Shown here piece by piece: positions 1-64,000 of a stretch of 64,000 nt of DNA. The notes below the pieces were generated by a model. It was given only the letters and a program-made list of their open reading frames with translations, had not been told where the DNA came from and made no database searches. Position 1 is the stretch's first letter, and the number at the start of each line of letters is the position of its first letter. Source of the stretch: Mesorhizobium loti (GTDB lineage: Bacteria > Pseudomonadota > Alphaproteobacteria > Rhizobiales > Rhizobiaceae); assembly GCA_014189435.1 (NCBI GenBank), contig CP050293.1:4655001-4719000 (forward strand), read 5' to 3'. The translations under genes and the position numbers were made by a program.

Positions 1-276
1 GTTTGGGGACGGGAGAACATACTGTTCTTCAGGGGGCCGGTCCTCCAATCTCCATTCTATGATCCAGCAGTGATCGAAAAATGCGGCCAGCGTTGATGGG
101 GGCGCCCGCCGCCGCACGTGTATGCGCCCCAAAGATCCTCGCGGGTCGATCACCCCCCGTGGCATCGCATGTTCGATGCGAGCGCTGTCGCGTTTTTCCA
201 AGCCCATCATTTCCGCGTCATTTACGATCACCGTGACCAGTTGCCGACACAGCTGGAGTCGGTATTCAAACGATGA
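1..276 (+). other. Possible 3' end of an upstream gene, coupled to the next gene
   Basis: One frame is open from 97 to a TGA at 274-276 and ends with residues DQLPTQLESVFKR. The same frame is also open from base 1 to a TGA at 94-96, so this may be the tail of one damaged gene or two unrelated stretches. The TGA at 274-276 overlaps the ATG at 273 of the phosphodiesterase gene in an ATGA arrangement, typical of translational coupling, and this is the main reason to think something real ends here. I do not recognise the product. Confidence 0.3.
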
Positions 277-1284
277 AATGGCTTTGTTCGATGGGGAAAT
301 TATGGCGTGGAATCTCAGTTGCGGCTTTGCTCTTCGGGTCGGCTGTATTTTTCAACAATACGACGATGTTCTCACCTCGCTCTGAGGGGGAAACCGACGC
401 TGCTTGCGCACCGGGGGATGTCACAGCAATTCGATCGAACAAACCTGCGCAACGACACTTGCACAGCCTCTCGTATGTTGCCCCCGACACACGGGTATTT
501 GGAGAACACAATCCCATCGATGCGGGCTAGCTTTGAGGCAGGGGCAGACATCGTCGAACTGGATGTGCACCCAACAACCGACGGGAAGTTCGCTGTCTTT
601 CATGACTGGACGCTGGACTGCCGCACGAACGGCCACGGGGTTACCAGAGAGCACTCAATGGCGGAAATGAGGGAATTGGACGTCGGATACGGATACACGG
701 CAGACGCAGGCAAGACCTTTCCCTTTCGAGGGAAAGGAGTTGGCATGATGCCGTCGCTGGACGAAGTGCTTGCAACGTTTCCTCGCAAGAGATTCCTGAT
801 AAACATCAAGAGCAATGATGCATCCGAGGGCGATCTGCTCTCTCAGGAACTTTCGCGCATTGCATCGGGCGATCTGGCAAGGCTTATGGTGTACGGTGGG
901 GACAAGCCCATCGCCGCGCTGAGGCGCGCGCTCCCGGACATCAAAACGATGTCGCTTAGTTCACTAAAGGGATGCCTCATCCCCTATATTGCATATGGTT
1001 GGACTGGGGTTGTTCCTGCAGCTTGCAATAACATGGTCATCTTTGTACCCACAAATTTTGCAGGATGGCTGTGGGGTTGGCCTAACGTTTTTCTAAACAG
1101 GATGGCTTCGGCCAACAGCCTGGCCTTCTTGGTGGGACCTTATCACGGCGGAGAGTTTTCGACAGGCATTGATACTCGAGATCAGGTTCTCGCCTTGCCT
1201 GGGCATTACTCTGGTGGGGTGCTTACAAACGAACTAGAAGTTGTCGGTCCGGAGCTGAGGACAAGGCTCCAGTCGGCGCGTTGA
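273..1284 (+). pseudogene. Glycerophosphodiester phosphodiesterase, frameshifted near the N-terminus
   Basis: Family members hydrolyse glycerophosphodiesters to glycerol-3-phosphate and an alcohol. The reading frame from 273 encodes a membrane anchor (about residues 13-29, ISVAALLFGSAVFF) and reaches a run of five G at 386-390. The catalytic part lies in another frame: AHRG just after the run, then LENT, ELDVHPT and FHDWTLDCR, the usual GDPD metal and general-acid/base motifs. Removing one G joins anchor and catalytic domain into a 336-residue protein of normal layout. The start at 273 overlaps the preceding stop. It is either a genuine single-base mutation or a homopolymer sequencing error. 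The methionine at 307 in the catalytic frame is not a credible start because it would lose the anchor. Confidence 0.75.
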
Positions 1285-1383
1285 GCAGCTTCTCATAAGG
1301 GCTCCATTCGTAGCAAAAGGTCGATTGAGTCCAATTGGATCTCTGATTGCTCTCCGCCGACGGCATTGGCATTGGTGAGATCC

Positions 1384-2286
1384 ATGCGAATCTTTCTGAC
1401 TGGCGCAAGCGGCTATATCGGTCTGCACGTATTGTGCGAACTCCTTACGGCCGGCCATGAGGTCACCGCTCTGGTGCGGTCGCCTTTGAAGCTGGGATCT
1501 TACGCGCACGCCCCTAACCTGCGAATTGTGACGGCTGACCTCGCGCGACAACATCAGGTCCTACGGGCGCTGGCTGGGCACCATGTTTGCGTGCATGTTG
1601 CGCTCGTCTGGGGCCAGCCGGACGAAGAGCTTGAGCTCAGGGACACGGTGTTTTCCGCGAAGCTTTTCGACGCAGCGGGAAAAGCCGGCATAGCCCGTTG
1701 CATTTTCATGTCTTCGGTAGCAGTGCATCGCCCATTCGCGGAAGAGATGTCCGACGATGAGCGGCTCTCGGCGACTGACTACTACGGTGCCACAAAGGCA
1801 GCCGGCGAGCTTTTCCTCCGCGCGGCATGCACGGAACATCAGATGACTGGGATCGTCATCCGTCCGGGGCCGGTCGTCGGTCTGCCCGCATTTTCAGGAG
1901 GCTCCTTTCGCAGCGACCACCGCCTTGCTGGGATGGTAGCCTCCGCGATGGAAGCACGTCCACTCGAGGTCCTGGCGGGAGACGGACGCCAACTGTCGGA
2001 TGTGGCGACAGTCGCCAAGGTCACACGCATGCTCGCCAGCGCTGATAATCCGCATCCGGTCTACATCTGCGTTGACCGTGCGATTTTCACTTGGGAGTGG
2101 ATTGCGCAAAAGATAGTGGCGTGCGTGGGTTCGTCAAGCGAGGTGCGGGTCCTTCCACCAATCGGCGAACGTCCAATCCCTCGTTTTTGCCCCGCGCGAA
2201 TCGAGGAACTTCTTGGTGGGCCGAGCGACGCGAGCGGTGCTCTGACGGAGCACATACTCCACCTGATGCAATCTTCGGCTGGCTAG
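1384..2286 (+). CDS. NAD(P)-dependent epimerase/dehydratase (extended SDR)
   Basis: A 300-residue extended short-chain dehydrogenase. The N-terminus has the Rossmann nucleotide-binding motif TGASGYIG, and the YGATK motif near residue 140 supplies the catalytic Tyr and Lys. These proteins act in the cytosol on nucleotide sugars or small carbonyl substrates; the substrate cannot be read here. The ATG at 1384 is preferred over a TTG at 1366 because a GGTGAG ribosome-binding sequence lies just before it and the Rossmann motif then starts at the usual distance. It stands alone, about 100 bp after the broken phosphodiesterase gene, and appears intact. Confidence 0.8.
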   Translation: MRIFLTGASGYIGLHVLCELLTAGHEVTALVRSPLKLGSYAHAPNLRIVTADLARQHQVLRALAGHHVCVHVALVWGQPDEELELRDTVFSAKLFDAAGKAGIARCIFMSSVAVHRPFAEEMSDDERLSATDYYGATKAAGELFLRAACTEHQMTGIVIRPGPVVGLPAFSGGSFRSDHRLAGMVASAMEARPLEVLAGDGRQLSDVATVAKVTRMLASADNPHPVYICVDRAIFTWEWIAQKIVACVGSSSEVRVLPPIGERPIPRFCPARIEELLGGPSDASGALTEHILHLMQSSAG

Positions 2287-2954
2287 TCCGAGGGACAATA
2301 TCGGCGAGCCCAGTCAAGCGGAAGACTACAACTACCTAGGGCAAGTCGGCAGTGCAGCGAGCTACATTTCGGTACCAGTTATTTTTCACATCTTCTTTCA
2401 AGACACCTGTTACACGCGAATTTGGCTTACTTGGCTTATGGCTTCTTCGCATGTCTGGACTCTTGGCATAACTCAGCCGCACAGAGACATCTTCTAGGAC
2501 TACTAACGACGGGATGGGTTAGGTCATGACGGATATCGCGATCCTCGGAGTAGGAGCAATCGGGGGAACAGTCGCGGCATATCTGAGCGAAAAGCCCCCT
2601 CATAGGATCACTTTATGCGCGCGCTCCATATTTTCGGAGCTGATTGTCGAAACCGCTGAAGGGCGTAAGTCTATCGCACCTCGGATACTGAACTCGCCCG
2701 GTCGCGGTGAGGTGATGGATTGGGTGATAGTTGCGACCAAGGCCTATGATGTGACAAGCACGGAGCCTTGGCTCTTGGGTCTCGTTGGCCCGAAAACGCG
2801 TGTTGCCATATTACAGAATGGTGTTGAGCACGTCGCGCTGCAACGCGACAATTACGGTGTCCGTCTATCGACAATTAAACTGGCATATTTGGACAGTCGC
2901 CGAGTAGCGACAAGACGTCTATCTTTCTAATTGTCGTTTGACAAGGGGAGTCTT

Positions 2955-2979
2955 AGCGACAATCATTTTAATTGTCGCT
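2955..2979. repeat. Inverted repeat of the IS end motif inside the IS21 element
   Basis: AGCGACAAT and ATTGTCGCT face each other across a 7-bp spacer. The arms repeat the terminal-repeat core of the same element, and another copy of ATTGTCGCT lies near 3006. The probable role is transposase binding. A hairpin downstream of istB on the transcript is also possible, but there is no T-run. Confidence 0.55.
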
Positions 2980-3069
2980 GGCTGTTTATGATAGTGGCGT
3001 GAGTAATTGTCGCTAGCTATTGTCCCAGCGACGATTACAGCCCATGCGATGATGTGTTGCTGTTAAAGC

Positions 3070-3843
3070 CTAAGCCAAGATGGGAGTTTCCTCGTTGGTG
3101 GCTCGCCGGGCGGCGGAGCGCTCTCGATAACTTTCGCCATTCATTTCTATGATCGTGGCGTGATGGACCAATCTGTCCACCGCCGCCGCGGTCATGGCGG
3201 CGTCCGGGAAAACGGTGCTCCATGCTGAAAATGCATGATTGGCGGTGATGGCGATGCTGTGCCGTTCGTATCGATGCGCGATGAGTTCGAACAGGACGCT
3301 GGTCTCGGCTTGATCCTTCCTGACATAGGAAAGGTCGTCGAGTACGATGAGGTCGAACTTATCGAGCTTCTCAAGGGCGCCGATCAGGGAAAGGTCGCGA
3401 CGCGCAGTCTGCAGCCTTTGAACGATGTCGATGGTACGCGTGAACAAGGCCCGCTTTCCAGCATCGATAAGAGCATGGCAGATGGCCGCGATAGCGTGAC
3501 TTTTGCCTGTGCCGCTTTTGCCGAACAACAGGAGGTTGTCGCCGTTCTTGATCCAGTCTCCGCCGGCGCCGAGGGACAGAAGTTGCTGTTTGCGCACGCC
3601 TGGTGCGGCGTCGAAATCGAAGCTGGCGAAGGTTTTGCCAGCCGGCGCTTCGGATTGATCGCGATGACGCTGGATGCGGCGTGAGGTGCGCTCGGCGACC
3701 TCGATCTCCATCAGCGCAGCGATGGTTTTTTGGGCTGGCCAGCCGTCGCGGTCGGCAGTGTCGGCGATGCGCCGCCAATTGCGCACGATGCTGGGCAGGC
3801 GCAGTTCGGTCAGCAAGGAGGAGAGGAGGGCTGCGTCGGTCAT
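3070..3843 (-). CDS. istB: IS21-family helper ATPase IstB
   Basis: A 257-residue AAA+ ATPase that assists IstA in target capture and strand transfer. Walker A is GKSGTGKS near residue 108 and Walker B is LIVLDDLS near residue 170. The ATG at 3843 overlaps the istA stop (ATGA), the classic coupled start of this pair, and a GAGG sequence lies upstream of it. The longer TTG frame from 3858 is not needed. The length is normal for IstB. It ends about 230 bp inside the left end of the element. Confidence 0.95.
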   Translation of the reverse strand: MTDAALLSSLLTELRLPSIVRNWRRIADTADRDGWPAQKTIAALMEIEVAERTSRRIQRHRDQSEAPAGKTFASFDFDAAPGVRKQQLLSLGAGGDWIKNGDNLLLFGKSGTGKSHAIAAICHALIDAGKRALFTRTIDIVQRLQTARRDLSLIGALEKLDKFDLIVLDDLSYVRKDQAETSVLFELIAHRYERHSIAITANHAFSAWSTVFPDAAMTAAAVDRLVHHATIIEMNGESYRERSAARRATNEETPILA

Positions 3844-5354
3844 GGCCGTACCTCGCAAGCCGAGGGCAGAAGCCGATCGTAGGCTTCAAGATTTGGCTCT
3901 GGGATGGCGACCTCGCTCGACGAGTTCGGTTTGCTCGCGAACTCGATCTCAAGTTTGGCGAGGTCAGGCAGCCGGCCGGCGTCCAGGATTGCGTCGAGAC
4001 GATCGGCCAAGGTGATCTCAATGGCTTCGCAGGTCGAGGCCATTGCCAGCAAAGCGACCATTGACCGGCAGGCGTCTCTGGGCGGCAGGGCTTCGTCCAG
4101 AGCGGTCCAGGCGCGAGCGTAGGCTGCGCGCGGGAAGAGTGCTTCGCGGTAGACGAGGTATCGGAGGGCTTGCGGCTTGCGCCGCAGTGTACCGATCAGA
4201 TGATGATAATCGATCGAGTGGCCGCGTGCTCGGTCGGTCCGTGCGCGGGTCATGCGCATGACCGGGTCGGGGCCGAGGAAGCATTCCAGCCGGTCATCGA
4301 AGAGACGCACTTCGATCTTGTTGCCGATGAGCCGGGACGGAACGGAATAGAGGATCCGATCGACATTGATGGTGCTGTTGCGTGTCACCTTCGCCGTCAC
4401 CATCGCGAAGTCGGTGGTTCGGCGCTTGGGCAGAGTTTTGAGCGTCTCGCGCTCGGCCGCGACGGCCTTGGCGCGGCGGGCGTTGTGACGATCGCAGACG
4501 CCACTGACGAAGGCTCGATAGGCTTCAAGGCTGTCGAAATCTCGGCTTCGGCGGCGCCGGAGCCTCTGGTCGAGGCGGATCTTGATGTGGCCGTTGGCGG
4601 CTTCGATGCTACCGTTCTCATTGGCGACGCCGGGATTGTTGCGGGTGGGCTCCATGCCGTAGTGTCGGCACAGGTCGCCATAACGCTTGGTAAAATCGCG
4701 TTCGGCGTCGCGGTCGAGGTTTTTGAAAGCAGCCGACAGCGAGTCAGTCCGGTGTTCGCGCGGGACGCCGCCCAGCTTCCAAAGCGCATCCTGCAGGCCT
4801 TCGGCGACAGCTGAAAAGCTTTCGCCGCCGAGAATGACTCGCGCATGTTCCCAGCCGCTACAGGCCAGCCGGAAATGATAGAGGCGGTGCGGGAAAGGCT
4901 CGCCGGCAATGGTGACGCCGAGGCTGTCCGTGACGGTGAAATCGGACAGCGCCTGGCGGCCGGGATCATGGCGCTGAGGGAAGAAGACCTCCTTGTCTTC
5001 GCCGTGAAGGGCGCGCCATTTGGCGATGCGACGCTCCAGCGTGCGGCGGACGCTGTCGGGAAGAGCGTCAAGGCCGAGTTCATCCTGGAGGTCCTCGAAG
5101 ATCGTCACGGCCATGACACCTGGTATCCCCAGCATCTCCAATACCCGGGGCCAGACGTCCGTCAGTGGGTCGGTGCGAGTTCGCCAGGTTCGCGGCTGCT
5201 TCTTTTGAGACGGCAAACGCGGGTCTTTGTCTATGCGGCGTGCGGTGCGCGCGCTAAAGCCGGCGCTGGCTGCGGCGGCATCCTTGCTTTGGTGTCGGGA
5301 ACGGGAGGTCATGTAGAGCATCACCTGGCAGTCGGTCACATGAAGGTTTGGCAT
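3840..5354 (-). CDS. istA: IS21-family transposase IstA
   Basis: A 504-residue DDE transposase. An N-terminal helix-turn-helix region covers about residues 5-45. The integrase core has VTDSLG (D143), HRTDSLS (D204) and NGSIEAANG (E251), fitting the DDE triad. The C-terminal part has the Mu-transposase-like domain found in IstA. The start at 5354 (MPNLHV) gives the normal family length; an extension upstream to 5417 is open but carries no recognisable domain. It is co-transcribed with istB, with a 4-bp stop/start overlap. Confidence 0.95.
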   Translation of the reverse strand: MPNLHVTDCQVMLYMTSRSRHQSKDAAAASAGFSARTARRIDKDPRLPSQKKQPRTWRTRTDPLTDVWPRVLEMLGIPGVMAVTIFEDLQDELGLDALPDSVRRTLERRIAKWRALHGEDKEVFFPQRHDPGRQALSDFTVTDSLGVTIAGEPFPHRLYHFRLACSGWEHARVILGGESFSAVAEGLQDALWKLGGVPREHRTDSLSAAFKNLDRDAERDFTKRYGDLCRHYGMEPTRNNPGVANENGSIEAANGHIKIRLDQRLRRRRSRDFDSLEAYRAFVSGVCDRHNARRAKAVAAERETLKTLPKRRTTDFAMVTAKVTRNSTINVDRILYSVPSRLIGNKIEVRLFDDRLECFLGPDPVMRMTRARTDRARGHSIDYHHLIGTLRRKPQALRYLVYREALFPRAAYARAWTALDEALPPRDACRSMVALLAMASTCEAIEITLADRLDAILDAGRLPDLAKLEIEFASKPNSSSEVAIPEPNLEAYDRLLPSACEVRP

Positions 5355-6161
5355 CGAGCTCAAATCGTTGGTTGATTGAGCTGCGATACCACCCTCGACG
5401 CCGAACGGCTGGCCCACCCTGAAGGGGGGGCTTGAAATCGCCGCCGTCCGCCAGTGCCGCTTTCCGGTCGGGGCTCCGCCCCTCCCTTCAAACGGCGCTG
5501 GCGGACGCCCTAACCGGCCAAGATAATTGTCGTCGAACTGGCCAACTTAATTGTCGCCGCGCATCGCGCGTTTTGCTCCCTACCTGGCGGAGTCGATGAT
5601 TGTACCCGTCGTGGTCGACATGCCAGTTGAGCGATTGGGCCCGGGACATTTCCGCCAAGGCCGGACCGGTCGACTCGTGGTCGCTACCAGCACGCACGGC
5701 GAGGAGTTCTCTTCCTTGTTCCGGGGTACCAATATTCATGTCGAGACGACGACAGACTTTATTTCAGAAGCGTGGAGAAAGCTTGCTCACAATTGCGCGG
5801 GAGCTGTACCGGCTTTGCTCATGAAGCCCGCGTCCATCGTTCGCAGCGCCCCCATTGCCGCCATAATGCGCGAACTTGTTGAGGAGTGTGTCGCTGTCGG
5901 ACGTGCTGAGGGCGCGTCTTTCGACGCCGACTTTGCCGACCGGGTTCTGAACCGTTATCGCGACGGTCCGCCAGGAGCGATCAACTCACTTCATGCTGAT
6001 CGGATCGCCGGCAAACCATTGGAGATTGATGCACGGAACGGCGCCGTCGTGCGGTTTGGACAAAAGCATGGCATTTCGACCCCCGCAAACCGGATCTTCG
6101 TTGGCCTGCTCCTGGGGAGCACCGTGTGAACCGCAACGCTTTCCAACGCGCGAAGGGCCCC

Positions 6162-6899
6162 CTACTCCTTCATCTTAGTGGCTCCGAGCACAAGAATGGG
6201 TGGCCGCCGCAATTCTTTAGCTAACTCGGGTCGCTTCGCCAACGCTTCCTCAACCGGCCGGGGTTCCCCGAGGTGGTCTAGTCGAAACCCGGCGGCCAAT
6301 AAAGTCGACACATAGGTTTCGATTGTTCTGTGGAATTTTGTGACACCTTCTACAAACCAGTTGGTTTCTCGCTTCCCCTCGTCCTGGTAGCGGTCCACAG
6401 GCCAATGCTGCGCGTCGCCGGCACTTCCATTGACCCAGCCCACTGGATTAGCCGTGCAGATCGGATGCTCCACCGAGAAAACAAAGGCGCCTTCGGGCTC
6501 TAAAGCTCGAAAGATGCGCCGGACGGCCGCCTCATAGTCAGAAACATAATGCAACGCCATCGATGAGACTATGAGGTCGAACGAGCGTGATGCGAACGTA
6601 GCGTCTTCGATCCCGTTCACCAGGTAAGTTATCCCTGGGTCGTTCGTCAATTGAGCTGCTTCGGCAATCATGCTTTTCGAAGCGTCGATGGCAACAACAG
6701 AAACTGCACCAGCGCCGCGAGCAAAGCGCGCAAAATCGCCAAAACCGCATCCGAGATCCAGCACCCGGAGGCCCCCGAGTTCAGGCAGAACGGCACGCAG
6801 AGCTGGGACTTCCAAAGCCCCATTTAAACCGGTGTCGTTTCGCCTAAGAGCTTTGTAGCCTGCGAAAAAAACGGGATTATCATAAATGTTCTGCTGCAT
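6162..6899 (-). CDS. Class I SAM-dependent methyltransferase
   Basis: A 245-residue protein with the SAM-binding motif I VLDLGCGFGDFARFA near residue 45, an acidic motif II (VVAIDASKSM) and a motif near residue 110 (FDLIVSSMALHYV). This is the UbiE/BioC-like Methyltransf_11 fold. The substrate is a small molecule of unknown identity; the closest broad family includes methyltransferases of antibiotic and amino-acid modification. It is a single gene, convergent with the broken panE-like gene. A 42-bp piece of it, covering motif I, recurs at 10527-10568. Confidence 0.85.
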   Translation of the reverse strand: MQQNIYDNPVFFAGYKALRRNDTGLNGALEVPALRAVLPELGGLRVLDLGCGFGDFARFARGAGAVSVVAIDASKSMIAEAAQLTNDPGITYLVNGIEDATFASRSFDLIVSSMALHYVSDYEAAVRRIFRALEPEGAFVFSVEHPICTANPVGWVNGSAGDAQHWPVDRYQDEGKRETNWFVEGVTKFHRTIETYVSTLLAAGFRLDHLGEPRPVEEALAKRPELAKELRRPPILVLGATKMKE

Positions 6900-7242
6900 A
6901 TCTTGCCTCGTACGGTATTTACATCAACCGCTTGCTATTTGCGCGGACGGTCCGCGAATGGTTTCTTTGAGAAAGATGTCCGCGCCCACATCATCCACAT
7001 GTCAGGCGCACGTCGGCTACGGCTATGCACCAGCTGCAAATGATTTCGAAACCACTTTCATAGCTAGGGCGAGATCCTCCGAGCATGGAGCCCCGGACGG
7101 ATCCAGCACGTTTTTGGCGATCTGCTGGATGCGAGTCATCACCTCAACCGGTCGTACCGGTAGATCTGCCCTCGAAAGCGCCCATTCGCGGGATAATGTC
7201 GGCCTCCACCTTGTTAGACGCCAGCGAGGCGCTTCCGGTTTC
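6900..7242. other. Intergenic stretch without a recognised gene
   Basis: This 343-bp gap lies between the start of the methyltransferase gene and the end of the broken lysR gene. Only short frames are open, the cleanest being a 38-codon minus-strand frame at 7023-7139, which I do not recognise. No repeat, terminator or operator stood out. It may hold the methyltransferase promoter and remains of a lost gene. Confidence 0.4.
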
Positions 7243-7722
7243 TCACTGAGACAGCATGGCCGACGTTCTGGTGTCCAGTCTCATCATTTCAATGAACGCC
7301 ACCAGTGCAGCCGGGGGCTGCCGTCTACCTGAATAATAAAGAAAGAAGCCTTGATACGTGGGGCACCAAGGTTGAAGTGTGCGGACCAGAAGTCCCGAAG
7401 CCGCCGCTTCACGAATGTCATGCTCATTCGTGTAGGCGATGCCGACACCATCAAGCGCCGCTGCAAGCATTAGGTCAGGATCGTCGAGCACGACCGGTCC
7501 GTTGACGGCAACGCTAAACACTCGACCCTCTTGCTCGAACTCCCACCGATAAAGTTCGCCACTCGCGATCTGGCGATAGCCAATGCATTGGTGCTCAAGC
7601 AGATCTCGGGGGGTTTGGGGTGGTGAAAAGCGGGCAAAGTAATCAGGAGATGCGACGACGGCCGTTCGCAGATCGGTCGTGATCCGCACCGCGATCATAT
7701 CCCTGTCGAGGCTTTCGCCTAA

Positions 7723-9136
7723 CATTACAGTTGCGGTTTAGATTTCAGATGAGCTCGTCGAGCGGCCGCCTGATGGGCGCGCCTCCAGCATGACCATGCG
7801 ATGACGTAGGCGGGTTTTATGCGACGCTGGGCGAGTCTGATGGCGATGCGCCGGACTTCCTGGATAGACCAGCGGATCAAATCCTGATGGTCGGCATCCG
7901 CGGTCTTTTTTGGGGCGTCACGTCATTGGCGCGGTATCGGATCACCGCCATCATGGCGAAGGCCAGCATGACGAGGGAGACGTGGCGATGCCAGCCATGC
8001 CATGACCGGGTTTCGTTGTGATCGAGTCCGAGCTCGTTCTTGGCGGTCTCGAAGCTGTCTTCGATCGCCCAGCGATGGCCTTCAACGGAAACGAGCGTCT
8101 GGATGCCCGTCCCGGCCGGGCACCATGTGGTGAAGAATGCGAGATCACCGTCGCTGATATTGCGCCGGATTAGGAGGCCACGGGTCCAAAGCCCCGATTT
8201 CGTCTCGTTATATTCGTCGGCATCGAGATCGGCGAGTTCGCAGTAGGCCCAGTCATGAAGCCGCGCGCCTTTGGTGCCCTCACCGGCGGAAAGACGCTGC
8301 CATGCAGTTGGATCAAGATCACGGGCGATCTCCTGAGCTGTGCCGGCGACCGGAGGCTTACCCGACCAGGAGCCGAAATGGTGGTCCGATTTGACCCCAA
8401 GAACGTAGCCTTTGCAGGCTCGGCGCAGGGTTCCTTCGACGTCCCCGACGCCATACACCGCATCTGCGGCCACCCATGAAAACGGCACATCGGCTGCCAG
8501 CGCACGCCGTATCATATCGACAGCCAAGCCTGGCTTGGTAGCGAAGGCTATAGCCTCAGGAACATGGGTTGCTGCAAGCCTTGCCCGATCTCCGGTCCAG
8601 CTTTTGGGCAAGTACAAGGCCCGGTCGATAAAGGCATGACCGCGAGCGGACACATAGGCGGCGAACACACCGATCTGGCAGTTCGTTATCTTGCCTGCCG
8701 AACCTGTATATTGACGCGCAACACCGCACGACGTCTTGCCCTGCTTGAGGAAGCCCGTCTCGTCGATGACCAGGACCGCATCATCCGTGGCGAGGTTTTC
8801 TACAACATACTCTCGCACGATGTCGCGAAGTGCGTCCGCGTCCCAACGCCCGCGACCCAGAACGGCTTGTTGCCGCCACGGGCCGGGGTCACCGGCCGCC
8901 TCAGCGCGCATCCAACCTGTCTTACGCCGCTCGTCACCCAGCAGGCCGTCCAGGAAGAGGTTCGCAGAGGCTGCAACTCGCTCCTGCGTAAACAGTCCGC
9001 GCATGCGAGCCTTCACGTCACGCAGCGATGATGCCCAAAGCTCAAGCGTCGTCTCGATTGATGCACCTGTCATCCATGACCTCCGAATCATGGAGACCCA
9101 TAGATTCAGACCGTAGATAAATATGCAACTGTAATG
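7723..9136 (-). mobile_element. IS701-family insertion sequence, 1,414 bp
   Basis: The termini are perfect 12-bp inverted repeats, CATTACAGTTGC at 7723 and GCAACTGTAATG ending at 9136. They are flanked by the direct repeat CTAA at 7719-7722 and 9137-9140; a 4-bp YTAR duplication is the signature of the IS701 family. The element contains one transposase gene on the minus strand, frameshifted near its end. It interrupts a lysR gene. Confidence 0.92.
7725..9073 (-). pseudogene. IS701-family transposase with a late frameshift at an A6 run
   Basis: A DDE-type transposase with VLVIDETGFLKQGK near residue 105 and AADAVYG near residue 208, and an acidic C-terminal motif in WAIEDSFETAKNELGLDH. The ATG at 9073 has GGAGG six bases upstream. 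In the main frame it stops early at 7877, right after a run of six A on the coding strand (7906-7911). A shift of -1 at that run continues through WSIQEVRRIAIRLAQRR and KPAYVIAWS to a TAA at 7725-7727 inside the terminal repeat, giving about 449 residues, the family's usual size. Either it is mutated by one base, or ribosomal or polymerase slippage at the A-run still yields some full protein. Confidence 0.8.
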
Positions 9137-9710
9137 CTAACCTAATACCGGCGTCGAAACCATCCCGGATGATGTCTACGAAGTTGTTCGACGCGGCAAT
9201 TTCTAAAACGACATCGGGATATCTGTCCGCGAAAGCCCGGAATCTCGGAGCAATAATGCTGGCGATAACGGTGCGCGGAACGCTTAGACGAATCCTCCCG
9301 ACCGGATGTTCCCGGAAAGCATTTATCGACTCGACGGCCGTCTCGATACTGGCGAACGCTGGCGCGATTTGCCGCAGCAATGTTTGACCTGCCTCCGTCA
9401 AAGAGACTGTACGCGTCGTGCGATGTATCAGCCTCACCCCCAGTCTTCCTTCGATGGCCCGAAGAGAATGAGAGAGCGTCGAAGGCTTTAGGTTAAGCCG
9501 GGCGGCTGCGCGACGGAAGCTGCCTTCCTCGGCGATCGCCACGAAAGCCGCCAGTTCTCCGAAATCACCGCTTTTCATGATTGATGAATTTAAGCCATCA
9601 CCACGTGCGATGCAAGCTCGCTTATGCCCATCAATGGAAGACTGTAGATCATGTACGGCTGCGAGCCAGTGAACCGCCGAAATCACGGCGTACAGACAAG
9701 GGAGAATAAA

Positions 9711-10523
9711 ATGACCACCCAACAGCCAAAATCGACGCCACTGCAGCTAAGCAATCGCGTCGCCATTATTTCTGGTGGAGGCACCGGCATCGGCCGAGCC
9801 GCAGCACTAGCGTTCACGCAGCAGGGAGCTAAGGTCACGCTAGCCGGTCGCCGATCCAAAGAAATTCAGGAAGTTGCCGACGAAATAACGGCAGCAGGCG
9901 GAGAAGCGCTGCCACTCGTCACCGACGTTACAAAGGAACCCGATATCCAACGCCTCGTAAACGAGACGATGGCGCATTACGGGCGCCTGGACATCGCCTT
10001 CAACAACGCCGGCATCCTCGGGAGTTTCCGGCCGATCACGGAGCAAACAAGCGCCGACTTTGACGCCGTGATCGCCACGAATCTGCGCGGCGTCTGGCTC
10101 TCAATGAAATACCAGATTGAAGCTTTTCTGGCGCAGGGCGTTGCGGGGACGATAGTCAACACCTCGTCCTGGTTGACGCACGGTGCACTCGCCGGGTCGT
10201 CCGCCTATTCGGCCAGCAAAGGCGCGCTTGATGCGATGATCCGGGCACTCGTCCTTGAATATGGGCCAAAAGGTATTCGCATCAACAATATCAATCCAGG
10301 GATCATTGATACCCCAATGGCGCGCGGTGGTTGGAATGACGAAGCCGCTTTTCGCCCTTTTGTGGAACATACTCCGGCAAAGCGGGCGGGATTGCCAGAA
10401 GACGCGGGCGACGTGGCTGTGTGGCTGTCGACGGATCAGGCGCGTTTTGTAACCGGCCAGAGTATCCTCGTTGACGGGGGCTACACAATCGCAGGCTTGC
10501 GTGTGCGGGACGACGCATACTGA
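9711..10523 (+). CDS. Classical short-chain dehydrogenase/reductase
   Basis: A 270-residue classical SDR: cofactor motif SGGGTGIGRA near residue 22, NNAG near residue 100, catalytic Ser and YSASK near residue 167, and a C-terminal TGQSILVDGGYT. It catalyses NAD(P)(H)-linked oxidation or reduction of an unknown small substrate in the cytosol. The ATG at 9711 follows GGGAG at good spacing; an upstream in-frame ATG at 9651 would run through the promoter region shared with the divergent lysR. The pairing with that regulator, now broken, suggests loss or release of its normal control. Confidence 0.88.
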   Translation: MTTQQPKSTPLQLSNRVAIISGGGTGIGRAAALAFTQQGAKVTLAGRRSKEIQEVADEITAAGGEALPLVTDVTKEPDIQRLVNETMAHYGRLDIAFNNAGILGSFRPITEQTSADFDAVIATNLRGVWLSMKYQIEAFLAQGVAGTIVNTSSWLTHGALAGSSAYSASKGALDAMIRALVLEYGPKGIRINNINPGIIDTPMARGGWNDEAAFRPFVEHTPAKRAGLPEDAGDVAVWLSTDQARFVTGQSILVDGGYTIAGLRVRDDAY

Positions 10524-10526
10524 ACC

Positions 10527-10568
10527 GCGCCGCGAGCAAAGCGCGCCAAATCGCCAGAACCGCATCCG
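10527..10568 (-). repeat. 42-bp remnant copy of the methyltransferase SAM motif
   Basis: This segment matches 6712-6753 with only two differences over 42 bp, in the same orientation. On the minus strand it still reads GCGSGDLARFARGA, matching GCGFGDFARFARGA of the intact gene. The match begins within a few bases of the stop of the dehydrogenase gene and does not extend far on either side. It is the scar of a second methyltransferase copy or of a small duplication. Confidence 0.7.
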
Positions 10569-10766
10569 TAGCGAGAGTCTCTACGGCTAGGACAACGCCC
10601 GCGCGCGAGCATTGTCTTAGTCAGAGCGACGCCGAAGAGGACATGATGCCGCGAGAACGTGTCTTCCGCCACTACAATTGGCTTAGCGGATCACGGCTGA
10701 TGCGTAAGGCGGGCAATTCTTCTATTGATCGGATACATCCCGCGCATGTCAGTCTGGATCCCCTAA

Positions 10767-11765
10767 ATGGCTGAAGCTGTAAGATCTGTGAATTTGGCGG
10801 ACTTGTCATTCTATGCCGAATTCAATCCGCTGGATCGGCACAGAGGGATCACTGACCACCTTTTTGTTCTCAAGGACAAAGGAAGACTGACGGGGGCGGA
10901 CGCGGCATTGTTTGCGTCTCCATTCAGTGAAGTTGCTCTGATAGGCTCGCGATGCGCCAATTTTGAAACAAGCCAAAGCGAAACAGTAACATGGCGGGCA
11001 ACTCATACCTCAGCACGGTTCGGCCGACGGCAGCGGCCGTGTGCTTTTCACGGCTGGATCATCGGCTTCCGGTGTCGCCCGTTAGATGCTGCCATCGGAA
11101 CTGATCAACTCATGCGATATGTTCCGATCGAAGCCCTCGCTAACAGCACGCGCAGTGAGGCGTTGGATACGGTCGTCAACATGCTTGACGATTGGCTCGA
11201 TCGGCTTTCCGACGCAGGGCTTCTTAAGCCATCTTTGGCCGTAGTGCCGTCCTGTGCCGCATCCCAAAAACTCAATGGAAATGTACGTACCTTGGCTGAA
11301 GCGATCAGCATCGCTCCACGTACGCTGCAGCGGCGTTTCCGTGGTGCTGTGGGTATGCCGCCAAAAAAATACCTAACGGTCGCGCGCTTCACCAGAGCCC
11401 TTAGGCGGATCGTAGAAGATGATGCACGCTTGGCATCAATCGCCCTGGACTCTGGCTACGCGGATCAAGCCCATCTGACTGTCGACTTCACGAAGCATTG
11501 CGGATCATCTCCGAGCCGCTTTCGCCAACGAGCAGCTCGACAAAAGTCCCAGGAGATTGTCCGATTTATCAAAGAACCTGCTCTGGGAGGCCGGTTACGT
11601 CTGGCTATCTGCGACGCAAAACCAAACGATGGTGATTCAGATGGCCACGACATTTCTCCCGAAGGACCTAAATTACATGAGCCGCGTCCGGAAGTCGTTC
11701 AGTCGTCAAACGGTGATGGCAACGTTAGGTGTGGAGATCGAGAGGCTGGAGGCAGGAGAAGTTGA
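10767..11765 (+). CDS. AraC-family transcriptional regulator
   Basis: The C-terminal half carries the AraC double helix-turn-helix: VRTLAEAISIAPRTLQRRF near residue 175 and LASIALDSGYADQAHLTVDF near residue 220, closing with SPSRFRQR. The N-terminal part looks like an effector domain of the kind seen in DUF6597-type AraC proteins, but is hard to place. After about residue 265 the sequence becomes hydrophilic and low in recognisable features, and it overlaps the next gene by 125 bp, so the true end may have been altered by a frameshift. It probably regulates the thioesterase gene that follows. Confidence 0.75.
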   Translation: MAEAVRSVNLADLSFYAEFNPLDRHRGITDHLFVLKDKGRLTGADAALFASPFSEVALIGSRCANFETSQSETVTWRATHTSARFGRRQRPCAFHGWIIGFRCRPLDAAIGTDQLMRYVPIEALANSTRSEALDTVVNMLDDWLDRLSDAGLLKPSLAVVPSCAASQKLNGNVRTLAEAISIAPRTLQRRFRGAVGMPPKKYLTVARFTRALRRIVEDDARLASIALDSGYADQAHLTVDFTKHCGSSPSRFRQRAARQKSQEIVRFIKEPALGGRLRLAICDAKPNDGDSDGHDISPEGPKLHEPRPEVVQSSNGDGNVRCGDREAGGRRS

Positions 11766-12099
11766 TCTGAGAATGGCGTACGACGCCAAATTTTCCCAGC
11801 AACACGGTTTTATGCATGCTGGCATTATCACGACCGCGCTCGACTCAGCTTGCGGATACGCGGCGTTTTCTCTCATGGCTGAGCATGCGGCGATTCTGAC
11901 GGTGGAATTCAAAACGAACCTTATTGCCCCGGCCAAGGGAGAATATTTTCTATTTCGAGCAACGGTGATCAAACCAGGTCGCACCATTACGATCTGCGAC
12001 GCCCGGGCCTACGCAGTGCAGGCGGGGCAGGAAACGCTCGTCGCTACAATGACAGGCACGCTCATGGCGGTGGTCGGCCGCGAAGGGATTTCTCACTAA
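11641..12099 (+). CDS. PaaI-family hotdog thioesterase (element-borne copy)
   Basis: A 152-residue hotdog-fold protein with the PaaI-type stretch QQHGFMHAGIITTALDSA, where the HGG-like loop and Asp position the thioester. It hydrolyses acyl- or aryl-CoA thioesters in the cytosol. Start at 11641 because a close paralogue in this window (19618-20076) has the same length and the alignment begins at the same residue; a GGTGA sequence lies upstream. The paralogue sits on the chromosomal side of the integrase, in opposite orientation. Confidence 0.85.
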   Translation: MATTFLPKDLNYMSRVRKSFSRQTVMATLGVEIERLEAGEVDLRMAYDAKFSQQHGFMHAGIITTALDSACGYAAFSLMAEHAAILTVEFKTNLIAPAKGEYFLFRATVIKPGRTITICDARAYAVQAGQETLVATMTGTLMAVVGREGISH

Positions 12100-12432
12100 G
12101 GCGCGTATAAGCAAAGCTTACCTGCAGGGGCCAGGCGGGGTCAGTTCTCTACGCTAATAAACCGGAAGCGACTTGGTAGATGAGATTCCTAAATACTTTG
12201 TATTCAATCTCATACGCCGAAAACGCGTGCTATCCGGCAGCACGGATGAGCCTGGGCTGAAACCTGTGACAACTAAGTCAGAGTGTAGCTTGATAGGCCA
12301 ATGCTCGATTACGCGCTGACAGATGATCGGTTCGATTGAAGTTCCTATCCGCATGCAGAGGCTAAAAGTTGCGACTTCTATGCAAGTTGCAGGTGAAGCA
12401 AGCTCCGCTCCCTCAGAAACGTGAGGCTAATG
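12100..12432. other. Intergenic stretch without a recognised gene
   Basis: About 330 bp between the thioesterase stop and the end of a minus-strand lysR gene, so it lies between two convergent transcripts. It looks less GC-rich than the flanks. I see no open frame with family motifs, no clear terminator and no repeat. Confidence 0.4.
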
Positions 12433-13355
12433 TTAGCGAGAACGCTCGATTCCAGGCATAGCGGCAATGTGGTCGTCAAGAAAATCTATGAGCAGCCGAA
12501 CCCGTGCAATGGTGGCGCGCTCCGGCACGATTAGCATGCTCAGCGGCACCGGCGGGGGAAATATCCTGGCAGGATCACCTCGAGCCGCCCCTCGGCCAAA
12601 AGATCATCTACAAGCCATCGATGCGCCGGCGCGACACCGCGCCCGGCTACAAGCGCCTCCCGCGCGGCTAGCCCGTGGTCGACCCGAAGCCCTCCACCGA
12701 AAGGTATCTCGTGGCGTTCGCCGGTCGAGGTCAGCAGCACCAACGTGTCGCTTCCAGCGATATTCGACATTCGGATACCTTCATGGTCGCGCAGATTCTG
12801 CGGACTAGATGGCCTTCCGGCCCTTGCGAGATAGGACGGCGCCGCCACCATAAGCCGTTTCGATCGGCCGAGAACTCGCAATTTCATGGAGCTGTCGCTG
12901 AGCGGCCCGAGCCGAATGGCGACGTCGACGCCCTCACGCAGCAGGTCGATCCGTTCGTCAGAGAGGCTCAGGTCGATAACGATATCGGGGTATCTGTCCT
13001 GAAAAGCGAAGATCAGGCGGCTGATGTGCAATACGCCGAGAGCGGCTGTGCATGAAATCCGGACAGTACCAAGCGAGAATCCCCCCGAGCCGCGCGCCTC
13101 ATCGCCGGCCAGCTCCACAAGGCGGAGTATCTGGATGCAGTTGGCATAATAGCCTCTCCCCTCCTCAGTGAGCGTGACGCGGCGCGTGGTCCTGCTAAGC
13201 AAAGGTACACCGACTGCCTCCTCGAGTTCGCGCAGGTGGCGTGTAACGGTTGACTGCCCAGTTCCGAGCTCACGGGCGACCGCCGAAAGACTACCCCGTT
13301 CGGCAACCCGGACGAAGGTCCGCATGCGATCGAAAGTGACTTCCGATTTATCCAT
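12433..13355 (-). pseudogene. LysR-family regulator, frameshifted near the C-terminus
   Basis: The winged helix-turn-helix (residues about 7-66, with GSLSAVARELGTGQST) and most of the effector domain are intact. The frame then meets a run of five C on the coding strand (12554-12558) and stops at 12540. With one more C the protein would continue as PPPVPLSMLIVPER to a TAA at 12433-12435, giving 307 residues, the family norm. The last 36 or so residues are therefore lost or the sequence has a homopolymer error. It is divergent from the quinone-reductase-like gene at 13447, its probable target. Confidence 0.8.
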
Positions 13356-13446
13356 TATTCGGCAGAATGTTATCCATTTCGCATATCTAGCGCATTACTC
13401 TAATTGGGTCCATCTCAAGGTCAATTCCAACCTTGGAGGCTGACCG

Positions 13447-14265
13447 ATGAAAATCTTGCTGGTTTTTGCCCATCCTGAACCTCAGTCGCTTGGCGCCTCT
13501 CTCCTTGACGTGGCAGTGAAGGAATTGAAGGCTCAGGGACACGAGGTGCTCCTTTCGGATCTCTATGCCCAAGGCTGGAAGTCTCAGGTCGATCGTGCCG
13601 ACTTCCCGCAGCTGCAGCCGCAGGCGCGGCTGAGAGTGCCTGCGGCCTCGGGAGAGGCCTTCGACGCTGGCGCCCTATCTCCCGACGTAAAGGCTGAGCA
13701 GGAAAAGCTACTCTGGGCTGACGTCCTGATTCTTCAGTTCCCGCTTTGGTGGTTCACCATGCCTGCGATCCTCAAGGGCTGGGTTGATCGAGTTTACTCG
13801 TACGGGTTCGCGTATGGCGTCGGCGAGCACAACGACAAACGTTGGGGCGACCGCTATGGTGAAGGCACCCTGGCGGGCAAAAGGGCCATGTTGATCGTCA
13901 CCGCCGGAGGCTGGACGGAGCACTATTCAGCGCGGGGAATCAATGGTCCGATCGATGACCTCCTGTTCCCGATCAATCACGGTATTCTCTATTATCCTGG
14001 TTATGAGGTGCTTCCGCCGTTTGTCGTCTATCAAGCCGATCGCCTCGGCGAAGAGGGTTTCGAACGCGTGGCCGAACAGCTCCGTGAGAGAATGCGGACC
14101 CTCGAGACGACGCCGCCAATCCCTTACCGGCAACAAAATGGCGGCGACTACCTGATCCCGACAATGCTGCTGCGACCAGGGTTGGGAGATCCTGCCGAGG
14201 GATTCAAGTTGCACATGAAAACCGAAAAATCAGGGACGAAGCAGAGCGGGCCGGGTCACCGCTAA
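13447..14265 (+). CDS. NAD(P)H oxidoreductase, flavodoxin-2 (NQO1/MdaB-like) fold
   Basis: A 272-residue protein beginning MKILLVFAHPEP, the phosphate-binding loop start of the flavodoxin-like quinone reductases. The motif FPLWWFTMPAILKGWVDRV near residue 100 and GGWTEHY near residue 158 are typical of this family. It transfers two electrons from NAD(P)H through FAD or FMN to quinones or similar electrophiles. The start has a GGAGG sequence just upstream. It is transcribed away from a LysR gene 91 bp upstream, a common arrangement for electrophile-induced reductases. Confidence 0.87.
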   Translation: MKILLVFAHPEPQSLGASLLDVAVKELKAQGHEVLLSDLYAQGWKSQVDRADFPQLQPQARLRVPAASGEAFDAGALSPDVKAEQEKLLWADVLILQFPLWWFTMPAILKGWVDRVYSYGFAYGVGEHNDKRWGDRYGEGTLAGKRAMLIVTAGGWTEHYSARGINGPIDDLLFPINHGILYYPGYEVLPPFVVYQADRLGEEGFERVAEQLRERMRTLETTPPIPYRQQNGGDYLIPTMLLRPGLGDPAEGFKLHMKTEKSGTKQSGPGHR

Positions 14266-14459
14266 GCCCCGGATCTGGCCCGACGGCCTGATCTGCGACG
14301 CTCGTGAAATTCCTCGGTTTGTCTGTCCGAACGAGAAGGGTCGACCGACGCCCCTATACGACACCTACCCGTTCGGATGACCCGTCCGATTTACACGACA
14401 TAGCCCGATATTACCGCACCCGTTTACGCGTGGGCTTCAAAGCGGAAGATCTATCGCCT

Positions 14460-14492
14460 TCTATCTCCACAAGAGCAAAACGTGGAGATAGA
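14460..14492 (+). promoter_or_regulatory. Hairpin covering the ribosome-binding site of the excisionase gene
   Basis: TCTATCTCCAC (14460-14470) and GTGGAGATAGA (14482-14492) form a perfect 11-bp stem with an 11-base loop. The second arm contains GGAG at 14484-14487, the Shine-Dalgarno for the ATG at 14495. In RNA this would hide the ribosome-binding site; in DNA it could be a binding site for a dimeric protein. The sequence shows the structure; the role is inference. Confidence 0.65.
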
Positions 14493-14494
14493 GT

Positions 14495-14764
14495 ATGAGC
14501 GCTGCCCCGCATGTCACCCGCAGGACAATTCGCCGTCACCAGCTCCGAGAGATCGTGCCGCTTGCCGACAGCACGATCTACGACATGGAGCAGCGAGGAG
14601 AATTCCCGCAGCGCTTCTATCTCACAGCCCGCTGCGTCGTCTGGGACTTGGCAGAGGTCGAAGCCTGGCTCGACGCTCGACGCCATGCCTCTCGGATTAA
14701 CACCGTCAAGCGCGCTCCCAGTCCCGACGTGAGATTGCGCCGTTCCCGGCCAGTCAAACACTAG
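14495..14764 (+). CDS. rdfG: AlpA-like excisionase (recombination directionality factor)
   Basis: An 89-residue basic protein with a winged helix-turn-helix of the AlpA/MerR type: LREIVPLADSTIYDMEQRG at residues about 19-37, then FPQRFYLTARCVVWDLAEVEAWL. Such proteins bind near attachment sites, bend DNA and turn the integrase toward excision. It lies beside and convergent with an integrase gene, their 3' ends overlapping by 11 bp. The pair next to guaA matches rdfG/intG of Mesorhizobium tripartite ICEs, hence the symbol, which rests on position and domain type. The ATG follows GGAG that is locked in a hairpin. Confidence 0.85.
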   Translation: MSAAPHVTRRTIRRHQLREIVPLADSTIYDMEQRGEFPQRFYLTARCVVWDLAEVEAWLDARRHASRINTVKRAPSPDVRLRRSRPVKH

Positions 14765-16010
14765 GCTCGAGCTCAACCAGCTTCATCGTCGGCGGGAGCA
14801 GTGTCGGGACATACTTCCGCCCTAGGACCCACGCGTCCACCAGATTGGACCACTCCTGCATCATATGCCTGCGTTGATGCTCGTACTCCGCCTTGTTGTA
14901 GACGCCACGCGAGGATCGGCCGTCCTCGTGCGCTAGGCACTTCTCGATCCAGTCACTGTTGAAGCCCAGCTCATTCAGCAGCGTCGAGCCTGTGCGTCGA
15001 AGATCGTGAACAGTGAAAGGTTCGAGTGGCAGCCCCTCCTTTTTCGCTCTGACAATGACTGCGGTCGTAATCCGGTTAAAGGTTGCCCGCGACATCGGCG
15101 CGTCAGCGTCATATCGCGATGGAAGGACGTAGCGCGAATTGCCTGCGCAGGTTTTCAGTGCGATGAATATGTCGACAGCCTGCTGTGACAGATAGACGTT
15201 GTGTGCCTTCGACCGCTTCATTCGCTCCTTGGGTATCGACCAGACGGCGTTCTCGAAATCAACTTCATCCCACGTCGCATCTTGCAGCTCGCTTTTCCTG
15301 ACCATCGTTAGGAGGAAGAGCTTCATTCCCAGCCGTATGGTCGGCAGGGTCGGTACATGCTCGAGCTGACCGAGCATGACGCGGATCTCCGCAGGAGATA
15401 GCGAGCGATCCTTCGGTACGAAGGTCGCGATAGACGCGGGCCCGACTTCATCCGCTGGGTTGGCGACCTTCTCGCCATGCAGGATCGCGAACGCAAAGAT
15501 CAGTTTAACGATATCCCGCACATGCACGGCCGTGGCTGGTGCGCCGCGATCCTTCACCTTCCCGCACATCATGCGGAGATCGTCAGGCGTGATCTCCGTC
15601 AGAAGCCTATTTCGAAACGATGGTAGGATATCGCGCTCATAGATCGAGCGCCGCATGGCACGCGTGCTGTCGGCCATGCGCGACTCCTGGAACCACTTCT
15701 CGCCGAACTCGCCGAACCTCTTAGCCTCCTTTAGTCGTCGTTTGTCGTGCTGCTTTTCTTGAGCAGGAGACCGCCCTTCGGAAATGGCTCGCTTCGCATC
15801 GATCAGCTTCTCGCGAGCCCTGGCAAGCGAGAGGCCATCCGGGCCGTATCGCCCAAGCGTCAGCGTCTCGCGACGACCGTTGAGGCGGTAGTCATACCGG
15901 AACACGATCGCCCCCGACGGCTGCACCACGACGTACATACCGTCACGATCGCTCACCTTGTACAATTTCTTCTGTGATCTCAGTGCCTTAATCGCAGTGT
16001 CAGTCAGCAT
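14754..16010 (-). CDS. intG: P4-type tyrosine integrase
   Basis: A 418-residue site-specific recombinase. The N-terminal arm-binding domain (DUF4102 type, about residues 1-85) includes YRLNGRRETLTLGRYG. A core-binding domain follows to about residue 195, then the catalytic domain with R238 (MVRKSEL), H335 and R338 (HDLRR), H361 (CLAHE) and nucleophile Y371 (GVYNKAEY). All catalytic residues are present. The ATG at 16010 has GGAGG at ideal spacing; the longer TTG frame to 16022 is unlikely. It would join the element's attachment site to the guaA 3' end, 319 bp upstream of its start. The symbol follows its position beside guaA, as for IntG. Confidence 0.93.
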   Translation of the reverse strand: MLTDTAIKALRSQKKLYKVSDRDGMYVVVQPSGAIVFRYDYRLNGRRETLTLGRYGPDGLSLARAREKLIDAKRAISEGRSPAQEKQHDKRRLKEAKRFGEFGEKWFQESRMADSTRAMRRSIYERDILPSFRNRLLTEITPDDLRMMCGKVKDRGAPATAVHVRDIVKLIFAFAILHGEKVANPADEVGPASIATFVPKDRSLSPAEIRVMLGQLEHVPTLPTIRLGMKLFLLTMVRKSELQDATWDEVDFENAVWSIPKERMKRSKAHNVYLSQQAVDIFIALKTCAGNSRYVLPSRYDADAPMSRATFNRITTAVIVRAKKEGLPLEPFTVHDLRRTGSTLLNELGFNSDWIEKCLAHEDGRSSRGVYNKAEYEHQRRHMMQEWSNLVDAWVLGRKYVPTLLPPTMKLVELEPSV

Positions 16011-16054
16011 GGGGGCCTCCAAAACCGTCTAAAAACCGGAGAGAGGCGCCGATT

Positions 16055-16212
16055 ATACCGTCAGGCCAAAAAAGGCGATGCTGCAAGCACGATTCCCGTT
16101 TAAAACCAGGCCGTTAATACAAAAAACAATACCGTCATCAGCTCTCTCGGCCGTGACGGTATAGCGAAACTCACGACCGAACAAGTTCCCCCATACCGTC
16201 TGCTATACCGTC
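16055..16212. repeat. Five ATACCGTC octamers, probable recombinase arm or excisionase sites
   Basis: The octamer occurs at 16055-16062, 16129-16136, 16193-16200 and 16205-16212, and inverted (GACGGTAT) at 16155-16162. A weaker AACCGTC lies at 16023-16029. Five exact copies of an 8-mer in 158 bp, between an integrase start and its predicted core site, is what arm-type integrase sites look like. They also overlap where the integrase promoter should be, so self-regulation is possible. Confidence 0.75.
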
Positions 16213-16319
16213 CAATCGGAGTACTGCCCCTCGATAGAGGGCGATAGACCTCGTTACAATTATCGTTATATCACAATTATTTATAGCGAATGAGGGCGTG
16301 CAATCGGATACTGCCGGAG

Positions 16320-16380
16320 GGGCTAAAATCATTCCCACTCGATTGTTCCCGGCGGCTTCGACGTCACGTCGTAGACGACG
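16320..16380. other. Predicted attachment site at the guaA 3' end
   Basis: The last codons of guaA lie next to the integrase arm region and the gene is intact to its stop, as expected where an element integrates into the 3' end and restores it. The exact crossover bases cannot be set without the other end of the element, which is outside the window. I found no second copy of these bases in 1-16,300. Confidence 0.6.
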
Positions 16381-17891
16381 CGGTTGATGCCGCGGACTTC
16401 GTTGATGATGCGGGTGGCGGCAGCGCCGAGGAACGTCATGTCGTAGTGGTAGAAATCCGCCGTCATGCCGTCGACCGAGGTGACGGCGCGTAGCGCGCAG
16501 ACGAACTCGTAGGTGCGGCCGTCGCCCATCACGCCGACCGTCTGCACCGGCAGCAGCACGGCGAAGGCCTGCCAGATGGCGTCGTAGAGGCCGGCCTTGC
16601 GTATCTCGTCGAGATAGATGGCGTCGGCCTCGCGCAGGATCTCCAGCTTCTCGCGGGTAATGCCGCCGGGGCAGCGGATGGCGAGACCGGGGCCAGGAAA
16701 CGGATGGCGGCCGATGAAGCTTTCGGGCAGGCCGAGCTCCTTGCCGAGCGCCCTCACCTCATCCTTGAACAGTTCGCGCAGCGGTTCGACCAGTTGCATG
16801 TTCATGCGCGCCGGCAGACCGCCGACATTGTGGTGCGACTTGATCGTCACCGACGGGCCGCCGGTGAAGGAGACGCTCTCGATGACGTCGGGATAGAGCG
16901 TGCCCTGCGCCAGGAATTCGGCGCCGCCGAGTTTCTTGGCCTCTTCCTCGAACACCTCGATGAACAACCGGCCAATGGTCTTGCGTTTTTTCTCCGGGTC
17001 CGACTCGCCCTCAAGGGCGTCGATGAAACGGTCCGACGCGTTCACCAGAATGAGCGGCAAATTGTAGTGCTCGCGGAACATCGCCACCACGCCCGCGGCC
17101 TCGTCCTTGCGCATCAGGCCGTGGTCGACAAGGATACAGGTCAGTTGGTCGCCGACCGCTTCGTGGATCAACAGCGCGGCAACGGAGGAATCGACGCCGC
17201 CCGACAGCGCGCAGATGACCTTGCCCTTGCCGACCTGCTTGCGGATCGTCTCGACCGCGTGCTCGCGATAGGCGCGCATGGTCCAGTCGCCTTCGATGCC
17301 GGCGATGTTGTGGACGAAGTTCCTGAGCAGCCGGGCACCGTCGGGCGTATGCACCACCTCGGGGTGGAACATGATGCCGTACATCTTGCGCTCGATGTTG
17401 CCGAAGATGGCGAAGGGCGAGCCCTCCGACTTGCCGAACACCTCGAACCCCTTGGGCAAGGAGATGACGCGGTCGCCATGGCTCATCCACACCTGGTGGC
17501 GCTGGCCGGGCGCCCACAGGCCCTCGAACAGCGGGCTGTCCTTCTGGATCTCGACGAAGGCGCGGCCGAACTCGCGATGGTCGGAGCTTTCGGCGACGCC
17601 GCCCATCTGCACGCACATGGCCATCTGGCCATAGCAGATGCCAAGCACCGGGACGCCGGCGTCGAAGACGATCTGCGGCGCGCGCGGGCTGCCGATATCG
17701 CCGGTCGAAGCCGGGCCACCGGACAGGATGACAGCCTTGGGATTGATGCGTTTGAACGCCGCTTCGGCCGACTGGAACGGCACGATCTCGGAAAACACAC
17801 CTGCCTCGCGGATGCGGCGGGCGATGAGTTGGGTAAACTGGCTGCCGAAATCGACAATCAGGACGGTGTCGGGATGATTGGCTGTTTTCAT
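16329..17891 (-). CDS. guaA: GMP synthase (glutamine-hydrolysing)
   Basis: A 520-residue bifunctional enzyme making GMP from XMP, glutamine and ATP. The N-terminal amidotransferase domain has the nucleophile in GICYGQM (near residue 86) and the His/Glu in FHPEVVHT. The ATP-pyrophosphatase domain has the PP-loop LSGGVDSS near residue 230, and the C-terminal dimerisation domain ends in GTIEWE, the conserved end of GuaA. Length and motifs are normal. Its 3' end faces the mobile region and appears to be the integration target. Confidence 0.98.
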
Positions 17892-17946
17892 GGCGAGCGT
17901 TTAGAGAAAGAAATGAGTCGGCGCAATGGGTTGCGAGGCCGCACCG

Positions 17947-18429
17947 CTACGGAACTTCGGCGCCTTTGTCACCGGCATTCGGCAGGTGTGTATCGAGGGC
18001 TCGCAACGCGTCCATCAGCGCTGCGAAGCGCTGCTGGCCGATGCGCCCGACATAGCGCCGCTCGATCTCAAGCTTGATGCGGTCACCGTCGCGCAAGGCG
18101 TCCAGTCCCTTACTTGTGTAGCCGACAAGCTTGCCGCGCCCGTCTCGCGGATCGGGCAGGCGCTGTACCACGCCTTCCGCCTCCAGCCCATCGAGCAATT
18201 GCTGGACCGCCTGCTTGGAAATCGCCGAGCGATCAATCAGAGCAGCCTGGCGAATCCCGTCGCGAGAGATATGCCCCAGCAGCCCGGCGCGCGCTTCCGT
18301 GAACCAGCCGTGACCGGCAGCGCGCATCGCAGCGGCGAATTCGGCCTGCCAGGCGCGGCTCGCCTGCCACAGGCGCCAACCGATGTGGTCGAGCAATGCT
18401 TCGGCTTTTTCGTCAAGCTCCTTGACCAT
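17947..18429 (-). CDS. MarR-family transcriptional regulator
   Basis: A 160-residue winged-helix protein. The recognition region is RSAISKQAVQQLLDGLEAEGVVQR near the middle, followed by the wing DPRDGRGKLVGYTSKG. It probably acts as a dimeric repressor. The ATG at 18429 is preferred over a TTG at 18453 that would overlap the palindrome upstream. It is divergent from a small hypothetical gene at 18514, with a GTCAAG/CTTGAC palindrome between them, so it likely controls itself and that gene. Confidence 0.85.
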   Translation of the reverse strand: MVKELDEKAEALLDHIGWRLWQASRAWQAEFAAAMRAAGHGWFTEARAGLLGHISRDGIRQAALIDRSAISKQAVQQLLDGLEAEGVVQRLPDPRDGRGKLVGYTSKGLDALRDGDRIKLEIERRYVGRIGQQRFAALMDALRALDTHLPNAGDKGAEVP

Positions 18430-18448
18430 TTTATCGATGCTCCGTATA

Positions 18449-18463
18449 GTCAAGATACTTGAC
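18449..18463. promoter_or_regulatory. Palindrome in the divergent MarR promoter region
   Basis: GTCAAG ATA CTTGAC is a perfect 6+6 inverted repeat with a 3-bp centre. It lies 20 bp before the marR start and 51 bp before the divergent gene. MarR dimers bind palindromes of this size in their own promoters, so this is the best operator candidate. Confidence 0.55.
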
Positions 18464-18513
18464 GACTCCCATCGCGTCGAGCGATTTCGAACTCAAACCT
18501 GGGACCTCGGACA

Positions 18514-18831
18514 ATGACAATTCTGAACAGGGACACGCTGGCCATCATCATGATCGGCACCACGCATGTCATCGACATGGGCGGCAAGAGCGCCTTCATC
18601 CACTACCAAACCGCTGAAAAGGCACACATGCTGCTGCCGGACGGCACCCGCTTCCATGGACAATGGGACCTGCTGGACGACGGCTACAAGGTCGAATGGG
18701 CGGATGGCCCGGCCGGCTCCTGGAAACTCGATCACAAGCCGGGAGCCATCGACTATGTCGATGCAACTGGCACTGTGCGCGGGCGCATCTCGCGCATCGA
18801 TTTCGGCGATCCTGCCAGCCTGGCGGCCTGA
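18514..18831 (+). CDS. Conserved hypothetical protein, 105 residues
   Basis: No family recognised. The protein is soluble, rich in aromatic and acidic residues (FHGQWDLLDDGY, DGPAGSWKLDH), with a likely beta-rich fold of lipocalin- or DUF995-like size. There is no signal peptide or membrane segment. It is divergent from the MarR gene and starts about 50 bp from the predicted operator, so it is the likely regulated target. Confidence 0.65.
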   Translation: MTILNRDTLAIIMIGTTHVIDMGGKSAFIHYQTAEKAHMLLPDGTRFHGQWDLLDDGYKVEWADGPAGSWKLDHKPGAIDYVDATGTVRGRISRIDFGDPASLAA

Positions 18832-18840
18832 TCGGTACAG

Positions 18841-19485
18841 TCAGGCGCCGAGCAAGCCGTCACCGATCGCCTGATCGAGCAACCCGACCGCATCCGCCAG
18901 CTTCTCGTCGATGACATGGAGATATTCGGTCCAGTCACTGACATGCTGCAAATCGGCCGCGCCGTCGGAAATGCCGCGCAGCCCGATCAGCGGGATGTCG
19001 AACAGCTGGCAGGCGCGCAGGCAAGCGAACGTCTCCATGTCGACCATATCTGCGGCGATCACATCATAAGCCGCACCGGTGACGATCGCGCCGCCGGTCG
19101 ACAGCGTCGCCTCCCTTACATCAGGAATCCTAAACGGCAATGGCACGGTCACCGGCAGGTCGAGGAAGGGTGTCGCGCCTTTCTCGAAGCCGAGCGGCGA
19201 GGCATCGATGTCGCGATAGCTGACCGAGACGGCCTGGTAGATTTCCGTCTGTTCCAGCGTCCGGCTGCCGGCTGAGCCGAGCGACACGACGAGGTCAGGC
19301 AGTGCCTTCTGCGATTTCAGCCAGGAGAGTTCCGCGCCCAGCCTGACGCCGGCCTCGACAGGACCGACGCCTGTCATCAGCGGCGTGAACAGTTGCTTGA
19401 GGTGTGGACCGTATTCGGCTTGCGCCGCCATGACGAAGAGGACGTCCTTGCCCGACAGGCGCGCCACTTTACCGGCCATGATCAT
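18841..19485 (-). CDS. MTA/SAH nucleosidase-like phosphorylase-superfamily protein
   Basis: A 214-residue member of the PNP/UDP phosphorylase fold. TGVGPVEAG near residue 39, SLGSAGSR near residue 68, the purine/ribose motif VDMETFA near residue 148 and ISDGA near residue 172 match the 5'-methylthioadenosine/S-adenosylhomocysteine nucleosidase group, where the Met-Glu pair and the Asp are catalytic. It would cleave MTA or SAH to adenine and the thioribose. Two close ATGs (19485, 19479) share one AGGAG sequence, so the start is uncertain by two residues. Confidence 0.8.
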   Translation of the reverse strand: MIMAGKVARLSGKDVLFVMAAQAEYGPHLKQLFTPLMTGVGPVEAGVRLGAELSWLKSQKALPDLVVSLGSAGSRTLEQTEIYQAVSVSYRDIDASPLGFEKGATPFLDLPVTVPLPFRIPDVREATLSTGGAIVTGAAYDVIAADMVDMETFACLRACQLFDIPLIGLRGISDGAADLQHVSDWTEYLHVIDEKLADAVGLLDQAIGDGLLGA

Positions 19486-19617
19486 TTACTCCTCTGCCGA
19501 TCACCTGCTTATCTGCACCGCCGCCCGCCGGGACCCGCTGCCTGCGGCAGCTCCCGACGTTCGCGGCCTTTCATCGTGCCACTGGCACGATGAATTCGCC
19601 TGCGGCGAACCGGCCAC

Positions 19618-20076
19618 TCACCCTTCTATGCCGTCGCGGCCAACCACGGTCATCATCGTGCCGGTCATGGTAGCAATCAGTTTGGCTTCGCCGTCGGCGG
19701 CGAAGGCATAGGCCTGGCCGTCGGCAACGATGATGGTGCGGCCGGGTTTGGTCACCGAGCCGCGAAACAGGAAGCGCTCGCCCCTGCCCGGCGCCAGCAG
19801 ATTGACCTTGAACTCGATGGTGAGCACGCCAGAGTTTTCCGGCATCAGCGAAAACGCCGCATAGCCGCAGGCCGAGTCCAGCGCGGTCGAAATGACGCCG
19901 GCGTGCAGAAAGCCGTGCTGCTGAGTCAGTGCTTCCGAATAGGGCATCTCGATCTCGATGATGCCGGGCGTCACCAGTGTCAGTTCGGCGCCGATCGTGG
20001 CCATCGCCTTCTGGCGCGCGAAGGAGGTCCTGACGCGATCTTCATAGTCCGGGGCGGGTACGATCTTTGCTGCCAT
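19618..20076 (-). CDS. PaaI-family hotdog thioesterase (chromosomal copy)
   Basis: A 152-residue hotdog protein with QQHGFLHAGVISTALDSACG, the PaaI-like active-site region, and TKPGRTI near residue 110. It is of equal length and clearly paralogous to the element-borne protein at 11641-12099. It hydrolyses CoA thioesters of unknown identity. The surrounding genes are not obviously metabolic partners. Confidence 0.87.
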   Translation of the reverse strand: MAAKIVPAPDYEDRVRTSFARQKAMATIGAELTLVTPGIIEIEMPYSEALTQQHGFLHAGVISTALDSACGYAAFSLMPENSGVLTIEFKVNLLAPGRGERFLFRGSVTKPGRTIIVADGQAYAFAADGEAKLIATMTGTMMTVVGRDGIEG

Positions 20077-20216
20077 GGCCGCTGCCTTCCTTTATGCGGA
20101 TAAGCTTATTGCAGAGGCATGGGCGGCAGGCAAATGCTTTTGCTGCACTGCAGCAATCGACCTCGTCTTCTGGCCGGCGGCACGCATCCGTCAGGGATTG
20201 GCGATATCCAACGGGT

Positions 20217-21506
20217 TCAAGCCGACCTGCGCAATGCGCAGAAGTAAAACCCGTCGGTGCCGCTCAGCGCCGGCGACAGCGAGATGTCGCCTTTGGCGCC
20301 GATGCGTACGGCTGCCTCATGGCCGGGAAAACGGCTGTCCCAGAGCGCGCGATGGTCGACCGGGACAAAACCGCTGTTGCGCTCCCGGAAGGCCGCGACC
20401 TGCTCGCCATTCTCCTCATCGAAGACCGAGCAGGTGATGTAGACCAGCAGGCCGCCCGGTTTGACATAGGCCCTGGCCGCATCGAGGATCGCCTGCTGCT
20501 CACCCTTGCGGGCATCGAGCTGTCTTTGCGTCAGCCGCCATTTGGCGTCGGGGCGGCGCCGCCAGGTGCCGCTGCCGGTGCAGGGCGCATCAACCAGCAC
20601 GATGTCCATGTGGTTGCCGAGCGGGGCGAGTTCGGCCGGCTTGGTGACGATCTGGACATTGCGGTTTTCAGAGCGGCGGATGCGGTCGAAGATCGGCGCC
20701 AACCGGGCCTTTTCGGCATCGTGGGCAAAGATCTGGCCCCGATTGTCCATCGAAGCCGACAGGGCCAGTGTCTTGCCACCGGCGCCGGCGCAGAAATCCA
20801 GCACCTGCATACCGGCTTCGGCCCCGGCAAGGGCGGCCGCGATCTGCGAGCCTTCGTCCTGGACCTCGAACCAGCCTTTCTGGAAGGCCGGCTCGGCCTG
20901 AACGTTTGGGTGCCGGCCGTCGCCGTCGATCGGCGGGATGCGGATGCCGTGCGGGGCTATTGCCGAGGGTTTCGCACCGGTTCCCGTCAGTTCGGCCAGC
21001 ACCTTGTCGCGATTGGCTTGCAAGGTATTGACCCTGAGGTCGAGCGGCGGGCGTGTCGCCAGCGCGGCGCCCTCATCGGCCCAGCTGGGGCCAAAGGCTC
21101 GCTCGAAAAGCGGCGCGCACCAGTCAGGAACATCCGCCCGCACCGCGTCCGGCGCATCGGCAAGCCGGCGATCGGCAATTGCCTGAAGCTCTGCGGCGCT
21201 CAGCAGCGGCGGTGCGAACTTGTCGCCATCGAGCGCGTCGTTGAGCGACTGGGCCGTCTGGCCCCATTCGAGCAGCAGCGCGCCGAAGCCGATGGCGCGC
21301 GGCGTGTCCTCGCCCAGCAGCCAGCCGGCGGAACGCTTGTGACGCAAGGCGTCGTAGACGATGTTGCCGATCGCCGCACGGTCGCCGCCGCCGGCAAAGC
21401 GATGCGACAGGCCCCAATCCTTCAGCGCGTCCGCCACCGGCCGGTGGCGCCGGCCGATGTCTTCCAGCACTTCGATGGCCGCAGCCAGCCGTCCGCCCAG
21501 TCGCAT
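20217..21506 (-). CDS. RsmB/NOP-family rRNA (cytosine-C5) methyltransferase
   Basis: A 429-residue protein. The N-terminal third is an RNA-binding region (RAAIGNIVYDALRHKRS). The SAM-binding motif is VLDFCAGAGGKTLALS near residue 236; the two conserved cysteines lie in VDAPCTGSGTWRR (near residue 306) and VYITCSVFDEENGE (near residue 364), the latter type being the nucleophile. It methylates a cytosine in 16S rRNA, probably C967 or C1407; the exact target cannot be read. The start has no strong ribosome-binding sequence. Confidence 0.9.
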   Translation of the reverse strand: MRLGGRLAAAIEVLEDIGRRHRPVADALKDWGLSHRFAGGGDRAAIGNIVYDALRHKRSAGWLLGEDTPRAIGFGALLLEWGQTAQSLNDALDGDKFAPPLLSAAELQAIADRRLADAPDAVRADVPDWCAPLFERAFGPSWADEGAALATRPPLDLRVNTLQANRDKVLAELTGTGAKPSAIAPHGIRIPPIDGDGRHPNVQAEPAFQKGWFEVQDEGSQIAAALAGAEAGMQVLDFCAGAGGKTLALSASMDNRGQIFAHDAEKARLAPIFDRIRRSENRNVQIVTKPAELAPLGNHMDIVLVDAPCTGSGTWRRRPDAKWRLTQRQLDARKGEQQAILDAARAYVKPGGLLVYITCSVFDEENGEQVAAFRERNSGFVPVDHRALWDSRFPGHEAAVRIGAKGDISLSPALSGTDGFYFCALRRSA

Positions 21507-21687
21507 GGTCTTGTTCCGTCACGCAGAAAATTATTCCGGCCCTGCTCTAGAGCGCGCAACCGGCGGGCACAAGCAGGCCAGCCGGCACAACCGCTCTGCT
21601 TTCCAACTTTTCTGGTTGCGAATACTCTTTCGGTTGTGATTCGCGGCGCGAAAAGGCGGACCGGCGGATCGACACGAGGAGAGGGCA

Positions 21688-22365
21688 ATGAAGACTTATC
21701 TGGCGGAAGTTCTAGGCACATTTCTATTGGTGTTCATCGGTACGGCTTCTGTGGTGACGGGCGGCTTCGGCGGTGCGGTGCCGCTCGGCCAGGAAGGCAT
21801 CGGTCTGGCATTCGGCATCGGCCTCATTGCGGCGGCCTATGCGATCGGCCCCATTTCGGGCGCGCATCTCAATCCAGCGGTGACACTCGGCGTCTTCCTT
21901 GCCGGCCGGCTGCCGGCCAAGGACGTCATCCCCTACTGGATCGCGCAGGTCATCGGCGGCGTCCTTGCTTCGCTGGCGCTGTGGATCATCGTCTCCGGCC
22001 AGGTTGGCGGACACACCACAGGCTTCGGCGCCAATGGCTGGGACGTGACGAAATGGGGTGTCAGCTCGGCATTCCTGTGGGAAGTGATCGGCACCTTCAC
22101 CTTCGTCACCGTGATCCTGGGCGTCACGGCTGAAAAGCACTCGACGGCGTTCGCCGGGCTGGTCATCGGCCTGACGCTGGCAGGGTTGCACTTTGCCATC
22201 ATCCCGGTGACCGGCACCTCGCTCAATCCGGCCCGGTCGATCGGCCCGGCGCTGTTTTCGGGAACTGCCGCGATCGGCCAGCTCTGGCTGTTCATCGTTG
22301 CACCGCTGATCGGCGGCGCCATCGCCGGCGTCGTCGCCAAGGCACGCATCTTCGAGAAGGACTGA
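21688..22365 (+). CDS. aqpZ: Aquaporin Z
   Basis: A 225-residue major intrinsic protein with six membrane helices. Both half-helix loops are present: SGAHLNPAVTLG near residue 59 and GTSLNPARSIGP near residue 180, the Arg after the second NPA being part of the selectivity filter. The His in GLHFAII and small residues fit a water-selective channel rather than a glycerol facilitator. GGAGAGGG precedes the ATG. It is followed by a strong terminator. Its last 40 codons plus the terminator recur, diverged, at 29131-29318. Confidence 0.95.
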   Translation: MKTYLAEVLGTFLLVFIGTASVVTGGFGGAVPLGQEGIGLAFGIGLIAAAYAIGPISGAHLNPAVTLGVFLAGRLPAKDVIPYWIAQVIGGVLASLALWIIVSGQVGGHTTGFGANGWDVTKWGVSSAFLWEVIGTFTFVTVILGVTAEKHSTAFAGLVIGLTLAGLHFAIIPVTGTSLNPARSIGPALFSGTAAIGQLWLFIVAPLIGGAIAGVVAKARIFEKD

Positions 22366-22386
22366 GTTTCGAAGGCTCGGGCATCG

Positions 22387-22416
22387 AAAGGCGCGGGCCA
22401 GGTCCGCGCCTTTTTT
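22387..22416 (+). terminator. Rho-independent terminator of aqpZ
   Basis: AAGGCGCGG (22388-22396) and CCGCGCCTT (22404-22412) form a 9-bp GC-rich stem with a 7-base loop, followed by TTTTTT. It lies 22 bp after the aqpZ stop. Confidence 0.9.
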
Positions 22417-22483
22417 GTTGGCGATAGACCCATCTAATTCTCGCCAACGGCTCGGCCTCAAGACAATGATTAGTCTCGGCATT

Positions 22484-23953
22484 TTACCCGAGATCAGGTG
22501 TTTTTGAGAAACGGGTTTTCAGGAGGGTCCGAAATTTCTGCATAGTCTTTTCGGTTGTCTGCGCATCGGCAGCCGCAAAGCCCATGACAAGACCGTTTTG
22601 CTCCGTGCCGTGACGGTACTGGATCGACAGCGCCGAGACATTGATGCCCTGCTGGAGCGCCGCCTCGGCGACCGCCCTGTCGCTGCATATGTCGCGGAAA
22701 ATGCCGACGACCTGGATGCCGGATTCGGTCGTGTGGAAATCCAGCCATTCGCCGAGATGCCTTTGCGCGCTTTCCAGAAAGAACTGCCGCCTCTCCCCAT
22801 AGAGCCGCCGCATGCGCCTGAGGTGACGGGTGAAATGCCCCTCATTCATGAAGTCGGCCAGCGCGGCCTGGGTCAGCAAGGGGGCGAACTGGCCGGTCAC
22901 GCTCAGCGCCGAGACGATCGTATGGTCGATCGCCTTGGGCACCACCAGGAAGCCGAGCCGCATGGCTGGAAACAGTATCTTCGCGAAGGTGCCGACATAG
23001 ACCACGCGATTTGACGCGCCGATGCCCTGTAGCGCAGGAATCGGCTGTCCTTGAAAACGATATTCGCCGTCATAGTCATCCTCGATGATCCATGAGCGCC
23101 AGGTCTCGGCCATGTGCAGGAGATTGAGCCGCTGTTCCATCGGCATGGTTATGCCGAGAGGGTGATGGCAGGAGGGCGTCACAAAGATCATGCGCGGAAT
23201 GACAGGCGGCGGATCGAGGTGCCAGCCGGCGTTGCTGACGCGCAGCGGTGCCAGTTTCGCGCCGGCCGAGACAAAGGCCGAACCGGCGCCATAGTATCCT
23301 GGTTCCTCCATCCATACCGTGTCGCCTTCATCGATCAGCAGCCGAGCCAGAAGATCGAACGCCGACTGGGCACCATTGGTGACGACGATCTGTTCGGGGC
23401 TGCACTTCACGCCCCGCGAAGCCGTGAGATAGCGAGCTATGGCTTCGCAAAGAGGGGGATAGCCTTTGACGTGATAGGTTCCGAAAAGGTCGATGTGCGC
23501 GAATTTTGCGCGGCGACTGAGCAGCTTGGACCAGGTGTTGAAAGGAAAGTTATCCGGATCCGGCATGCCGGGGTGAAAGGCCAGCATGCCCGGCCGGCCA
23601 TGATGGTAGGGTTGGGCGAGCATGGTCTGCCCACGCAAGGATATCGGGTTCTCGTCCGCTGCTGAGACATGTTCCTGCACGGCCGAACGGGTTGGCAGAT
23701 CCATCACCACTGAGGGCCTGCGCGGCCGCATGGCCAGGTAGCCTTCAAGCGCCAGTTGGTCGCAAGCAGCAATCACGGTGTTGCGGCCAACGTGCAGATC
23801 CCGCGCCATAACCCGTGTCGAGGGCAGCGCGTGACCGCTCGGCAACACGCGGTGCTCGATCAGATCACGCAACTGGACATAGAGCTGCCGATGCAAATTG
23901 GCGGGGCTGTCGCGATCCAGTGAAATGCCGTCGATTGGAAAACTGGTCTTCAT
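22484..23953 (-). CDS. mocR: MocR/PdxR-type regulator (GntR helix-turn-helix fused to aminotransferase)
   Basis: A 489-residue fusion. The N-terminal GntR winged helix (about residues 15-80) has LPSGHALPSTRVMARDLHVGRNTV. A fold-type-I aminotransferase domain follows, with VVTNGAQSAFDLLARLL, IIEDDYDGEYRF (the PLP-phosphate/pyridine contacts) and the Schiff-base lysine in VGTFAKILFPAMR. MocR was named in rhizobial rhizopine catabolism; here the divergent genes are of the mocA, mocC and mocB types, which supports the symbol. It probably binds the GGTTCC/GGAACC repeats in the shared promoter region and responds to an amine such as an inosamine. Confidence 0.85.
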   Translation of the reverse strand: MKTSFPIDGISLDRDSPANLHRQLYVQLRDLIEHRVLPSGHALPSTRVMARDLHVGRNTVIAACDQLALEGYLAMRPRRPSVVMDLPTRSAVQEHVSAADENPISLRGQTMLAQPYHHGRPGMLAFHPGMPDPDNFPFNTWSKLLSRRAKFAHIDLFGTYHVKGYPPLCEAIARYLTASRGVKCSPEQIVVTNGAQSAFDLLARLLIDEGDTVWMEEPGYYGAGSAFVSAGAKLAPLRVSNAGWHLDPPPVIPRMIFVTPSCHHPLGITMPMEQRLNLLHMAETWRSWIIEDDYDGEYRFQGQPIPALQGIGASNRVVYVGTFAKILFPAMRLGFLVVPKAIDHTIVSALSVTGQFAPLLTQAALADFMNEGHFTRHLRRMRRLYGERRQFFLESAQRHLGEWLDFHTTESGIQVVGIFRDICSDRAVAEAALQQGINVSALSIQYRHGTEQNGLVMGFAAADAQTTEKTMQKFRTLLKTRFSKTPDLG

Positions 23954-23955
23954 TG

Positions 23956-23999
23956 TGGTTCCAAAAAATCAAAGCGATCTGGCTCTAACAATGGAACCA
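23956..23999. promoter_or_regulatory. Paired TGGTTCCA / TGGAACCA sites in the moc promoter region
   Basis: TGGTTCCA at 23956-23963 and its exact inverse TGGAACCA at 23992-23999 are 36 bp apart centre to centre, between the divergent mocR-like and oxidoreductase genes. MocR-type dimers bind two half-sites separated by several helical turns. The first site abuts the regulator start, allowing autorepression. Confidence 0.5.
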
Positions 24000-24051
24000 A
24001 AGCAGTCCTAGGCTCAAGAAAAATGCGATCAGGTTCAGATGGGACTGACCG

Positions 24052-25170
24052 ATGCAATGCATAAGGGTGGGTGTGATCGGTGCCGGTGGCGTTGCCCAGG
24101 TCGAACACATTCCCAATCTGCTCAAGTTGCACCGGCAGTTCGAGGTCCTCGGGGTCTATGATCCGTCGCAGAAAGTCCGCGTCTTTGTCGAAGAGGAGTT
24201 CGGCCTCAGGACATTTGCCGAGCTCGATGAGCTTCTTGCCATGCCGCTTGACGCCGTAGTCATAGCTTCGCCGGATGCGTTGCACCTGGAACAGAGTCTC
24301 GCTGCCCTCGCCAAGGGTCTGCATGTCTTCTGTGAAAAACCGCTTTGCTACGGTGTGCAAGACATCGACGAATTGATCGCCGCCAGGGATCGCGCCGGAA
24401 AGGTGCTCCAGGTCGGCTATATGAAGCGCTTCGACCCGAGCTACGAGGCGGCACTGAAAATGCTGCCGGGCACGGCCCGGACGCTTCGCTATATTTCGGT
24501 CGAGGTCAACGATCCCGACGCCTGGCCCTTCATCCGGCACGCCTCCAGTTGCCGGGGTGACGACGTCGCGGCGGAATTGATTGCCTCGACCGAAGCAAGG
24601 CAGCGCGAGCAGGTGGACCGCGCGGTACCCGGGATCGACGATCCCAACGCGTTTCGCGGCTTCGTCGGCGCCTATTGTTCGTCGATCGTGCACGACGTCA
24701 ACGCCATCCATGGCTTGCTTGACGCGCTCGGCATCGCCGATGGCGAAATCGTCGGCGCCTGGCTGTTCGCCAAAGGCGAAGGCGGACAGGGCGCCGTGCG
24801 ACTGCTCAACGGCCAGGCATTGTGGAACATGGTCCACATCGCGACTCCAAGGCTACCCGAATACCGCGAGCGCATCACGCTCTACTTCGACGACGCCTCG
24901 CTTGAGCTGGAATTCCCCTCGCCCTATCTCAACCATCAACCGACGCGGCTGACCATCCGCACCGGCGGCGGCCACACGCTCTCCAGCCGCGACATCCGCA
25001 GCGGCTACGAAGAGGCATTCGTCGAGGAGTTGAAAGGTTTCTGGTCGGCGGTCGTCGAAGGCGCACCGGCGCGCAACACCGCCGAGCATGCCCGCCGCGA
25101 CATGACGCTGCTGGCCGGCCTCGCCCGCCATCACCTGGCCCAGTCGAAGCAATCAGGAGTTCGCCCGTGA
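24052..25170 (+). CDS. mocA: Gfo/Idh/MocA-family oxidoreductase
   Basis: A 372-residue NAD(P)-dependent dehydrogenase. VGVIGAGGVAQVEHI at the start is the Rossmann motif; HVFCEKPLCYG near residue 93 carries the conserved EKP lysine; SSIVHDVNAIHGL near residue 206 holds the catalytic His/Asp pair. The family oxidises sugars, inositols and inosamines. It is the first gene of an apparent five-gene operon, its TGA overlapping the next GTG. With an IolE/MocC-type gene next and a MocR-type regulator opposite, an inositol or inosamine substrate is likely. The symbol reflects that context. Confidence 0.85.
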   Translation: MQCIRVGVIGAGGVAQVEHIPNLLKLHRQFEVLGVYDPSQKVRVFVEEEFGLRTFAELDELLAMPLDAVVIASPDALHLEQSLAALAKGLHVFCEKPLCYGVQDIDELIAARDRAGKVLQVGYMKRFDPSYEAALKMLPGTARTLRYISVEVNDPDAWPFIRHASSCRGDDVAAELIASTEARQREQVDRAVPGIDDPNAFRGFVGAYCSSIVHDVNAIHGLLDALGIADGEIVGAWLFAKGEGGQGAVRLLNGQALWNMVHIATPRLPEYRERITLYFDDASLELEFPSPYLNHQPTRLTIRTGGGHTLSSRDIRSGYEEAFVEELKGFWSAVVEGAPARNTAEHARRDMTLLAGLARHHLAQSKQSGVRP

Positions 25171-26066
25171 AGGTTCGCATCGGCATCAATCCGATCACCT
25201 GGTCAAACGATGACGTGCCGGAGCTCGGCGGTGATACGCCGCTTGACGTCTGTCTCAGCGAAACCAGGCAGGCCGGCTATGCCGGCACCGAACTTGGCGG
25301 CAAGTTTCCGCGCCGGTCGGCTGAACTCAAGCCGATCATGGAGCAGTATGGACTTGCCGTGATCTCCGGCTGGTATGATGGCCGTTGCGACGAGAAGGAT
25401 GTCGGTGCGGAGATGGATGCGATCATGCCGCATCTCCAGCTTCTGAAGGATATGGGCTCGACCCATGTCGTCTACGCTGACACCTCGCGCGGCCGCCACA
25501 ACGCCATCTGGGGACCGATCTCGCAGCGCCCTGTGCTGAACCCGGAAGAATGGCCCGCCTACGGCCGCAAGTTGACCATGCTGGCCGAGAGAATGGCGGA
25601 TTTTGGCGTGCGCATGGCCTTTCACCACCATATGGGAACCATCGTCGAAACCGATGCCGAAGTGGGCCTCTTGATGCACCACACCGGCGAAGCCGTTGGC
25701 CTGCTCTACGACACCGGCCATTCCACATTTTCGGGCGGCGACCCGTTGGCCCTGATCAAGGCGCAGGTCAAACGCGTCGTGCATGTGCATTGCAAGGATG
25801 CTCGCAAAGCCGTGCTCGAGCGTGCCCGCGCCGAGGACATGAGTTTTATGGGTGCGGTCATGGACGGGATCTTCACCGTCCCCGGCGACGGCTTCATCGA
25901 TTACCCGGCCATTTTGCGGGTGCTTGCCGACAACGGTTATAGCGGCTGGCTGGTCGTCGAGGCCGAGCAGGATCCCAACAAGGCCAACCCGCTGACCTAT
26001 GCGACGATGGGCTTCCAGAACCTGTCGCGCATGGCGAGGCAAGCCGGATTTGATGTCATTGAGTGA
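25167..26066 (+). CDS. mocC: IolE/MocC-type inosose dehydratase-like TIM-barrel protein
   Basis: A 299-residue xylose-isomerase-like TIM barrel starting RIGINPITWSNDDVPELGG, the signature N-terminus of IolE and MocC. Metal ligands are expected in FHHHMGTIVET, LLYDTGHSTFSG and VVHVHCKDAR. IolE dehydrates 2-keto-myo-inositol; MocC acts in rhizopine degradation. GTG start, with AGGAGT upstream and a GTGA overlap with the preceding gene. If no other iol genes are nearby, the MocC assignment is better than IolE, but sequence alone does not separate them here. Confidence 0.87.
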   Translation: MKVRIGINPITWSNDDVPELGGDTPLDVCLSETRQAGYAGTELGGKFPRRSAELKPIMEQYGLAVISGWYDGRCDEKDVGAEMDAIMPHLQLLKDMGSTHVVYADTSRGRHNAIWGPISQRPVLNPEEWPAYGRKLTMLAERMADFGVRMAFHHHMGTIVETDAEVGLLMHHTGEAVGLLYDTGHSTFSGGDPLALIKAQVKRVVHVHCKDARKAVLERARAEDMSFMGAVMDGIFTVPGDGFIDYPAILRVLADNGYSGWLVVEAEQDPNKANPLTYATMGFQNLSRMARQAGFDVIE

Positions 26067-26179
26067 TTGAGGCCGCCATGCGGCCTCCAGGGAACCAGTG
26101 CTGAGGAATGAGACTGGAATGAAGGGGCAACTGGACTGCCGACCGTAATTGCGGCGGCGGAAAACAAACAGGAGGTTCT

Positions 26180-27136
26180 ATGTTTTCGCTTGCGAAATTA
26201 GTAAAGCCTGCGCTCGGCCTGCTGGCCGGCTTCACCATGATGGCGGCGGCCACGACCCTTGCGGCCGCCGATGAAACGCGGGTGGTGTTCGTCACCCACG
26301 GCCAGAGCGGCGACCCCTACTGGTCGGTGGTCAAGAACGGCATGGACGATGCCGCCAAGACGCTCGGCGTCAAGGCCGAATATCTGGCGCCCGAAACCTT
26401 CGACATGGCCAAGATGGCGCAGATGATCGACGCCATCGCGGCCTCGAAGCCCGACGGCATGGTCGTCTCGATCCCCGACGCGGCCGCCCTTTCGGCTCCG
26501 GTGAAGAATGCCATCGCCTCGGGCATCCCGGTCATCATCATCGATTCCGGTGGCTCCAAGCTCACCCATGACCTTGGCGGCCTGCTCTTCATGGGGCAGG
26601 ATGAGTTCCAGGCGGGCGTCACGGCGGGCGAGCGCATTAAGGCGCTTGGCCTCACCAAGGCGGTCTGCGCCAACCATGAGGTCGGCAATTCGAGCCTCGA
26701 TGACCGCTGCGCCGGCTTTGCCAAAGGCCTTGGCGTCGACGTGCCGGTGATGAACGGCGTCATCGACCCGACCGAAATGAAGAACCGCGTGATCGCCTAC
26801 ATGACCGCTCATGCCGATACACAGTTCATTCTCGCCGTCGGCGCCAGCGGGGCCGAACCGACGCTTGCCGCGCTCGATGAGTTGGGTCTGTCGGGCAAGG
26901 TGAAGACCGGCACGTTCGATCTTTCCCCAACAATCCTGCAGGCCGTTGTCGCCGGCAAGATGGAGTGGGGTATCGACGCCCAGCAATATGCCATGGGCTA
27001 TATCCCGGTCGCGATGTTCGATCTCTGGAAGAAATACAAGATCATGCCGATCGCCGACTATCCGACCGGCCCCGGCTTCGTCACCAAGGACACCGCCGCC
27101 TCGGTTATCGAGCTGTCGAAACTCGGCAAGCGCTAA
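26180..27136 (+). CDS. Sugar-type ABC transporter periplasmic binding protein
   Basis: A 318-residue Peripla_BP_4 protein with a signal peptide of about 30 residues (hydrophobic LLAGFTMMAAATTLAAA, cleavage near AAA-DET). VTHGQSGDPYWSVVKNG starts the mature fold; PDGMVVSIPDAAAL and IIIDSGG are typical ribose/inositol-binding family positions. A strong AGGAGG precedes the ATG. It is the receptor of the importer encoded with the following permease and ATPase. In the rhizopine system this position is taken by MocB; an inositol-like ligand is inferred from neighbours. Confidence 0.9.
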   Translation: MFSLAKLVKPALGLLAGFTMMAAATTLAAADETRVVFVTHGQSGDPYWSVVKNGMDDAAKTLGVKAEYLAPETFDMAKMAQMIDAIAASKPDGMVVSIPDAAALSAPVKNAIASGIPVIIIDSGGSKLTHDLGGLLFMGQDEFQAGVTAGERIKALGLTKAVCANHEVGNSSLDDRCAGFAKGLGVDVPVMNGVIDPTEMKNRVIAYMTAHADTQFILAVGASGAEPTLAALDELGLSGKVKTGTFDLSPTILQAVVAGKMEWGIDAQQYAMGYIPVAMFDLWKKYKIMPIADYPTGPGFVTKDTAASVIELSKLGKR

Positions 27137-27184
27137 CACTGGCGGCCGGGCCTAGCCCGACCGCTGCATTTGTGGGGTCACGCC

Positions 27185-28282
27185 ATGGTTTCAGAGATTC
27201 GCGACGAGCGGGTCCGGTCCGTCTCACGCCTCAGCCGCCTGTTGAGCAGGCCGGAGCTTGGCGCGGCCGCCGGCACCGTGCTGGTCTTCGTGTTCTTCGC
27301 CATCACGGCGGGGGGCACGGGACTGTTCAGTGCCAAGGGCATCATCAACTTTCTCGAAGTCTCGGCGCAGCTTGGCATTCTCGCCGCCCCCGTGGCTCTG
27401 CTGATGATCGCCGGCGAGTTCGATCTGTCGGTCGGCTCGATGATCGGCTTTGCCGGCATCCTCATCGCCATCCCTGCCGTTTTCTGGGGCTGGCCGATCT
27501 GGCTTTCGCTGCTGTTCACCTTCGCCGTCTGCGGCGGCATCGGCGCGCTCAACGGGCTCGCCGTCGTCAGGACCGGCCTGCCCTCCTTCATCGTGACGCT
27601 CGGCAGCCTGTTCATGCTGCGCGGCCTGACGCTCGGCCTCACACGCGGCATATCAGGGCGGACGCAGGTGTCGGGCGTGCACGAACTGGCGCAGAACGAT
27701 CCGCTCAACAGCCTGTTTTCGGGACAGGTGTTTTCCGGCCTGATCGCCTGGCTTTCGAACATCGGCCTGATCGGCAAACGGGCCGACGGCCTGCCGTCGA
27801 TATCAGGCATTCCGGTGTCGATCGTCTGGTGGATCGTGCTGACATTGGCCTGTACCTGGTTGCTGACGCGCAGCCGCTTTGGCAACTGGATCTTCGCTGC
27901 GGGGGGTGAAGCCAATGCCGCGCGCAACCTCGGCGTGCCGGTTGCACGCACCAAGATCACCCTGTTCGTCATGACGGCCATGGCCGCCGCGCTCTTTGCG
28001 GCGATCCAGGTTCTGGTCACGGGCTCGGCCGACACGCTACGCGGCACCCAGAAGGAATTCGAGGCCATCATTGCCGTCGTCATCGGCGGCACGTTGCTTA
28101 CCGGTGGCTACGGATCGGCCGTCGGCGCCATGTTCGGCGCCCTGATCTTCGGCGTGGTGCAAATGGGCATCTTCTACACCGGCATCGACACAGACTGGTT
28201 CAAGCTTTTCATGGGTGCCATGATGGTCATCGCGGTGCTGTTCAACAGTTATGTGCGCAACCGCGCCATGAGGAGCCGGTGA
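27185..28282 (+). CDS. Sugar-type ABC transporter permease
   Basis: A 365-residue BPD_transp_2 (RbsC/FrcC-like) inner-membrane protein with about nine or ten hydrophobic helices. [16 protein letters not shown] near residue 73 and the EAA-like stretch with [16 protein letters not shown] near residue 300 are hallmarks. The ATG at 27185 is preferred over the TTG at 27170. Its TGA overlaps the ATG of the ATPase gene (TGATG). Confidence 0.92.
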
Positions 28283-29076
28283 TGGCCGAGCCCTATGTCG
28301 AACTGAGATCGGTCAGCAAGTATTTCGGGTCGGTCGTGGCACTCAAGGACGTGTCCTTCGATGTCTGTCCCGGCGAGGTGCATTGCCTGCTCGGCGACAA
28401 TGGCGCCGGCAAGTCGACGCTGATCAAGACGCTGTCCGGCGTCTACACGCCCGACGAAGGTGAAATCCGCGTACAGGGCAAGCCGACACGGTTTGCCTCG
28501 CCCGCCGATACGCGCAACAGCGGCATTGCAACAGTCTACCAGGACCTGGCGCTGGTGCCGCTGATGAGCGTGGCGCGCAACTTCTTCCTCGGGCGCGAGC
28601 CGATGCGCAAGTTCGGGCCGATCAGCCAGTTCGACGCCGACTTCGCCAACCGCACCGCGTATGACGAGTTGGCGGCGATGGGAATCCAGCTGCGCGATCC
28701 CGAGCAACCCGTCGGCACGCTTTCAGGCGGCGAGCGTCAGTGCCTGGCTATTGCCCGTGCCGTATACTTCGGCGCCAAGGTGCTGATCCTGGATGAGCCG
28801 ACATCGGCGCTGGGCGTCCACCAGGCATCCGTGGTTCTGAAGCTCATCGTCCAGTCCAAGGCGCGTGGCATCGGCGTCATCTTCATTTCCCACAACGTTC
28901 ATCACGCCTATGTGGTCGGCGATCGCTTCACGCTGTTGAAGCGCGGCAAAAGCACCGGCACTTACGCGAAAAGCGAAATTGATCGTGATCAGTTGCTCAA
29001 TCTGATGGCGGGCGGCAAGGAACTGGTCGATCTGGAGCAGGAACTGACCAAAGCGGCCAGCAGCCGCCCGGCTTGA
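28282..29076 (+). CDS. Sugar-type ABC transporter ATP-binding protein, single-domain
   Basis: A 264-residue ATPase with Walker [10 protein letters not shown] (near residue 40), Q-loop TVYQDLAL, signature LSGGERQ, Walker [12 protein letters not shown] and H-loop ISHNVHH. Unlike RbsA or IatA-type sugar ATPases (about 500 residues, two domains), it has one domain, as in rhizobial FrcA, so it must form a homodimer. AGGAG lies six bases before the ATG. It is the last gene of the operon. Confidence 0.92.
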
Positions 29077-29130
29077 GGCGCGTTGGTCAATAACCTTTGT
29101 GCCCGACCTGCTGACAGACGTGATGCTTTC

Positions 29131-29318
29131 GGTCGATCGGCCTGGTGCTGTTTTCCGGCAACGCCGCGATCGTCGAGCTCTTGCTCTTCATCGTAGCACC
29201 GTTGATCGGTGGCGCCATTGCCGGAGAGTCGCCAAGGCGTGCATCTTCCAGAACGATTGAGCTTCGAAAGCCTGAACACAAAAAGGCGCGGGCCAGGTCC
29301 GTGCCTTTTCTTTGCTGG
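29131..29318 (+). pseudogene. Remnant of an aqpZ 3' end with its terminator
   Basis: From GGTCGATCGG onward this segment aligns with 22235-22424: the last 43 codons of aqpZ, the stop codon and the terminator stem AAAAGGCGCGGGCC...TGCCTTTTC. Differences are scattered, roughly one base in five or six, and a one-base gap breaks the frame. The helix text still reads LFIVAPLIGGAIAG. The moc-like operon is therefore bracketed by two copies of the same aqpZ end in the same orientation. Confidence 0.88.
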
Positions 29319-29330
29319 ATCCTCTTGCCG

Positions 29331-30137
29331 TCAAAGCACCCGTGACAGGAACTCGCGGGTTCGCGGCGATACCGGATCGGCAATCATCTCGCGCGGAGCG
29401 CCGCGTTCGATGATCACGCCGCCATCCATGAACACCAGCTGATCGCCGATCTCACGGGCAAAACCGACCTCGTGAGTAACCACGACCATCGTCATTCCGC
29501 TTTCGGCCAGATCGCGCATGACCTGCAGCACCTCGCCAACCAGTTCGGGGTCGAGCGCCGATGTCGGCTCATCGAAGAGCAGGACCTTGGGCTTCATCGC
29601 CATCGCTCGTGCGATGGCGACACGCTGCTGCTGGCCGCCGGACAGTTCCCTGGGGTAGCGGTCGACCTTGTCCAGGAGGCCGACACGCCGGAGCAGGATC
29701 TCCGCTTCGGCTTTTGCCTGGTCCGGCGGGATGCGCCGCACCTGCGTCGGCGCCTCGATCAGATTCTCCATCACGGTCATGTGGGAGAACAGGTTGAACG
29801 ACTGGAACAGCATGCCGGTCTCGGCGCGCCGCTGGCAAAGCAGGTCGTCCTTGACCTCGTAGAGCCTGTCGTCCCTGAGGTCGTAGCCGACGAACTGGCT
29901 GTCGACGAGCAGGATACCGGCGCTGAGCTTCTCAAGATGGTTGATGCAGCGCAGGAACGTGCTCTTGCCGGAACCCGAAGGGCCGATGATACAGGCGACC
30001 GACCCGACGGGTACGTCGAGATCGACCCCCTTGAGAACCTCGAGCGGACCATAGGACTTTCGCACGCCGCGCGCGAAAACCATGGAGTCGGCTGGGACGC
30101 CGAAGCGGGCGCGATTTTCGTCCTTCACGTCGCTCAT
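29331..30137 (-). CDS. Polar amino acid-type ABC transporter ATP-binding protein
   Basis: A 268-residue ATPase of the GlnQ/HisP type. Walker [10 protein letters not shown] near residue 52, Q-loop [14 protein letters not shown], signature LSGGQQQR, Walker [16 protein letters not shown]-loop VVTHEVGFA. The ATG at 30137 overlaps the permease stop (ATGA); the longer open frame to 30566 is antisense or alternate-frame sequence of the permease. It is the last gene of a unit running from 33167 to 29331. Confidence 0.93.
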
Positions 30138-31075
30138 CGCGAAATGCCCCGCAGGCTGATGACATTGCGCAGGAAGCGCATCGTCATGGGATCGCGGCGC
30201 GTGTCGCTGCGACCAAAATGGCGCTCGAGGAAATGCTGCCCCACCGACATGATGCTGACCACAGCGAGATACCAGAAGGCGACCACGATCAGGAGCGGGA
30301 TCGTCTCGAAGGTGCGCGCATAGATGCTCTGCGCCGAATAGAACAGGTCGTCGACGGCGATGAACGTCACAAGTGACGTCATCTTCAAAAGGTTGATGGC
30401 CTCGTTGCCGGTTGGCGGCAGCACGAAACGCATCGCCTGCGGCAGCGTGATGCGCTTCAGGATCATGCGGTAGGGCATACCAAGCGCGCTCGCCGCCTCG
30501 GCCTGACCCGACGGCACCGACTTGATGCCGGCCCTGATGATCTCGGCCATATAGCCGGCCTCGCACAGGGAAAGCGCGACGACGGCGGAGAAGAACGGCG
30601 TCATGAAATCATTGGTGCGCACGGAAAACAGCGTGCCGACAAACGGGATGGTCAAAGAGATCTCGCGCACGAGCAGCGACAGGTTGAACCAGAAGATCAG
30701 CTGTATCAGGGCCGGTACGCCACGGAAGAACCAGACGTACAGGCCAGCGAATGAACGCAGCACCGGGCTTGGCGACACGCGCATGATGGCGATGACGGTG
30801 CCGACAACGATCGCCAATATCATGATCACCGCGGTGAGCATCAAGGTGTTGCCCAGGCCGCGCATGACGGAGGGATGCAACAGGTAGCCCACCACGGTTG
30901 GCCAGGCAAAGGCGGGATTGCTGGCGAAGGCCCGGATGATGAGAAACGCCAAGAACAGGGCCAGCGCGGTGCCGACCCAGATGCCGTAGCGGCGCTGCGG
31001 CACGACGGTCAGGCGCGAAACCGCCTCGGCGACGCCTGGCTCGATGCGTATCTCGGTAGGGTGGGCCACGCCCAT
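30134..31075 (-). CDS. Polar amino acid-type ABC transporter permease
   Basis: A 313-residue HisM/GlnP-like permease with an N-terminal extension of about 30 residues before the first helix ([15 protein letters not shown]). [15 protein letters not shown] and the EAA loop [16 protein letters not shown] region (near residue 210) are diagnostic of the family that couples to SBP_bac_3 receptors. One permease gene only, so it presumably forms a homodimer. Overlaps the ATPase start. Confidence 0.92.
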
Positions 31076-31209
31076 CGCTGGTTCTCCTGGTCTTCATCCG
31101 CAAACGGCGCCCGATACGAGACCGGGCGCCGACAGTCGCTCTCGCATGAGTGCGAAAAGCACGATGCGAACTTTCAAGTCTCAAAATGCGTCCGAATGGA
31201 CGCACTTTG

Positions 31210-32067
31210 CTAGTCCGCGCGCAGCGCCTCCATGGTGCCGACGAAATAGGGCTCCTTGATCGCGTAGGCGCCCATGCCATATTTGTCGAGAACAGCCTTG
31301 TAAGTGCCATTCTTGAACAGCTCGGAGAGTGCGCCCACCATCATGTCGGCGGTCTCCTTGTCGTCCTTGGCGATCGCCATGCCGAGCGGCGCGACTTCAT
31401 AGAGGGTCGGCAGCACCACGAGCTGGCCCTTGCTGGTGACCTCGAAATAGCTCGATGCGGTCGCATCGTCCATGCGGGCGTCGACGCGGTCGGACAGCAC
31501 CGCCTGGACGATATCCGTCGACGAGTTGAAGACCGATTTTTCGATCGCCGCCTGGCCCTTGCCGGTGCAATCCGTGCTCAGCTTGTCGACCAGGAAATCC
31601 GATGCGCTGCCTGCCGAAACACCGATCCGCTTGCCGCAGAGCGGGGTGTCGCCGCTGAAGCTTGCCTTCTTGTCCGGCGACGTCGAAACAGCCAGGCCGG
31701 CCTTCAGGAACATGACGAAATCGACCTGCTTGAGCCGCTCGGGCGTGGCGGAGAACGTTTCCCAGGCGACCTTGAAGCGGCCGGCCGCCAACCCCGGTAT
31801 CATCGAGGGGAAAGGCGTGCGCGCCACGTCCAGCTTGGCGCCGACCAGCTTGGCCACCTCACCGGCCAGTTCAATGATGATCCCGGTCTGCTTGCCGTCG
31901 GCGTCGAGATACTCGAACGGCGCATAGTCCAGCGTGTTGGCGACGGTCAGCATGCCGGTCCGCTGGACCTCGGCCGACTTCGTCACCTCGGCGGCGCCCG
32001 AAGGTCCGCCCCAGGCTACGGCAAGTGCGGCCAGCGCGAAGGCGGCCATCTGCGAATGTGCTCTCAT
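31210..32067 (-). CDS. ABC transporter substrate-binding protein, SBP_bac_3 family
   Basis: A 285-residue periplasmic receptor with a signal peptide (AFALAALAVAWGGPSGAA, cut near residue 26). GMLTVANTLDYAPFEYLDADGK and GIIIELAGEVAKLVG are the standard opening of the polar amino acid receptor family. It has a cysteine pair (CGKR and STDCTGKG) that could form a disulfide. The ligand is not visible; the dioxygenase gene upstream and the divergent nucleoside hydrolase hint at a nucleoside or nucleobase rather than an amino acid. Confidence 0.9.
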   Translation of the reverse strand: MRAHSQMAAFALAALAVAWGGPSGAAEVTKSAEVQRTGMLTVANTLDYAPFEYLDADGKQTGIIIELAGEVAKLVGAKLDVARTPFPSMIPGLAAGRFKVAWETFSATPERLKQVDFVMFLKAGLAVSTSPDKKASFSGDTPLCGKRIGVSAGSASDFLVDKLSTDCTGKGQAAIEKSVFNSSTDIVQAVLSDRVDARMDDATASSYFEVTSKGQLVVLPTLYEVAPLGMAIAKDDKETADMMVGALSELFKNGTYKAVLDKYGMGAYAIKEPYFVGTMEALRAD

Positions 32068-32159
32068 TTTCGTTCCCCTTTTTGATTACAACGGTTCTTG
32101 CAGTCTGCTCTCCAATCCGGGCCTCGCGTCCGCACCGACGCAGCCGCGCATTGATCCGT

Positions 32160-33167
32160 CTATGAAGCGGCTGCCTCCGCAGCCTTCTTCTTGCGGTAGT
32201 GGTAGTTCTTGTCGATGCGCTCCATCAGATAGTCGCCGTAAAGCACCGGCTCATATTTCGGCCGGCTACCGGCCGGCACGCAGACCGGCAGCGCTTCGAT
32301 CGTTTCATCCATGGACGGGTCGAAGAAGAAGGGCTGGGAATAGCGCTCGCGCCCCGACCGGTTGATGACGCGATGCGGCGTCGAGACGAACTGGTCGTTC
32401 GACCAACGCGCCAGGATGTCGCCGACATTCATCACGAAGGAGTCCGGGACCGGCGGCGCGGGAACCCAGTCGCCCGCCTTGTTCTTGACTTCCAGGCCGC
32501 CGACATTGTCCTGCGCGAGCAGTGTGATGAAGCCGTAGTCGGTGTGTGGGGCCGAGCCGAAAAGCCCCTCTTCCTGGGGCTGCGTCGGATAGTGCAGCAA
32601 CCGCAGGAAGGTCGTCGGCTGATCGAAGTAGCGGTCGAGACTGTCGGTTGGAAGCCCGAGAGAAAGCGCGATGGCGCCGACCATCTTGCGGGCCAGCGTG
32701 CTCATCTCGTCGACATAACGTTCGATCGTCAGCCTGAAGCCGGCAAGTGCTGCCTCGTCCGGCCACTGGTTGGGACCCTGCAGCGGCTTGTCGGCCAATG
32801 CCCTGGGGTCGTTGGCCTCGACCTCGTGCATGAAGAAGATCGATTCGCTCTGGTTCGGCTTGCTCACGGTCGCCACCGACGACGTCACGATGGTCGAGCC
32901 GGCAAAGGGCAGGTAGCCGCGGAAATTCCTGTCGATCTTCAGCGCCAGCTTCTGCTCGTCGGGCAGAGCGAAGAAGCGCTTGCTGGCTTCGCGAACCGCC
33001 TCGACGTCGGCACGCGGGATCGGGTGCCCGACGACATAGAGGAAGCCAATCGTCTCGAGATGGCGGCGCAGTGTCGCCGCTGTCGCGGCGATCGCATCCT
33101 GGTCGCCGCGGTAAAGCGCCGACACGTCGAGGATAGGAATTTCGGAAAAGTCGCCGCGTGCGTCCAT
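32160..33167 (-). CDS. Isopenicillin N synthase-like 2-oxoglutarate/Fe(II) dioxygenase
   Basis: A 335-residue enzyme with an N-terminal DIOX_N domain (EIPILDVSALYRGD) and a C-terminal jelly roll. Iron ligands are in SAPHTDYGFITLL (HxD, near residue 195) and TPHRVINR (His, near residue 250); RYSQPFF supplies the RxS motif that binds the 2-oxoglutarate carboxylate. The ATG at 33167 leaves a promoter gap with a palindrome; a longer frame upstream runs into it. Members hydroxylate varied small molecules, including the pyrimidine thymine. First gene of the unit leading into the ABC importer. Confidence 0.88.
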   Translation of the reverse strand: MDARGDFSEIPILDVSALYRGDQDAIAATAATLRRHLETIGFLYVVGHPIPRADVEAVREASKRFFALPDEQKLALKIDRNFRGYLPFAGSTIVTSSVATVSKPNQSESIFFMHEVEANDPRALADKPLQGPNQWPDEAALAGFRLTIERYVDEMSTLARKMVGAIALSLGLPTDSLDRYFDQPTTFLRLLHYPTQPQEEGLFGSAPHTDYGFITLLAQDNVGGLEVKNKAGDWVPAPPVPDSFVMNVGDILARWSNDQFVSTPHRVINRSGRERYSQPFFFDPSMDETIEALPVCVPAGSRPKYEPVLYGDYLMERIDKNYHYRKKKAAEAAAS

Positions 33168-33192
33168 TCGAACACCTTGTCTTGAACATAAG

Positions 33193-33206
33193 ATACAGTA
33201 CTGTAT
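33193..33206. promoter_or_regulatory. Perfect 14-bp palindrome in a divergent promoter
   Basis: ATACAGTACTGTAT is a complete palindrome lying 26 bp before the dioxygenase start and 63 bp before the nucleoside hydrolase start. It is the obvious operator for both directions. The TetR-family gene at 34328 is the nearest regulator and the likely binder. Confidence 0.65.
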
Positions 33207-33268
33207 TTCTACACATCCAAATCGCCTCAGCAATAGGCTTTCGAACGCAACGGGAAAATCGCGGCACA

Positions 33269-34213
33269 ATGGCACCACGCAAGATAATCATCGACACTGA
33301 TCCCGGCCAGGATGACGCGTTCGCTATCCTTTTCGCGCTTGGTTCGCCAGCCGAACTCGAAGTGGTCGGCATCACGACGGTCGGCGGCAACGTGCCGCTC
33401 GCCTTGACGTCGAAGAACGCGCTCAAGGTCGTGGAACTGGCCGGGCGGCCCGATGTGCCGGTCTATGCAGGCTGCCCGGCGCCGATGGTGCGCAAGCTGA
33501 TCACGGCCGAGTATGTTCACGGCGAAACGGGCCTCGATGGCGCCGACCTGCCCGAACCCGTCACGCCGCTGCAGAGCGAGCACGCAGTCAACTATCTGGT
33601 GCGCACGATCATGGATGCGCCGGAAGGCGAATTGACCGTCTGCACGCTCGGCCCGATGACCAATCTGGCCATGGCCATGACCATGGAGCCGAGAATCATT
33701 CCCCGGCTGCGCGAAGTCGTGCTGATGGGCGGCGGCTTTTTTCAAGGCGGCAATGCCACGCCTGCCGCGGAATTCAACATCTTCGTCGATCCGCATGCCG
33801 CGCACAAAGTGTTCGACAGCGGCGTCCCGGTGACGATGGCGGGCATCGACTGCACCTACACCGCCCTGATGACGCCCGAATGGCTCGATGCCCTGCGTGC
33901 CACGGGCAGTCGCGCGGCGATCGAGGCCGCCAACATGGCCGACTTCTATCGCCAATACGGCACCCACAAATTCGCGACGGCGGCGCGCCCGATCCACGAT
34001 GCGTGCGTCACCGGGTACCTTCTGGCCCCCGAGATCTACGAGCAGCGCCAGTGCGCCGTGACGGTCGATATCGTCTCGCCCGAGACCATAGGCATGACCG
34101 TCGTCGACTGGTGGCACGTCACCGGCCGCCGCAAGAACTGCAACGTGCTGCGCCGGATCAATCCGGCGCCGTTCTTCGCGCTGATGCTGGAGCGGATCAG
34201 TGCGCTGCCCTGA
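33269..34213 (+). CDS. Nucleoside hydrolase (IUNH family)
   Basis: A 314-residue enzyme cleaving the N-glycosidic bond of ribonucleosides. The calcium/ribose motif IIIDTDPGQDDAFAI begins near residue 5, GPMTNLAMAM sits near residue 125, VVLMGGGFFQGGN near residue 147, and AEFNIFVDPHAAHKV and HDACVTGYL complete the site. The ATG at 33269 gives the family N-terminus. It is divergent from the dioxygenase/ABC unit and precedes a TetR gene, suggesting uptake and breakdown of a nucleoside by the whole locus. Confidence 0.92.
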   Translation: MAPRKIIIDTDPGQDDAFAILFALGSPAELEVVGITTVGGNVPLALTSKNALKVVELAGRPDVPVYAGCPAPMVRKLITAEYVHGETGLDGADLPEPVTPLQSEHAVNYLVRTIMDAPEGELTVCTLGPMTNLAMAMTMEPRIIPRLREVVLMGGGFFQGGNATPAAEFNIFVDPHAAHKVFDSGVPVTMAGIDCTYTALMTPEWLDALRATGSRAAIEAANMADFYRQYGTHKFATAARPIHDACVTGYLLAPEIYEQRQCAVTVDIVSPETIGMTVVDWWHVTGRRKNCNVLRRINPAPFFALMLERISALP

Positions 34214-34327
34214 AAATGCGTGTCCAGAGATAGACGGTGACACGGAGAATTGCGAAGCAGTCAGGGGCCGGTTCGATTGGCGAATCGGCCATGCGCGTTG
34301 CACGCGGCGACGAAGGTCTCGAATTTC

Positions 34328-35002
34328 ATGAACGGGAAAGGCGCGCTGGCGAAAACGAAAAGACCGCCTCGACCGGCGGCGCGGCCAAAAGCGGCGCGGC
34401 AGACGCTCAGCCGCGAGGCCTGGATCGCCGCGGCACGCAAGGTGCTGGAAAAACGTGGCATCGGCGAGGTCAAGATCGACCGCCTGGCGCAGCAACTGAA
34501 GGTAACGCGCGGCAGCTTCTATTTCCATTTTGCCAGCCTGGCGGACCTGCGCGGCGGCCTCCTGCAGGAATGGCGAAACAGCAACTGCGCGCCGTTCTGG
34601 GCAATGCGGGAGATCCACGACATGGACGGCCTGCAGTTCTTCACCGACATCGTGCATGTCTGGGTGGATGAGGCCCCTTTCAGTCCCCTGCTCGATCTGG
34701 CCGTGCGCGATTGGTCGCGGACGTCAAAAAAACTCGCCCAGGACGTCAAGGACATCGACGACCTGCGCATCGAGCTGCTTATCCGGTCGTTCCGCGCCAT
34801 GGGCTATTCGGAGGACGAGAGCATCGTGCGGGCGCGCATCACCTATTTCCATCAGATCGGTCAGTACGCGCTGTCCTTCAAGGAAGACCCGGCCGTGCGC
34901 CGCCGCTATCAGCCGCTGTTCGGAGAGGTGCTGCTCGGGCCGCTTGTGCAGGAACCCGGTACAGCACCGAGGCCGTCGGAGATGCGGAGCGGGCGGCGTT
35001 AG
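34328..35002 (+). CDS. TetR-family transcriptional regulator
   Basis: A 224-residue regulator with a basic, Ala/Lys-rich N-terminal tail of about 30 residues (KTKRPPRPAARPKAA) before the helix-turn-helix (VKIDRLAQQLKVTRGSFYFHFASLADL, near residues 45-70). The ligand-binding half is all-helical. It is 114 bp after the nucleoside hydrolase gene and in the same direction, and probably controls the palindrome at 33193. The start could lie upstream at 34250, but that would add a stretch without features. Confidence 0.85.
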   Translation: MNGKGALAKTKRPPRPAARPKAARQTLSREAWIAAARKVLEKRGIGEVKIDRLAQQLKVTRGSFYFHFASLADLRGGLLQEWRNSNCAPFWAMREIHDMDGLQFFTDIVHVWVDEAPFSPLLDLAVRDWSRTSKKLAQDVKDIDDLRIELLIRSFRAMGYSEDESIVRARITYFHQIGQYALSFKEDPAVRRRYQPLFGEVLLGPLVQEPGTAPRPSEMRSGRR

Positions 35003-35034
35003 TATCCGAAAACGGCCCCTCCGGATGCTCTAGA

Positions 35035-35559
35035 CTAGGAAGCGGTCGCACCATCCGCGATGGCTCGAGTCGCGTTCTGGTGAGGACGCAGCAGAAAATA
35101 GAATGCGGCGATGTGCGTGATCATCAGCAGCGGCACGTATATGATCGGGATCGCGTAGGCGGCGCCCAGCTGCTCCGCATGTGCGGGAAGGCCGACCTGG
35201 ATGGCGTGGTAATAGTCGACGACGAGCTCGACCGTGCCGACGAGATTGAAGGCGACGACGAACGCCCAGAAGAGCCGAGGCAGCCTCACCGTGAGCAGCG
35301 CCAGCATGGCCAGCAGCCCTGTTGCAAAGTCACCGTAGGCGGCGAACACGGCGAAACCGGTTGGGAGATCGGGGCTCACGACGCCCGGCAGGATGAAGAC
35401 GAGCCCGAAGAAGCGGAAGCTGTGCAGAGTGGCGATGGCCCGCTGCGCCTCGACCCGGTTCATTGAACTCAGCCAGGGCCAGATGTATGCACCGAAGCAG
35501 AGCAGCCACGCGACGTAGCCTAGAACGAGATGGGTTTGGAACACCATTTCCGTGGACAT
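35035..35559 (-). CDS. Predicted inner-membrane protein, 174 residues
   Basis: Five hydrophobic segments can be seen, starting with LVLGYVAWLLCFGAYIWPWL. There are few charged residues and no known catalytic motif; it resembles small hypothetical membrane proteins of alphaproteobacteria. It is divergent from a LysR gene with a 101-bp gap, so it may be that regulator's target. A GGAGG sequence precedes the start. Confidence 0.75.
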   Translation of the reverse strand: MSTEMVFQTHLVLGYVAWLLCFGAYIWPWLSSMNRVEAQRAIATLHSFRFFGLVFILPGVVSPDLPTGFAVFAAYGDFATGLLAMLALLTVRLPRLFWAFVVAFNLVGTVELVVDYYHAIQVGLPAHAEQLGAAYAIPIIYVPLLMITHIAAFYFLLRPHQNATRAIADGATAS

Positions 35560-35660
35560 TTGGCCTCCTGTCAGAAGCTTGGTTCACCCGCCCCAGCTTC
35601 AGTCGGTTACCTCTAAGCCCGCTTCCATAGTTCGACTATCCGTTGTAATCACAACAACCT

Positions 35661-36569
35661 ATGAAGCAGAACTACACAGTCCGACACGGTGCGCTGGAGG
35701 GCGTCGAGGTGTTTCTGGCAGTCGCCAGGCGCCGCAACTTCCGCCGCGCCGCCGCCGATCTCGGCGTGACGCCGTCCGCCGTGAGCCAGGCGGTGCGCAC
35801 GCTGGAAGCCCGCATGGGTGCGGCGCTGTTCGTCCGCACGACCCGGAGCGTCGGTTTGACCGAGGCTGGCCAGCGGTTCCTCGACCGTGCAGGCCCTGCC
35901 TTCGAGGAACTCGTCGCGGCGGGCGAGGCCGCGCGTGATGTCGGCCAACGGCCGACCGGTCTGCTACGCCTGTCCGTACCCCGCGCCGTCGTGCCGTTGA
36001 TCCTGGAGCCGATGATCGCGTCGTTCTGCCGGACCTATCCCGAGATCGAACTGGAGATCGCCGCGAGTGACGAGATGGTCGATCTCGCCACCGGCGGGTT
36101 CGATGCCGGCATCCGCCTTGGCCAGTTTATCGCGCCCGACATGGTCGCCGTGCGGCTGACGCCATCGTTCCCGTTCGTGGTCGTCGGCAGCCCGGAGTAT
36201 CTCGAGCGCCATGGCACCCCCGAGCGCGTCGAGGATTTGCGCCACCACGCCTGCCTGCGCTTGCGCCGTTCGAACGGCGCCATCGCGCCCTGGTCTTTCG
36301 TCGACGGCAACGGGGAGATCGAAGCGATGATCTCAGGCCCACTGATCGCGCACGACTATCCGACGTTGCTGGGGGCTGCGATGCAGGGGGTTGGGCTGGC
36401 GCAGACGCCTCGACCCGTCGCCGAAGGTCCGATTGCCCAGGGAAAACTGAAATCGGTGCTGGACAGCGTCGCCGCCACGACACCGGGCGTCTTCCTCTAT
36501 CATCCCGGCAAACGCCAGATCCTGCCGAAGCTGCGCGCCTTCATCGACCACCTCAAATCCGCGGTCTGA
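35661..36569 (+). CDS. LysR-family transcriptional regulator
   Basis: A 302-residue protein with the N-terminal winged helix (GVEVFLAVARRRNFRRAAAD, TPSAVSQAVRTLEARMG, RTTRSVGLTEAG) and a normal effector domain (GLLRLSVPRAV, GFDAGIRLGQFI). It is closest in style to the LysR proteins that control aldo-keto or membrane-protein genes next door. The start codon is preceded by a GTTGT/ACAAC inverted repeat at 35642-35655 that could be its own site. The target is the divergent membrane protein gene, by position. Confidence 0.9.
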   Translation: MKQNYTVRHGALEGVEVFLAVARRRNFRRAAADLGVTPSAVSQAVRTLEARMGAALFVRTTRSVGLTEAGQRFLDRAGPAFEELVAAGEAARDVGQRPTGLLRLSVPRAVVPLILEPMIASFCRTYPEIELEIAASDEMVDLATGGFDAGIRLGQFIAPDMVAVRLTPSFPFVVVGSPEYLERHGTPERVEDLRHHACLRLRRSNGAIAPWSFVDGNGEIEAMISGPLIAHDYPTLLGAAMQGVGLAQTPRPVAEGPIAQGKLKSVLDSVAATTPGVFLYHPGKRQILPKLRAFIDHLKSAV

Positions 36570-36616
36570 GGTAACGAAGGATGCCGCCCCCCGGCGCTTC
36601 GCTTACACCAAAGCTC

Positions 36617-37720
36617 TCATGGTATAAATATCAGAAATACATAAGTAAAAAATACTACAAGATGGACCATTCCGGTCAAGAACGTCGTTCTTTCAGTGCT
36701 GAAGCTTACATTGCATATGAAAAGCGCCAAGACCAAAAGGACCGCATCAGCAGCCGGCAGCCCCAGGGTCAGTCCTCTCCCCGTCAACAGGCTGGCGGCT
36801 GCGACTCCGGGTATGGTCAGGCCGATCGTGGCGCAAGCCGAACCCATCGCGACATTCAAGCCGCGCTGCAGCTCGTTGTTGAGTGAAGCGCGCACCGCCG
36901 AAATGGCCTCCGGCATCAACACCAGCCCCGCGATCATTGCCCCCACAATGCTGTCAGCCTGGGTCACCTGGTAGGCAACGAGCGTATCTTCGACGCTTGC
37001 CGCGACCTGCTCGGCGAGCATGACAATTCCGATCAGCCCGGCCATCAGCAGCAGAGCGCTGGCAGAGATGTTCTCGTGAGGGGCAGCGCTCACCGGAACG
37101 TCGTGTGGTTGTCCCTGAATAAAGTCTTCCCGGTGCCGGACGGTCTGCGCGAACACGAAGCTTGCATAGAGCAGCACTGAAAGGACGCTAACGAAACCAA
37201 GTTGGGCTGCCGAAAACGTGCCCGGATCCGTCGTCTGGGTGTAGGTCGGCAGAATAAGCGTCATGACGGTCAGCGCGATCAGAACCGCCAGATAGGCACT
37301 GGTCCCTTGCCGCACGATGGCCTGCTTGCGATGACGCCAACCGCCAAGCGCGAGACACATGCCGACAACGCCGGTGGACGTGATCATCACCGTCGAGAAG
37401 ACGGACTCCCGTGCCAACGTCGGGTTGTTCTCTCCATGCAGCATCATGGAAACAATGATCGACACTTCGATTGCCGTGACGGCAAAGGTCAGCACCAGCG
37501 TGCCGTACGGCTCCCCTACCCGCCGAGCCACCGCCTCGGCGTGGTCGAGCACCACGAAAATGGTGACGAACATGATCGCGCTCGACAGCGCACCGACAAC
37601 GATCCTGGCGTTCAGCGAACCCTGGTCTACCGACAGCCCGCTGGCTCTGACCGCGACAGCCATCGCCAGCGCAGCGAGGGGCATCGCGTAGGAAATCGCC
37701 GATCGTCCGAAACCACTCAT
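36617..37720 (-). CDS. chaA: Calcium/proton antiporter of the ChaA type
   Basis: A 367-residue CaCA-family exchanger with about eleven membrane helices. The two alpha repeats are visible: GEPYGTLVLTFAVTAIEVS near residue 70 and MPEAISAVRASLNNELQRG near residue 265, each with the conserved acidic residue for cation binding. SACATIGLTIP follows the second. It exports Ca2+ (and possibly Na+ or K+) in exchange for protons. It is monocistronic; its end is 48 bp from the convergent lysR end. Confidence 0.87.
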   Translation of the reverse strand: MSGFGRSAISYAMPLAALAMAVAVRASGLSVDQGSLNARIVVGALSSAIMFVTIFVVLDHAEAVARRVGEPYGTLVLTFAVTAIEVSIIVSMMLHGENNPTLARESVFSTVMITSTGVVGMCLALGGWRHRKQAIVRQGTSAYLAVLIALTVMTLILPTYTQTTDPGTFSAAQLGFVSVLSVLLYASFVFAQTVRHREDFIQGQPHDVPVSAAPHENISASALLLMAGLIGIVMLAEQVAASVEDTLVAYQVTQADSIVGAMIAGLVLMPEAISAVRASLNNELQRGLNVAMGSACATIGLTIPGVAAASLLTGRGLTLGLPAADAVLLVLALFICNVSFSTERTTFLTGMVHLVVFFTYVFLIFIP

Positions 37721-37889
37721 TCAAGCCCTCATGTGTTTCTGCGAACCTTGCGGGAAGCCTGTGGGGAGCGCCTCAGCCAATGTCATCGACTCCGGCAAAC
37801 GACACCGACCTGCGGCTCCTGAAGATGCCGCAAGGTCGCGCGTCCCTGGCATTATTGAGCGCAACGACAAAATCGAGGCGCCCAACCCC

Positions 37890-39662
37890 TCAAGCCGTCT
37901 TCTGCGTCACCAGTCCCAACTCCTCCACCATCGCCTCGCGCATCAAGAACTTCTGCGGCTTGCCGGTCACCGTCATCGGCAATTCGCTGCGGAAGCGGAT
38001 GTGGCGGGGGATCTTGTAGTGGGCGATCTGGCCGGCGCAGAAGTTCTTGATCTCCTGCTCGGTGGCGATCTGGCCGGGCTTGAGAACGATCCAGGCGCAG
38101 AGTTCCTCGCCGTATTTGGCGTCGGGAATGCCGAACACCTGCACTTCCCTGACCTTGGGATGGCGGTAGAGGAATTCCTCGACCTCTCTGGGATAGACGT
38201 TCTCGCCGCCGCGAATGACCATGTCCTTGACCCGACCGACGATGTTGCAATAGCCCTCGGCATCGATGGTGGCGAGGTCGCCGGTGTGCATCCAGCCGTC
38301 GGTGTCTATCGCCTCGCGGGTCTTCTCCTCGTCGTCCCAGTAGCCCTTCATCACCGAATAGCCGCGGGTGCAGAGCTCACCCGGCGCGCCGACGGCGACG
38401 GTGGCGCCATCGGCATCGACCGCCTTGACCTCGACATGCGGGTGGATGCGCCCGACCGTCGAGACGCGCTTTTCCAGCGGGTCGTCGACGCCGCTCTGGA
38501 ACGAGACCGGGCTGGTCTCGGTCATGCCATAGGCGATGGTCACCTGTTCCATATGCATCAGCGACACCACCTTCTTCATCACCTCGATCGGGCAGGGCGA
38601 GCCGGCCATGATGCCGGTGCGCAGGCTGGTGAGATCGAAAGACTGGAAGTCCGGATGATCGAGCAGGGCTACGAACATGGTCGGCACGCCATAGAGACCG
38701 GTGCAGCGCTCCTGCGCCACCGCCTTCAGCGTGGCGCCGGGGTCGAACCCCTCGCCCGGGAATACCATGGTGGCGCCCTTCGACACGCAGCCCATCGTGC
38801 CCATCGACATGCCGAAGCAGTGATAGAGCGGCACCGGGATGCAGAGCCGGTCGTCGACGGTCAGTTTGATCGCCGAGGTGACGAAATTGCCGTTGTTGAC
38901 GATGTTGTTGTGGGTCAGCGTCGCGCCCTTGGGCGCGCCCGTGGTGCCTGAGGTGAACTGGATGTTGATGGCGTCGCCGGGCTTCAACCCCTCGGAAATG
39001 CGGTCGAGGCTGTCATGCTCGTCGCGGCCGGCCATGGCCAGCACATCACCGAAATTGAACATGCCGGGCGAGTTTTCGTCACCCATGCGGATGACGATCT
39101 TCAGATCAGGCAGTTTTTGCGCCTTGAGCTTGCCCGGCGTGGCCTTCGCAATCTCCGGCGCCAGCGTCTCGATCATGCCGAGATAATCGGAGGTCTTGAA
39201 TTTGGCCGCCGTGACCAACGCCTTGCAGCCGACCTTGTTCAAAGCGTATTCGAGTTCGGTCAGCCGGTAGGCGGGGTTGATGTTGACCAGGATCAGGCCG
39301 ATGCGGGCGGTGGCGAATTGCGTCACCAGCCATTCCCAGCGGTTGGGCGACCAGATGCCGACGCGGTCGCCTTTTTCGAGGCCCAGTGCCAGGAAGCCGG
39401 CGGCCAGAGCGTCGACGGTGTCCGACAGTTCGCTCCAGGTGAAGCGCTTGTCTTGGTCGACGAAGACGGCGGCGTCTTGCGTGGCATATTTGCTGGCTGT
39501 GTCGGAAAACAGCGCGGGAATTGTCTTGTTGAGCAGCGGCACGCCGCGCTCGCCTGAGACATGCGCCTTGCCGTCGACGGGTGCCACGAAGGTGCCGCCA
39601 TTGCGCGCTCCGCGTCCGCGCAGATTGGTGGCGTTCTTCAGCTCGTCGAGATTGACTGGCAT
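37890..39662 (-). CDS. Acyl-CoA ligase (AMP-binding)
   Basis: A 590-residue adenylate-forming enzyme activating a carboxylic acid with ATP and CoA. The P-loop-like motif is [13 protein letters not shown] near residue 225; YGMTETSP near residue 370 and [17 protein letters not shown] near residue 455 follow; the catalytic lysine is near the end in [11 protein letters not shown]. It groups with medium- or long-chain fatty acyl-CoA synthetases. GGAGGAGAG directly precedes the ATG at 39662; the open frame to 39845 is repeat sequence. No fatty-acid partners are adjacent. Confidence 0.9.
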
Positions 39663-39800
39663 CGCTCTCTCCTCCCGGGATCGGCCGAGCCTATCAGCCT
39701 GCCGGGATGGAGGAAATCCCGCCGATGGTACTGGAAGGCCTAGGGGGCCTCCATCCCGGGTCCACTCTTCTGCTCTGCCCGAGGGCAATCGCATATGGCA

Positions 39801-39969
39801 GCGCCACCCTCTCCGTCTCGGCTTCGCCGAGCCACCTCTCCCCACGTCCGTGGGGGCGAGGAACTCAAGCTTTCAAAGGGCGCAACCCCGACAGTTGGCG
39901 TTTCCTCGCTCCCATGAAATGGGGGAGAGGTGGATCGGGCGAAGCCCGAGACGGAGAGGGGGATAGCGC
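39801..39969. repeat. Long inverted intergenic repeat (CTCTCCGTCTCGG type)
   Basis: Left arm from 39801 (CCCTCTCCGTCTCGGCTTCG) and right arm to 39969 (CGAAGCCCGAGACGGAGAGG) pair imperfectly over about 45 bp, each arm containing its own small hairpin. It fills most of the 312-bp gap between the acyl-CoA ligase start and the hisG end. This looks like a rhizobial intergenic mosaic element; no coding function. Confidence 0.75.
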
Positions 39970-39974
39970 CGCCG

Positions 39975-40673
39975 TTAGGCGATTATGGAAGCCATCTTCG
40001 CAGCGATATCGCGCACGAGCGCCTCATCCGCGGCGGAACGATCTTTCCTCGACGCCACAAGACAGGCCTGCGAGCGCAGGACGAGGCCATCGCCCAGCAC
40101 CTTGAGATGATTGGCGCGCAGCGTCGAGCCTGACGTGGTGATGTCGACGATGACATCGGCCAGCCCGGCCGCCGGCGCGCCTTCGGTGGCACCGAGACTT
40201 TCGACGATGCGATAGACCTGGATGCCATGCTTCTGCGAGAAGAATTGCTGGGTCAGCCGCCAGTATTTGGTGGCAATGCGCAGCCGCCGGCCATGGCGCT
40301 GGCGAAAATCGGCGGCGACGTCGTCGAGATCGGCCATGGTGTCGACATCGAGCCAGATGTCGGGCACGGCCACCACGACATCGGCATGGCCGAAGCCGAG
40401 ATGGGCAATGATTTCAGCGCGCGTTTCCCAGTCGGCGAGGTTCTCGCGCACCAGGTCTTCGCCGGTGATGCCGAGATCGACCGCACCCTGGCCGATCTCG
40501 CCAGCAATCTCGGAAGCCGACAGGAACACCACTTCGACATTGTCCAGGCCTTCGACGCGGGCGTGGTACTTGCGCTCGTCGCCGGGCAGGCTGACGGCGA
40601 ACCCGGCCTTGGCCAGCACTTCCAGCGCCTGTTCCTTCAGCCGGCCTTTCGACGGAACCGCCAGCGTGATCAT
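39975..40673 (-). CDS. hisG: ATP phosphoribosyltransferase, short form
   Basis: A 232-residue catalytic subunit for the first step of histidine synthesis, joining ATP and [16 protein letters not shown] opens the protein, [10 protein letters not shown] lies near residue 67, and [12 protein letters not shown] near residue 185 is the PRPP-binding loop. It lacks the C-terminal regulatory ACT domain of long HisG, as expected when HisZ is present. The ATG overlaps the hisZ stop (ATGA), so the two subunits are translationally coupled. Confidence 0.96.
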
Positions 40674-41791
40674 GGCGCCGTCTCCCGCAATGCCTCGATA
40701 CGGTCGAGCCAGACGGAAAAGCCAACGCCGGGGATCGGCGTTTTCGCGCCGAGCAAGGTCAGCAGCCGGTCATAGCGGCCGCCACCGGCCAGCGGCCGGT
40801 CGCCATTGTCGGCCGCGATTTCGAAAACCAGGCCGGTGTAGTAGTCGAGCGGGCGGCCGAAGGCGGCGTCGTAGCGGATTTTTCCAGCCGGAAGGCCGTG
40901 CGTCTCGATCGCCCTGGCGCGGGCAGCGAACTTCTCCAGCGCGGTATCGAGCGAAAGCCCGGCACCGGTGGCGAAGGTCGCCAGCGCCTGGGCCGCACCA
41001 TCAAGCGGAACGTCGATTGCCAGAAAACTTTTCAGCGCGGAAAAAGCCTCGTTCGACAGCCGCACGCTGCGCAATTCGGCTTTCTCGATCAGCCGCCGGG
41101 CAATATCGGATGGCGAACGCCCGGCGGAGGCCGACAGGCCCGCCTCTTCCATGCCGCCGGCGATGTGGGCGGAAAGACCGTCCAGGTCGCCGTCAAGGAC
41201 GAGAGCGGCCACCGGGCCGGAGAGCTGGCTGTTGCGCGGCGGGTTGGCAAGATCGGCGAGTGCCACCTCAAGCATCGGTGCCGAGCCGAAGGCGCGGGCA
41301 AGGCGCATGCGCCAGCCGCGCGGCAGGCCAAGGGCGGCCAGCACAGCCTCGAAAATGGTCTGGTCGCCGAGCGTGATCGCCAGTGCCTGACCAGGCAGCA
41401 CCAGCGACAGCAGCGCGTGCGCGTCGGCCAGCGAGCGAGCATCGGCTTCAGCCGTATCGCGGTCGCCGAGATCCTCGATGCCGGCCTGGAAGAACTCATT
41501 GCCGCCTTCGCGGTGCTGGCGAAACACCTCGCCGAGGTAGGAATAGCGGCGCGGCGTGCCGGCCTGCGAACTTATGTGATCAAGGCAGACCGGAATGGTG
41601 AATTCCGGCCGCAGGCACAATGTCTGGCCGGTCTCGCTTTCGGTGAGGAAGATGCGGCGGCGCAAATCCTCGCCGGCCATGTCGAGGAAGGGGTCGGCCG
41701 GCTGCAGTACGGCAACCTCGACCGCATGCGTGTTGCGGGTGGCGAAGAGGTTGATGATGTCGACTGATATTGCGGGGTAGCGGGAGGTCAA
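40670..41791 (-). CDS. hisZ: ATP phosphoribosyltransferase regulatory subunit
   Basis: A 373-residue paralogue of the catalytic core of histidyl-tRNA synthetase. It retains motif-2-like [12 protein letters not shown] and motif-3-like [12 protein letters not shown] but lacks the anticodon-binding domain and does not charge tRNA. It forms a hetero-octamer with short HisG and gives feedback control by histidine. The best start is a TTG at 41791, five bases after GGAGG. It lies in a hisS-hisZ-hisG order, separated from hisS by a palindromic repeat. Confidence 0.94.
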
Positions 41792-41860
41792 TTTGGCCTC
41801 CGTATCGAACGACCCACTGGTTTGAGATCAGCGGGTCGACTTAAGGTCGGCGCTCTACGG

Positions 41861-42016
41861 CGCCCCCCTCTGTCCTGCCGGACATCTCCCCCACGAGGGG
41901 GGAGATTGGATGTCGCGACGGATTTCGCCAATCGCCTACGCTGCAAGAAAAGCGAGGCAGATGAAACGGCCAATCTCCCCCTCGTGGGGGAGATGTCCGG
42001 CAGGACAGAGGGGGCG
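41861..42016. repeat. Long inverted repeat between hisS and hisZ (TCCTGCCGGACA type)
   Basis: Left arm 41861-41909 and right arm 41970-42016 are inverted copies containing CTGTCCTGCCGGACATCTCC and its reverse complement. Each arm also folds on itself (CTCCCCC/GGGGGAG). The arms differ by only one or two bases from those of the element at 49692-49848, so both belong to one dispersed family. It sits inside the his transcript. Confidence 0.85.
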
Positions 42017-42032
42017 CGACAGAACGCGGCCT

Positions 42033-43535
42033 CTACTTGCCACGCGCCCTCTCCTCAGCCTGCGCCGCCAGGATCTTCCTCACCTCGGCGACCAGCTCGC
42101 CCTCCGCCACGGTCACCTGCGCCGGGCGGGCGGCGCGCCATTCGGCGTTGTCGGTGATCTCGGCCGACATGCGCGCGCCTTCGATCAGGTCCTTGATCTG
42201 CAGCTCGCCCTTGGCGCGTTCATCGCCGCCCTGGATGATGGCGACCGGGCAGCCGCGCCGGTCGGCATATTTGAGCTGCGCCTTCATGCCGGCGCCGCCG
42301 AGATACATTTCCGAGCGGATGCCGGCGGCACGCAGTTCCGACACCATCTTCTGGTAGCGGCCGAGGCTGTCGGTGTCCCTGTCCATCACCAGCACGACGA
42401 CCGGCGCGATCACGTCCGTGCTGTCGAGCTTGCCAAGATTCTTCAGTGCGGTCATCAACCGGGAGACGCCTATGGAAAAGCCGGTCGCCGGCACCGGCTC
42501 GCCGCGAAAGCGCGAGACCAGTCCGTCATAGCGGCCGCCGCCACCGACCGAGCCGAAACGCACGATCTGGCCGTCCTCATTGGGGATCTCGGCCAGCAGC
42601 TCGGCCTCGAAGACCGGGCCGGTGTAATATTCGAGGCCACGCACGACCGAGCGGTCCATGGCAATACGGTCCTCGCCATATCCTGCCGCCCGGACCAGGG
42701 CTTCAATCGTCGTAAGTTCTCCAACGCCTTCCTGATAGGTCGCGTTCGAATTGACCATGGAATCCTGGCCGGCCTGTATGGTCCTCGCTGTCGCGAGAAG
42801 AACCGCCTCGGCTTGCCCGTTGTTCAACCCGGCGCCCTTGGCGAAGTCGCCCTCGCCTTCCTTGCCGCCATCCCAGCGCCCCGGGCCGAGCAAAAGCTTC
42901 ACACCTTCCGGCCCGAGCTTGTCGAGCTTGTCTATCGCCCGCAGCACCGTCAGCCGGCGGCCGGCATTCTCCTCGCCGCCAAGGCCGATCGCCTCCAGCA
43001 CGCCGTCGAGAACCTTGCGGTTGTTGACGCGGATGACGTAGTCGCCGCGCTTGATGCCGAGCGCTTCCATGACGTCGGCCATCATCATGGCCATCTCGGC
43101 GTCGGCGGCCACGCCCGGCGTGCCGATCGTGTCGGCATCGAACTGCATGAACTGGCGGAAGCGGCCGGGGCCTGGCTTCTCGTTGCGGAACACCCAGCCG
43201 GAGCGATAGCTGCGATAGGGTTTGGGCAGGCGCTCGTAATTCTCGGCGACAAAGCGCGCCGTCGGCGCGGTCAAATCATAGCGCAGCGACAGCCATTGGT
43301 CGTCGTCATCCTGGAAGGAGAAGACGCCTTCGTTCGGCCGGTCCTGGTCGGGCAGGAATTTTCCGAGCGCATCGGTGTATTCGATCAGCGGTTGGTCGGC
43401 CGGTTCGAAACCGTAAAGCTCATAGACCGAGCGGATCGTCGCCATCATCTTCTCGACGGCGCGGATGTCTTCAGCGCTGCGGTCGGCAAAACCGCGCGGC
43501 AGTCGCGCTTTCGTCTTTTCCGATTTGTCGGCCAT
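42033..43535 (-). CDS. hisS: Histidyl-tRNA synthetase
   Basis: A 500-residue class II synthetase charging tRNA-His. Motif 2 is [12 protein letters not shown] near residue 100, the histidine-A motif [12 protein letters not shown] near residue 318, and [10 protein letters not shown] near residue 350 is motif 3. The C-terminal anticodon domain (APVVVLVMD onward) is complete. The ATG at 43535 begins MADKSEK; the open frame upstream covers only non-coding and repeat DNA. Followed by hisZ and hisG in the same direction. Confidence 0.96.
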
Positions 43536-43991
43536 GAGCTGGGGTCTTTTTGTTGGATAAATGCGGACTTGTTTCGAGTGCGCGTGTCCTAGCCGAAGCG
43601 GCTTGGTGCGGCAAGGGTTGGCAAGCCTTCTGCCCATGGGGACAGTTCCGGTAAGGCTGCGCCGCCCCTCATCCGCCTGCCGGCACCTTCTCCCCGTATA
43701 GTGACGGGGAGAAGGGAGTTGTCGCAACCCTCGGCGCCCTCTCAGCAACGCTCGATATTGGCGAAATCATCGATGGAGGCGTCCTTCTCCCCGTCACTAT
43801 ACGGGGAGAAGTGCCCGGCAGGGCGATGAGGGGCAGCGCAAAGCGATGAAGGTATCGGCCCCTATCAAGGCCGCCAGTTGAGCCCCCCTGCAACAAAACC
43901 GCACCGAAAATGAAACAATCCCGCCATGGGCGCGGCATCGTGCCGACACAATCGCAGCCGATAAACGCGCCGAAACGGGGGGTTCGCGGCC
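43536..43991. other. Intergenic stretch upstream of hisS, mostly repeat
   Basis: This 456-bp gap must hold the hisS promoter near 43540-43620. Most of the rest is the inverted repeat at 43661-43838. From 43840 to 43991 nothing was recognised except the likely promoter of the small gene at 43992. Confidence 0.5.
43661..43838. repeat. Long inverted repeat (CTTCTCCCCGT type)
   Basis: Left arm CGCCCCTCATCCGCC...CACCTTCTCCCCG (43664-43716) faces right arm CTTCTCCCCGTCACTATACG...GGCGATGAGGGG (43783-43832). The inner CTTCTCCCCGT...ACGGGGAGAAG forms a hairpin in each arm. Same architecture as the other long repeats here but a different arm sequence. Confidence 0.75.
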
Positions 43992-44243
43992 ATGACCAGC
44001 AGAGCAAGATTTCATGCCATCGACAGCGATGCCGAATTGCCCGCACGCTTGCGCCCGGCCGACATCCACGCTCCGAAAATGGTCAGCCAGGCTGCCGGCC
44101 CGTTCGAAGTACCCGCCGACACCGGCAAGGGACCTTCCATGCGCGACGCGTTGATAACCGGCCTGCTGGTGATCTACCCGACCGTGGCCACGGTGGTGGC
44201 GATCGTCGCCGGCTTGGTGCTGGCCAGCGCCAACGGCACCTGA
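43992..44243 (+). CDS. Small hypothetical protein with one C-terminal membrane helix
   Basis: An 83-residue frame. The last third (ALITGLLVIYPTVATVVAIV) is a clear membrane helix; the first part is charged and unrecognised. No strong ribosome-binding sequence apart from a G-rich stretch. A hairpin immediately follows the stop. Codon use is like the neighbours, so I keep it, with modest confidence. Confidence 0.5.
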   Translation: MTSRARFHAIDSDAELPARLRPADIHAPKMVSQAAGPFEVPADTGKGPSMRDALITGLLVIYPTVATVVAIVAGLVLASANGT

Positions 44244-44244
44244 A

Positions 44245-44299
44245 GCTCCCACCACCCGCGCCTTCGGCGCGACCTCCCCGCAAGGGGGAGGTAGGGAGC
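44245..44299. repeat. Compact hairpin between convergent genes
   Basis: GCTCCCAcCACC and the facing GGAGGTaGGGAGC enclose a second small stem CGCGCCttcGGCGCG and CCTCCCCgcaaGGGGGAGG. It fills the whole 57-bp gap between the small membrane gene and tag and may act as a bidirectional transcript end, though there is no T-run. Confidence 0.55.
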
Positions 44300-44300
44300 C

Positions 44301-44939
44301 CTACTTCGGCCTTTTGAAGGCCTTCCGCTGCTTCTCGACCTCTTTGCGGCAGACGCAGCCCTCGAGGTGGTCGTTGACCAGACCCATCGCCTGCATGAAG
44401 GCGTAGACCGTGGTGGGCCCGACGAAGCTCCAGCCGCGCTTCTTCAACTCCTTCGAAATCCGCACCGAGATCGCCGTGGTCGGGTTGGCGCGCAGATGGA
44501 CGAGATCGACGATCACCGGCCGCTCGTCCTTGCCGGGTTCGAACTTCCAGAACCAGGCGGCCAGCGAGCCGAACTCATCGGCCATCTCGCGGGCGCGCTT
44601 GGCGTTGTTGATGGTCGAGACGATCTTGCCGCGATGGCGGATGATGCCGGCATTGCCGAGCAGGCGCTCGACATCCTTGTCGGTGAAAGCGGCGACCTTG
44701 TCGAATTCGAAATTGGCGAAGGCTTCGCGAAAATTCTCCCGCTTGCGCAGGATGGTCAGCCACGACAGGCCCGACTGAAAGCCTTCGAGGCAGATCTTTT
44801 CGAACAGCCTGCGGTCATCGGCGACAGGCCGGCCCCATTCATGATCGTGATAGTGCAGATAGTCGGGCAGATTGCCGTGCCAGAAGCAGCGCGCGACACC
44901 GTCGGGACCGGCGAGCAGACCGGTGTTTTCCTTGTCCAT
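44301..44939 (-). CDS. tag: DNA-3-methyladenine glycosylase I
   Basis: A 212-residue base-excision repair enzyme removing 3-methyladenine from alkylated DNA. The zinc-binding residues are seen in RCFWHG (Cys and His near the N-terminus) and HLEGCVCR near residue 193. YHDHEWGRPVADD and LEGFQSGLSWLTILRKRENF are the signature substrate-pocket stretches. Normal length. Monocistronic. Confidence 0.95.
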   Translation of the reverse strand: MDKENTGLLAGPDGVARCFWHGNLPDYLHYHDHEWGRPVADDRRLFEKICLEGFQSGLSWLTILRKRENFREAFANFEFDKVAAFTDKDVERLLGNAGIIRHRGKIVSTINNAKRAREMADEFGSLAAWFWKFEPGKDERPVIVDLVHLRANPTTAISVRISKELKKRGWSFVGPTTVYAFMQAMGLVNDHLEGCVCRKEVEKQRKAFKRPK

Positions 44940-45154
44940 AAGCCAAGATCCGTTCGTTAATGCGCTTTTGCGCTGTATTTACTGCGGCTTTACCAGATTC
45001 CTGAACCCGGCGGTAACCACACCAAAAGGTTTACCGACACTTGCGCATTTTACGCATTCCGATTCATGTTTCGGTTGCTGCTTGCGCGCCAATGATCGCC
45101 GAACCGGGCGGGCGTTTCCACCCGTTTTGTGTTCGACGATCAAGGTGCGTTCCG

Positions 45155-45898
45155 ATGAAGACAGTTCTGTTTCCCGTGCTCGGCGCGGTGGCTGTGTTTG
45201 CCGCCGGCGTCACGCCCTCCACAGCCGGCGACCGCTATGCCGACAGGCCTCCGGTGATGGTGAGCCCCGACCTTTCCGCACCCTGGGTGCTGCAGCTTGG
45301 CCATGCGCCCGGCATCGTCCGGCAGAATCGCCAGGTCGTGCAGCAGCCGCGCCTGCGCACCGCGCAACCGGCGCAGCCCGACCGGGTGCAGACGGCGGGC
45401 GTGCAGGCGCCGGCCAAGCGCATGGTCATGCGTCCGCAGATCAACCCGATCTACCTGCCGCAGGAAGTCGCCTATGACGGCGCGCAGAAGCCGGGCACGA
45501 TCGTCATCGACACCACGCAGAATTTCCTCTTCCTGGTCGAGAAGAACGGCAAAGCGCGGCGCTATGGCGTCGGCACCGGCAAACCCGGCTTCGAGTGGTC
45601 GGGCACGCACAAGATCACCAACAAGCGCGAATGGCCGGACTGGCGCCCGCCGGCGGAAATGATCAAGCGCGAAGCCGCCAAGGGCCGCTATTTGCCGACC
45701 TATCTGGCCGGCGGCATGGAGAACCCGCTTGGCGCGCGTGCGCTCTATCTCGGCACGACAGAGTACCGCATCCACGGCACCAACCAGCCGTGGACGATCG
45801 GCGGCGCGGTGTCCTCTGGCTGCATCCGCATGCGCAATGAGGACGTCGTCGACCTCTATGAACGCGTCAATGTCGGAACCACGGTCGAGGTGATATAA
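45155..45898 (+). CDS. L,D-transpeptidase (YkuD family)
   Basis: A 247-residue secreted or anchored protein with a signal peptide (VLFPVLGAVAVFAAGVTPSTA, cut near residue 24). The YkuD catalytic motif is HGTNQPWTIGGAVSSGCIRM near residue 210, with the nucleophilic Cys in SSGC. It forms 3-3 peptidoglycan crosslinks or attaches proteins to the wall, the main crosslinking mode in many Rhizobiales. AAGGTG precedes the ATG at 45155. A terminator follows. Confidence 0.92.
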   Translation: MKTVLFPVLGAVAVFAAGVTPSTAGDRYADRPPVMVSPDLSAPWVLQLGHAPGIVRQNRQVVQQPRLRTAQPAQPDRVQTAGVQAPAKRMVMRPQINPIYLPQEVAYDGAQKPGTIVIDTTQNFLFLVEKNGKARRYGVGTGKPGFEWSGTHKITNKREWPDWRPPAEMIKREAAKGRYLPTYLAGGMENPLGARALYLGTTEYRIHGTNQPWTIGGAVSSGCIRMRNEDVVDLYERVNVGTTVEVI

Positions 45899-45993
45899 TA
45901 GTTCTTGCGAATCACTTGGCCGGCAAAGCAATCCGCTTTTCGAGGCCAGTTTAGGGATACGGGGGACGGGCCGTATGGGGATGCGGCCGGTCA

Positions 45994-46033
45994 GGAAGGG
46001 CAGCACGGGAAACCGCGCTGCCCTTTCCGTTTT
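45994..46033 (+). terminator. Rho-independent terminator after the L,D-transpeptidase gene
   Basis: GGAAGGGCAGC (45994-46004) and GCTGCCCTTTCC (46017-46028) form an 11-bp stem, with one bulged base, followed by GTTTT. It lies about 95 bp after the stop. Confidence 0.7.
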
Positions 46034-46168
46034 CGAGTAAAATTGGCCTGACAGCAGGCAAGGCTGCGCCCGAACGTCGCGCCGAGGGCATGGCGGTTCG
46101 CTTTCATGCTGCCCTTCGCCGAATTCTTTTGCTATCTCGGCGGCACGTACCAGCCAGAGAGTCCATTC

Positions 46169-47089
46169 ATGCCCCTGTCCGATGACAGCCGCTATCTCAG
46201 AGGCGGCCCGGTCGCCCAGCGCATCATCGCCGCCGTGCGCGAGGATGCCGCGATAGCCAAAGCCGAGGGTTTTCCACCCAAGCTGATCTCGATCACCGTC
46301 GGCGACACCGATGCGGTGGACGTCTATGTGCGCAACCAGCGCGCCAAGGCGCAGCTCGCCGGCATCGATTTCGAGGAACGGCGCTTTCCCGCCACCATCA
46401 CGTCAGGCGAACTGGAAGCAGCGATCCACGGCCTGAACGCCGATCCGCGCGTCACCGGCATCATCATCCAGCGGCCGGTGCCCGTAAACATCCCGATCAG
46501 GATGCTGCAGGCGGCGGTGCATCCGCTGAAGGATGTCGAAGGCATGCATCCGGCCTCGATCGGCAACATCGTCTACAATCAGCTCGACCTCGCGCCTTGC
46601 ACGGCGGCCGCCTCGGTCGAGCTGCTCAAGGAGACCGGCCTCGACCTCAAGGGGCTGGAAGTCGTCATCGTCGGCCATTCGGAAATCGTCGGCAAGCCGA
46701 TCGCCTTCCTGTTGATGAGCGAAGGCGCGACGGTCACGGTCTGCCACCACATGACCCGATCGGTCGCCGCCCATGCGCGGCGCGCCGACGCGCTGTTCGT
46801 TGCCGTCGGCAAGCCGCGGCTGATCAAGGCCGACATGGTCAAGCCGGGCGCTGCCGTCATCGACATTGGCATCAATTCCGAGATCGGCCCTGACGGCTCC
46901 AGCCGTATCGTCGGCGACGTCGACACCGAAAGCGTGCGCGAGGTTGCATCCTGGATCACGCCGGTGCCGGGCGGCGTCGGCCCGATCACGGTCGCCATCC
47001 TGCTGCGCAACACGATGGTGGCGCTCAGCCGACAGCGCGCGCTTTATGAGGCGACCTACGGCACAGCCGACAGGCTCGCGGCGGAGTAG
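46169..47089 (+). CDS. folD: FolD-like methylenetetrahydrofolate dehydrogenase/cyclohydrolase, divergent
   Basis: A 306-residue member of the FolD family (C1-folate interconversion with NADP). The Rossmann motif is VVIVGHSEIVGKPIAFLL near residue 170 and the end PVPGGVGPITVAILLRNT is conserved. Key positions differ from classical FolD: the YxxxK pair reads YVRNQ instead of YVxxK, LPLP reads RPVP, and KDVDGFHP reads KDVEGMHP. In E. coli FolD the lysine is essential for cyclohydrolase activity, so this protein may be a dehydrogenase only or have a different substrate. The ATG at 46169 is favoured by homologous N-termini. Confidence 0.88.
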   Translation: MPLSDDSRYLRGGPVAQRIIAAVREDAAIAKAEGFPPKLISITVGDTDAVDVYVRNQRAKAQLAGIDFEERRFPATITSGELEAAIHGLNADPRVTGIIIQRPVPVNIPIRMLQAAVHPLKDVEGMHPASIGNIVYNQLDLAPCTAAASVELLKETGLDLKGLEVVIVGHSEIVGKPIAFLLMSEGATVTVCHHMTRSVAAHARRADALFVAVGKPRLIKADMVKPGAAVIDIGINSEIGPDGSSRIVGDVDTESVREVASWITPVPGGVGPITVAILLRNTMVALSRQRALYEATYGTADRLAAE

Positions 47090-47105
47090 CGCCGGGCCGG
47101 GCGCC

Positions 47106-48428
47106 CTATTCCGCTGCGATCGGGCTCTCCAGAACACCTTCCGGCTTTGGCCCGCCATAGGCCCAGTCGAGCAGCTTGATCGTGTGCACCACCGGCAGCT
47201 TCGCTGCCGAGGCGATCTGCGTGATGCAGCCGATGTTGCCGGTGGCAACGATCGACGCACCCGTCGCCTCGATGTTTTTCACCTTGCGGTCGCGCAGCTT
47301 TGCCGAAATCTCGGACTGCAGGATGTTGTAGGTGCCGGCGGAGCCGCAGCAGAGATGGCCCTCGCGCGGTTCGCGCACGATGAAGCCGGCCTTGGCCAGC
47401 AACTCCTTCGGCTGGCGAATGATCTTCTGGCCGTGCTGCATCGAGCAGGCCGAGTGATAGGCGACCACCGTGCCAGGTTTGCGCACCGGTTCGGGCAGAT
47501 CGAAGGTCGAGAGATATTCGGTGATGTCCTTGGCCAGTGCCGAGACGCGCGCGGCCTTGTCGGCATAGGCCGGGTCCAGTCGCAGCATGAAACCGTAGTC
47601 CTTGATCGTCGTGCCGCAGCCGGACGCGGTGATGACGATGGCATCGAGCCCCGCTTGGTCGATGGCGCGCGTCCAGGCGTCGACATTCTGCCTGGCAGAG
47701 GCAAGGGCGGCTTCCTCGCGCCCCATGTGATGGACCAGCGCACCGCAGCAGCCTTCGCCCGGCGGCACCACAACCTCGACGCCGAGCCGCGTCAGCAGTG
47801 AAATCGTCGTCTCGTTGATGGCGGGATCGAGCACCGATTGCGCGCAGCCGGTGAGGATGGCGACACGGCCTTTTTTCGTCCCCTGCCCGGCATGGATGCC
47901 AGTTGAAGCCATCGGTGAGGCTGTGGGGATCGAGGCCGGGGCGAGTTTGAGCATCGCACTGAGCGGTTTCAGCGCCGGGACCTTGTCGAACAGGCCAATG
48001 AACGGCTTGCCCAGCTTCGCCAGTCTGAGTGCCGCGCGAAAGCGCTGGGGATAGGGCAGCACGAAGGCCAGCATGGCGCGGGTCAGGCGGTCGAGCAGCG
48101 GCCGCGTGTAGGTCTCCTGGATATGGGCACGCGCATGGTCGACAAGATGCATGTAGTTGACGCCTGACGGGCACGTCGTCATGCAGGCGAGGCACGACAG
48201 GCACCGATCGATATGGGTGACGATTTCCTTGTCGGCCGGACGGCCGTTCTCCAGCATGTCCTTGATCAGGTAGATGCGCCCGCGCGGTGAATCGAGCTCG
48301 TTGCCGAGCGTCACATAGGTCGGGCAGGTGGCGGTGCAGAAGCCGCAATGCACGCATTTGCGCAGGATCTTTTCCGACTCCGCGACATGCGGATCGGCAA
48401 GCTGGGCAAGCGAAAAATTGGTCTGCAT
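47106..48428 (-). CDS. glcF: Glycolate oxidase, iron-sulfur subunit
   Basis: A 440-residue protein with two 4Fe-4S motifs at the N-terminus, CVHCGFCTATCP near residue 25 and CLSCLACMTTCP near residue 75, then two CCG domains (EGCCGALVHH near residue 235 and HLCCGSAGTYN near residue 365) that bind further clusters. It passes electrons from GlcD/GlcE to the quinone pool at the membrane. Start at 48428; the upstream extension is alternate-frame glcE sequence. Last gene of glcD-glcE-glcF. Confidence 0.95.
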   Translation of the reverse strand: MQTNFSLAQLADPHVAESEKILRKCVHCGFCTATCPTYVTLGNELDSPRGRIYLIKDMLENGRPADKEIVTHIDRCLSCLACMTTCPSGVNYMHLVDHARAHIQETYTRPLLDRLTRAMLAFVLPYPQRFRAALRLAKLGKPFIGLFDKVPALKPLSAMLKLAPASIPTASPMASTGIHAGQGTKKGRVAILTGCAQSVLDPAINETTISLLTRLGVEVVVPPGEGCCGALVHHMGREEAALASARQNVDAWTRAIDQAGLDAIVITASGCGTTIKDYGFMLRLDPAYADKAARVSALAKDITEYLSTFDLPEPVRKPGTVVAYHSACSMQHGQKIIRQPKELLAKAGFIVREPREGHLCCGSAGTYNILQSEISAKLRDRKVKNIEATGASIVATGNIGCITQIASAAKLPVVHTIKLLDWAYGGPKPEGVLESPIAAE

Positions 48429-48439
48429 CGCGTTGGATC

Positions 48440-49645
48440 CTAGGCCATTCGGCCGGGATTGAGGATGTTCTTGGGGTCGAATTCCTGCTTCAGGCGCGCC
48501 GCCAATGCGGCCAGGGCGGGCGACTGCGGCTCGAACACCGGCAAGGCGGCGCGATGGGAGGGTGCCGCGCGCACCAGCGTCGCATGGCCGCCGCCATGTT
48601 TTCTCAACAGCCCGCGCAGCAGAGCGGCTTCCGGGTCGCCCTCTTCCATGCGCAGCCATACCAGCCCGCCCTGCCAGTCATAGAAGGCGCTGACGGCGGC
48701 TTGCATGCGCAGCGTCAGAACCATCTGGTGGCCTTCTCCCGGTGTCATCGACACCCGCCAGACCGGTTTCTCGCTGTTGTCGGCGAAGGGCTTGCAATCG
48801 CGCACATCGCGCCAGATCAGCCGTGAGGCTTCGCCGGCAATCTCCTCCAGCGGCCCGGCATTGCCGAGCAGCGTTTTCAGCGCGGCGATGCGGTAGGCGA
48901 CCGACGGGCCGAAACCTTCGACACGCAGCAGCGTGGCGGCCTCGTTGCCGAGACTGCCGCCGGCGACGCGCCCAGCGATCCGCTCCGGCAGATGGGCGGC
49001 ACTCGACACTTCAGCACTCGAACCGAGCGCCATGGCCATGGCGGCGGCAGCCGCATCGTCGAGCAGGCCACGGATGGCGAGCGTGACTTCGGTTTCGGCG
49101 GCGGGCAGCACTTTGAAGGTGACGTCGGTGAACACGACCAGCGTGCCCCAGCTGTTGGCCATCAGCTTGGACATGTCATAGCCGGTGACGTTCTTGACCA
49201 CGCGGCCGCCCGACTTGAAGGCCTCGCCACGCCCGGACACCACATTGATGCCCAGAATATGATCGCGCGCAGCACCCGCCTTCAGCCGGCGCGGGCCGGA
49301 GAGGTTCGCGGCGAGCACACCGCCGAGCGTGCCTTTTCCCGGCTCGCCGCCAAGCAGCGGGCCGTAGTCCATCGGCTCGAAGGCAAGTTGCTGGCCGTTT
49401 TCCGCCAACAGCTTCTCAATGTCGGCCAGCGGCGTGCCGGCCTTGGCCGACAGCACCAGTTCAGCCGGTTCGTAAAGCGTGACGCCGGTGAGCCTCGACA
49501 GGTCGAGCGTGTGTTCGGTTTGCAGCGGGCGACCAATGCCGCGCTTCGAACCATGGCCGAGGATTTCCAGCGGCGAGCCTTCCGCCACGGCCCAGGCGAC
49601 GGTGGACAGGACTTCTTCCGACGTGGTTGGGGTGAAGGTGGTCAT
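48440..49645 (-). CDS. glcE: Glycolate oxidase, FAD-binding subunit GlcE
   Basis: A 401-residue FAD-binding_4 (PCMH) protein shorter than GlcD. ILGHGSKRGIG near residue 27 and GTLGGVLAANLSGPRRL near residue 108 contact FAD; the C-terminus FDPKNILNPGRM is the family's conserved end. It forms the glycolate oxidase complex with GlcD and GlcF, oxidising glycolate to glyoxylate. The start at 49645 lies next to the repeat that separates it from glcD. Confidence 0.95.
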   Translation of the reverse strand: MTTFTPTTSEEVLSTVAWAVAEGSPLEILGHGSKRGIGRPLQTEHTLDLSRLTGVTLYEPAELVLSAKAGTPLADIEKLLAENGQQLAFEPMDYGPLLGGEPGKGTLGGVLAANLSGPRRLKAGAARDHILGINVVSGRGEAFKSGGRVVKNVTGYDMSKLMANSWGTLVVFTDVTFKVLPAAETEVTLAIRGLLDDAAAAAMAMALGSSAEVSSAAHLPERIAGRVAGGSLGNEAATLLRVEGFGPSVAYRIAALKTLLGNAGPLEEIAGEASRLIWRDVRDCKPFADNSEKPVWRVSMTPGEGHQMVLTLRMQAAVSAFYDWQGGLVWLRMEEGDPEAALLRGLLRKHGGGHATLVRAAPSHRAALPVFEPQSPALAALAARLKQEFDPKNILNPGRMA

Positions 49646-49691
49646 GGGATCGACGCACCGTCGGCGAATGCGGAGACGTCGTGATCCTTCA

Positions 49692-49848
49692 CGCCCCCCT
49701 CTGTCCTGCCGGACATCTCCCCCACAAGGGGGGAGATTGGCAGTTCCGGCAGCCGCGCCTCTCTTGCAACGCTGGAGATTGGCGAAAGCCGAGACTGCGC
49801 CCAATCTCCCCCTTGTGGGGGAGATGTCCGGCAGGACAGAGGGGGGCG
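49692..49848. repeat. Long inverted repeat between glcD and glcE (TCCTGCCGGACA type)
   Basis: Left arm 49692-49740 and right arm 49801-49848 are near-perfect inverted copies. They are the same sequence as the arms at 41861-42016, with one A/G difference in the arm tip (CCCACAAGGGG against CCCACGAGGGG). It lies within the presumed glc transcript and would form a very stable RNA structure. Confidence 0.87.
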
Positions 49849-49882
49849 CGAAGGAACGCCGACATGCCGACTTCTGACGTCA

Positions 49883-51379
49883 TCAAAACCTCGGAATGTC
49901 CGGGAACGGCAGCTTGCCGCCCGAAATGTGCATGCGCCCAAGCTCGGCGCAGCGGCGCAGTTGCGGGAAGACTTTTCCCGGGTTGAGCAGATGGTTGGGA
50001 TCGAAGGCGCATTTGACGCGCATCTGCTGGTCGAGGTCGACCTGGGTGAACATTTCCGGCATCAGGTCGCGTTTTTCCACGCCCACCCCGTGCTCGCCGG
50101 TGAGCACGCCGCCGACCTTGACGCAGAGCCGCAATATGTCGGCGCCGAAGCTTTCGGCCTTGTCGAGTTCGCCCGGCACGTTGGCATCGTAGAGGATCAG
50201 CGGATGCAGATTGCCGTCGCCGGCATGAAAGACATTGGCGACGCCGAGGCCGTATTTCTCCGACAGCTCGCGCATGCCTGCGAGCACACGCGGCAGTTCC
50301 TTGCGCGGGATGGTGCCGTCCATGCAGTAATAGTCGGGCGAGATGCGGCCGACCGCTGGGAATGCCGCCTTGCGGCCGGCCCAGAAACCCAGCCGCTCCT
50401 GCTCCGACTGCGATATGCGGCAGGTGGTCGAGCCGTTCTTGTAGGCGATCGCCTCGACGAGACCGATCAGATGATCGACCTCGACGCCCGGCCCGTCGAG
50501 CTCGACGATCAGCAGCGCCTCGACATCGAGGGGATAGCCGGCATGGACGAAATCTTCCGCCGCGTGGATTGCCGGCCGATCCATCATCTCCATGCCGCCC
50601 GGAATGATGCCGGCGCCGATGATGTCGGCGACGCACTGGCCGCCCTGCTCGCTGGTCGGAAAGCCGATCAGCAGCGCGCGTGCCGTCTCAGGCTTCTTCA
50701 GGATGCGCACGGTGACCTCGGTGACGACGCCGAGCAGGCCTTCGGAACCGGTCATGACGCCGAGCAAGTCATAACCTTCCGCATCGAGGTGGCTGCCGCC
50801 CAACCGCACCACTTCACCGTTCATCAGCACCATTTCGATGCCCAGTACATTGTTGGCGGTGAGGCCATATTTCAGGCAGTGCACGCCACCGGAATTTTCC
50901 GCGACATTGCCGCCGATCGAGCAGGCGATCTGGGAGGATGGATCGGGGGCGTAGTAGAAGCCCTCCTGCTCGACGGCGGTGGTGATGCCGAGATTGGTGA
51001 CGCCCGGCTGGGCGACGACGACGCGATTGGGAAAGTCGATCGCAAGGATGCGGTTGAAGCGGCTCATGACCAGCAGCACCGCGTCCTCGAGCGGCAGCGC
51101 ACCGCCTGACAGCGAGGTGCCGGAGCCGCGCGGCACGACGCGGATGTTGCGGTCGTTGCAGTATTTCAGCACGCGCGAAACCTGCGCCACCGTTTGCGGC
51201 AGCACGACAACCAGCGGCAGCTGCCGATAGGCGGTCAGGCCATCGCTCTCGAAGGCACGCATGGAATTGGCGGCGTCGACGACGCCCTCGCCCGGCACGA
51301 TGATGCGCATGTCGGCGACAATCTCGTCGCGCCGGCGCATTGTGGCGTCGTCTGGTTTCGGCATGGCCAGGCCGGACAT
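49883..51379 (-). CDS. glcD: Glycolate oxidase, FAD-linked catalytic subunit GlcD
   Basis: A 498-residue flavoprotein. VVPRGSGTSLSGGALP near residue 80 and SIGGNVAENSGGVHCLKYG near residue 152 bind FAD; the C-terminal FAD-oxidase domain has GDGNLHPLILYD near residue 387, GGVLTGEHGVGVEKRD near residue 425 and KCAFDPNHLLNPGKVFP at the end. It oxidises glycolate (and often D-lactate). First gene of the glc unit. It starts shortly after the repeat at 51511. Confidence 0.95.
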   Translation of the reverse strand: MSGLAMPKPDDATMRRRDEIVADMRIIVPGEGVVDAANSMRAFESDGLTAYRQLPLVVVLPQTVAQVSRVLKYCNDRNIRVVPRGSGTSLSGGALPLEDAVLLVMSRFNRILAIDFPNRVVVAQPGVTNLGITTAVEQEGFYYAPDPSSQIACSIGGNVAENSGGVHCLKYGLTANNVLGIEMVLMNGEVVRLGGSHLDAEGYDLLGVMTGSEGLLGVVTEVTVRILKKPETARALLIGFPTSEQGGQCVADIIGAGIIPGGMEMMDRPAIHAAEDFVHAGYPLDVEALLIVELDGPGVEVDHLIGLVEAIAYKNGSTTCRISQSEQERLGFWAGRKAAFPAVGRISPDYYCMDGTIPRKELPRVLAGMRELSEKYGLGVANVFHAGDGNLHPLILYDANVPGELDKAESFGADILRLCVKVGGVLTGEHGVGVEKRDLMPEMFTQVDLDQQMRVKCAFDPNHLLNPGKVFPQLRRCAELGRMHISGGKLPFPDIPRF

Positions 51380-51510
51380 CAGCAGCCTCGTTTCGCATCA
51401 CTGGTCAAAATCTTTTACCAGTCAGAGAGGACTGTTGCAAACCCTGCCTTGACCAAAATCGCAAAACCCACGCCGGGATTGTCTTCCGCAGCGTCAATCT
51501 GCCGCTCTTC

Positions 51511-51650
51511 ACCCTCCCCCTTGTGGGGAGGGTCGCGAACGAAGTGAGCGGGGTGGGGGTCAGCGCAGCGCTCTACGAGGACCCCCACCCCGTCTCACGA
51601 TCTTCGCTTCGCTGCGATCATGAGCCGACCCTCCCCACAAGGGGGAGGGT
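51511..51650. repeat. Nested long inverted repeat (ACCCTCCCCCTTGTG type)
   Basis: The outer arms, 51511-51535 and 51626-51650, are a perfect 25-bp inverted pair. Inside lies a second pair, GCGGGGTGGGGGT near 51549 and ACCCCCACCCCG near 51584. The cruciform-like design lies between glcD and the DUF3422 gene. Confidence 0.85.
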
Positions 51651-51658
51651 GAGCAGAT

Positions 51659-52981
51659 CTATTCGCCCGCCAGCTTGCCTGGCTCGGAATGCATTCGCCG
51701 CACGCGACGCACGCCCCACCAGACCAGCAGGATCGCGACCGGCACCGAAGCGGCGGTAATGACCTCCGGCGCGAAGGCATGGCCGAAGATCGAGGCGCCC
51801 TTGGCGACATAGCCGATGAGGCCGACGACATAGTAGGAGACGGCGGCGACCGAGAGGCCTTCGACGGTCTGCTGCAGGCGCAGTTGCAGACGGGCGCGGT
51901 TGTTCATCGAGGCAAGCAGGTCGCGGTTCTGCTTCTCGACCTCGACATCGACCCAGGTGCGCAGCAGCGTCGTGGCGCGGGTCAGTTTTCGCGAGAGATT
52001 GGCTTGCCGCTCCTCGACCGAGCGGCAGGTGCGCATGGCGGGTGCCACGCGGCGCTGCAAAAAACCACCCCAGGTGTCGTAGCCGGGCACGGCTTCTTCC
52101 TCGAGCGCTTCCAGCCGCTCGACGACGATGCCGTCATAGGCGCGGCTGGCGCCAAAGCGGTAGAGGCTCGACGCCGCGTCCGCCTCCAGCTCCGCGGCAA
52201 GCTCGGTCAGGTCGGCCAGCAAGGTCTGGCTGTCGCGGGTCTCGGTGACCTTCATCTCCAGCGTGGTTTGCGCCAGCCGGTCCTCGATGCGGCGGGCGCG
52301 GCCGGACAGGTTCAGCGCCAGTGGCAGGCCAAGCATGGCCAACGTGCGATAGGTTTCGATGTCGATCAGCCGCTGTGACAACGCGCCGGTGCGGGCCGGG
52401 GTCAGGCCGCGATCGAGCACCAGCATGCGCGTCATGCCATCGCCATCCTGGCGGAAGTCGGTGACGATGGCGGCGTTGCCGCGCTCGACCAGCGAGTAGC
52501 ACAGACTGGTCGGATCGAAGCCGGCGATCAGCCGCTCGCTCGCTTGCGTCCATTTGCGGATTTCGAGCCTGATGCCCGAGATGACGGTTCCCGGCGGCGA
52601 AAACCCGTTGCCGAAGGGCGAATCTTCCTGCGTCCTGCCGCTCTCGGAGAGCGGCCCTTCCCACAGATAGGTCGAGAATTCGGTATGCCGCTCCCAGCGC
52701 AGCGAACCCTTGCCCCATTTCATGGCGTGGTGGCGGGCCTGGCGATCGGGCGCGGCGATGCCAAGGCGTCGCGACAGTTCGGAAAGCACGGCCATGTCGA
52801 CGCCGGAGCCACCCTCCGTCATGAAGGCAAGTTGCACCAGGACGCGCGGCTTTTCGATCAGCGGATGCGGCCGGGCATGGACCTCGCCGAGCGCGCCGGG
52901 CCGGCCCTCATGCGCGGGAAACCCCATGACGCTGCCCTTGGCGCGCGGCTGGAATTCGAGATTGGACGGGTCGTCTGACAC
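51659..52981 (-). CDS. DUF3422 family membrane-anchored protein
   Basis: A 440-residue protein. The long soluble N-terminal part has conserved stretches such as KWGKGSLRWERHTEFSTYL near residue 90, and a helical, coiled-coil-like region follows. Two membrane segments lie at the C-terminus (VAAVSYYVVGLIGYVAKG and ITAASVPVAILLVWWG). The function of DUF3422 is not known. A GTG at 52981 is chosen because AGGGGA lies eight bases upstream and the family begins near here; the frame is open to 53167. It is divergent from the lactate regulator gene. Confidence 0.82.
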   Translation of the reverse strand: MSDDPSNLEFQPRAKGSVMGFPAHEGRPGALGEVHARPHPLIEKPRVLVQLAFMTEGGSGVDMAVLSELSRRLGIAAPDRQARHHAMKWGKGSLRWERHTEFSTYLWEGPLSESGRTQEDSPFGNGFSPPGTVISGIRLEIRKWTQASERLIAGFDPTSLCYSLVERGNAAIVTDFRQDGDGMTRMLVLDRGLTPARTGALSQRLIDIETYRTLAMLGLPLALNLSGRARRIEDRLAQTTLEMKVTETRDSQTLLADLTELAAELEADAASSLYRFGASRAYDGIVVERLEALEEEAVPGYDTWGGFLQRRVAPAMRTCRSVEERQANLSRKLTRATTLLRTWVDVEVEKQNRDLLASMNNRARLQLRLQQTVEGLSVAAVSYYVVGLIGYVAKGASIFGHAFAPEVITAASVPVAILLVWWGVRRVRRMHSEPGKLAGE

Positions 52982-53190
52982 GGCTTGTCCCCTGGGTTTC
53001 TCTGAACCCTCTTGCACCCGCGTCCCTCTAGAGCCAATGGCCTGGCGACGCAAACAGCAAAGTTTAGCCGAAGATGATATGGCGTCAGGCGGCAAAATCG
53101 ACACGCTCCGGCCAATTGGATAAATAATTTGACCAGTTGGCGACGCAGGCTTTATCCTGCGCGGCACCGGTTCACCTTCCAGGCACCCTG

Positions 53191-53994
53191 TTGAGCGACA
53201 TTTTTTCCAGGATCGAGCATTCGCGCACTGCCGACGAGGTGGTGCAGCAGATCGAGAGCCTCATCCTCGAAGGCGTGCTGCGTACCGGCGACCGGTTGCC
53301 GGGCGAGCGGGAGCTTGCGCGCCAGTTCGACGTGTCACGGCCGATCCTGCGGGATGCCCTGAAGGCGCTGGAAGGGCGCGGCCTTCTGACGACAAGGCCC
53401 GGCGGCGGCACGCATGTCGCCGATGTCATCGGCCAGCTGTTCACCAAGCCGGTGACGGACCTGATCTCGATGCACCGCAAGGCTGTGACCGACTATCTGG
53501 AATATCGCCGCGAGATCGAAGGGGTGGCGGCTGAATACGCGGCGCGGCGCGCCACACCAGACGACATGGCACTGCTCGACAAGATCATGGCACGCATGGA
53601 CGATGCGCACCGGACCGGCGACTTCGACGACGAGGCTGAAATCGACGTCGAGTTCCACCACGCGATCTGCGAATGCGCGCACAACATCATCCTTTTGCAC
53701 ACGCTGCGCTCCTGCTATCGGCTGTTGTCGGAAGGGGTGTTCCAGAACCGGCTGCTGGTGTTCACCGTGCCCGGCGCGCGAGAGGCGCTGCTTGCGCAGC
53801 ACCGGGCGATCCATGCGGCGGTGAAGGCCGGCGACCCGGCCGCTGCCCGGCAAGCGGCGATGGACCACATCACCTATGTCGAACGGTCGATGGCGGAGGC
53901 CGAGCGCAGCGGCGACTGGCAGCGCGTCTCGCGGCTGAGGCTGAAGCAGCGCGTCGATGCCACCGATACCGAACCTGCACGCAAACGCTCCTAG
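53191..53994 (+). CDS. lldR: GntR (FadR-subfamily) regulator next to lldD
   Basis: A 267-residue regulator. The winged helix is at about residues 8-72 (LPGERELARQFDVSRPILRDAL, TTRPGGGTHVAD), and the all-helical FCD domain has its metal/ligand histidines in EIDVEFHHAICECAHN and LLAQHRAIHAAV. The start is uncertain: TTG at 53191 (LSDIFSRIEH) is the family-like N-terminus, and TTG at 53137 is also open. It lies 20 bp before lldD, so LldR, an L-lactate-responsive repressor, is the natural reading. Confidence 0.85.
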   Translation: MSDIFSRIEHSRTADEVVQQIESLILEGVLRTGDRLPGERELARQFDVSRPILRDALKALEGRGLLTTRPGGGTHVADVIGQLFTKPVTDLISMHRKAVTDYLEYRREIEGVAAEYAARRATPDDMALLDKIMARMDDAHRTGDFDDEAEIDVEFHHAICECAHNIILLHTLRSCYRLLSEGVFQNRLLVFTVPGAREALLAQHRAIHAAVKAGDPAAARQAAMDHITYVERSMAEAERSGDWQRVSRLRLKQRVDATDTEPARKRS

Positions 53995-54013
53995 CTATCG
54001 AAACGGGAAGCCC

Positions 54014-55150
54014 ATGAGCCAAATCCTGACCATCGCCGACCTCAAGGACCTCGCGCGCCGGCGCGTGCCGAAGATGTTCTTTGACTATGCCGATTCCGGC
54101 GCCTGGACCGAAAGCACCTACCGGGCCAACGAGGAGGATTTCGGCAAGATCAAGTTCCGCCAGCGCGTGCTGGTCGACATGGACAACCGTTCTCTGGCTT
54201 CGACGATGATCGGCGAGAAAGTATCAATGCCGGTTGCATTGGCACCTACCGGCATGACCGGCATGCAGCACGCAAATGGCGAGATGCTGGCGGCGCAGGC
54301 AGCGGAAGAGTTCGGCGTGCCGTTCACCTTGTCGACGATGAGCATCTGCTCGATCGAGGATGTCGCCTCGGTGACAAGCAAGCCGTTCTGGTTCCAGCTC
54401 TATGTGTTGCGCGACAAGGATTTCGTGCTCAATCTGATCGACAGGGCAAAGGCGGCGAAATGCTCGGCGTTGGTGCTGACGCTCGACCTGCAGATTCTCG
54501 GCCAGCGCCACAAGGACATCCGCAACGGGCTTTCGGCGCCACCCAAGCTGACGCTGACGAACATCGTCGACATGGCCATCCGCCCGCGCTGGTGCGCCGC
54601 CATGGCCGGCACAAAGCGTCGGACCTTCCGCAACATTGTCGGTCACGCCAAGGGCGTCGGCAACATGTCCTCACTGGCATCGTGGACGACGGAGCAGTTC
54701 GATCCGCATCTGTCGTGGAAGGACGTCGCCTGGATCAAGGAGCGCTGGGGCGGCAAGCTGATCCTCAAGGGCATTCTCGACAAGGAAGACGCGCTGATGG
54801 CGGCCAAGACCGGCGCCGATGCGATCATCGTTTCCAACCATGGCGGGCGCCAGCTCGATGGTGCGTCGTCGTCGATCGGCGTGCTGGAAGAGATTGCCGA
54901 TGCGGTCGGCGACGCGATCGAAGTGCATATGGATGGCGGCATCCGCTCCGGCCAGGATGTGCTGAAAGCACTCTGCCTCGGCGCCAAGGGCACCTATATC
55001 GGTCGGCCATTTCTTTACGGCCTGGGTGCGCTTGGCAAGGAAGGGGTTACCAAGGCATTGGAAATCATCCGCAAGGAGATGGACATCACGCTGGCGCTGT
55101 GCGGAAAGCGTCTGGTCACCGACATGGGCAAGGACCAGCTCCGGCGCTAA
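54014..55150 (+). CDS. lldD: L-lactate dehydrogenase (FMN-dependent, quinone-linked)
   Basis: A 378-residue FMN alpha-hydroxyacid dehydrogenase with a TIM barrel. MFFDYADSGAWTEST opens the flavin site, ALAPTGMTGMQH lies near residue 77, and the catalytic His/Arg are in IVSNHGGRQLDGA near residue 275, followed by HMDGGIRSGQDVLKAL. It oxidises L-lactate to pyruvate at the membrane. The ATG at 54014 follows GGGAAG. The glycolate oxidase genes and the GntR regulator lie just upstream, making a 2-hydroxyacid oxidation cluster. Confidence 0.94.
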   Translation: MSQILTIADLKDLARRRVPKMFFDYADSGAWTESTYRANEEDFGKIKFRQRVLVDMDNRSLASTMIGEKVSMPVALAPTGMTGMQHANGEMLAAQAAEEFGVPFTLSTMSICSIEDVASVTSKPFWFQLYVLRDKDFVLNLIDRAKAAKCSALVLTLDLQILGQRHKDIRNGLSAPPKLTLTNIVDMAIRPRWCAAMAGTKRRTFRNIVGHAKGVGNMSSLASWTTEQFDPHLSWKDVAWIKERWGGKLILKGILDKEDALMAAKTGADAIIVSNHGGRQLDGASSSIGVLEEIADAVGDAIEVHMDGGIRSGQDVLKALCLGAKGTYIGRPFLYGLGALGKEGVTKALEIIRKEMDITLALCGKRLVTDMGKDQLRR

Positions 55151-55186
55151 GTCCCGTGACCGCCTGACCACGGAGATGACGAGACG

Positions 55187-55996
55187 TTGGCAGAACCCGG
55201 CATCCATTTTCTCGACGCGCATGGGCCGGAAGGTGTGCGTCTTTACGCCATTGGCGACGTTCACGGCCGGCTCGACCTGCTGGCCGCCATGCATCAGCGT
55301 ATCAAGGCCGAGATCGAGCGGGAGGCGCCTGCCGACTGGCGCGTCATCCATCTTGGCGACTATGTCGACCGCGGGCCGGACTCAAACGGCGTCATCGATT
55401 TCCTGATCGAAGCGCGAGAGCGCGACCCGCGAAATCTGATGCTGGCCGGCAATCACGACATCGGCTTTCTCGATTTTCTCAAGACCCCCGACCCGGACGG
55501 GCTTTTCATCCGGTTTGGCGGCATCCAGACGGCGCAGTCCTACGGCGTGGCGATCAGTGAAGGCACCAGCGTGTGGTTCGGCAAGGCCGAGTCCGCAGTG
55601 CGCAAAGGACATCAGGCCCTGGTCGAGGCCGTGCCGCAAGGCCACATCGACTTCCTGCGGTCGCTGCCGTTTTCGGTGACACTGGGCGACTTTTTCTTCT
55701 GCCATGCCGGCATCCGGCCCGGCATCGCGCTGGAAAGGCAAAACCCGCAGGATCTGATCTGGATCCGCGACGTCTTCCACAACCACCCTGGTCTCTATCC
55801 GAAGATCGTGGTGCACGGCCACACGCCGGTGCCGGAGGCAGAGGTAATGGCCAACCGCGTCAATGTCGACACGCTCGCCTGGCAATCAGGCATGTTGACC
55901 GCGCTCGTCGTCGACGGGCCGGACAAACGCATCCTGACAATGACGATCAAGGAACCTGGGACGATCAAGGAACCTGGGACGACAAAGGAAGCTTGA
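55187..55996 (+). CDS. Calcineurin-like metallophosphatase (PPP-type)
   Basis: A 269-residue enzyme with the PPP-family motifs AIGDVHGRLD (near residue 20), LGDYVDRGPDS, LAGNHDIGFLD and the His of VVHGHTPVPE, which coordinate two metal ions. Bacterial members act as protein phosphatases or Ap4A hydrolases. It starts at a TTG. The C-terminus ends with the hexapeptide IKEPGT twice and a decayed third copy, coded by an 18-bp tandem duplication at 55943-55978. Confidence 0.88.
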   Translation: MAEPGIHFLDAHGPEGVRLYAIGDVHGRLDLLAAMHQRIKAEIEREAPADWRVIHLGDYVDRGPDSNGVIDFLIEARERDPRNLMLAGNHDIGFLDFLKTPDPDGLFIRFGGIQTAQSYGVAISEGTSVWFGKAESAVRKGHQALVEAVPQGHIDFLRSLPFSVTLGDFFFCHAGIRPGIALERQNPQDLIWIRDVFHNHPGLYPKIVVHGHTPVPEAEVMANRVNVDTLAWQSGMLTALVVDGPDKRILTMTIKEPGTIKEPGTTKEA

Positions 55997-56046
55997 GCGC
56001 GGCGCGTCCAGGGACGAGACGCTCGGCTCGTGGCGCAGCCCCGGCT

Positions 56047-56187
56047 TTAGCGAAGCGAGGCGGTGACGCCGTAGCCGTCGACGGCGTTGTGGTTGCTGGC
56101 TGCGTCGGCGGCATAAATGCCGAGGCCGCACAGCACGATGGCGGATACCATGGCAAAGGACAGAAGCGCTGCTTTCACGGACGTCAT
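56047..56187 (-). CDS. Small exported or membrane-anchored protein, 46 residues
   Basis: A short frame with a textbook signal-anchor: VKAALLSFAMVSAIVLCG near the N-terminus, then IYAADAASNHNAVDGYG and a stop. ATG at 56187 or, more likely by spacing, GTG at 56178. Codon use matches the surrounding chromosome. I recall similar small proteins in rhizobia, but no function is known. Confidence 0.5.
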   Translation of the reverse strand: MTSVKAALLSFAMVSAIVLCGLGIYAADAASNHNAVDGYGVTASLR

Positions 56188-56680
56188 CTCTTGTTGAGCT
56201 TTCTGCATCTGTGCACGAGGCGGTTACCAATGCGTTGAAACGAAGAATTCGCTTCAAAGTTTCGACGATTTCGCGCTTCTAGGCATGTTCTGTATCAACG
56301 GTGTGTCGCACGGGTCACACAAAAGGTTCATCGCGGTTGCATGGAAGATGCAGAGCGCGCGCCTTCTAGGCTGGCGGGCGGACACAAGCCAAGGATGAAA
56401 CCGGTTTTCCCCAGGCGGATTCACCGCCGCGTGCCAAATTTGCCACGCAGTTGGTCAGGTGTGAGCCCCCATAATCGATAAACGCTTGCCGAGCAGGGAA
56501 TGCGGCAATGGTTCCAGCTTCCGGAACCTCTGGGTTGGGAGCGCATTGTACTTGGTTGGAGGTTCAAGAGGCATCGCGAAATGTGTGCCTGAGTAAATAG
56601 ACACCATTGCTTCGTATGCCAACTCGGTTTTTGTCGAACTTCAACAGATCCACCCAGCATTTCGGCGGAAAGGAAAACTC
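56188..56680. other. Intergenic stretch, less GC-rich
   Basis: About 490 bp between the small protein gene and the monooxygenase-like gene. The base composition shifts towards AT from about 56230 on. The only frame of note is a 39-codon minus-strand ORF at 56455-56574 without recognised similarity. It must contain the promoter of the gene at 56681. Confidence 0.4.
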
Positions 56681-57022
56681 ATGCCCCCAGCTCAAATCAT
56701 CATCAACGGAACGACTGGAGTACTGGAATCTGATATCCAAGAGTTTATTCGTTCGACGACGGCGTGTGCCGCAGAGACCGTAAATGAAGCAGGCTGCCTG
56801 TATTACTATACGGGGCAGGACATCTCTCACCCGAACCTGTTTCGCTTGTCTGAGGCCTGGGTCAATCAAGAATCTCTGGACGCTCATCTTGCGAGTCCGC
56901 ATTTCAAACGTGCCATGCAAGAGGTGGCCAAAATAACCCTAAAATCGGTCTCCCTCAAACGTTACCATGTTACAGATGAAGCAGATCTTTCAGATTTGGG
57001 CCCAGAAAGGCAGCTTAACTGA
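56681..57022 (+). CDS. ABM-domain (YgiN-like) monooxygenase family protein
   Basis: A 113-residue ferredoxin-like alpha/beta protein. NEAGCLYYYTGQDISHPNLF and EAWVNQESLDAHLASPHFK are the conserved core of the antibiotic-biosynthesis-monooxygenase family, which includes quinol monooxygenases and haem-degrading enzymes; they act as dimers. The coding sequence is visibly richer in A and T than its neighbours, suggesting horizontal acquisition. GGAAAG precedes the ATG. Confidence 0.8.
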   Translation: MPPAQIIINGTTGVLESDIQEFIRSTTACAAETVNEAGCLYYYTGQDISHPNLFRLSEAWVNQESLDAHLASPHFKRAMQEVAKITLKSVSLKRYHVTDEADLSDLGPERQLN

Positions 57023-57086
57023 AGGGCGCTGTCAGGATTTGCTGCCCAAACAGCAGAAACTTCAAATCCAGCAAACGAGAGGGACG

Positions 57087-57785
57087 TCAGATCGTCGCTA
57101 CCCAGGCGCGGGCAATGGCCAGACCGGCAGCATCCGCGTCAGGTCCGTTGCGCGCCATTTCGCCGTCGAGCTTGCCGGCCCAGTCGGGATGGCGCGCGGC
57201 AATGGTCGGGGCAAAGGACGTGCTCCAGTCCTTGACCATCGGGCGGTCGGCCTCGAAATGGAACTGGAAACCGTATACGGCACGGCCGACGCGGAACGCC
57301 TGGTTCTCGGCGACATCGTTGCCGGCAAGCCGCACGGCGTTTTCAGGCAAAACGAAGGTGTCGTCGTGCCACTGGAAGATCGGAAATTTTTCCGGCAGTG
57401 CGCCCAGCACCGGATCGGCCTTGGCGTCCGGCGTCAGCGACACACCGCGCCAGCCGAATTCGTTGGCGCCACCGATGCGGTTCTCGCCGCCGAAGGCGCG
57501 AGCGACGAGCTGGCTGCCGAGGCAGATGCCGAGCACGGCGCGATCCTTGCCGGCAAAATCGCGGGTCAGTTCGAGCAGTGCCGGGAAATAGGGGTAATCA
57601 TCGTCGGCCAGCGCGTTCTGGCCGCCGCCGAGCACGATCATGGCATCATGCCCGGCCGCGTCATCCGGCAGGGGATCGCCCTTGTAAGGGAGACGCAGAT
57701 CGAGATCGGCGCCCGCCTCCGCAAGGGCGGCGCCAACCTGGCCAAGGCCGGTATTGTCGTAGTTCTGGACCACCAGCACCCGCAT
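57087..57785 (-). CDS. Class I glutamine amidotransferase-like protein
   Basis: A 232-residue single-domain protein. The nucleophile elbow GICLGSQLVA is near residue 85 and the His/Glu pair in GFQFHFEAD near residue 172. It resembles the GMP-synthase-like or GuaA-like stand-alone amidotransferases found in alphaproteobacteria, which may deglutamylate small molecules. All three catalytic residues are present. Convergent with the preceding gene and divergent from the next. Confidence 0.85.
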   Translation of the reverse strand: MRVLVVQNYDNTGLGQVGAALAEAGADLDLRLPYKGDPLPDDAAGHDAMIVLGGGQNALADDDYPYFPALLELTRDFAGKDRAVLGICLGSQLVARAFGGENRIGGANEFGWRGVSLTPDAKADPVLGALPEKFPIFQWHDDTFVLPENAVRLAGNDVAENQAFRVGRAVYGFQFHFEADRPMVKDWSTSFAPTIAARHPDWAGKLDGEMARNGPDADAAGLAIARAWVATI

Positions 57786-57873
57786 CGCAAAACCCTACTG
57801 ACATGAAAAACGTGGGACCAGCGATATCATGCCGCCAGCATTGCAGCCAAGATGCGTGTCGCGGGAGAAAACT

Positions 57874-58521
57874 ATGCCACTGCAAAACCGGGTCGATCCG
57901 TTCGGCGCCATCCACGCCGTACCCGAGCGTGGCCTGTTCACCGGCAATCGCGGCATCCTCCACGATCCCGAGTCGAAGACGCTCAAGAAAAAGCGTTGGG
58001 TGCTTCAGGCCTGGATCATCTGCGTCTGCCAATTCCGCGATGTGCGGCGCGAACCGATGGGCCGCAACCGGAAGGGCGGTAAAGCGGGCTGGACCGAACT
58101 GTTTTTCCTCGACGAGGCGACGGCACTGGCGGCCGGGCATCGCCCCTGCTTCTTTTGCCAGCGCGAACGGGCCAAGGATTTCGTCGGCCGCTTCGGCAAG
58201 GCTTTCGGCATTGCCGAACCGCGCGCGCCGATGGTCGACAAGCGGCTGCACAAGGAGCGGCTGGCGTCGGGCGGCAAGCCGCCGGCGGTTGCTGTTGACG
58301 ACCTTGTCGGCCTGCCCGACGGCGCCATGGTCACGGATGGCGGCAGCGTATATGCCTTGCGCAGCGGCAGGGCATTGCGCTGGTCCTTTGCTGGATATGG
58401 CTCACCAGCTGATTTCCGCCTGCTCAACGGTAAGACGCTGTCGCTGCTGACGCCGGCCACGACGCTTGCCGTGCTGCGGCATGGCTTTCGGCCGGTATGG
58501 CATCCATCCGCCGAGGCTTGA
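57874..58521 (+). CDS. Conserved hypothetical protein with a CxxC motif
   Basis: A 215-residue basic protein. [19 protein letters not shown] near residue 37 is amphipathic, and [15 protein letters not shown] near residue 90 has a CxxC that could bind metal or be redox-active. No known catalytic domain. GGGAG precedes the ATG at 57874. It ends 31 bp before rsmE and may be co-transcribed with it. Confidence 0.75.
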
Positions 58522-58552
58522 CGCCGGCGGCCGGCTCGCTCATTCCTCGGCG

Positions 58553-59287
58553 ATGCGCGCCAATTACAAGATGCAACGTCTGTTCGTGCCCGACGATCTG
58601 CGGCCAGACATCGAGTTCGACGCCGGCCAACAGCAGAGCCACTATCTCCTGCATGTGCTGCGGCTTGCCGAAGGCGCCGAAATCCTGGTGTTCAATGGCC
58701 GCGACGGCGAGTGGTCGGCTGCCATATCAGCGAAAACAAAAAGGGCGGTGCGGCTGAAGGTGTCGGCGCTGCAACGGCCACAGCCGCCACTGCCCGATCT
58801 CGTCTACTGCTTTGCGCCGCTGAAGCAGGGCCGGCTCGACTATCTCGTGCAGAAGGCGGTCGAGATGGGCGCCGGCATCCTGCAGCCGGTCATCACCCAG
58901 CACACGCAAGTGGCCAAGCCTTCGATCGATCGCCTGCGCGCCAATGTCGTTGAAGCCGCCGAACAATGCGGCATCCTGGCGGTGCCGGAGGTGCGCGAAG
59001 CGGAAAAATTCGACCGCCTGCTGACCGGCTGGGACAAGGAGCGACGGCTGATCTTCTGCGACGAGGACGCTTCGACCAACAATCCGCTGCCCGCGCTGCA
59101 GGCGGTCAAGGAAAAGAAGCTTGGGCTGCTGGTCGGGCCGGAGGGCGGCTTTTCCGACGATGAGCGCAAGATGCTGCGCGCCCTGCCCTTCGTCACCGCC
59201 ATTCCGCTCGGCCCGCGTATCCTGCGCGCCGATACGGCGGCGGTGGCCGCGCTCGCGGTGATGCAGGCGACAGTCGGAGACTGGTGA
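58553..59287 (+). CDS. rsmE: 16S rRNA (uracil-1498-N3)-methyltransferase
   Basis: A 244-residue SPOUT-class enzyme. The N-terminal PUA-like RNA-binding region starts [12 protein letters not shown], and the knotted SAM site is formed by [13 protein letters not shown] near residue 192 and [13 protein letters not shown] near residue 220. It methylates U1498 of 16S rRNA. The ATG at 58553 is the best start, although MQRLF six codons later is also possible. Confidence 0.94.
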
Positions 59288-59430
59288 GATCTCGTCTCTT
59301 GCAAGGGACGGAGAGTGCGGTAACGTTCAATTCCTGTTGACCTGTGGCTCAGGATTTTTCGCTTGATCGTCTGCTGACATTTCGTCCATTTAGCGCCGGC
59401 GGTCGTCCGGCCGCCTCTGAGGGCTCAATC

Positions 59431-60804
59431 ATGGCGCGCGATACAACCGATTTTCGGCCGATCGAAGACTTCGACGAACTCGTCGAGCACCTGGCCGAAG
59501 GCAACAAGCCGCGTGACAAGTGGCGCATCGGCACCGAGCACGAGAAATTCCCCTTCTATGTCGACGGCAACGCGCCGGTCCCCTATGGCGGCGAGCGTGG
59601 CATCCGCGCCATCCTCGAAGGCATGCAGTCAAAGCTCGGCTGGGATCCCATCGTCGATGACGGCCGCATCATCGGCCTGGTCGAACCGACCGGCCAGGGG
59701 GCGATTTCGCTGGAACCCGGCGGCCAGTTCGAGCTTTCCGGCGCACCGCTGGAGACGATCCATCAGACCTGCCGCGAGGGCAATGCCCATCTGGCGCAGG
59801 TGCGCGAGATCGCCGAACCGATGGGCATCCGCTTCCTCGGCCTCGGCGGCAGCCCGAAATGGTCGCTGGCCGAGACGCCGAAAATGCCGAAATCGCGCTA
59901 CGAGATCATGACACGCTACATGCCCAAGGTCGGCACCAAGGGCCTCGACATGATGTACCGCACCTGCACGATCCAGGTGAATCTCGACTTCGAGAGCGAG
60001 GCCGACATGCGCCGCAAGATGCAGGTGTCGCTGAAGCTGCAGCCGCTGTCGACGGCGCTGTTCGCCAATTCGCCCTTCACCGAAAGCCATCCGAATGGTT
60101 TGCAGAGCTGGCGCGGCGACATCTGGCGCGACACCGACAACCAGCGCTCGGGCCTGCTCGAATTCTGCTTCTCGCCCGATTTCGGTTTCGCCGACTATGT
60201 CGAATGGGCGCTCGACGTGCCGATGTATTTCGTTATCCGCGACGGCCACTATCACGACATGACGCACATCACCTTCCGCCAGTTCATGGCCGGGGCAGCG
60301 CGCAATGAAGTGCCCGACGGGCTGCCGACTATGGGCGACTGGGCGAACCATCTGTCGACGCTGTTCCCGGATGTGCGCCTGAAGCGTTTCCTCGAGATGC
60401 GCGGCGCCGACGGCGGGCCATGGCGGCGCATCTGCGCACTGCCGGCCTTCTGGGTCGGATTGCTCTATGATGAGGCCGCACTCGACGCCGCCGAGGCGCT
60501 GACCTCGAGCTGGACGTATGAAGAAACGCTGGCGATGCGCAATGCCGTGCCGGAACAAGGCATTTCCGCGCCCTTCCGCAACACTACGCTGCGCGAAATC
60601 GCCCGTGACGTGATGGTCATTTCGCGCATGGGCCTGAAGAACCGTGGCCGCAAGAACCGCGACGGCTACGACGAGACCTCCTTCCTCAACACGCTCGACG
60701 AAGTCGTGGCCCGCGGAACAACCAGCGCCGAGGAGATGCTGTCGGCCTATCACACGCGCTGGGGTGGCTCGATCGAGCCGGTGTTCATGGAATACGCCTA
60801 TTAA
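59431..60804 (+). CDS. gshA: Glutamate-cysteine ligase, plant/alphaproteobacterial type
   Basis: A 457-residue enzyme making gamma-glutamylcysteine, the first step of glutathione synthesis. WRIGTEHEKFPFY near residue 33 and TGQGAISLEPGGQFELSG near residue 90 are ATP/Mg-binding stretches of this class; MMYRTCTIQVNLDFESE and QRSGLLEFCF-type residues follow. Two cysteines may allow redox control as in the plant enzyme. The ATG at 59431 gives the family N-terminus. In S. meliloti gshA is under LsrB influence, and an LsrB-like gene lies 2 kb downstream. Confidence 0.95.
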   Translation: MARDTTDFRPIEDFDELVEHLAEGNKPRDKWRIGTEHEKFPFYVDGNAPVPYGGERGIRAILEGMQSKLGWDPIVDDGRIIGLVEPTGQGAISLEPGGQFELSGAPLETIHQTCREGNAHLAQVREIAEPMGIRFLGLGGSPKWSLAETPKMPKSRYEIMTRYMPKVGTKGLDMMYRTCTIQVNLDFESEADMRRKMQVSLKLQPLSTALFANSPFTESHPNGLQSWRGDIWRDTDNQRSGLLEFCFSPDFGFADYVEWALDVPMYFVIRDGHYHDMTHITFRQFMAGAARNEVPDGLPTMGDWANHLSTLFPDVRLKRFLEMRGADGGPWRRICALPAFWVGLLYDEAALDAAEALTSSWTYEETLAMRNAVPEQGISAPFRNTTLREIARDVMVISRMGLKNRGRKNRDGYDETSFLNTLDEVVARGTTSAEEMLSAYHTRWGGSIEPVFMEYAY

Positions 60805-60904
60805 CCCTCGGATTTGACGCAGCCGATTGATCGGCAAAAGTAGCTTCAATCGGAAGTGGAAACGAACTAGGCTTCTTCGGCGAGGATTTCCGGAGGAGAC
60901 GCCG

Positions 60905-61948
60905 ATGCCTACCTTGTTCGACATGCTGACGCAGGCCCAGAACGGCAACGGCATGCAGGCCCTTGCCCAACAATACGGGCTTTCGATGCAGCAGACGCAG
61001 GCGGCGGTCGCCGCATTGCTGCCGGCCTTTTCGCAAGGGCTGCAACGCAACACTGCCGACCCCTATGGGCTCGGCGCCTTCATGACGGCGATGGCCAGCG
61101 GCCAGCACGCCAAGTATTTCGAGGACGCAACCAGAGCCTTCTCGCCGCAAGGCGTCGATGAGGGCAACGGCATTCTCGGACATTTGTTCGGCTCGAAGGA
61201 TCTGTCGCGCGCCGTGGCCAGCCAGGCGGCGCAAGCGAGCGGCGTCAATCAGCAGATCCTGCAGCAGATGCTGCCGGCGATCGCCTCGATGGTCATGGGC
61301 GGGCTGTTCAAGCAGACGACAAACCAGATGCAGGCCGCCGGCGGTTTCGGCGGCGGCGGCAACAATCCGCTCGGCGAGATCATCGAGCAGATGATGCGGC
61401 AAGGCGGCCAGGCCCCGGCGCCCCAGCCGCGCCAGGCGCCACAGCCCCAGAACCCGATGGACAACCCGCTCGGCAAGGTTTTGCAGGACATGTTCGGCGG
61501 CGGGACGCCACAGCCGCAAAGCCAGCCGCAGCCGGTACCCAATCCCTATGGCGACAACCCGCTCGGCAAGGTGCTGCAGGACATGTTCGGCGGCGGCGCG
61601 CCCCAGCCGCAGCCGCAGCCGCAGCCGCAAGGTCGGGCGCAGCCTCAGCAGACGCAAAGCCCTTATGGCGACAATCCGTTGGGAAAGATCTTCGAGGAGA
61701 TGCTGCGGCAAGGCGGCGGTGGCGGCTTCGGCATCCCGGGCGGCCAGCCGGCGCCGCAACAGCCTCAAGCGCCCCCGCAGCAGCGTCAGGCCCCTCAGCC
61801 ACAGGCCAATCCGAGCGGCAGGCCAAGGAATCCGTTCGACGACCTGTTCGGCAAGATGTTCGAAACCGGCGCCCAGCAGCGTGACGACTACCAGAAGGGC
61901 GTGGAAACGATCTTCGATCAGTTCAAACGGGACATGGACCGGCGGTAG
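60905..61948 (+). CDS. DUF937 protein with a Pro/Gln-rich repeat tail
   Basis: A 347-residue protein. Residues about 1-150 form the helical DUF937 domain (MPTLFDMLTQAQ, LAQQYGLSMQQTQAAVAALLP, GHLFGSKDLSRAV). The tail alternates Pro/Gln-rich linkers with four copies of an NPLGxxxxxM module: NPLGEIIEQM, NPLGKVLQDMFGGG twice, and NPLGKIFEEM, followed by NPFDDLFGKMFE. Cytosolic, no signal peptide. GGAGGAG lies six bases before the ATG. The function of DUF937 is unknown; the modules look like short helical binding motifs on a flexible string. Confidence 0.82.
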   Translation: MPTLFDMLTQAQNGNGMQALAQQYGLSMQQTQAAVAALLPAFSQGLQRNTADPYGLGAFMTAMASGQHAKYFEDATRAFSPQGVDEGNGILGHLFGSKDLSRAVASQAAQASGVNQQILQQMLPAIASMVMGGLFKQTTNQMQAAGGFGGGGNNPLGEIIEQMMRQGGQAPAPQPRQAPQPQNPMDNPLGKVLQDMFGGGTPQPQSQPQPVPNPYGDNPLGKVLQDMFGGGAPQPQPQPQPQGRAQPQQTQSPYGDNPLGKIFEEMLRQGGGGGFGIPGGQPAPQQPQAPPQQRQAPQPQANPSGRPRNPFDDLFGKMFETGAQQRDDYQKGVETIFDQFKRDMDRR

Positions 61949-61962
61949 TCCGGAAAAAAGCA

Positions 61963-62241
61963 ATGACTCTAGGTGAGATAGTCGTCAACGGGTTGATGGG
62001 TGCAGCACTGCTCGGCAGTGTCTACTCAGTATATCGATATGACTTCCTTAACCCGCGTGACGCACCCGGGTATAGAAACATTCGTGACGCCTTGAAGTAT
62101 GGCAAGCCGCTATCATCACAGTGGAAGCCTTTAGATGAGAGTAATCGCGCCGGCTACGGGATATTCGCTCTGTGCCTTTTGGCCTTCGGGATTTTGATCT
62201 TCGCCGGTGGACGGCTCACCGAGCTTATCGATCGGTTTTAA
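61963..62241 (+). CDS. Small hypothetical membrane protein, 92 residues
   Basis: Two membrane helices: VVNGLMGAALLGSVYSVY near the N-terminus and YGIFALCLLAFGILIFAGG near the C-terminus, with a charged loop between. No known family. Its codons are markedly less GC-rich than those of its neighbours. It starts 15 bp after the DUF937 stop and could be co-transcribed. Confidence 0.65.
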   Translation: MTLGEIVVNGLMGAALLGSVYSVYRYDFLNPRDAPGYRNIRDALKYGKPLSSQWKPLDESNRAGYGIFALCLLAFGILIFAGGRLTELIDRF

Positions 62242-62242
62242 G

Positions 62243-62277
62243 CAAAAAGAAAAGCCCGGTCCTTGGGAGGACCGGGC
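62243..62277 (-). terminator. Rho-independent terminator for the DUF1127 gene
   Basis: GCCCGGTCCT (62254-62263) and AGGACCGGGC (62268-62277) form a perfect 10-bp stem with a 4-base loop. On the minus strand the stem is followed by TTTTCTTTTT, so it ends minus-strand transcripts, about 105 bp after the DUF1127 stop. Confidence 0.85.
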
Positions 62278-62381
62278 AACATGCAGGCAGGCCGGCGGGG
62301 AACCGGCAGGGAGTGGGGAGCCTGCAGAACCTTGGTCGCACTGAACCGCAAAAAGGTTCAACGGGACCGAAACTCAGGCAA

Positions 62382-62672
62382 TCAGGCCACCTTGCGGGCG
62401 ATGTCCTCGATCGTCTCGACGCGATCGCTGGCGATTTCGCGCAACATCGCCGTCGGGTCGCGGCCAAACGGCACGTCGATGGCGACATGCAGGTCGGCGC
62501 GCGTCAGGCCGATATCGGCGAGTTCGGCGTCCGACATCTCGCCAAGGCGGTAGAAGGCGCGGCGGTTTTTCCAGGCGCGGTAGATGTTGGAGACGGTATT
62601 TGCCACGCGCGTCGCAACGGCCGGACGCGAGGTGATGCGCGAGGTCTCGGTGGCGAAATCAAACGTGGTCAT
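62382..62672 (-). CDS. DUF1127 domain protein
   Basis: A 96-residue protein. The Arg-rich DUF1127 motif lies in the middle: AWKNRRAFYRLGEMSDAEL followed by DIGLTRADL. A C-terminal extension of about 25 residues follows (REIASDRVETIEDI). Small DUF1127 proteins in Agrobacterium and Brucella affect phosphate/carbon physiology and are activated by the LysR protein VtlR/LsrB. Such a LysR gene is divergent from this one, 178 bp away. A GGAGAC ribosome-binding sequence lies upstream and a strong terminator downstream. Confidence 0.87.
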   Translation of the reverse strand: MTTFDFATETSRITSRPAVATRVANTVSNIYRAWKNRRAFYRLGEMSDAELADIGLTRADLHVAIDVPFGRDPTAMLREIASDRVETIEDIARKVA

Positions 62673-62850
62673 TGTCGGTCTCCTTCAGACTCGAACGGGC
62701 GAAACCAAGCAATCGGCGCTGGCGACAGCGGCCGTTCCGGTCCCAATTCACATGCTTTCATGTGGACAATGCGAATTTGCCATGATGCGATTGATTAATC
62801 CAACGAATGTTTCTAATCCTAGGCATCAACACTAGTGATGGATCATATCG

Positions 62851-63807
62851 ATGAAATCGCCGCTCGATCTCGATCAGTTGCAGACCTTCATCTCGATTGC
62901 CGACACCGGCAGCTTCACAAGAGCAGCCGAGGAGGTGCATCGGACCCAGTCGGCGGTGTCGATGCAGATGCGCCGGCTGGAGGAGCGGCTCGGCAAGCCT
63001 CTGTTCGAAAAGGACGGGCGCACCAACAGGCTGACCGAGGAAGGTGACAAGCTGCTCTCCTATGCGCGGCGGCTGCTTTACCTCAACCGCGAAACGCTGG
63101 CCGCTTTCGACGACCGGCGGCTCGAAGGTACGATCCGCATCGGCACGCCCGACGACTATGCCGACCGTTTCCTGCCGGAAATCATGGCGCGGTTCACGCG
63201 CTCCAATCCGCGCGTCGAACTGACCGTCATCTGCGAGCCGACGCCGGGGCTGGTCGAGCATATCAAGCGCGGCAATCTCGACCTGGCGCTGGTGACGCAC
63301 AACGATGTACGCGGCCAGTCGGAGGTCGTGCGGCGCGAACCGCTGTTGTGGGTCACCTCGGCCAACCATGCGACGCATGAGCAGGTAACACTGCCGATGG
63401 CCTTCGGCCGGCCGAATTGCATCTGGCGGCGCGCCGCGGTCGATGTGCTCGACCAGCAGAACCGCGACTATCGCATTCTGTTCACCAGCTTCTCGGCCAC
63501 GGTCATCACCGCCGCGGTGCTTTCGGGCCTGGCGATCTCGGTGCTGCCGGAATGCGCGCTCAGGCCCGGCATGCGGGTGCTGGGTGAAGCCGACGGCTTT
63601 GGTGCCTTGCCCGACTGCCGCATCGGCATCATGCGCGGCCAGACGTCACGACCCGAGATCGTCGATGCGCTCGCCCGCCATATTTCGGAAAGCCTGGACA
63701 ATATTTCGGTGCCGCTCAGCGAGGACACCGGGACATTCGACTTCGCCGCGCTCGCCTTCACCAAGCTGCGGCGAACCAAGCCGAACCAGATCCTGCCCGG
63801 CTGGTAG
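62851..63807 (+). CDS. lsrB: LysR-family regulator, LsrB/VtlR-like
   Basis: A 318-residue LysR protein opening KSPLDLDQLQTFISIADTGS, with TQSAVSMQMRRLEERLGKPL and RTNRLTEEGDKLLSYARR, which I recognise as the LsrB/VtlR group of Rhizobiales. Four cysteines are seen in the effector half (VICEP, PNCIW, PECAL, PDCRI); in S. meliloti LsrB cysteines sense redox stress. VtlR/LsrB activates small-RNA and DUF1127 genes and affects gsh and lps genes; the divergent DUF1127 gene and nearby gshA fit. Confidence 0.85.
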   Translation: MKSPLDLDQLQTFISIADTGSFTRAAEEVHRTQSAVSMQMRRLEERLGKPLFEKDGRTNRLTEEGDKLLSYARRLLYLNRETLAAFDDRRLEGTIRIGTPDDYADRFLPEIMARFTRSNPRVELTVICEPTPGLVEHIKRGNLDLALVTHNDVRGQSEVVRREPLLWVTSANHATHEQVTLPMAFGRPNCIWRRAAVDVLDQQNRDYRILFTSFSATVITAAVLSGLAISVLPECALRPGMRVLGEADGFGALPDCRIGIMRGQTSRPEIVDALARHISESLDNISVPLSEDTGTFDFAALAFTKLRRTKPNQILPGW

Positions 63808-63890
63808 GCAGGGTCAGGCATGCGGGTTATGAACGCCTGGCCTGACATGGCCACCTTGACGCGGGCGCCCAACCGTCCCCCAATCGACCG

Positions 63891-64000
63891 ATGAGCGACG
63901 CAGCATCCGAATCACGCACCAACGCCGCCGAATACACGGTGAGCGAGATCTCCGGCGCGCTGAAGCGCACGGTCGAGGACGTCTTCGGCAATGTGCGGGT
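63891..64000 (+). CDS. xseA: Exodeoxyribonuclease VII large subunit, N-terminal part
   Basis: The ATG at 63891 opens a frame continuing to the end of the window. After about 13 variable residues it reads [16 protein letters not shown] and FGNVRV, the conserved start of the XseA OB-fold domain. The enzyme degrades single-stranded DNA. It is truncated only by the window edge. Confidence 0.88.

Follow-up and report, generated by a model that had tools for sequence, protein, structure and literature searches.

One tripartite integrative and conjugative element (ICE) of Mesorhizobium is ICEMcSym1271, whose three regions are recombined by IntS, IntM and IntG at sites in phe-tRNA, met-tRNA and guaA, according to its published accounts (PMC8627217, PMC9973854, PMC5882170). 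In the account of this element, rdfG lies convergent with intG, and a relay from RdfS to RdfG has been demonstrated for such tripartite symbiosis ICEs (ICE3); it also holds the idea that the tripartite form shields ICEs against competitors (PMC5882170). Monopartite ICEs of Mesorhizobium at guaA have already been published as well (PMC8627217).

In this study, we analyzed a stretch of 64,000 nucleotides from Mesorhizobium loti (C1:4655001-4719000, hereafter the window), whose genome of 8.33 Mb consists of three contigs (assembly scored 100% complete). The integrase gene and the AlpA-like gene beside guaA in this window very probably serve as the recombination genes of a non-symbiotic ICE in one piece, ~114 kb long (C1:4557181-4671347), which lies beside a 47-kb remnant devoid of an integrase. 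As far as the published description of monopartite non-symbiotic guaA ICEs goes (PMC8627217), the element resembles them in its guaA target, its one-piece form, its R7A-type conjugation genes and its lack of symbiosis genes (judged by nodA and nifH), whereas the adjoining 47-kb integrase-less remnant and an IS66 element in the left attachment site set it apart.

The recombination cassette at guaA

The features of the locus are compiled in Table 1. An earlier note on this DNA had described a complete P4-type integrase and an AlpA-like protein between broken accessory genes and the intact 3' end of guaA, with which open reading frames, Pfam and NCBIfam all agree. The integrase shows the Pfam domains Phage_integrase (E 1.8e-22), Arm-DNA-bind_3 (1.9e-19) and Phage_int_M (3.7e-12); its top NCBIfam model is PRK09692, at 171 bits below the cut-off of 434. 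The AlpA-like gene is convergent with the integrase gene, the 3' ends of both overlapping (14754-14764), and its product, a presumed excisionase, matches Phage_AlpA in Pfam (E 4.3e-12) and no NCBIfam model. GuaA lies well above the equivalog cut-off (PRK00074, 782.6 bits vs 400). Only ~306 bp separate the intact integrase gene from the intact guaA, and the DNA of the arm between them is 72-85% identical in relatives (28 of 71 matches listed, including that of the window itself). The integrase is of the kind that targets the 3' end of guaA, as its near-identical counterparts at guaA and its likeness to IntG, both described below, show.

Table 1. Coordinates of the features of the guaA locus (positions in the window unless preceded by C1)
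Feature	Position	Strand	Details	Basis
Right end (16 kb) of the 114-kb guaA element (C1:4557181-4671347)	1-16347	.	Transfer genes further left	Core copies
IS21-type istB/istA region	3070-5417	-	Interrupts 2-dehydropantoate 2-reductase-like gene	Pfam + NCBIfam
DDE_5 transposase	7877-9091	-	Interrupts LysR gene	Pfam
LysR-type regulator	12540-13355	-	Cargo adjoining the recombination genes	Pfam/NCBIfam
Flavodoxin-fold oxidoreductase	13447-14265	+	Cargo adjoining the recombination genes	Pfam/NCBIfam
AlpA-like small protein, probable excisionase (RdfG-type RDF)	14495-14764	+	89 aa	Phage_AlpA
P4-type tyrosine integrase	14754-16022	-	422 aa, or 418 aa when counted from the ATG at 16010	ORF list + Pfam
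Attachment-site arm, integrase side	16023-16330	.	Between integrase and guaA	Conserved DNA in relatives
Core, guaA side	16331-16347	.	Spans the GuaA-end codons TIEWE	17 bases common to the copy at C1:4557181
guaA, intact target gene	16329-17891	-	520 aa	NCBIfam equivalog PRK00074
IS66-family element	C1:4557205-4558927		Begins 7 bp from the inner core; 9-base repeat TTTCTAACC on both sides	

Two of the accessory genes on the left of the window are split by insertions. The two pieces of the 2-dehydropantoate 2-reductase-like gene cover model positions 2-118 (2526-2930) and 111-293 (5551-6129) of 302, and those of the LysR gene comprise HTH_1 with LysR_substrate positions 2-66 of 209 (9042-9722) and LysR_substrate positions 67-205 (7243-7725). 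The window shares hardly any cargo with the cross-order relatives described below: blastn of positions 1-14400 against their loci (≤ 10 kb of flank per locus) yielded only two matches longer than 150 bases, the window's own locus being left out.

Core copies, arms and gene content of the element

Searching the whole genome for the last 18 bases of guaA (≤ 2 mismatches) returned three places on one strand, namely guaA itself, C1:4557179 and C1:4510374, which puts two extra core copies 114 and 161 kb left of guaA. Pairwise, the three copies have 15-17 contiguous bases in common and then diverge, the inner (nearer) copy sharing 17 with the guaA end. On the guaA strand, all of them encode TIEWE followed by a stop codon (GAA TGA, GAA TAG and GAG TGA), and their differences are confined to synonymous or stop positions. 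The reversed pattern was found at zero places in the genome, and 8.33 Mb read on both strands should contain ~0.004 exact 16-base matches by chance. Chance as the origin of the copies is ruled out by this control, by the core counts in other genomes and by the conserved arms.

The core copies can be regarded as real attachment sites because the arms are conserved: beyond the IS66 element, the stretch C1:4558997-4559167 and the arm adjoining the outer core on its right show 79% identity over 171 bases. The genome has a near-copy of the IS66 element at another place (99.6% over 1725 bases). At the left (inner) attachment site, IS66 parts the core from its arm, so this site may be blocked, whereas the outer core still has an unbroken arm.

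No clean empty site was found when the 2.8 kb up to and including the outermost core were compared with 146 genomes of the genus and 20 fetched stretches, and the outer boundary therefore rests on the cores and arms. The 214 bp left of the outermost core (C1:4510178-4510391) are 72.8-83.9% identical to the integrase-side arm of other guaA elements (loci listed). Like these, the 95 bp left of the inner core resemble the arm of the group of integrases with 76-81% identity, and in other genomes that arm adjoins partial integrase matches (6/20 fetched stretches). By these likenesses, the 214 bp are not ordinary chromosome but a relic of a third, older guaA element. Beyond them, a 2.5-kb stretch is kept across the genus, at varying distance from guaA.

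The segment bounded by the inner core and guaA contains genes for transfer, some 19-39 kb to the left of the integrase. They encode an RlxS-type relaxase, TraG, a transglycosylase, a DUF736 protein and TrbE-, TrbL-, VirB8/TrbF-, TrbI-, TrbB- and TrbG-type proteins, together with an S26 peptidase, an RPA replication initiator and ParA; TrbJ is also present. TraG, TrbB, TrbE and TrbJ score above their NCBIfam cut-offs, while the TrbL, TrbF, TrbG, TrbI, TrbC (2.3e-24) and TrbD types were assigned by Pfam, the last (VirB3/TrbD, 1.7e-07) towards the end of an ORF. The earlier note had assigned positions 1-16,330 to a tripartite ICE with its IntG end at guaA; the assignment to a guaA-targeting conjugative element holds, and the core copies extend the element to ~16,347.

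The relaxase (C1:4636984-4638762) reaches 582 bits with the RlxS model, below the cut-off of 850, and aligns with DUF3363 over model positions 2-125 and 199-375, leaving 126-198 unmatched. It thus seems shortened and may be non-working, and self-transfer may for this reason have been lost; the present copy of the element may be defective. Three DUF3363 proteins were found in the genome, the element's own and two on C3, one of which has an internal stop. On C3 (656 kb), nifH and nodA lie within C3:557248-596941, and between them is a relaxase-like gene (DUF3363; C3:566102) that contains an internal TAG.

The 114-kb segment further encodes an HTH_17 protein and, in two ORFs in different frames, the domains PF20109 and PF10074, presumably the make-up of RdfS and of msi172-msi171/FseA. 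Over 66 aa, the HTH_17 protein (C1:4632288-4632572) shares 42% identity with a protein of strain WSM1271 (C1:5720450), the better of two matches in that genome, which we take to be RdfS. Other contents of the 114-kb element are a single open frame of 8646 codons (C1:4567334-4593274, minus strand) and cargo with type IIG restriction-methylation-like and AbiEii-like proteins detected by PADLOC (C1:4617293-4621076). Overall, the segment combines features of a monopartite ICE, with an integrase and RDF at guaA, direct core repeats around one segment, and transfer and regulator genes. Its neighbour, the 47-kb segment (C1:4510374-4557180), showed neither a Phage_integrase nor a DUF3363 match; only one of the 17 Phage_integrase places of the genome falls within the 161 kb.

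Relatives of the integrase across alphaproteobacterial orders

The layout around the integrase is not due to chance, as it recurs in the best 80 of 572 relatives: 74 of them have the end of guaA 285-312 bp ahead of the integrase, and 76 have a convergent AlpA-like (RDF) gene at the integrase's 3' end. Six of the 80 lack the guaA end there, three (L046, L056, L089) with little contig left. The other three (L063, L067, L071) have room beside the integrase and no guaA match; they are possibly inner copies of tandem arrays or use other sites. Among 29 loci from the genus, the guaA end was present in 28 and the convergent RDF gene in 19, and 20 loci picked from lower identity bands gave 18 and 19, respectively. 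An integrase match (E 1e-60 or better) was detected in 81/146 genomes of the genus, with identity bands near 96, 87, 76-81 and 69-72% and some partial or weaker matches of 47-57%.

Integrases at least 95% identical to that of the window sit at guaA in 23 of the best 80 relatives, comprising 22 alphaproteobacterial records from three orders and one betaproteobacterial MAG. The hosts include Sphingomonas, Rhizobium, Ancylobacter and Methylobacterium. Compared with that of the window, the GuaA proteins of the 23 show 54 to 98% identity (median 70%), that of the MAG being the most divergent; the MAG itself could be mis-binned. Across this set the integrase, RDF, arm and target are the same, whereas the cargo differs. 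Set against the divergence of GuaA, such near-identity indicates that the guaA cassette crosses orders. Among the full-text matches listed, no title or abstract opening concerned such cross-order spread, which is weak evidence of absence.

A quickly built tree comprised 128 rows, 115 of them different, and 49/112 of its inner branches had support under 80. Here, the window's integrase belongs to a set of 48 rows (SH-aLRT 96), apart from the 17-row set (100) that contains the two documented ICE3 integrases. When 38 hand-picked rows were placed in a careful tree, 13 ICE3-type rows came out on one side (100/100), and holding the window's integrase together with them was rejected (p-AU 0.0022); this group was named after the first tree had been seen, and documented ICE3 strains account for 2 of its 13 rows. 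Both phylogenies place the integrase closer to the cross-order guaA group than to the IntG group of ICE3.

A probable one-piece ICE and its alternatives

The earlier note had read the locus as the IntG end of a tripartite symbiosis ICE. For comparison, IntS, IntM, IntG and RdfG of M. ciceri WSM1271 were searched by tblastn (E 1e-4) against the stretches around all 17 integrase places and the 161 kb; the queries were identified by their position and order in WSM1271, where, as expected, intM and the RDF-like gene upstream of it adjoin tRNA-Met and intS adjoins tRNA-Phe, 8 kb apart. The homology part of that reading stood: IntG matched the integrase of the window (71.6% over 416 aa; one other match, 23.5%) and RdfG the AlpA-like protein (69.6% over 79 aa), and both genes are convergent at guaA as in region beta of the WSM1271 element. 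This layout, however, is not diagnostic for ICE3, because it is seen in the cross-order relatives, too. What had to be dropped is "tripartite" and "symbiosis". IntS was found at none of the 17 integrase places, its only matches being the window's own integrase (32%) and another (25%). IntM is represented solely by a C-terminal scrap of 92 residues (336-427; C1:827177-827452), which is 90% identical and lies ~5 kb from a tRNA-Met; it counts in favour of ICE3, and we read it as the relic of an element at the tRNA-Met site. The end of tRNA-Phe has no second copy in the genome (≤ 3 mismatches), the sole other place, with 3 mismatches, being at another tRNA.

In the genome search, NodA gave a single match and NifH a single one above the cut-off, both on C3, and the conjugation genes share a segment with the integrase. 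In ICE3, halves of attS, attG and attM are swapped among three separate regions; here, the guaA cores bound contiguous DNA and the tRNA-Phe end is single. The absence of a second guaA end, which the earlier note had named as refuting its reading, did not come about: two further copies exist, but nearby and in a one-piece arrangement. As far as the assembly goes, a three-part symbiosis ICE is ruled out by the results for IntS, IntM, tRNA-Phe and nodA/nifH, by the position of the integrase outside the ICE3 IntG clade and by the AU test, and we regard this reading as highly improbable. P4-type integrases and AlpA-like proteins are found in phage satellites, too, and both could point to a prophage or phage-satellite integrase outside any conjugative element. 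Such an origin is more improbable still, as a trb-type conjugation module and a relaxase lie inside the same core-bounded segment.

The one-piece guaA ICE is favoured by gene content, core copies and arms, and by the lack of IntS and of a whole IntM in the places searched. Modelled on known tyrosine-recombinase ICEs, its integrase would recombine the circular element (attP) with the last six codons of guaA, for which the element would supply its own copy and thereby keep guaA intact. The AlpA-like Rdf would shift the reaction to excision, transfer would rely on the relaxase, TraG and trb genes encoded within the element, and FseA-like and RdfS-like proteins, coded upstream, would control it. 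The 47-kb segment in tandem would represent the remnant of an earlier guaA element.

A variant compatible with this explanation, which we consider rather unlikely, is that the movable unit today is the 161-kb composite from guaA to C1:4510374, in which the 47-kb segment would travel as a cis-mobilisable passenger. The displacement of the inner core from its arm by IS66, next to an uninterrupted arm at the outer core, would fit such a composite, as would a passenger without integrase or DUF3363 match. On the other hand, the two arms are merely 79% alike, and the outer arm is matched equally well in other genomes with guaA elements (84% in G035), so that the present integrase may not use it.

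guaA as a repeatedly used site

Further core copies (≤ 1 mismatch, guaA strand, ≤ 250 kb, integrase side) were detected in 11/25 chosen genomes, including the window's own. Several others of the 25 carry copies farther away or on the opposite strand, and WSM1271 and WSM2073 showed no further core on that chromosome strand. The arm traces left of the cores are, by their resemblance, layers of older guaA elements, and guaA presents itself as a crowded site that is used again and again.

For the element of the window, we propose by analogy a relay from RdfS to RdfG as in ICE3. The presence, in a one-piece guaA ICE, of both an RdfS-like protein in the transfer region and an RdfG-type excisionase at the integrase leads to a tentative and, in our view, doubtful wider picture: the relay would predate the tripartite form, while a cassette that restores conserved codons would cross orders nearly unchanged as its cargo turns over, and the present copy, its inner attachment site being split by IS66, may now move only as the 161-kb composite.

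An IntG/RdfG-like pair at guaA is no sign of a tripartite ICE, since the same pair occurs at guaA in many alphaproteobacterial families, and a likely misreading of such loci is hereby corrected. The crowding at guaA bears on the idea, put forward in the account of ICEMcSym1271, that the tripartite form protects ICEs from competitors (PMC5882170).
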